Below the pieces are notes generated by a model. It saw only the letters and a program-made list of their open reading frames with translations, made no database searches and was not told where the DNA came from. Positions 1-21,612 of a stretch of DNA of 21,612 bases are shown here, in pieces. The translations under genes and the position numbers were made by a program. This DNA is from an uncultured Synergistales bacterium (GTDB lineage Bacteria > Synergistota > Synergistia > Synergistales > Aminobacteriaceae): NCBI GenBank assembly GCA_937957815.1, contig CALFXN010000162.1:1-21612 (forward strand), in the 5' to 3' direction. Positions within the stretch are counted from its first letter, which is position 1, and each line of letters starts with the position of its first letter.

Positions 1-159
1 GAATGCATTGGCTGCGGTGTTTGTGCCCAGGTTTGCCCCGAGGTATTTTCAATGGATGAAGACGCCGGGATATCCAAGGTTATCCGTCCAGAAGGCGGGG
101 AATGCGCACAAGAAGCTGCCGAAAGCTGCCCTGTCGGGTGCATTTTGATAGAGGAGTAA
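1..159 (+). CDS. Monocluster [4Fe-4S] ferredoxin, 3' part only
   Basis: The reading frame open at base 1 encodes the last 52 residues of a small ferredoxin and ends at TAA 157-159. It is a soluble cytoplasmic electron carrier. Visible cysteines are C2, C5, C8 and C12 in a CxxCxxCxxxCP block, then C35, C43 and C47. The spacing matches the about 60-residue Thermotoga/Pyrococcus-type monocluster ferredoxins. In that family the first three cysteines plus the one in the late SCP motif (here C43) bind the cluster, and the remaining pair (here C12 and C35) can form a disulfide. C47, in CPVGC, is an extra cysteine where the family usually has alanine. Only about 8-10 N-terminal residues should lie outside the window. 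A likely partner is the PFOR encoded at 14600-18157, but this is inference. No clear terminator follows it. Confidence 0.93.
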   Translation, partial: ECIGCGVCAQVCPEVFSMDEDAGISKVIRPEGGECAQEAAESCPVGCILIEE

Positions 160-191
160 TCGGCGAACTCTTGCGAAAAATGGTCTGCGCC

Positions 192-221
192 TTGCCTTTT
201 TCAGGGACTTCGGCGTATAAT
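192..221 (+). promoter_or_regulatory. Sigma-70-type promoter of the CAU tRNA
   Basis: TTGCCT at 192-197 and a perfect TATAAT at 216-221 are separated by 18 bases. Transcription would start near 228, about 11 bases before the first tRNA base at 239. The match to the vegetative consensus and the position just ahead of a tRNA make this a confident call. Confidence 0.8.
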
Positions 222-238
222 TGGCAACGCTTCTTTCC

Positions 239-315
239 GGGCCTATAGCTCAAGTGGTTAGAGCCACCGGCTCATAACCGGAAGGTTCCTGGTTCGAGTC
301 CAGGTAGGCCCACCA
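239..315 (+). tRNA. tRNA with CAU anticodon (tRNA-Ile2 or elongator tRNA-Met)
   Basis: A full cloverleaf with encoded CCA. The acceptor stem GGGCCTA (239-245) pairs with TAGGCCC (305-311), A312 is the discriminator and CCA is 313-315. The D stem is GCTC/GAGC, the T arm is CCTGG-TTCGAGT-CCAGG, and the variable loop has 5 bases. The anticodon loop is CTCATAA with CAT at 273-275. The fully paired first acceptor base pair and the lack of three G-C pairs in the anticodon stem exclude an initiator. C4-G69 and C5-G68 in the acceptor and the GGCTCATAACC anticodon arm resemble the minor isoleucine tRNA whose C34 is modified by TilS. Elongator Met remains possible. The 27-43 position at the foot of the anticodon stem is an A-A mismatch (266/282). 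Confidence 0.95.
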
Positions 316-345
316 GAAATCCAAATTGCTGTTTTTTCCGATAGA

Positions 346-384
346 GCAGGGGTCCCGGTATATGCCGAGACCCCTGCGTTTTTT
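346..384 (+). terminator. Intrinsic terminator of the CAU tRNA transcript
   Basis: GCAGGGGTC (346-354) pairs with GACCCCTGC (369-377). The stem extends through one C-A mismatch into CGG/CCG, with a six-base loop. It is followed by TTTTTT at 379-384. This is a strong rho-independent terminator 30 bases after the tRNA. Confidence 0.9.
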
Positions 385-446
385 CCGGGGCGGTGGATTT
401 GATGTGAAAGGAACGTGTATGCGCGCACGTCCGTGACGGAGTACTG

Positions 447-452
447 TATAAT
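447..452 (+). promoter_or_regulatory. Possible -10 element for the large operon
   Basis: A perfect TATAAT lies 71 bases before the Nif3-like start codon, with a predicted start site near 459. No good -35 lies 16-18 bases upstream. That region instead holds small inverted repeats: ACGTG (413-417) with CACGT (426-430), and TCCG-TGA-CGGA (430-440). Expression might therefore depend on an activator or a non-standard sigma factor. Between the tRNA terminator (ends 384) and this element I see no gene. Moderate confidence only, because it rests on a single hexamer. Confidence 0.45.
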
Positions 453-472
453 TCACGGTGAGGAGTGAGGGC

Positions 473-505
473 GCCGTTTCCTGTCCAGGGAGGCGGCTTT
501 TTTTT
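473..505 (+). terminator. Intrinsic terminator in the leader of the large operon (possible attenuator)
   Basis: GCCGTTTCC (473-481) can pair with GGAGGCGGC (489-497) over nine pairs, two of them G-U in RNA, around a seven-base loop. Eight T residues follow directly (498-505). The Shine-Dalgarno of the Nif3-like gene (GAGGGGAGGGG, 508-518) starts three bases after the T tract. The structure sits downstream of the candidate -10 at 447-452 and of the tRNA terminator. It would therefore stop transcription just before the first operon gene unless it is conditional or leaky. Confidence 0.75.
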
Positions 506-522
506 GTGAGGGGAGGGGTTGT

Positions 523-1290
523 ATGCGGCTTTCCGTGATAATGGAGCGAATCGATTCGGTTGCACCCTTTGCCGATGCCGAGGCGTGGGACAACAGCGGC
601 CTGTTGGTCGGGGATCCGCGGGATGAAGTCCATCGTGCGGCGGTCTGTCTCGACGCGACGTCCTCCTCGGTCGGGGAAGCGGCCGTGCGAGGGTGCGACC
701 TTCTCGTCACGCATCATCCGCTGATCTTTTCGCCGATCCGCCGGATCGGTCGCGGTTCGGTGGCTGAGGATGCGATCCGGGCGGCTCTCGTGTCCGGAGT
801 ATCGGCTCTCTGTGTCCATACGAACTGGGATCTCAGCTGTGAGGGAGTGAATGCGGTGTTGTCAGGACTTCTCGGACTTGCCGGGTGCTCGCCACTGCGA
901 AAGACGGAAAGTAAATTCGGCCGTGTCGGGGATCTGCCGCCGCTTCGTTTCGACGACTTTCTTCCGATGCTGAAGGAGCGATGGGGATTGTCGTGGCTTT
1001 CGGGGTACGGATCCCGGGAGAAAACGATCCGTTCGGTCGCTGTGTGCGGCGGATCGGGACGTGAGTTCCTGCGCGACGCGGTTGAGGCCGGGGCCGATGT
1101 TTTCTGTACGGCGGATTTGACGTATCATGATCTCATGGAAGCGAACCATGCAGGATTGTGTATCGCTCTGGCAGACCACGGGGAGATGGAGCGACTTTCG
1201 ATGAAGCGTCTCTCGGAGATTATCGCCGGAGACGATCTTTCCGTCGATGTCCTTCCGTCCGAAGGTCCCGGAAAGAGATTTCATGTCTGA
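523..1290 (+). CDS. Nif3-like dinuclear metal-binding protein (YbgI/YqfO family)
   Basis: A 255-residue protein of the Nif3 family, often annotated as GTP cyclohydrolase 1 type 2. The family binds two metal ions, but its physiological substrate is not settled. Visible family motifs are WDNSGLLVG (residues 22-30), THHP with adjacent histidines at 64-65, VHTNWD at 98-103 (H99, D103), a second-half core around ADLTYHD (197-203), and ADHGEME (217-223), where H219 and a following glutamate are the expected last metal ligands. The length fits the short form without the inserted PII-like domain. The ATG at 523 is supported by the purine-rich ribosome binding site at 508-518. It is the first gene of the packed operon and overlaps scpA by 8 bases. 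Confidence 0.9.
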   Translation: MRLSVIMERIDSVAPFADAEAWDNSGLLVGDPRDEVHRAAVCLDATSSSVGEAAVRGCDLLVTHHPLIFSPIRRIGRGSVAEDAIRAALVSGVSALCVHTNWDLSCEGVNAVLSGLLGLAGCSPLRKTESKFGRVGDLPPLRFDDFLPMLKERWGLSWLSGYGSREKTIRSVAVCGGSGREFLRDAVEAGADVFCTADLTYHDLMEANHAGLCIALADHGEMERLSMKRLSEIIAGDDLSVDVLPSEGPGKRFHV

Positions 1291-2086
1291 GGCGGTGCAT
1301 CTCGAAGCGGAACAGCGGCCGTTTGAGGTTTCGATCGAGGCCTTTACGGGGCCGGTCGATCTGCTTTGCCTTCTCGTCGAATCGAAACAGATCGACGTTT
1401 CCCGCATTTCGTTGACCGATATCGTGCGGGCATATGGTCAGTATCTGACTCGACGGGCGGATGTTCCACTACCTCAGGTCGCCGACTTTTTTCACAAGGC
1501 GGCGACGTTGCTTCTCTATAAGGTCCTGGCGCTTTTCCCGGTAAGCGTGGCTGATATCGGCGGAAATGAGCCCGAAGACGACAGCGTTTTTCTCGACGAT
1601 GTTGAGCGCCGCATGGAATTGTTCGCGCCGTTCCGTGTCGCCAGGGAGATCCTCATCCTCCGGAAGGAGAGGCAGGAGCGTTGCCTCATGAGACCCGCGA
1701 TGGATGCTGGTCCGGTTCATTACGACATCGGCGATGTATACGGTCTCGCGTCCCTGTGGTGGGATATCGCGCAACGCAGACGGAACTCCGGCAGCAGGAC
1801 GCACGAGATTGAGGAATCCTGGATCGGGGTGCCGGATCCTGTTCCGGAGGAAAGGCTGATCGAAACGAAAGTCGAAGAGCTGACGGATGTCGTTCTCCGG
1901 GAGGGGGAGTTTTCCGTATCGTCCCTGCTGAAAGGCTCGATCCCTTTCGGAGTCCTTCTCGTAACACTGCTTGCGTTGCTCGAGATGTGCCGCATGGGAC
2001 GCATCCGGATTCATCAGGAGGAGGTGTTCGGGGATATCGTCGCTTATGGATGCTCTGACTCTTTCCCGGGAAGCCAGAATTCTTGA
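1283..2086 (+). CDS. scpA: Segregation and condensation protein A (kleisin of SMC)
   Basis: ScpA is the kleisin subunit that closes the SMC-ScpAB ring used in chromosome condensation and segregation. The N-terminal signature FTGPVDLLCLLVESKQIDVS corresponds to the conserved FxGPLDLLLxLI(e)xxxIDI segment that binds the SMC neck. A helical middle and a C-terminal winged-helix region (ESWIG to the end) complete a 267-residue product, close to the usual 240-280. The ATG at 1283 is chosen because the family motif begins about 18 residues later and GGAAAGAG precedes it. A longer in-frame start at 1247 would lie deep inside the Nif3-like gene. The next gene, scpB, overlaps it by 41 bases, supporting coupled production of the two partners. 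Confidence 0.95.
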   Translation: MSEAVHLEAEQRPFEVSIEAFTGPVDLLCLLVESKQIDVSRISLTDIVRAYGQYLTRRADVPLPQVADFFHKAATLLLYKVLALFPVSVADIGGNEPEDDSVFLDDVERRMELFAPFRVAREILILRKERQERCLMRPAMDAGPVHYDIGDVYGLASLWWDIAQRRRNSGSRTHEIEESWIGVPDPVPEERLIETKVEELTDVVLREGEFSVSSLLKGSIPFGVLLVTLLALLEMCRMGRIRIHQEEVFGDIVAYGCSDSFPGSQNS

Positions 2087-2609
2087 GGCGATTCTCTTTG
2101 TTGCGTCGGATCCGGTTTCCGAAGAGAGCGTATCCGATGTGACCGGATTCTCCCGGAACACGGTCGAGAATACCTTCAAAGAGCTTCGGGAACATTACGA
2201 AAAGGGGCACGGCATCGTCCTCAGGCGCGTCGCCGGTGGATGGAAACTCTTTTCGTCCGATGACGTCTTCGAGGTGGTCTCCCGCTTTCAGAAGGATTCG
2301 GGACGCATTCGCCTGAGCAAGGCGGCGTTCGAGAGTCTTGCGGTTGTCGCCTACAACCAGCCGGTGACGAGGGGAGAAATCGAGGAAATCCGAGGTGTCA
2401 GATGCGATCGGGTGATCGAGACGCTGCTCGCGACGGGGCTCGTTCGTATCGCTGGCAGAAAACGCGGGAGCGGGTCGCCCCTTTTGTATCGGACGACCGA
2501 TCTCTTCCTGCGCGAGTTCGGCCTTGATTCCATAGCGGAACTTCCCACGCTGGCGGAGCTCGGAGAAATGGCGCGACATCGTACGGCGGACGACGATGCG
2601 CTTGAATAG
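2046..2609 (+). CDS. scpB: Segregation and condensation protein B
   Basis: ScpB dimerises and binds ScpA to complete the SMC condensin complex. The 187-residue product starts MDALTLSREARILEAILFVA, typical for the family's first winged helix. A second winged-helix domain contains LSKAAFESLAVVAYNQPVTRGEIEEIRGV (about residues 98-126), matching the well-conserved ALETLAIIAYxQPxTRxEIexIRGV block. The ATG at 2046 is the only start near the conserved N-terminus. An in-frame ATG at 1971 would add an arginine- and cysteine-rich stretch unlike ScpB. It overlaps scpA by 41 bases and the downstream pseudouridine synthase gene by 14. The Shine-Dalgarno is weak, so translational coupling to scpA is likely. 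Confidence 0.94.
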   Translation: MDALTLSREARILEAILFVASDPVSEESVSDVTGFSRNTVENTFKELREHYEKGHGIVLRRVAGGWKLFSSDDVFEVVSRFQKDSGRIRLSKAAFESLAVVAYNQPVTRGEIEEIRGVRCDRVIETLLATGLVRIAGRKRGSGSPLLYRTTDLFLREFGLDSIAELPTLAELGEMARHRTADDDALE

Positions 2610-3408
2610 ATATCTTGCGCTGTGCGGATTCGGCTCCCGGAGAAACGTCGAGACGCTGGTTTCCGAACGACGGGTCCGGATCAACGGAGAGACAATAGAC
2701 TCTTTTTCGAGGCTGGTTCTGGACGATGATATGGTCGAGGTTGATGGTCACTGGGCGGCGCCGCAGGATACGATATACTTGGTGATTAACAAGCCCAAGG
2801 GATACGTGTGCGCCGTGAGAGATTCCAGAACCCGGACGGTTATCGATCTTCTCCCGGCGCGCTACAGGCGCTACAGGGTATTTCCGGTCGGCAGGCTCGA
2901 TAGAGATTCGGAGGGGCTGCTGATTCTCACGAATGACGGCGATTTCGCCCAGAGAACGATTCATCCAGGGGTCGGACTCGAGAAGGAATACGAAGTCTTG
3001 TTGGACAGACCCGTTGATCGTCGTTCCCTGCTGACATGGCGTGAAGGAGTCGCCTCCGAAGGAGAATTCCTCAAGCCCCTCGGAGTTGTCGTTCTTGATC
3101 GGTTGCCGAAAGGCAGATGGGTTTCGGTGACGCTTTCCGAGGGGAAAAAGAGAGAAATCCGGAGAATGGCGTGCATTTGCGGTTTTTCGGTGCAATCGCT
3201 TCTGAGAAGAAGAATTGGTAAAATGGAGTTGGGATCGCTCGCCTCCGGATCGATAGTGGAAATGTCCGTTCATCGTCTGGAGACGATGATTCGCGAAGGG
3301 GGAGCGGTGGTTGCTTCCGCTGAAGGGGAGGAAGATACATGGACGGCATCGATGAACGTTCAAGAGAACTCATCAAGACCCGTATCCTGGGGAAAATCAA
3401 AGAAATAA
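2596..3408 (+). CDS. rluB: RluB-type 23S rRNA pseudouridine synthase
   Basis: A 270-residue member of the RsuA/RluB/RluE/RluF family, isomerising a uridine in large-subunit rRNA. An S4 RNA-binding domain comes first (RLNRYLALCGFGSRRNVETL, residues 2-21). The catalytic core has INKPKGYVC (64-72) and GRLDRDSEGLLILTNDG (99-115), with D102 as the expected catalytic aspartate. KKREIRRM near 190 is the family's C-terminal core motif. The position after scpA-scpB is the common place for rluB, but the exact target uridine cannot be read from sequence. The last 23 or so residues are encoded in a 70-base overlap with the HDOD gene and resemble no conserved part of the family. It starts inside the end of scpB. 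Confidence 0.9.
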   Translation: MRLNRYLALCGFGSRRNVETLVSERRVRINGETIDSFSRLVLDDDMVEVDGHWAAPQDTIYLVINKPKGYVCAVRDSRTRTVIDLLPARYRRYRVFPVGRLDRDSEGLLILTNDGDFAQRTIHPGVGLEKEYEVLLDRPVDRRSLLTWREGVASEGEFLKPLGVVVLDRLPKGRWVSVTLSEGKKREIRRMACICGFSVQSLLRRRIGKMELGSLASGSIVEMSVHRLETMIREGGAVVASAEGEEDTWTASMNVQENSSRPVSWGKSKK

Positions 3409-4241
3409 AATCCTTCCCTCAGTTTGTCGTGGAGACTCTCAGAAAACTCAATGACCGGGACAGCAGCGCCAGCGACGTCGCTCTGAGTCTTTCCCGCGAC
3501 GAGGGACTTGTAATCAGGACGCTGAAACTCGCGAATTCGGCCGCATACGGCATGTCTCGAAACATATCGAGCGTGACTGAAGCGATTGCAATGCTCGGGT
3601 ACAAGAACATCAGCAATATCGTCCTTTCGGCATCCGTCTATTCCATCATGGACAAATCGTTGCAGGGGTATGCCCTGGACAGGGGACAGCTCTGGAAACA
3701 TTCTCTGACGGTGGCGTATGCGGCGAGATATATCGCGCAGCGTTTCGGGAAATCGATCCCCGAAGAGGCTTATGTCGGCGGTCTGCTGCACGATCTCGGC
3801 AAGGTGGTTCTGAACGATTACGTTCGTTTCGGGTACGGGATCATTGTGAAGATGGTCGAGGAGAAGCAGATTCCGTTCATCGAAGCCGAAACGCAGGTCC
3901 TCGGATTCGATCACGCCCAGGTAGGAACGCTGCTCGTCGAGAAGTGGGGGCTGCCCGAGGCGTACGGATATGCGGTGGCGTACCATCATGCGCCGAACTC
4001 CGTTCCGCCCGAGAAACAGGAGACGTTCCAGCCGATCGTCGACGTCGTGCACATCGCGAACACGCTCTGCCTCATGCTCGGTGTCGGCATAGGGGCGGAC
4101 GGACTCCAGAACCCCCTCTATCCCGAGGTTATCGGGCGTCTCGGCATAGAAAACTGCGAAGAGCTTCTCTCGGAGCTGGTCGATTTCGTTCAGGTCGCAG
4201 CCGAAGAACTCGAAACCTGGGAGACTCCTGAAAATGCATGA
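3339..4241 (+). CDS. HDOD domain protein (HD-related output domain)
   Basis: A 300-residue protein that is essentially one HDOD domain, a family linked to signalling and stress responses with mostly unknown biochemistry. The HDOD core includes LANSAAYGMSRNISSVTEAI (64-83) and AIAMLGYKNI (83-92). Histidines at HD-superfamily metal-ligand positions are kept: H121 (WKHS), H151-D152 (LLHDLGK), H192 (FDHAQVG) and H216-H217 (AYHHAP). The position where many homologues have aspartate in a VHLAD-like motif reads VHIAN (N243). There is no receiver, GAF or transmembrane segment. GGGGAGGAAG directly before the ATG at 3339 is a very strong ribosome binding site and fixes the start despite the 70-base overlap with rluB. 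It overlaps cmk by 8 bases. Confidence 0.9.
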   Translation: MDGIDERSRELIKTRILGKIKEIKSFPQFVVETLRKLNDRDSSASDVALSLSRDEGLVIRTLKLANSAAYGMSRNISSVTEAIAMLGYKNISNIVLSASVYSIMDKSLQGYALDRGQLWKHSLTVAYAARYIAQRFGKSIPEEAYVGGLLHDLGKVVLNDYVRFGYGIIVKMVEEKQIPFIEAETQVLGFDHAQVGTLLVEKWGLPEAYGYAVAYHHAPNSVPPEKQETFQPIVDVVHIANTLCLMLGVGIGADGLQNPLYPEVIGRLGIENCEELLSELVDFVQVAAEELETWETPENA

Positions 4242-4902
4242 AGTTCCATTGGTAGTGACAATCGACGGGCCTGCCGGTTCCGGGAAGAGTACCGTCGCTC
4301 GGATTCTGGCGCAACGCCTTGGACTTTCGTACCTCGACACGGGAGCCTTGTACCGCGCTCTTGCGTGGTTTCTGAAAGGAAGGGGTATCGCCGCCGAAGA
4401 GACGGCCGAACTCCGGCAGGCGTTGCATACGGTCACCGTTTCGCTGGAGAGAGAGTGCGTCTCCGTATGCGGACAGGATGTGACCTCCCTGATCCGTTCT
4501 CCTGAAATCGACGCGGTCGTTTCGTCGTATGCGGCTCTTCCTTCGGTCCGGAAGCGCCTTCTCGACGTTCAGCGGTGTCAGGCGGTTTTTCCGGGTGTTG
4601 TTGCGGACGGCAGGGACATGGGGACAGTGGTCTTCCCGGATGCGTCGATAAAGTTCTTTCTTGTGGCGAGTCCCGGGATCAGGGCGCGCCGGCGCGTCGT
4701 GGAAATGCAGGCAAGGGGAGAGGTTATTTCGGAAGCGGTCGTGCTCGAGTGCATCCTGAAAAGGGACAGGTTCGATTCCGAAAGGCGGGAAGCTCCGTTA
4801 CGAAAACCGGAAGGCTCCGTCGAAATTGATACGTCGGAGATGAGTATCGACGATGTCGTTTCCCGGCTGTACGATGTCGTTTCAATGAAGGGGCCCGAAT
4901 GA
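4234..4902 (+). CDS. cmk: Cytidylate kinase
   Basis: A 222-residue cytosolic nucleoside monophosphate kinase that phosphorylates CMP and dCMP with ATP, recycling CMP from RNA and phospholipid turnover. The P-loop is GPAGSGKST at residues 12-20. LDTGALYRAL (34-43) is the CMP-binding segment, and ADGRDMGTVVFPDA (about 124-137) is the typical GRDIGTVVFPDA block with methionine for isoleucine. KRDRFDSERREAPL (about 175-188) is the lid and arginine region. Length is normal. The ATG at 4234 overlaps the HDOD stop (ATGCATGA). The stop overlaps the start of plsC as ATGA. Cmk next to a PlsC acyltransferase is a frequent arrangement and links nucleotide recycling to phospholipid synthesis. Confidence 0.96.
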   Translation: MHEVPLVVTIDGPAGSGKSTVARILAQRLGLSYLDTGALYRALAWFLKGRGIAAEETAELRQALHTVTVSLERECVSVCGQDVTSLIRSPEIDAVVSSYAALPSVRKRLLDVQRCQAVFPGVVADGRDMGTVVFPDASIKFFLVASPGIRARRRVVEMQARGEVISEAVVLECILKRDRFDSERREAPLRKPEGSVEIDTSEMSIDDVVSRLYDVVSMKGPE

Positions 4903-5549
4903 AGAGACGCCCGTTTTTCACCACGATCGTCTATTTTCTCGTCAGTTGGTTCTGTTGGGGTGTCCTCAGAATATACAACCGGATGAGGGTCTTCGGCCTT
5001 CGGGACTTCGATAAGTCCCGGCAGTACATTGTCGTCAGCAACCATTGCAGCAATCTCGATCCGGTAGTTATCGGGAGTACGTTTCCGATCCGGCTGCGAT
5101 ATCTCGCGAAGTCCGAACTCTTCCGGTGCCCCGGCTTCAGCCACCTTCTGTTGGCACTCGGGGCGATTCCGGTAAGGAAGCAGGACAGCCAGAGTGCGGG
5201 CGCGACATTGAAGGCATTCCTGTCTCTCCTCCAGAACGGGGAAAGCGTTCTGATCTTCCCCGAGGGAGGACGTTCCGAGGATGGAACCCTGAAGCCGCTC
5301 GAAGGGGGCGTCGCTCTCATAGCCTTGAAATCGCGGGTCCCGGTTCTTCCTGCTTTCGTTCGGGGATCTTTCGGCGCCATGCCTCCTGGAGCGCCGTGGA
5401 TCAAGCCTGTACGCCTTTCCGTAACGTACGGGGAACCCATTGATCCTTCGCTCTACGGGGGCGAATCGGGAGGGAAAGAGGCGCGAGGCAAACTTCTGGA
5501 AACCGTATCTGAAGCGCTTCTCGCCCTCGAACACCGGACCGATGAATAG
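4899..5549 (+). CDS. plsC: 1-acyl-sn-glycerol-3-phosphate acyltransferase (PlsC family)
   Basis: A 216-residue membrane-associated acyltransferase making phosphatidic acid from lysophosphatidic acid and an acyl donor. A hydrophobic N-terminal segment (about residues 6-24, TTIVYFLVSWFCWGVL) should anchor it to the inner membrane. The catalytic HX4D motif is NHCSNLD with H49 and D54. Motif II is around KSELF (71-75). Motif III is FPEGGRS (120-126), where most family members have FPEGTRS. Motif IV is VPVLPAFVRGS. The substrate is assigned by family; other lyso-phospholipid acceptors are possible. Its start overlaps the cmk stop (ATGA) and its end overlaps hflX by 8 bases. Confidence 0.92.
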   Translation: MKRRPFFTTIVYFLVSWFCWGVLRIYNRMRVFGLRDFDKSRQYIVVSNHCSNLDPVVIGSTFPIRLRYLAKSELFRCPGFSHLLLALGAIPVRKQDSQSAGATLKAFLSLLQNGESVLIFPEGGRSEDGTLKPLEGGVALIALKSRVPVLPAFVRGSFGAMPPGAPWIKPVRLSVTYGEPIDPSLYGGESGGKEARGKLLETVSEALLALEHRTDE

Positions 5550-6669
5550 AGGAAGTGTTTCCGGAGAGAAGCGTAAAGCCGTTCTCGTCGCGTTGGATAC
5601 TCCCGGATCGGATTTCGACGTCGATGTCCTGCTCGACGAACTGGAACTTCTCCTGGCGAACCTCGGGATCGCGTCGGCCGGAAAGATCGTCCAGAAGCGG
5701 GGAAACCCCGACCCCGGATCTTTTCTCGGAGCAGGAAAAGCGAAGGAAGCAGCTTTCTTCTGTTCATCCGTCGGAGCGGATCTGATCGTCTGCAACGGAC
5801 AGCTTGCGCCGGGGCAGAGGGCGGCTCTTTCAGGGATCACGAAATGTGAGGTCTGGGATCGAGCCTTCGTTATCATGAAGATTTTCGAACTGCGCGCGCG
5901 TTCCCTTGAGGCGAAGCTTCAGGTGGAACGTGCGCTCTGTTCGTATGAAATTCCTTACCTGAAAGGCCTCGGACGGAGCATGTCACGGCTTGGAGGCGGC
6001 ATCGGAACGCGGGGGCCGGGTGAGACGGAATTCGAGAGGCACCGGCGAAAGCTGGAACGGCGCATACGCGACATCTCGGCAAAACTCGATGCGATTCGCG
6101 ACAGACGCCGTCTCAGCCGCGAGCGCAGAAAGAAGGAGCGATTCCCGGTCGTCTCTCTCGCGGGATACACGAACAGCGGGAAATCGACAATCCTGAGGAG
6201 ACTCTCGGGTGATGTGTCTCTGACCGTTGCGAACAGGATGTTTTCTACGCTGGACACTTTCATACGGGGAGTGCCTCTTCCCTCCGGGAAGAGGATTCTC
6301 GTTGCCGATACCGTCGGGTTCATTCGGGATCTTCCTCATACGCTCATAGACGCGTTCAGGGCGACTCTCGAAGAGATCCGTTGTTCCTCCCTCATCCTTC
6401 TCGTTCTCGACGCCGGGGCGCCTGATTGCATGGAGACGTTCCACGTCGTGACGGAGACTCTCGGAGAGATAGGGGCGGGAGACGTTCCCAGGGTCATTCT
6501 TTTGAACAAAACGGATACGTGTCCTTCGGAAACGATTTCTTCCCTGATGGCGAGGCTCGAGGGAGAGGAAGACAGGTTTTTTCCCGTCAGCGCACTTCAG
6601 GGGACGGGGATGGATGGATTGCTTCAGTACCTTGACGATGTTTTCCGACAGGAGGAAGGACATCAATGA
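5542..6669 (+). CDS. hflX: GTPase HflX
   Basis: A 375-residue ribosome-binding GTPase that in characterised bacteria splits stalled or hibernating 70S ribosomes. The N-terminal HflX domain includes NPDPGSFLGAGKAKE (55-69) and the glycine-rich GGGIGTRGPGETEFE (151-165), followed by a basic coiled region. The G domain has G1 GYTNSGKS (208-215), G3 DTVGF (256-260) and G4 NKTD (322-325), with VSALQGTG as the G5 segment. It is shorter than the E. coli protein at the C-terminus, which is common in Gram-positive and deep-branching bacteria. The ATG at 5542 overlaps the plsC end. An in-frame ATG at 5440 would lie far inside plsC and add non-family sequence. The stop overlaps the yicC start as ATGA. 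Confidence 0.95.
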   Translation: MNRGSVSGEKRKAVLVALDTPGSDFDVDVLLDELELLLANLGIASAGKIVQKRGNPDPGSFLGAGKAKEAAFFCSSVGADLIVCNGQLAPGQRAALSGITKCEVWDRAFVIMKIFELRARSLEAKLQVERALCSYEIPYLKGLGRSMSRLGGGIGTRGPGETEFERHRRKLERRIRDISAKLDAIRDRRRLSRERRKKERFPVVSLAGYTNSGKSTILRRLSGDVSLTVANRMFSTLDTFIRGVPLPSGKRILVADTVGFIRDLPHTLIDAFRATLEEIRCSSLILLVLDAGAPDCMETFHVVTETLGEIGAGDVPRVILLNKTDTCPSETISSLMARLEGEEDRFFPVSALQGTGMDGLLQYLDDVFRQEEGHQ

Positions 6670-7550
6670 TTCGTAGCATGACGGGGTATAGTCGGGTTTC
6701 GGTTTCGCGCGACTGGGGAGTCGCAACGATGGAGATTTCCTCGGTCAACCATCGGTTTCAGGACTTCTCGATCCGTCTTCCCCGGGAACTCTCACAATTC
6801 GAATCACAGATCCACTCGGTTCTCCGGAAGCGTCTTTCAAGAGGCAAAATACGGGCGACTCTCGATATCCAATGGGCTCCGTCCCTTACCGGATATCATA
6901 TTGATTCGCCGGTGCTCGACGGACTGTATGAAGAACTTCGGACTTTCCGGGAGAGAAAGGGATTGCATGGAGAATGTCTGCCCGAGCTGCTTCTGCAGCT
7001 TCCCGGTGTGCTGACCGGTCCTGCGAGCAGCGGAGAGCAGACGCTTGAGATATGCGAGGCGCTCGTGATGCTGTCCCAGGAGACGCTCGACCGGCTGGAA
7101 GAAATGAAAGCGGAGGAAGGAAAACACATTCAGGATGATATAATGTCGCACCTGACGGCTTTCGAAAACCTTCTCGATGCGATATCCGCGATCTGGAATA
7201 CGGAATCGGGGCGCGTTTTCTCCGAAACGCAGCAACGGATCAGAAAAACCGTCGGAGATATGAACGGCCTTGTCGAGGAGGGACGTCTCGTCCAGGAAAT
7301 TGTCATTATGGCGGACAAATGGGATATCTCGGAGGAGATTTCCCGCTCCAGAAGCCACGTGGAAAAATTCCGCTCGATTCTGGGGCAGGATGCATCTCAG
7401 GGCAAAAAACTCGATTTTCTCGTTCAGGAAATGAACAGGGAAGTCAACACGATGGGATCGAAACTCGCCAGTTCGGAGATGCGGTGGAGCGTCGTCGAGG
7501 CGAAGACCCTCATTGAACGCATCCGGGAACAAGTGCAAAACGTGGAGTGA
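6666..7550 (+). CDS. yicC: YicC/YloC-family endoribonuclease
   Basis: A 294-residue protein of the YicC/YloC family, shown in E. coli and B. subtilis to have endoribonuclease activity. The N-terminal signature MIRSMTGYSR and the following SVNHRFQDFSIRLP are diagnostic. The C-terminal DUF1732 part has SHVEKFRSIL and GKKLDFLVQEMNREVNTMGSK (about 256-276), the most conserved block of the family. Length is normal. AGGAGGAAGG just before the ATG gives a strong ribosome binding site, and the start overlaps the hflX stop. Placement immediately before remA and gmk is a well-known conserved neighbourhood. Its natural RNA targets in this organism cannot be inferred. Confidence 0.94.
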   Translation: MIRSMTGYSRVSVSRDWGVATMEISSVNHRFQDFSIRLPRELSQFESQIHSVLRKRLSRGKIRATLDIQWAPSLTGYHIDSPVLDGLYEELRTFRERKGLHGECLPELLLQLPGVLTGPASSGEQTLEICEALVMLSQETLDRLEEMKAEEGKHIQDDIMSHLTAFENLLDAISAIWNTESGRVFSETQQRIRKTVGDMNGLVEEGRLVQEIVIMADKWDISEEISRSRSHVEKFRSILGQDASQGKKLDFLVQEMNREVNTMGSKLASSEMRWSVVEAKTLIERIREQVQNVE

Positions 7551-7556
7551 TTCGGG

Positions 7557-7820
7557 ATGCCGTACAGACTCGTTCACATAGGATTCGGCAATATGATTGT
7601 CGCGGAGCGGATTGTCGCCATCATACACCCTTCCTCTGCGCCGATTAAGAGACTGAAAGAAGAGGCGAAGGAATCCGGACGCCTCATCGATGCGACGCAG
7701 GGCAGAAAGACGCGGGCGATTCTCGTTACGGACAGTAATCATGTCGTCCTGTCGGCCATTCAGCCGGAGACGATTGTGCATCGATTCGAGGATGAGGCGA
7801 ATGAAGGGGACGAAGACTAG
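7557..7820 (+). CDS. remA: RemA-like DNA-binding protein (DUF370)
   Basis: An 87-residue protein of the DUF370/RemA family. In B. subtilis RemA is a DNA-binding activator of biofilm matrix and osmoprotection genes and forms ring-like oligomers. In other bacteria the role is largely unknown. Visible family blocks are [17 protein letters not shown] (residues 6-22), SSAPIKRL (26-33), [14 protein letters not shown] (41-54) and [12 protein letters not shown] (62-73). The C-terminus is acidic. Length is typical. It follows yicC by 6 bases and overlaps gmk by 20, the standard yicC-remA-gmk-rpoZ order. The symbol is by homology only; I see no evidence here about its target genes. Confidence 0.93.
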
Positions 7821-8409
7821 AAGAGGAAGGATTTTCGTCCTCTCCGGACCGAGTGGTGCGGGAAAGGGAACGGTTCGGAAGCGTCTTTTTCAGGAGATTC
7901 CGATGCTGAAGTACTCGATCTCCTGTACGACGCGATCTCCCCGTCCGGGAGAGAGGGACGGAATCGACTATCGTTTCATCGACGAAGGACAGTTCAGGCG
8001 GTATATCGACAGCGACGCATTTCTCGAATGGGCGAACGTTCACGGATTTCTCTACGGGACGCTTCTGTCCGATGTCGAGCTGGAGTGTTCTCTGGGATAC
8101 GATGTCGTTCTGGAAATAGATGTTCAGGGGGCAATGCAGGTCCAGAAACGCTGCGAACGGTGTGTCCTCATCTTCCTCAGCCCTCCGTCGCTTGACGCTC
8201 TCGAGGAGAGACTCAGACGCCGCGGGACGGAAAATGAGACGAATCTGCAGGTTCGCCTTCAGAATGCGTCCGATGAAATGGATTGCGCGGCGAAGTATGA
8301 TTACGTAGTCGTGAACGATGATGTCGAAACGGCGGTTGGTCGTATAGGAGAGATCATTTCCGGAGAAAGACGCAGGGAGTGCCTGAATGACGACGAGGGA
8401 GGTGAATAG
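7801..8409 (+). CDS. gmk: Guanylate kinase
   Basis: A 202-residue cytosolic kinase converting GMP to GDP with ATP, needed for GTP, dGTP and signalling-nucleotide supply. The P-loop GPSGAGKGT is at residues 16-24. The GMP-binding segment has [19 protein letters not shown] (about 39-57), and [10 protein letters not shown] and VLIFLSPPS lie in the core. [10 protein letters not shown] is the lid region. The ATG at 7801 is chosen because it gives the normal family length and has GAGGATGAGG just upstream. An ATG three codons earlier (7792) is a weaker alternative, and the longer frame from 7690 lies inside remA. It is directly followed by rpoZ. Confidence 0.95.
8398..8405 (+). promoter_or_regulatory. 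Ribosome binding site deciding the rpoZ start
   Basis: GGAGGTGA is a near-perfect complement to the 16S rRNA 3' end. It lies five bases before TTG 8411, inside the last codons of gmk. It favours a TTG start for rpoZ over the upstream in-frame ATG (8387), which has only a shorter GGGAG seven bases ahead of it. Confidence 0.6.
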
Positions 8410-8410
8410 A

Positions 8411-8659
8411 TTGAAATTTTACGATATAGATGAACTGTCGAGGAAGATAGGTATCAACAACAAGTATATGTTGACCACGCTGGTTTCCGGCCGTGCGAGG
8501 GCGATCAGCGAACAGAAGGGGAGAATTCTCGAGGAAGAAGAGAAATACATCTCCGTCGTTCTGGACGAACTCGATGCGAAGCGGCTTTCCATCGCTTCCG
8601 CATTGCCGGGATCGCCCGTTGCGGCAGAGGAGAAATCCGATGCTTCCGTGGAAGAATAA
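8411..8659 (+). CDS. rpoZ: RNA polymerase omega subunit
   Basis: A small omega subunit that helps assemble the beta-prime subunit and, in many bacteria, contributes to a ppGpp site. The core reads YDIDELSRKIGINNKYMLTT followed by LVSGRARAISEQ, matching the omega pattern of a short helix, then N/S-KY-x-L-x(n)-RAR. An acidic, low-complexity tail follows. From TTG 8411 the product is 82 residues. From ATG 8387 it would be 90, adding MTTREVNR. The TTG is preferred because of the GGAGGTGA site five bases upstream; this is a judgement, not proof. The position directly after gmk is conserved across many phyla. It overlaps coaBC by 20 bases. Confidence 0.88.
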   Translation: MKFYDIDELSRKIGINNKYMLTTLVSGRARAISEQKGRILEEEEKYISVVLDELDAKRLSIASALPGSPVAAEEKSDASVEE

Positions 8660-9863
8660 CAGACGGGTCCTTCTCGGAGTCTCCGGGGGAATCGCCGCGT
8701 ACAAGGCTGCCGAGATCGTTCGTCTCTTGCGGCATCATTGTTGCGATGTCGAGGTCGTTCTGACCGAGGACGCGGAGAGGTTCGTCTCACCGCTGACCCT
8801 CTCGACGCTTTCCGGCAGACGGACGTGGCGCCAGCAGGATTACCTGTCTTCCGATTATGGGTATCAGATCCCACACATCTTGCTTGCCGACTGGGCGGAG
8901 GTCGTCGTGACGGCTCCCGCGACTGCGAACACGATTGCGGGACTTGCTCAGGGGACGGCGCGGTCGCTTCTCGAATCGGTCATTCTTGCGACACGGGCTC
9001 CGGTCCTGATTTTCCCAGCGATGAACGTCCATATGCTTGAGAACGCCGCGACGCAGGACAATATCGGGGAACTGAGGCGACGAGGCATCCGCGTTGCGGA
9101 ACCGGCGGAGGGGGCTCTTGCCTGCGGGTACGAAGGCAAGGGACGACTCCCCTCTCCCGAAGTCATTCTTCAGGAAATCTGGCGACTCCTCTGTCCGAAG
9201 AAGGACCTTTCCTCATGTCGTGTTCTGGTGACTTCGGGTCCGACGTGGGAGTTTCTCGATCCGGTCCGGTTCATAGGGAACCCGAGTTCGGGCAAAATGG
9301 GGCGCGCCGTGGCGCGGACCGCGTGGTACAGAGGAGGCGACGTTACGATCGTCGAAGGCCCCGTATCTCTCGAAGCTCCGTATGGCATCGAACGCGTTCC
9401 GGTCATCTCCGCGCTCGATATGTACGAAGCGGTCTTGTCGAGAGCGGGGGAAAATGACGTCATTGTCAAAGCCGCGGCTGTCGGCGACTTTCGTCCCGAG
9501 ACCCGCGAGGAAGGAAAGGTCAAACGAGAGGGCAGGGACCGCCTGACGATTTCGCTCGTGCAGAACCCGGATATCGCAAGAGAGCTCGGCGTCAGAAAGC
9601 GAAAGGACCAGATCCTCGTCGGATTCGCCGCCGAATCATCCGATCTGATCGTTCACGCTTCGGAAAAGATCCGGCGAAAGGGACTCGATTTTATCGTCGC
9701 GAACGATATCACCGCTGAAGGAGCCGGCTTCGGGGCGGATACGAACCGCGTTGTCTTCCTTTTCCCGGATGGAACGTCCAGACGGGTCGAAGGCGCCAAG
9801 GAAGATGTCGCCGACGTGCTGTGGGATCTCGTTTCTTCGCTGCGCTGTGGAACGGGGAACTGA
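8640..9863 (+). CDS. coaBC: Bifunctional phosphopantothenoylcysteine synthetase/decarboxylase
   Basis: A 407-residue fusion enzyme of coenzyme A synthesis. The N-terminal CoaC half decarboxylates phosphopantothenoylcysteine using FMN: GVSGGIAAYK (13-22), catalytic H79 in IPHILLADWAE, APATANTIAGLAQG (92-105), PAMN (126-129) and C162 in ALACGYEGKGRLP. The C-terminal CoaB half joins cysteine to 4'-phosphopantothenate using CTP: VTSGPTWEFLDPVRFIGNPSSGKMG (197-221), KAAAVGDFRP (277-286) and ANDI (354-357). Both active sites look intact and the length is standard. The start ATG 8640 has AGAGGAG eight bases upstream. A longer frame from 8493 overlaps rpoZ and is not family-like. coaD at 19874 supplies another step of the same pathway. 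Confidence 0.96.
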   Translation: MLPWKNNRRVLLGVSGGIAAYKAAEIVRLLRHHCCDVEVVLTEDAERFVSPLTLSTLSGRRTWRQQDYLSSDYGYQIPHILLADWAEVVVTAPATANTIAGLAQGTARSLLESVILATRAPVLIFPAMNVHMLENAATQDNIGELRRRGIRVAEPAEGALACGYEGKGRLPSPEVILQEIWRLLCPKKDLSSCRVLVTSGPTWEFLDPVRFIGNPSSGKMGRAVARTAWYRGGDVTIVEGPVSLEAPYGIERVPVISALDMYEAVLSRAGENDVIVKAAAVGDFRPETREEGKVKREGRDRLTISLVQNPDIARELGVRKRKDQILVGFAAESSDLIVHASEKIRRKGLDFIVANDITAEGAGFGADTNRVVFLFPDGTSRRVEGAKEDVADVLWDLVSSLRCGTGN

Positions 9864-9866
9864 TGA

Positions 9867-11669
9867 GTGTTTCCTCTTGTCGATGTCGTCGTTCCCGGTC
9901 CATGGTGGAACTGCCTCACCTATCGTTGCGTGGAGGAAGAACTCTCTGAAGGGTGTCGCGTGCGGGTTCCTCTCGGAAGGGGAACCCGCACCGCCTTTGT
10001 GACGCGCTCCGGTTCAGGCGAGAACCCCGTTGCCGTTTCGGCCCTGCGAAACGTTATGGAAGTCCTTGATCGTCATCCCGTTTTCCCTCCTACTTTGTGG
10101 CATCTCAGCGGCTGGATCGGCGAAACCTGTCTCTGCGGCAGGGGAATGGCGCTCGGAGACATGTTGCCCCCCGATATTCTCAGCGGAGCGCCATGTGAGG
10201 CATTTCCTTTTCCCCGAATCTCCGAACGAGAGTGCCCTGCGGATACTCTCGTGTACCGGAATCGCGACGCGCAGCGGTTTGAGGAATACGAACGGCTGAT
10301 CCGGGAGACAAAAGGTTCGTCGCTCGTTCTCTTCCCGGAATATGGAATGGCACGGCGTTTTTTCGATTCCCTGACGGAAAAAAGCGACGTCCTCCTCTGG
10401 CCCGGGCAGGGAGGAAAGAGACTTCGGGCTGCCTGGGATGCGACACGCCGCGGCATTCCCCGTGTCGTCGTGAGCGCTCCGGGAGGATGCTATGCCCCCT
10501 TGCCGCAGATCGACCTTGTCGTTCTCGAAGAGGAAAACGCGGCCTCCTACGATTCTCAGAAATATCCGTATATGAACTACAGGATGATTGCCGCGCGCAG
10601 GGCGCGGGAACATTACGCTCACCTCGTCCTTGGCGGAAGGATGCCGTCCTCGCGCGTGTTTCGCCGCTATGCGCCGGTTTCGGGCGATCGTCCGGGAAGC
10701 AGACTGATCCTTGTACGGAAAAGTGACGTCAGAAAGAAAACCGCGGTTGGGGTCGAAGGACAGATTCCGATAGGACAGGCCATTCTGAGGACGACGGAGA
10801 AAACGTTGCGGCAGTCGCGCGTTGCCCTGTGGATTCTTGACCGTGTCGGCTACGCGATCGGCATACGTTGCGACGACTGTGAAAAAGAAGTCACCTGCGG
10901 GCGATGCGGAGGTACGCTCCGATGGAAACAGGGAGAAACGTTTGCGGTATGCACGCGGTGCAATACGCATTCTCCAGTTCCGGAGAGATGCCCCGTCTGT
11001 GGCGGTTTTATTCTGAAGGGAGATCGTCCCGGAATCGAAACGCTCTGTCGGACAGCCGCGAGGTGTGCGGGAGACGGCCGTGTCGTCGAATGCAACGCCG
11101 GGGATTTCTCCGTGGCCCGGAAAAGAAAGGACATTGAAAGACACATGTCCGGCGGCGGTATTTTGCTCGGAACCAGAGGCATACTTCCGTTCTGTGACAT
11201 CCTTCCGGTTGGTCTGGTCTGCTGGATCGATCCCGAGGTGGAATTGGGATTCGCCCGATATTTTGGTTCCGTACTCCTTTTTTCCATGATCTGGGAGTCC
11301 TGCTGGAGAGGGAATGACGTCGAAAAACGGAGAGTCCTTGTCCAGACGTCCGATATGGGTGCACGGTGGATCAAAGGCCTCCGGCAAGGGTGGAATCTGT
11401 TCTGGAGTGAGGAAATACGTGAACGGAGGGAGATGGCCTTGCCTCCTTACACGCTTCAGTTCGAGATCGAGGCGTCCAGGGAGATCCGGAAGGATCTGCT
11501 CGAATCCCTGACACAGGCGAACATTGATGTGATACCATGGAGCGACGGGAACGAACGCGCCATTGTCGTCGGCGGGAGCCTGCGGGTAATGGTACGGGCG
11601 ATGGAGAAACACTTTTCGATCAGGGCTTCCGGAATGGGTTTTCCCCGAATTCGCGTTCGAATGGAATAA
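9867..11669 (+). CDS. priA: PriA-like primosomal protein N' lacking helicase motifs
   Basis: A 600-residue PriA homologue, short for a family usually over 700. PriA binds stalled forks and starts replisome reloading. The N-terminal DNA-binding domain is recognisable (GCRVRVPLGRGTRTAFV, residues 29-45). The zinc domain is complete, with paired cysteines C335/C338, C344/C347, C362/C365 and C375/C378 after DRVGYA, and the late MALPPYTLQF (523-532) corresponds to the usual LGYPPF block. The ATPase motifs are gone. Where GVTGSGKTEVY belongs the protein has RNRDAQRFEEY (131-141). DEEH reads EEEN (221-224), GSATPS reads GGRMPS (256-261), and the GTQMxxKG and AGRAGR motifs read GTRGILPF (435-442) and SCWRGND (478-484). 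It should be helicase-dead. The start is GTG 9867, three bases after coaBC, after GGGGAA. Confidence 0.9.
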   Translation: MFPLVDVVVPGPWWNCLTYRCVEEELSEGCRVRVPLGRGTRTAFVTRSGSGENPVAVSALRNVMEVLDRHPVFPPTLWHLSGWIGETCLCGRGMALGDMLPPDILSGAPCEAFPFPRISERECPADTLVYRNRDAQRFEEYERLIRETKGSSLVLFPEYGMARRFFDSLTEKSDVLLWPGQGGKRLRAAWDATRRGIPRVVVSAPGGCYAPLPQIDLVVLEEENAASYDSQKYPYMNYRMIAARRAREHYAHLVLGGRMPSSRVFRRYAPVSGDRPGSRLILVRKSDVRKKTAVGVEGQIPIGQAILRTTEKTLRQSRVALWILDRVGYAIGIRCDDCEKEVTCGRCGGTLRWKQGETFAVCTRCNTHSPVPERCPVCGGFILKGDRPGIETLCRTAARCAGDGRVVECNAGDFSVARKRKDIERHMSGGGILLGTRGILPFCDILPVGLVCWIDPEVELGFARYFGSVLLFSMIWESCWRGNDVEKRRVLVQTSDMGARWIKGLRQGWNLFWSEEIRERREMALPPYTLQFEIEASREIRKDLLESLTQANIDVIPWSDGNERAIVVGGSLRVMVRAMEKHFSIRASGMGFPRIRVRME

Positions 11670-11695
11670 TTGAAGCTCCAGGGAAGGAAGATAGC

Positions 11696-13024
11696 GTGTT
11701 CGTCGTATCTATCGTCGGAAGACCGAACGTTGGAAAATCCTCGTTGTTCAATCGCCTTGTAGGTCGCAAAGAGGCCATTGTCGACGACTGTCCCGGAGTG
11801 ACCCGGGATAGGCTGTATGGCGTTGCCACGTGGAAGGAACGGAGCTTTTACGTCGTCGATACCGGCGGGTACCTTTCGGAGGATTCCCATCCCGTGATGG
11901 AGGGAGTCCGGAAACAGATCCGCCTTGCGATAGCCGAGAGCGACATCGTTCTTCTCGTGATCGACGGCATTGAAGGACCGACTCTTCTGGATCAGGACGT
12001 CGCGGATGTTCTGCGACAATCGGGAAAACAGGTTCTCGTTGTTGTCAACAAGATCGACGATTTCAAGCACGAGAATGACGTTCTCGACGGGTATTCGCTC
12101 GGATTCGGCGATGTGATCGGCGTGAGCGCCGAACATAAGCGGAATATCGACGAACTTCTCGACGGTATCGCGGGATTGCTTCCCGCAGAAGAAGAGACGC
12201 CTGCAGAAGATGGGGAAAATGCTGAAATCCGAGTCGCGCTCGTCGGACGACCGAATGTCGGGAAGTCGAGTCTCCTGAATGTTCTGGCCGGCCAGGAGCG
12301 ATCCATCGTGAGCGATAAACCCGGAACTACGAGGGATGCCGTCGATACGACGTTCGAGTCCGAAGGGTGCGTTTTCCGACTCATCGACACCGCGGGACTC
12401 AGACGTAAAAGTCGTGTCAGGGAGGATATCGAGTATTATTCGTTCCTCCGGACCATGCAGGCCATTGACAGATCCGATGTTGCGCTGCTCGTGATGGACG
12501 CGACCGAACCGGCGACAGATCAGGATAAAAAGCTCGCATCCCTGGTCCTCGAAAAGGGGAAGGGGCTTGTAATCCTTCTGAACAAATGGGACCTTCTCGG
12601 GAGGAAAGATAACGATCTCGGCGATCGTATGAAGGAACTCGTACGCGACGGGATGGTTTTTGCAAAACACGCACCTGTAGTCTTTGTGTCGGCACTGACG
12701 AAGCGAGGGCTTCACAAGATATTCAGGGTGATTCTTTCAGTATTTGAAAACAGAAAACGGCGCATCAGTACGAATACGCTCAACAGAATCATTCGTGACC
12801 TGCTCGCTTTTGACAGACTTCCGTCGGACAGGAACGGAAGGCGTCTTAATATCTATTATTGTACACAATCAGCCGTTGAACCTCCTACTTTTGTCTTCTT
12901 TGTCAACAACGCGACTCTCGTAACACCGGCCTTTGAAAACCACATTGAGAACGAGCTTCGGGAGATTGCCGATTTTCAGGGGGCCCCGATACGATTTTTC
13001 TGGAGGGAAAAGGCTCGGGAGTGA
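11696..13024 (+). CDS. der: Ribosome biogenesis GTPase Der (EngA)
   Basis: A 442-residue double-GTPase acting in late assembly of the 50S ribosomal subunit. The first G domain has GRPNVGKS (8-15), DTGG (55-58) and NKID (118-121). An acidic linker (about 164-177) leads to the second, with GRPNVGKS (184-191), DTAG near 231 and NKWD near 300. The C-terminal KH-like domain ends with YYCTQSAVEPPTFVFFVN and the FQGAPIRFFWRE tail, both characteristic of Der. The GTG at 11696 gives the canonical N-terminus MFVVSIVGRPNVGKS and has GGGAAGGAAG just upstream. An ATG at 11537 in the same frame is inside priA and would add unrelated sequence. It is the last gene of the packed operon. Confidence 0.95.
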   Translation: MFVVSIVGRPNVGKSSLFNRLVGRKEAIVDDCPGVTRDRLYGVATWKERSFYVVDTGGYLSEDSHPVMEGVRKQIRLAIAESDIVLLVIDGIEGPTLLDQDVADVLRQSGKQVLVVVNKIDDFKHENDVLDGYSLGFGDVIGVSAEHKRNIDELLDGIAGLLPAEEETPAEDGENAEIRVALVGRPNVGKSSLLNVLAGQERSIVSDKPGTTRDAVDTTFESEGCVFRLIDTAGLRRKSRVREDIEYYSFLRTMQAIDRSDVALLVMDATEPATDQDKKLASLVLEKGKGLVILLNKWDLLGRKDNDLGDRMKELVRDGMVFAKHAPVVFVSALTKRGLHKIFRVILSVFENRKRRISTNTLNRIIRDLLAFDRLPSDRNGRRLNIYYCTQSAVEPPTFVFFVNNATLVTPAFENHIENELREIADFQGAPIRFFWREKARE

Positions 13025-13032
13025 GATTTTTC

Positions 13033-13061
13033 TTGACCGGAACTAGGGTTGCTGGTAAAAC
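13033..13061 (+). promoter_or_regulatory. Probable promoter of the HU gene
   Basis: TTGACC (13033-13038) and TAAAAC (13056-13061) are separated by 17 bases, in the 109-base gap after der. Predicted transcription start is near 13068. There is no terminator between der and this point, so HU may also be read from the upstream operon. Having its own promoter fits the abundance expected of a nucleoid protein. Confidence 0.6.
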
Positions 13062-13094
13062 TAAGGAGTTCAAAGTGTGGCTTCATTTCCTTAT

Positions 13095-13110
13095 TATCTC
13101 GCTGGAGATA
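13095..13110 (+). repeat. Short inverted repeat in the HU leader
   Basis: TATCTC-GCTG-GAGATA is a perfect six-base-pair hairpin with a four-base loop. It ends ten bases before the HU ribosome binding site at 13120-13126. It could shape translation initiation or be a protein site; its role is unknown. Confidence 0.5.
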
Positions 13111-13119
13111 CCACGGAAG

Positions 13120-13126
13120 AGGAGGT
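13120..13126 (+). promoter_or_regulatory. Ribosome binding site deciding the HU start
   Basis: AGGAGGT lies seven bases before TTG 13134, an ideal spacing. It supports the TTG that yields a canonical 92-residue HU. A competing in-frame GTG (13077) has TAAGGAG eight bases upstream, but the predicted transcript start near 13068 would leave most of that site outside the message. Confidence 0.65.
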
Positions 13127-13133
13127 TGTGGGT

Positions 13134-13412
13134 TTGACGAAGACGGATCTGATCAATGCGGTGGCGAAGGCGACGGGACTCAACAAGAAAGAGTCTGGAA
13201 GTGCGGTGAATGCGGTCTTCGAGGCAATTGAAGGGGCCCTTGAGAAGGGGGACAAGGTCCAGCTTGTCGGTTTCGGAACATTTGAAGTTCGGAAACGGGC
13301 CGCGAGAGAAGGCAGGAATCCTCAGAATCCCAAGAAGGTCATCAAGATCCCGGCGAAGACAGTTCCCGCTTTTCGTCCCGGCAAGGCGCTCAAGGACAAA
13401 GTCCAGAAATAG
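13134..13412 (+). CDS. hup: HU-family nucleoid DNA-binding protein
   Basis: A 92-residue HU protein, a homodimeric DNA-bending nucleoid protein. From the TTG start it reads [20 protein letters not shown], the canonical first helices. [22 protein letters not shown] is the saddle. [20 protein letters not shown] is the DNA-gripping beta arm with the intercalating proline region, ending [11 protein letters not shown]. The TTG is chosen because it gives exactly the family length and has a perfect AGGAGGT seven bases upstream. Starting at GTG 13077 would add a 19-residue hydrophobic/acidic extension not typical of HU; this remains possible as a second form. It has its own promoter and a strong terminator. 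Confidence 0.95.
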
Positions 13413-13447
13413 GCATTTCTTCATCTGGTCTGACGTTTTTTTCTTCA

Positions 13448-13479
13448 AAAGCGGCCTTTCAGAGGCCGCTTTGTTTTTT
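13448..13479 (+). terminator. Intrinsic terminator of the HU gene
   Basis: AAAGCGGCCT (13448-13457) pairs with AGGCCGCTTT (13463-13472) around a five-base loop, followed by GTTTTTT. It lies 35 bases after the HU stop. On the minus strand the same stem ends with only a short T run, so it may also weakly terminate the converging rsmA transcript. Confidence 0.88.
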
Positions 13480-13487
13480 GGGTGCAT

Positions 13488-14312
13488 TTATCTTTCAATG
13501 GCACTCAGATGTTTGTACAGGCATAACCATGTATCCGATGAAAGCTCTTCCGCCCGCAACATCCCATCCTTATTGATCCCGATTCGTGCGAATGCTTCGT
13601 GAACGACGATTTGCGAAAAACCTGCATCGCGCAGATTTCGAGAAAGCGTTTTTCGCCTGTGCCGGAAAGCGTTTTCAAGAAATTTCCTGTAATCGCGATG
13701 TGTCGCGACCGCAAGATTTTCCGTTGTTCTGAATACTGCCAGAACCGAATCAGTTCTCGGAACTGGGCGAAACGAGCGTCCGGCCACATGGCGGACAACG
13801 GAACCGCCGCCGAGAGTTTCGAGAACGATTCCGAGTGGGCCTCGGCTTTTTGTTCCGGGAGGGGCCGTCAGACGATCCATGGCGACTTTCTCGAGAAGGA
13901 GGATGACCCTGCTGACAGAACCGAGCCCCGATGTTATCAATGCCCAAAGCAATGGAGTCGTGATGCTGTACGGGATGTTTGCAACGATCTTGGTGAGGGA
14001 AGAAGGTGACTGGCGAAAAATCGTGGAATAATCCCACGTACACGCATCTCCCCAAAAAAGGGAAAGGCGCCCCGGATATCGTTCACGAAGGGGTGAGAGC
14101 CATCGGGAGAGCCGTTCGTCGATTTCTATGGCGAAAACCCGCGACGAGTTCAGGATAAGTGCTTCGGTGAGAATGCCTTTTCCCGGACCGATTTCAAGAA
14201 CCGCTTCTTCCGGGACGAGTTCCGCCGCATCAAGGATCTCGGCCAGAACGGTCCTGTCGATGAGAAAATTCTGCCCCCATTTCGGCTTCGGAAGAAACGT
14301 CGAGTGTTCCAT
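13488..14312 (-). CDS. rsmA: 16S rRNA (adenine1518/1519-N6,N6)-dimethyltransferase
   Basis: RsmA (KsgA) uses S-adenosylmethionine to dimethylate two adjacent adenines near the 3' end of 16S rRNA, a late checkpoint in 30S assembly. The 274-residue product has WGQNFLID (12-19), the SAM motif VLEIGPGKGILT (38-49), acidic IEID (62-65) and the catalytic motif NIPYSITTP (112-120), where most homologues have NLPY. The C-terminal domain has FRPVPRTDSVLAVF and ends near RAEELS. The ATG at 14312 gives the family N-terminus and has GGGGAGGTG at 14326-14318. The in-frame extension to 14414 runs back into the tRNA-Pro gene and is not coding. It lies just downstream of the tRNA-Pro terminator; I see no separate promoter. 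Confidence 0.95.
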   Translation of the reverse strand: MEHSTFLPKPKWGQNFLIDRTVLAEILDAAELVPEEAVLEIGPGKGILTEALILNSSRVFAIEIDERLSRWLSPLRERYPGRLSLFWGDACTWDYSTIFRQSPSSLTKIVANIPYSITTPLLWALITSGLGSVSRVILLLEKVAMDRLTAPPGTKSRGPLGIVLETLGGGSVVRHVAGRSFRPVPRTDSVLAVFRTTENLAVATHRDYRKFLENAFRHRRKTLSRNLRDAGFSQIVVHEAFARIGINKDGMLRAEELSSDTWLCLYKHLSAIER

Positions 14313-14335
14313 GAGCGCACCTCCCCGACGAGAAT

Positions 14336-14366
14336 AAAAAAAACGGGAAACCATAGTGGTTTCCCG
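14336..14366 (-). terminator. Intrinsic terminator between tRNA-Pro and rsmA
   Basis: Read on the minus strand, CGGGAAACCA and TGGTTTCCCG form a perfect ten-pair stem (14366-14357 with 14353-14344) around a three-base loop. Eight T residues follow (14343-14336). It ends the tRNA-Pro transcript. The T tract finishes only nine bases before the rsmA ribosome binding site, so rsmA appears to depend on read-through or an unseen promoter. Confidence 0.9.
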
Positions 14367-14374
14367 CAATAATC

Positions 14375-14452
14375 TGGTCGGGACGAGTGGATTCGAACCA
14401 CCGACCACCTGCACCCCATGCAGGTACGCTAACCAGGCTGCGCTACGTCCCG
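14375..14452 (-). tRNA. tRNA-Pro (GGG anticodon)
   Basis: On the minus strand the acceptor CGGGACG (14452-14446) pairs with CGTCCCG (14385-14379), with discriminator A at 14378 and encoded CCA at 14377-14375. The anticodon stem is CCTGC/GCAGG with loop ATGGGGT, giving anticodon GGG (14417-14415). The T arm contains GGTTCGAATCC. The ATGGGGT loop and GCGCAGCCTGGTTAGCG D arm closely match known bacterial tRNA-Pro(GGG) genes. Confidence 0.97.
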
Positions 14453-14464
14453 AATGACGGGAAT

Positions 14465-14493
14465 ATTGTACTCCCCGCGCCTGTTTCGGTCAA
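14465..14493 (-). promoter_or_regulatory. Strong sigma-70-type promoter of tRNA-Pro
   Basis: On the minus strand, TTGACC (14493-14488), a 17-base spacer and TACAAT (14470-14465) lie 13 bases before the tRNA. The GC-rich sequence between the -10 and the tRNA resembles the discriminator of stable-RNA promoters. The same transcript may feed rsmA by read-through of the terminator at 14336-14366. Confidence 0.82.
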
Positions 14494-14543
14494 GAAAAAA
14501 TTCCTTCCGATCGTCTCACAGACACGTTCCGGAGAGTAGTTCG

Positions 14544-14577
14544 AAAAAAAAGGAGCGGCTCATAAAAGAGCCGCTCC
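14544..14577 (-). terminator. Intrinsic terminator of nifJ
   Basis: On the minus strand GGAGCGGCTC (14577-14568) pairs with GAGCCGCTCC (14561-14552) around a six-base loop, followed by eight T residues (14551-14544). It begins 22 bases after the nifJ stop and isolates nifJ from the tRNA-Pro promoter downstream. Confidence 0.93.
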
Positions 14578-14599
14578 CGGACATCGGTTGGAAACGAGT

Positions 14600-17500
14600 T
14601 TATGCCTCGGCTTTTACGGGTTCTTTTCCAGCTTCGGCAAGGGCGCGATAGATCTCATAACGCTCTCGCGCGTCCTTCGCAGCCTTCTCGAAGAGCGTGT
14701 CGGCGATTTCCGGGAAGGTTTTTACGAGTGACGAGTACCGCACTTCGCTCATGAGGAACTCCTTAAAGTCGGCCTTCGGTTCCTTGGAATCGAGGATGAA
14801 GGGGTTCTTTCCCTGTTCCTTCAGTTCGGGGTTATACCGGTACAGGTGCCAGTACCCGGCCTCGACGGCTTTCTTCTCCTGTTCCTGCGACTTGCCCATC
14901 CCGGCGCTGATTCCGTGGTTGATGCAGGGGGCGTAGCTGATGATCAGAGACGGCCCCTTGTAGGCCTCGGCCTCGGCGACGGCCTTCATGAGCTGGTTCT
15001 TGTCGGCGCCCATGGCGACCTGCGCGACGTAGACGTATCCGTAAGTCATTGCGATGCGACCGAGATCCTTTTTCTTGACGCGTTTTCCCGAAGCGGCGAA
15101 CTTCGCGACCGCAGCCGTTGGCGTCGATTTCGAGGACTGGCCGCCCGTATTGGAGTAGACTTCGGTATCGAATACGAAGACGTTGACGTCTTCTCCCGAA
15201 GCGAGGACGTGGTCGAGACCTCCGAAGCCGATATCGTAGGCCCAGCCGTCGCCGCCGAAAATCCAGACGGACTTCTTCACGAGATAATCCTTGCGGCGCG
15301 CGATATCGCAGAGAAGGGCATTCGCTGCGGCTCCGAGGTCGCGATCAAGGATTGAGAGAACCTTTGTCGCCGCGATCTTGGACTTCTCGCCGTCGTCCTT
15401 CGATTCCTTCCACTCGCCGAGAACCGCCTTGACGTCGGCGGGAATGTCCATCGCGAGAAGTTTTTCGACGGAATCGACGATATAACCGACTTCCGTGTCG
15501 ACGGTCAGGCGCATTCCATAGCCGTATTCCGCGTTGTCCTCGAAGAGGGAATTTGCCCACGCCGGACCCTGTCCTTTCGCGTTCGTGCAGTAAGGCATGC
15601 TGGGAGCGGAACCGCCCCATATCGAGGAGCATCCGGTGGCCTGGGCGAGGATCATGCGGTCGCCGAACAGCTGCGTGATGAGCTTCGCGTACGGCGTCTC
15701 GCCGCAACCGGCGCAGGCGCCGGAGAATTCCACGAGCGGCTGGCAGAACTGGCTTCCCTTGACGGTGAACTTGTTCGAGAGAGACGACTTCTCGGTGACC
15801 TTGAGTCCGTATTCCCAGTTCGCAGCTTCCTTTTTGATCTGCGACGCGAGCGGCTTCATTTCGAGCGCGCTGACCGGGCAGATGTCGGCGCAGTTGCCGC
15901 ACCCCATGCAGTCGAGAGGGTCGACCTGCATCTTGAACTTCAGCCCCGCGAGTTCCTTGCCCTTTGCTTCGACGGCTCCGAAATCGGTCGGTGCCGCGGC
16001 GATTTCGGCCTCGTTCAGAAGAACGGGACGGATCGCGGCGTGAGGACACACCATTGCGCACTGATTGCACTGGATGCACTTCGCCGCCTGCCATTCAGGA
16101 ACCGTGATGGCAACGCCGCGCTTCTCGTAGGCGGAGGTTCCGGACGGGAAGCTTCCATCCTCGCGACCGAGGAACGCGCTGACGGGCAGCGTATCGCCTT
16201 CCTGAGCGTTGATCGGCATGCAGACTTCGCGAATGAAAGCGGGAAGCTCGGCCTTTGCGGCATCGCATCCGCAGCAGGAATCCTTCGCGTCCTTCCAGGA
16301 CGCCGGGACTTCGATCTTCACGAGCGCATTGACGCCCTTGTCGACCGATTCCTCGTTCATCGCGACGATCTTGTCGCCCTTCTTGCCGTAGGTATGCCGG
16401 ATGGCTTCCTTCATGTATCGGACTGCGTCATCAATCGGGATGACATCCGCAAGCTTGAAGAATGCGGCCTGGAGGATGGAGTTGATTCTGTTCCCGAGCC
16501 CGATACTCTCGGCGATTTCGACGCCGTCGATGATGTAGAAGCGAATCTGCTTTTCGGCGAGTGTCCGCCTGATTTTTGCGGGAAGGTTCTTTTCGAGCTC
16601 CTCGACGGTCTTCCACTGCGTATTGAGGAGGAAGACTCCGCCCTTCTTGATCCCCGCAGTGACGTCATACAGGGAGACGTATTCCTGCTTGTGGCAGGCG
16701 ATGAAGTCCGCCTCGTCGATGAGGTAGGTCGACTTGATGGGCTGCTTGCCGAAACGGAGGTGAGAAATCGTGACGCCGCCGGATTTCTTGGAATCGTACG
16801 CGAAATATCCCTGGGCGTACATGTCCGTTTCGTCGCCGATGATCTTGATCGAGTTTTTGTTCGCGCCAACGGTGCCGTCAGAACCGAATCCCCAGAACTT
16901 GCAACGGATCGTTCCGGCGGGAGCCGCAACGATCTTCTCCGCGGGCGGAAGCGACGTATCGGTGACGTCGTCCACGATGCCGACGGTGAAATGGTCCTTC
17001 GGCTGGAAGGTCTTGAGATTGTCGAAGACGGCCTTGATCTGGTCCGGAGTCGTATCCTTCGATCCGAGGCCGAAGCGCCCTCCGACGATGACGGGAGCGT
17101 TCACCTTATCGTAGAACAGCGTCTTGACGTCTTCATACATCGGCTCTCCGAGTGCGCCGGGTTCCTTGCACCTGTCGAGGACCGCGATTGCCTGGACCGT
17201 TGCAGGAAGAACGCGGAAGAAGAACTTCTCGGAGAATGGCCGGTAGAGATGAACTTCGATGAGTCCGACGGCTTCCCCCCTGTCGTTGAGGTAGTCGACG
17301 ACTTCTTCGGCGCACTGGCAGACGGATCCCATGGCGACGATAACCCTGTCCGCGTCCGGAGCTCCATAGTAGTTGAACGGATGATACTCGCGTCCGGTGA
17401 TGAGCTTGAGCTGGGCCATATACTTCTCGACGATATCGGGGATGACCGTGTAGAAACGATTGGCCGCTTCCTTTGCCTGGAAGAAGATGTCGGGGTTCTG

Positions 17501-18157
17501 CGCGGTTCCCTTCTGGTAGGGATGCTCGGGATTCAGGGCGTGTGCCTTGAAGCGGGCGATCGCGTCGAAGTCAACGAGCTTCGCGAGATCGTCGTAATCA
17601 AGGACTTCGATCTTCTGAATTTCGTGAGAGGTACGGAATCCGTCGAAGAAGTTCAGGAACGGAAGACTTGCCTTGATGGCGGAAAGGTGCGCGACGGCAG
17701 TCAGGTCCATAGTTTCCTGGACGCTTCCGGAAGCGAGCATTGCGAAGCCCGTCCCGCGGCACGCCATGACATCGCTGTGGTCGCCGAAGATCGAGAGTGC
17801 GTGACCGGCCACCGCGCGTGCCGTTACGTCGAAGACGCCGGGAAGCATTTCTCCGGCGATCTTGTACATATTCGGAACCATCAGCAGAAGCCCCTGGGAC
17901 GCCGTAAATGTGGACGCAAGCGCTCCGGCGGAAAGAGCTCCATGCATCGCTCCAGCTGCCCCAGCTTCGGACTGGAGTTCGGCGATCCGTACGGTTTTTC
18001 CGAAAATGTTCTTCTGTCCGTGGGATGCCCACTCGTCGACGTATTCCGGCATGGGTGAGGACGGAGTGATCGGGTAAATCGTTGCGACTTCGGTGAAAGC
18101 GTAGGAAACATGGGCCGCAGCCATGTTTCCGTCCATCGTTTTCCAATGCTTTGCCAT
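14600..18157 (-). CDS. nifJ: Pyruvate:ferredoxin (flavodoxin) oxidoreductase
   Basis: A 1185-residue single-chain PFOR that oxidises pyruvate with coenzyme A to acetyl-CoA and CO2 and reduces ferredoxin. In domain order: YPITPSSPM (28-36); the coenzyme A region with GFGSDGTVGANKNS (423-436); two ferredoxin-type clusters, C694/C697/C700/C704 and C750/C753/C756/C760; a third cluster with CAGC (815-818) and C843; and the thiamine diphosphate site GDGWAYDIG (969-977) running into DTEVYSNTGGQSSKSTP. All cofactor motifs are intact and the length is normal. An additional CCGC at about 628-631 lies outside the known cluster sites. The ATG at 18157 is preceded by AGAGGAGGT; a frame start at 18181 lies upstream of that site. 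It is monocistronic, with a strong terminator. Codon use looks biased towards few codons, consistent with high expression. Confidence 0.98.
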   Translation of the reverse strand: MAKHWKTMDGNMAAAHVSYAFTEVATIYPITPSSPMPEYVDEWASHGQKNIFGKTVRIAELQSEAGAAGAMHGALSAGALASTFTASQGLLLMVPNMYKIAGEMLPGVFDVTARAVAGHALSIFGDHSDVMACRGTGFAMLASGSVQETMDLTAVAHLSAIKASLPFLNFFDGFRTSHEIQKIEVLDYDDLAKLVDFDAIARFKAHALNPEHPYQKGTAQNPDIFFQAKEAANRFYTVIPDIVEKYMAQLKLITGREYHPFNYYGAPDADRVIVAMGSVCQCAEEVVDYLNDRGEAVGLIEVHLYRPFSEKFFFRVLPATVQAIAVLDRCKEPGALGEPMYEDVKTLFYDKVNAPVIVGGRFGLGSKDTTPDQIKAVFDNLKTFQPKDHFTVGIVDDVTDTSLPPAEKIVAAPAGTIRCKFWGFGSDGTVGANKNSIKIIGDETDMYAQGYFAYDSKKSGGVTISHLRFGKQPIKSTYLIDEADFIACHKQEYVSLYDVTAGIKKGGVFLLNTQWKTVEELEKNLPAKIRRTLAEKQIRFYIIDGVEIAESIGLGNRINSILQAAFFKLADVIPIDDAVRYMKEAIRHTYGKKGDKIVAMNEESVDKGVNALVKIEVPASWKDAKDSCCGCDAAKAELPAFIREVCMPINAQEGDTLPVSAFLGREDGSFPSGTSAYEKRGVAITVPEWQAAKCIQCNQCAMVCPHAAIRPVLLNEAEIAAAPTDFGAVEAKGKELAGLKFKMQVDPLDCMGCGNCADICPVSALEMKPLASQIKKEAANWEYGLKVTEKSSLSNKFTVKGSQFCQPLVEFSGACAGCGETPYAKLITQLFGDRMILAQATGCSSIWGGSAPSMPYCTNAKGQGPAWANSLFEDNAEYGYGMRLTVDTEVGYIVDSVEKLLAMDIPADVKAVLGEWKESKDDGEKSKIAATKVLSILDRDLGAAANALLCDIARRKDYLVKKSVWIFGGDGWAYDIGFGGLDHVLASGEDVNVFVFDTEVYSNTGGQSSKSTPTAAVAKFAASGKRVKKKDLGRIAMTYGYVYVAQVAMGADKNQLMKAVAEAEAYKGPSLIISYAPCINHGISAGMGKSQEQEKKAVEAGYWHLYRYNPELKEQGKNPFILDSKEPKADFKEFLMSEVRYSSLVKTFPEIADTLFEKAAKDARERYEIYRALAEAGKEPVKAEA

Positions 18158-18178
18158 ACGTGTACCTCCTCTTTTTGA

Positions 18179-18197
18179 CAAACGGGGAACCCGTTTG
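18179..18197. repeat. Perfect inverted repeat in the nifJ 5' leader
   Basis: CAAACGGG-GAA-CCCGTTTG, two eight-base arms with a three-base centre, lies just upstream of the nifJ ribosome binding site on the minus strand. It could be an operator or an mRNA-stabilising hairpin. No T tract of terminator type follows. I could not identify a convincing nifJ -35/-10 pair in the AT-rich stretch beyond it (18210-18260). Confidence 0.65.
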
Positions 18198-18303
18198 GTG
18201 GTAGCACTCCGACGATATGTAATAATGGATTTTGTATAATCATCATTTCGTGAAAAAAAAGCTTAGCCTAACGGTAAAGCCTGAAGACATCTTAGCACAA
18301 GTG

Positions 18304-18320
18304 CAATTCGTGTCAATTCG
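18304..18320 (+). repeat. Direct repeat CAATTCG, one helical turn apart, at the trmB promoter
   Basis: CAATTCG occurs at 18304-18310 and again at 18314-18320, so the start-to-start distance is 10 bases. The second copy occupies the -35 region of the TATAAT at 18339-18344. This geometry suits binding of an activator on one DNA face, but no regulator is identified. Confidence 0.45.
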
Positions 18321-18338
18321 GACGTACCGGCGTTACGC

Positions 18339-18344
18339 TATAAT
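18339..18344 (+). promoter_or_regulatory. Probable -10 element for trmB-rsmD-coaD
   Basis: A perfect TATAAT lies 46 bases before the trmB ATG. The -35 region (around 18316-18322) does not match TTGACA well. Another TATAAT on the same strand at 18235-18240 has no -35 partner either. The 233-base region 18158-18390 between nifJ and trmB otherwise contains only the repeats listed and no gene. Confidence 0.55.
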
Positions 18345-18390
18345 AACGCAGCGAAAAAGCGTCGGCGGTTCGAACGGAGGACAGCGTATT

Positions 18391-19368
18391 ATGAGAACAT
18401 TGAAAGAGATCGTTGTTCGGCCTGCGGGAAGAAAGCTCCCCCTGTTTCCGCAGGACGCGTCCAGTATATTTGTGGAGCTTGGATTTGGGAATGGCGAGTT
18501 TACCGAGCATCTTGCCCGCGAACATTCTGAATCGCTTGTCTTTGGAATTGAGGTCTCCAGAAGTTGCGTTCTGAAAGCGGCGCTTCGGGCGTCACGGCAT
18601 TCGATTGCCAATATGTATCTCCTGTGTGGAGATGCGCGCTTTCTGATGCGGGAGTGCTTTCCGGACGACAGCATCAGCATGGTGTATATGAATTTCCCCT
18701 GCCCGTGGCCGAAAATGCGTCACGAAAAAAGACGGCTTACCGGGACCGGTTTTTCTCAGGATCTGGCCTCGGTTCTGAAGCTGGATGGAACCTACGAACT
18801 GACGACCGACGTGAAATCGTTCGCGGAAGAAATGGCGGAGTACCTCGCCCGCTCCGCGTCACTTGTTGTTGATGTGCGACGACGTGCCGAGGCGAGGTCG
18901 TTCACGACGAAATACGAAAGGAAATGGCTTGCGCTTGGACGGCCGATTTTTCTTCTGAGCGCCAGAAAGGTTGCCGGAGCCTCGACGCGGAGAATTTCTC
19001 TTGAGGAGGATTACAGAATGCATGCTCGTTTTCGAGGACAGCTTCCCTGTCTTGCGGAGTGGAAGAAGTTCAACGGACAGGGTGGAACGCTTCAGGATGG
19101 ATTCTGGGTCTACAGGGACGCATATCGCTCTGAAGACGGCATGATTCTTCTCGAAACAATCGCGACCGATCAGGGATTCGAGCAGAAATACCGTCTTCGT
19201 ATCTTTTCCGAAGAAGGGCGGGGAATCGTGAAAATCGATCCGTATTCCTTCCCGTTTATAACGCCTTCGGTCAGGATGTCCGTTGAAAATATTGCTGCCC
19301 GTCTGGACTGTATCGCTGAAGGAGAATCCGGGATGCGAAGGGTGTCGGAGGACGGAGAGAATCGATGA
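18391..19368 (+). CDS. trmB: tRNA (guanine46-N7)-methyltransferase, long form
   Basis: TrmB methylates N7 of G46 in tRNA variable loops using S-adenosylmethionine. The 325-residue product has the SAM-binding FVELGFGNGEFTEHLA (27-42), the family motif as NFPCPWPKMRHEKRRL (101-116) and TTKYERKWLALGRPI (172-186). The motif normally reads FPDPWPK; here residue 104 is cysteine (codon TGC), an odd substitution next to the tRNA and substrate site. About 130 residues follow the usual C-terminus; long forms are known in Aquifex, where the extension aids function. The ATG at 18391 follows GGAGG with ten bases spacing. A frame open from 18232 crosses the promoter region and is not used. The stop overlaps rsmD. 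Confidence 0.9.
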   Translation: MRTLKEIVVRPAGRKLPLFPQDASSIFVELGFGNGEFTEHLAREHSESLVFGIEVSRSCVLKAALRASRHSIANMYLLCGDARFLMRECFPDDSISMVYMNFPCPWPKMRHEKRRLTGTGFSQDLASVLKLDGTYELTTDVKSFAEEMAEYLARSASLVVDVRRRAEARSFTTKYERKWLALGRPIFLLSARKVAGASTRRISLEEDYRMHARFRGQLPCLAEWKKFNGQGGTLQDGFWVYRDAYRSEDGMILLETIATDQGFEQKYRLRIFSEEGRGIVKIDPYSFPFITPSVRMSVENIAARLDCIAEGESGMRRVSEDGENR

Positions 19369-19877
19369 AGGATGTTCGTCCGACGACGGGAAAGGTGCTG
19401 CAGGCGGTTTTCAGCATCCTCGGCGATCTGGAGGGAAAGGCCTTCCTTGATCTGTTTTCGGGAACGGGCAGGGTTTCCCTTGCGGCGTGGAACAGGGGGG
19501 CCCGCCCCGTCGTCGCCGTCGAAACGCTTCGGGATAGGGCGCGGGAGATACAGAATGCCGTACCTGCCGGAGCGGGAGATGCTTTCGTAGTTCTCTCCCT
19601 GGACGTACGACGGTGTTTTTCGTGGCTCTCGAAACGAAAGTTCCGTTTTGATGTGGTTTTCGCCGATCCTCCATACGAAGTCGGACTTGTAGCGGAAACA
19701 CTCTCCTGTATCGACCGGAATACGGACGTGTTCTCCGAGAATTGCGTTCTTGTAATCGAGCGTTCCGTTCGGGAGCCGATCGCCGGTTCGACATATGGCG
19801 GATTTCTTTTGGCCGATGAGCGGACGTACGGCGAAAGTGCGGTATCCTTTTTCAGGAGGAAGGGAGCGATACCATGA
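19365..19877 (+). CDS. rsmD: RsmD-type 16S rRNA (guanine966-N2)-methyltransferase
   Basis: A 170-residue SAM-dependent methyltransferase, expected to modify a guanine of the 30S head in 16S rRNA. RPTTGKVLQAVFSIL (5-19), the SAM motif FLDLFSGTGRVSLAAWNRGA (27-46) and the catalytic DPPYE (about 101-105) are all present. Compared with the family it lacks about 15-20 N-terminal residues, the RIIxGxxRGRxL strand that usually precedes RPTT. No in-frame upstream start restores them; the upstream codons read GVGGRRES. It overlaps trmB and coaD by ATGA junctions, and the rsmD-coaD pair is a very common bacterial arrangement. Confidence 0.92.
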   Translation: MKDVRPTTGKVLQAVFSILGDLEGKAFLDLFSGTGRVSLAAWNRGARPVVAVETLRDRAREIQNAVPAGAGDAFVVLSLDVRRCFSWLSKRKFRFDVVFADPPYEVGLVAETLSCIDRNTDVFSENCVLVIERSVREPIAGSTYGGFLLADERTYGESAVSFFRRKGAIP

Positions 19878-20380
19878 AGCGAGCCGTTCGGGCGGTATAT
19901 CCCGGTTCCTTCGATCCGATCACAAACGGTCACGTCTATATCGCGGAAAGAGCCGCCGCTCTTTTCGACGAACTGCTTGTGAGCATTCTACTCAACCCCC
20001 AGAAACGGGCCACGTTCAGTGTCGAGGAGCGCCAGCATATGACGCGCGAAGCACTGAGCCACCTTCCGAATGTCCGCGTTTCGGCCTTCGAGGGGCTTCT
20101 CGTGGATTATCTCCGCCAGGAGCAAAGTCGCGTTATCATTCGGGGGTTGCGTGCCCTTTCGGATTTCGAGTACGAATTTCAGCTGGCGTTGATGAATCGC
20201 CAGCTCGCTCCCGAGATCGAGACGCTTTTCATCGTGACGGAAGCGAAATACTCGTATCTTTCGAGCCATGCAGTCAAGGACGTCTTCGCGTTCGGAGGAT
20301 CCGTACAGGATATGGTCCCTCCCGGGGTTTTCAGACGCCTGCGGGAGCGTTTCCCGAATCCGAAGAGAGAGAAGAGTTAA
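19874..20380 (+). CDS. coaD: Phosphopantetheine adenylyltransferase
   Basis: A 168-residue hexameric enzyme that transfers AMP from ATP to 4'-phosphopantetheine, the penultimate step of coenzyme A synthesis. YPGSFDPITNGH (9-20) carries the nucleotidyltransferase TxGH signature. IIRGLRALSDFEYEFQLALMN (about 88-108) and YSYLSSHAVKDV are the standard substrate and ATP motifs. Length and all motifs are normal. It starts on the rsmD stop (ATGA) and ends TAA 20378-20380, where it overlaps the convergent tmcAL stop. No terminator separates the two genes. It complements coaBC elsewhere in the window. Confidence 0.96.
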   Translation: MKRAVRAVYPGSFDPITNGHVYIAERAAALFDELLVSILLNPQKRATFSVEERQHMTREALSHLPNVRVSAFEGLLVDYLRQEQSRVIIRGLRALSDFEYEFQLALMNRQLAPEIETLFIVTEAKYSYLSSHAVKDVFAFGGSVQDMVPPGVFRRLRERFPNPKREKS

Positions 20381-21579
20381 GGGTGTTCGCGAAGAATACT
20401 GCGGAAATCCGGCCGGAGGAGCAGTCCTTCCCAGAAGACGGATGCGCGATGCTCGAAATCGAGCATCGACCTTTCGTCGATGTCCCTTCTGACCGTCCAT
20501 CTACACAATACCGGAAGCGTTGCCGTTCGTCGCATTCGAGCGAGTTCCGTCCTGCCGTTTTCCGAAAAGCCAAGGATACGGAGATACCTCGGGCCGATCT
20601 TCCGGAAGTTGGCGTCGACATGCCGGTCCAGGCCGAGGAGGATATTGATGATCGTACGCCGGATTCTGCTTTTTGGGTACCTTCGGCTCGAACATGCCGA
20701 GACGAGATCCTCGAACGTCGAAACACGTTCCTTCCATTGGAGGATCCTGTTTTCGACCCCTTCGGTGACGCCGGCGAACGAACGAAGAGAGTCGGGGGTT
20801 TCCCTCGAGAGAATGACCCTCGTCAGCCTCCAGAGCGTTTCCGGGGAAGTGAAAAGCCGTCCGTTGTCATTTTCTCCGGCGAGGATCGAGAAGGAAAAGT
20901 CGGGGACTCCCGAACGCAGTGCTTCCAGATTGCCGCTTCTTGAAAGGGCGGACCGCAGCGCTCCGGCGCTCGGTATCGGTTCCGCGAGAGACGTACTCTT
21001 GTGTCCGCCTCCCGATCGTGCGACCGGAAGAAGCCTGATGCCGTAGCGACACTCTTCGATGCGCTTCGCGTATTCAAGGGCGAGAATGTTGTTCGGGCCG
21101 GCGAGGAAAGAGTCGTCTGGACGGCAAAGTGTCGCGATGGCGCGTGAGCGAGCCTGAGGAAAGGAAAGGCCTTCGTTCAGGAATCGCCTGAGAGCAAGCT
21201 TGAAAGCGTCAGGTTCGTGAATTAGAATATCAAGGATATGTGCCATATCTTGTTGCGGCGATTCCATCCCGAATGAGATATGTGTCACAATCCCCGTTGC
21301 GGCGAGTGCATCGACGGCCGCGGATGCGAAGATGCCGGCGCTCTGGCATGAGAAGGCGGTCGGAAGGTGGATGACGATGTCGGCTCCCCCGAGAATGGCC
21401 ATCTGCGAGCGGGAAGCCGGAGAGCAGAGAGCCGGTTCTCCCCTTTGCGTGAAATACGACGAGAGAACGACGATCACCGTTCCAACATCGAGGGATTTGC
21501 GAATTTCTTCCAGATGATGCAGGTGCCCCAGATGAAAGGGGTTGTACTCCGCGACAATGCCGACGACGGCTTTGGACAT
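20377..21579 (-). CDS. tmcAL: tRNA(Met) cytidine acetate ligase
   Basis: A 400-residue protein of the TmcAL (formerly YlbM, DUF795) family. In B. subtilis this enzyme uses acetate and ATP to acetylate C34 of elongator tRNA-Met, ensuring accurate AUG decoding. The N-terminus VVGIVAEYNPFHLGHLHHL (5-23) includes the nucleotidyltransferase HxGH site (H16, H19). SSYFTQRGEPA, AGPNNILALEYAKR and SAGALRSAL are further family blocks. Length is normal. The ATG at 21579 gives the expected N-terminus. GGAGAG lies 11 bases upstream, a slightly long spacing, and further in-frame starts at 21591 (GTG) and 21612 exist. The 33 bases upstream within the window show no promoter. It shares its last bases with convergent coaD. 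Confidence 0.92.
   Translation of the reverse strand: MSKAVVGIVAEYNPFHLGHLHHLEEIRKSLDVGTVIVVLSSYFTQRGEPALCSPASRSQMAILGGADIVIHLPTAFSCQSAGIFASAAVDALAATGIVTHISFGMESPQQDMAHILDILIHEPDAFKLALRRFLNEGLSFPQARSRAIATLCRPDDSFLAGPNNILALEYAKRIEECRYGIRLLPVARSGGGHKSTSLAEPIPSAGALRSALSRSGNLEALRSGVPDFSFSILAGENDNGRLFTSPETLWRLTRVILSRETPDSLRSFAGVTEGVENRILQWKERVSTFEDLVSACSSRRYPKSRIRRTIINILLGLDRHVDANFRKIGPRYLRILGFSENGRTELARMRRTATLPVLCRWTVRRDIDERSMLDFEHRASVFWEGLLLRPDFRSILREHP
20447..20482. repeat. Two overlapping hairpins inside the 3' end of tmcAL
   Basis: CGATGCTCG-AAAT-CGAGCATCG (20447-20468) is a perfect nine-pair stem. CATCGAC-CTTTC-GTCGATG (20464-20482) is a seven-pair stem that shares CATCG with it, so the two are mutually exclusive. 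They lie 67-102 bases beyond the coaD stop. No T tract follows on either strand. Confidence 0.55.
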
Positions 21580-21612
21580 GGATATAATCACTCTCCGGAT
21601 ATGAGAATGCAC

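Follow-up and report, generated by a model that had tools for sequence, protein, structure and literature searches.

A PriA ortholog of the Synergistota in which the ATPase site has been lost

The priA gene of the window (i.e., the entire 21,612-nucleotide stretch of DNA analyzed here) is the ordinary chromosomal priA of a Synergistota bacterium, is very probably the only PriA gene of that bacterium, and specifies an ortholog in which the ATPase site has been lost. We consider it likely that the PriA proteins of the Synergistota have been pseudohelicases since an early stage in the evolution of this lineage, acting as fork-bound platforms for the loading of DnaB, probably in conjunction with DciA, without unwinding. 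Judged by sequence, the kind of protein represented by the Deinococcus pseudohelicase and the divergent PriA of actinobacteria is here extended to another phylum, in which it is phylum-wide and heavily remodeled.

The priA gene, its neighbors and its product

In the ORF list of the window, the priA frame is initiated by GTG, contains zero internal stop codons and encodes 600 amino acids (Table 1). Its start codon is positioned three bases past the end of the coaBC frame, and der is the next gene downstream. The neighbors, named by reading the ORFs, are scpA, scpB, cmk, hflX, gmk, coaBC, der, HU, rsmA, trmB, and coaD, while the nearest relatives of the encoded PriA are P0001 (99% identical), P0002 (63%), and locus L001 of a Synergistaceae MAG (62%). 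The window is placed within the Synergistota because of these neighbor genes and of the nearest relatives beyond the 99%-identical P0001. The TrmB-like frame (positions 18232 to 19368, + strand) encodes 378 amino acids and is longer than a typical tRNA (guanine-N7) methyltransferase, having additional sequence at its C terminus.

In 18 of 21 fetched regions priA is located directly behind coaBC, and in the remaining three it lies at a contig start. In 14 of the 21, the region also contains der downstream of priA; der was not recognized there in G081, G061, G146, G157, and the two G102 regions, and in G007 the contig ends soon past priA. The coaBC-priA-der order is also present in the divergent basal genomes G003 to G006, and the coaBC-priA order in Bacillus velezensis. 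At L078 (genome G134) priA and der are separated by approximately 1.7 kb, whereas they are close together in most regions harboring both.

Table 1. Coordinates of priA, its flanking genes and the features of its product within the window
Feature	Positions	Strand	Basis
priA ortholog, pseudohelicase with ATPase site lost, 600 aa	9867..11669	+	ORF, profile and structure matches
coaBC, upstream neighbor	8493..9863	+	ORF list; gene order
der, downstream neighbor	11537..13024	+	ORF list bounds, true start probably after priA; gene order
3'-DNA-binding domain (3'BD), residues 6-101; E. coli Asp17 column = Thr18	9882..10169	+	Pfam PF17764; alignment
Site of the missing winged-helix domain of canonical PriA, residues ~106-122	10182..10232	+	
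Former Walker A (motif I), RNRDAQRF, residues 131-138; Lys230 column = R137	10257..10280	+	Alignments; R137 invariant in 73-sequence alignment
Former motif II, EEEN, residues 221-224; E223 nearly invariant	10527..10538	+	Alignments
Former motif III, GGRMPS, residues 256-261	10632..10649	+	Alignments
Cysteine-rich region (CRR), eight Cys: 335, 338, 344, 347, 362, 365, 375, 378	10869..11000	+	Alignments
Former motif V, GTR instead of GTQ, residues 435-437	11169..11177	+	Alignments
Newly conserved block WIDPEVE, residues 453-459; W453 in 99%, E459 in 94% of core Synergistota	11223..11243	+	Alignments
Newly conserved block ESCWRG instead of motif VI QVAGRAGR, residues 477-482	11295..11312	+	Alignments
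PPY of the C-terminal part, residues 526-528, common with canonical PriA	11442..11450	+	Alignment

An earlier note on this DNA had proposed a PriA homolog after coaBC, recognizable by its N-terminal DNA-binding domain and PPY block, an identification which is upheld by the domain match, the chain alignments and the gene order. PF17764 matches the protein with 59.3 bits (cut-off, 22.7) and is the sole Pfam domain above its cut-off, and PriA chains of E. coli and Klebsiella align to residues ~3 to 115 and 149 to 537 (E values of 3e-34 to 5e-33). The PriA helicase equivalog model TIGR00595 falls below its curated cut-off (129 versus 230.35 bits), and the NCBIfam PriA models match within residues 145 to 600, far under their cut-offs. 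The structure prediction which the note had called for yielded an AlphaFold model (pLDDT, 90.8) with a PriA fold minus the winged helix, in which two RecA-like lobes and the C-terminal domain (CTD) follow in PriA order (model residues 3 to 600 onto PriA 2 to 730) and whose former P-loop harbors the start of a helix, at residue 134. The protein resembles canonical PriA of E. coli, Klebsiella, and Bacillus (8fak, 4nl4, and 6dcr) in its 3'BD, two RecA-like lobes, CRR, and CTD, and the Synergistota form differs from it in being devoid of an ATP site and a winged helix and in the replacement of Asp17. The highest VIA-align Z score (29.8) was obtained for 6dcr, an engineered E. coli PriA from which the domain missing in the window protein has likewise been removed, but which, by its entry title, is otherwise E. 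coli PriA with the ATP site intact.

Helicase motifs and the winged-helix domain across the phylum

Alignment to E. coli PriA positions RNRDAQRF opposite GVTGSGKT without a gap, such that K230 corresponds to R137. Similarly, D320 to H323 (DEEH) correspond to EEEN at 221 to 224, G355 to P359 (GSATP) to GGRMP at 256 to 260, G538 to Q540 to GTR at 435 to 437, and Q580 to R584 to ESCWR at 477 to 481, with QVAGRAGR aligned as ESCWRG-N; all eight cysteines match those of the E. coli CRR. The earlier note had read the same replacements (P-loop as RNRDAQRF, DEEH as EEEN, GSATPS as GGRMPS, GTQ and AGRAGR replaced) and eight intact paired cysteines (335 to 378), and both readings hold. Its statement that all helicase motifs are lost requires qualification. 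The signatures of an active helicase, namely Walker A GxxxxGK[ST], motif II DE[EQ]H, and motif VI QxxGRxGR, are absent, and the nucleotide-contacting set is gone (the Walker A glycines, Lys, and Thr, the His of DEEH, the Gln of GTQ, and the Gln and second Arg of motif VI), whereas PE of motif Ia, the acidic residues of motif II, Arg and Gly of motif IV, GT of motif V, and one Arg column of motif VI are kept.

The winged-helix stretch of E. coli PriA has no counterpart in the window protein, an absence which is apparent from alignment and on which the earlier note was silent. Asp17, which is reported to be crucial to 3'-end recognition in E. coli PriA (PMC4129139), is represented by Thr in 122 and Ser in 34 of 165 readable Synergistota PriA sequences. 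Arg697 of Klebsiella PriA is reported to function in SSB-tail binding (PMC4129139); the CTD column taken as its counterpart, placed as Arg698 of E. coli by our own offset rather than by a published mapping, is mostly hydrophobic, the commonest residues being Leu (74), Phe (22), and Val (14). The columns considered for the SSB pocket were limited to the published Asp17 and Arg697, as other candidate residue numbers (82, 86, 370, 697, and 701) mismatched the expected E. coli letters.

The survey set comprised 185 Synergistota genomes, with an Acetomicrobium MAG, itself a member of the phylum, as the search center, the source genome of the window lying outside this set. PF17764 matched in 169 of the 185 genomes, at one place each in 168 of these and at two in G102, where the copies (L072 and L073) each lie behind coaBC on different contigs, indicative of either a duplication or a mixed bin. 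PriA frames were read from 167 genomes (168 frames), including G029 and G157, in which the gene is cut by a contig end and lacks a 3'BD match; the 18 unread genomes consist of 14 without a 3'BD match, in which fragments may be present, and four with one. Further rows were placed onto an existing alignment without altering its columns, such that insertions are invisible.

A conserved Walker A lysine and DExH elsewhere in the protein had been named in the earlier note as a refuting result, and no Walker A loop was found among the 164 Synergistota PriA frames reaching the site. The Lys230 column of the 168 frames contains Arg in 163 (i.e., in 163 of the 164 readable), Gln in one, and a gap in four. 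None of the 168 possesses a winged-helix domain, with at most 2 of the 88 columns spanning E. coli 112 to 200 being filled, while each Cys column is occupied by C in 164 to 165 of the 168, the remainder being gaps. Motif II retains its acidic character (the three DEE columns are acidic in 166, 164, and 167 of 167 sequences), and the E322 column is Glu in 166 of the 168 frames. Among the motif V and VI positions, the Q540 column (R437) is Arg in 131 of 164 and Gln in 15, the Q580 column (E477) is Glu in 137 and Asp in 11 of 163, the R584 column (R481) is Arg in 141 of 163, and the R587 column is mixed (Arg in 42).

A second, complete priA, for which the earlier note had suggested a search, was not found: no PriA other than the gene described exceeds the TIGR00595 cut-off in the 185 genomes, a set outside which the source genome lies. 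The cut-off is passed in four (G007, G003, G005, and G004) and narrowly missed in G006, yet in each the match is to the same priA gene and all five are devoid of a P-loop and winged helix; neither G102 place attains it.

Among the homologs listed, some of them partial, a true Walker A is present in none of P0001 to P0076 (two pattern hits being the motif III segment), nor do these carry PF00270 or PF00271. The NCBI name "prephenate dehydrogenase" on P0018, P0024, P0035, and P0043 is an apparent misannotation of the Synergistota PriA pseudohelicase. Walker A is present in 43 of the 44 listed matches from P0077 to P0120 and in 117 of the 120 from P0121 to P0240, the exceptions being P0116 (542 amino acids, no PF17764), P0121 and P0122 (both basal Synergistota forms), and P0152. 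The latter, a 617-amino-acid metagenome protein of unplaced lineage, lacks Walker A and the winged helix and retains the PriA CTD, perhaps representing another loss.

Conservation, partners and proposed function

When the window gene is compared with L001 (505 codons), the frequency of differences at third codon positions is 2.3 to 2.7 times that at the first and second positions. A 73-sequence alignment contains 26 invariant columns, including R137, E223, R437, W453, E459, E477, S478, R481, and G482, some of which (the R437, E477, and R481 columns) are looser in the wider set. When the fixed columns of 163 core Synergistota frames were compared with those of 160 canonical PriA sequences, six were at least 90% fixed to differing residues (K230R, V252F, T258A, S356G, V581S, and G592R), and all of these but G592R fall inside the motif windows, which we set at 84 of the 732 E. 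coli positions. Eleven columns, including W453, D455, and E459, are at least 90% fixed in core Synergistota and less than 60% in canonical PriA; 28 columns are kept, and 50 that are fixed in canonical PriA have been released, including G224, T226, S228, G229, and T231 of Walker A. Because old motif positions have acquired new residues that are invariant or almost invariant (R137, S478, W453, and E459), the pattern of conservation indicates that priA has been retooled and is not decaying, and because the motif changes recur across the Synergistota, they are not ascribed to chance. The view in the earlier note that the gene is not simply decaying is thus corroborated by the open frame, the third-position-biased divergence, the newly conserved residues, and the conserved place.

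The E. coli restart route uses PriB and DnaT. DnaT and DnaB_2 were found in none of 61 Synergistota genomes, and PriC in none of the 61 over its cut-off, with two weak matches. DciA is the loader-type partner found, with matches in 159 of 183 Synergistota genomes, 150 of them over the cut-off, and the Synergistetes are reported among the phyla with dciA in or beside the replication operon (PMC5109545). In all 20 genomes read, the SSB tails end in IPF (17), VPF (2), or LPF (1), in most cases preceded by acidic residues.

It is proposed that PriA would still bind abandoned forks through its 3'BD, two lobes, CRR, and CTD and would hold lagging-strand single-stranded DNA, while predicted new contacts among R137, E223, R437, W453, E459, and ESxWRG probably immobilize the lobes, which ATP would no longer drive. 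DnaB would then be handed to the fork, probably with DciA and with zero unwinding, and restart would be confined to forks on which lagging-strand single-stranded DNA is exposed from the outset or whose arm has been opened by a nuclease or a different helicase. The E. coli modes of fork reading and SSB-tail docking may not hold for this protein, given its lack of a winged helix and the substitutions at Asp17 and at the Arg697 counterpart. The earlier note is supported in that an ortholog without an ATPase site has been kept in place throughout the phylum. Its view of PriA purely as a structure-specific loading platform is the preferred interpretation, albeit an unproven one, since the protein has also lost its winged helix and the Asp17 by which 3' ends are read. 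A picture of PriA as simply deprived of its helicase understates the change, as the winged helix, Asp17, and the Arg697 counterpart, which make fork and SSB contacts in E. coli-type PriA, have also been altered.

More tentatively, and with less belief than doubt, it may be suggested that the dead ATP site has acquired a new function as a conserved site (R137, E223, R437, W453, E459, and ESxWRG) which fixes the lobes in one state or docks DciA-DnaB, forks being recognized without a 3'-OH pocket or winged helix. If so, an entire phylum would restart replication without PriA ATPase activity, using a fork reader of different construction, and would have arrived at this state via intermediates that survive in basal lineages.

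An alternative which we regard as unlikely is that PriA serves as a nucleotide sensor in which R137 and the acidic motif II bind, but do not hydrolyze, ATP or ADP, the bound nucleotide setting the positions of the lobes. The near-universal Arg at the Lys230 column and the acidic DEE columns are compatible with such a function, but the Walker A columns have been released, the model places the start of a helix within the old P-loop, and K230R is reported to abolish the ATPase activity of E. coli PriA (PMC4504706). A departure of PriA from replication restart to become a DNA-binding scaffold for another process appears quite improbable. The residues for 3'-end reading and SSB-tail binding have changed, the winged helix is gone, new residues are conserved, and core PriA is 27 to 38% identical to the window protein (basal PriA, 22 to 25%) compared to 38 to 58% for CoaBC and 48 to 62% for Der; however, the neighbors YicC and RsmA are also of low identity, such that fast change is not unique to PriA. 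Moreover, a new role is at odds with the single, ordinary priA place in almost all matched genomes, with the retained SSB tails and DciA, and with the lack of any other PriA for restart in the TIGR00595 search. It is very improbable that PriA still functions as a helicase by means of an unconventional ATP site in another part of its sequence, a reading for which no supporting point was found, since P-loop pattern hits occur in 2 of 168 frames and both are off-site, one upstream of the first domain and the other being the motif III segment GRMPSGKT (also in P0034 and P0050). A decaying pseudogene or an assembly error can effectively be dismissed, as the lower identity of HD1 within the group (mean of 34%, versus 49% among canonical PriA) and the cut or disrupted frames of a few genomes (e.g., G118 and G061) are outweighed by open frames of ~560 amino acids or more in most genomes listed and by the signs of retooling described above, which already contradict it.

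Origin of the Synergistota form and comparison with other divergent PriA proteins

Intermediate forms of PriA are present in five basal Synergistota genomes. The G007 protein (P0121) and its relative P0122 keep Pfam-recognizable PF18319 (cysteine) and PF18074 (C-terminal) domains, and six basal sequences keep the motif IV Asn, have Gln (four) or Val (two) in motif V, and all possess Arg at Lys230. In the tree, 13 core Synergistota rows form one clade (100/100) on a long stem, and the basal forms branch successively with modest support (88/94 and 87/83). An early loss in the phylum, followed by further remodeling, would fit this topology, the order of branching being uncertain because of the long branches. 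Six Microbacterium-type rows group with canonical PriA, whereas P0152 and the Synergistota forms lie on the opposite side, although long branches meet. A single origin with actinobacterial PriA was considered and set aside, as the tree separates the two, yet the AU test does not reject their union in a single clade (P = 0.31); a separate loss in the Synergistota is plausible from these data.

The PriA of Deinococcus radiodurans is a demonstrated pseudohelicase (PMC4504706), in agreement with its mention as such in the earlier note. According to that report, PriA helicase motifs are well conserved, with Deinococcus-Thermus as notable exceptions among 100 PriA proteins from 18 phyla. Like the Synergistota protein, Deinococcus PriA is an ortholog with degenerate Walker A and B motifs in which the Walker A Lys is replaced by Arg (PMC4504706). 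According to the same source, neither priB nor dnaT is clearly present in D. radiodurans, DnaT being likewise unfound in the 61 Synergistota genomes searched, and dciA is reported in Thermus-Deinococcus as in Synergistetes (PMC5109545). Compared by description only, the "poor matches" of Deinococcus PriA to motifs I and II (PMC4504706) differ from the Synergistota condition, in which the whole box and the winged helix are gone and new blocks have appeared.

UniProt flags actinobacterial PriA as being without helicase domains. These proteins (PRK14873; UniRef label "Probable replication restart protein P..") measure ~640 to 660 amino acids, with one partial exception, and lack PF00270 and PF00271 in the 120 listed; they have been termed "smaller and very divergent" (PMC1193525). 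One aligned Microbacterium PriA resembles the window protein in lacking Walker A and the winged helix and differs in possessing Gly at the Lys230 column. PF27106, which is present on nearly all listed actinobacterial PriA, is a further difference, and the PRK14873 models, whose cut-offs exceed 800 bits, match the window protein poorly (best, NF011453, with 74.6 bits against a cut-off of 812).

A literature search, in whose coverage subscription papers are mostly absent, retrieved no published study of Synergistota PriA. Another phylum that has discarded the PriA motifs, with graded intermediates and a fixed Lys-to-Arg replacement, provides a comparative test of the purpose of the motor, by which it could be asked which forks restart without it and whether its loss accompanies DciA-type loading. 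The Synergistota proteins are, in addition, natural, compact, and presumably ATP-independent forms for structural work.

PriA matches were also noted on 74 to 80 records classified as plasmids, from Pseudomonas, Vibrio, and Salmonella, among others; several of these are chromosome sized, while others are apparently plasmids with an annotated priA. The Microbacterium priA at L064:1249-3171, located on a plasmid record of 465 kb, is annotated as one CDS but apparently goes out of frame within its cysteine region. Among the plasmid-record matches listed, actinobacterial PriA derived only from Microbacterium.
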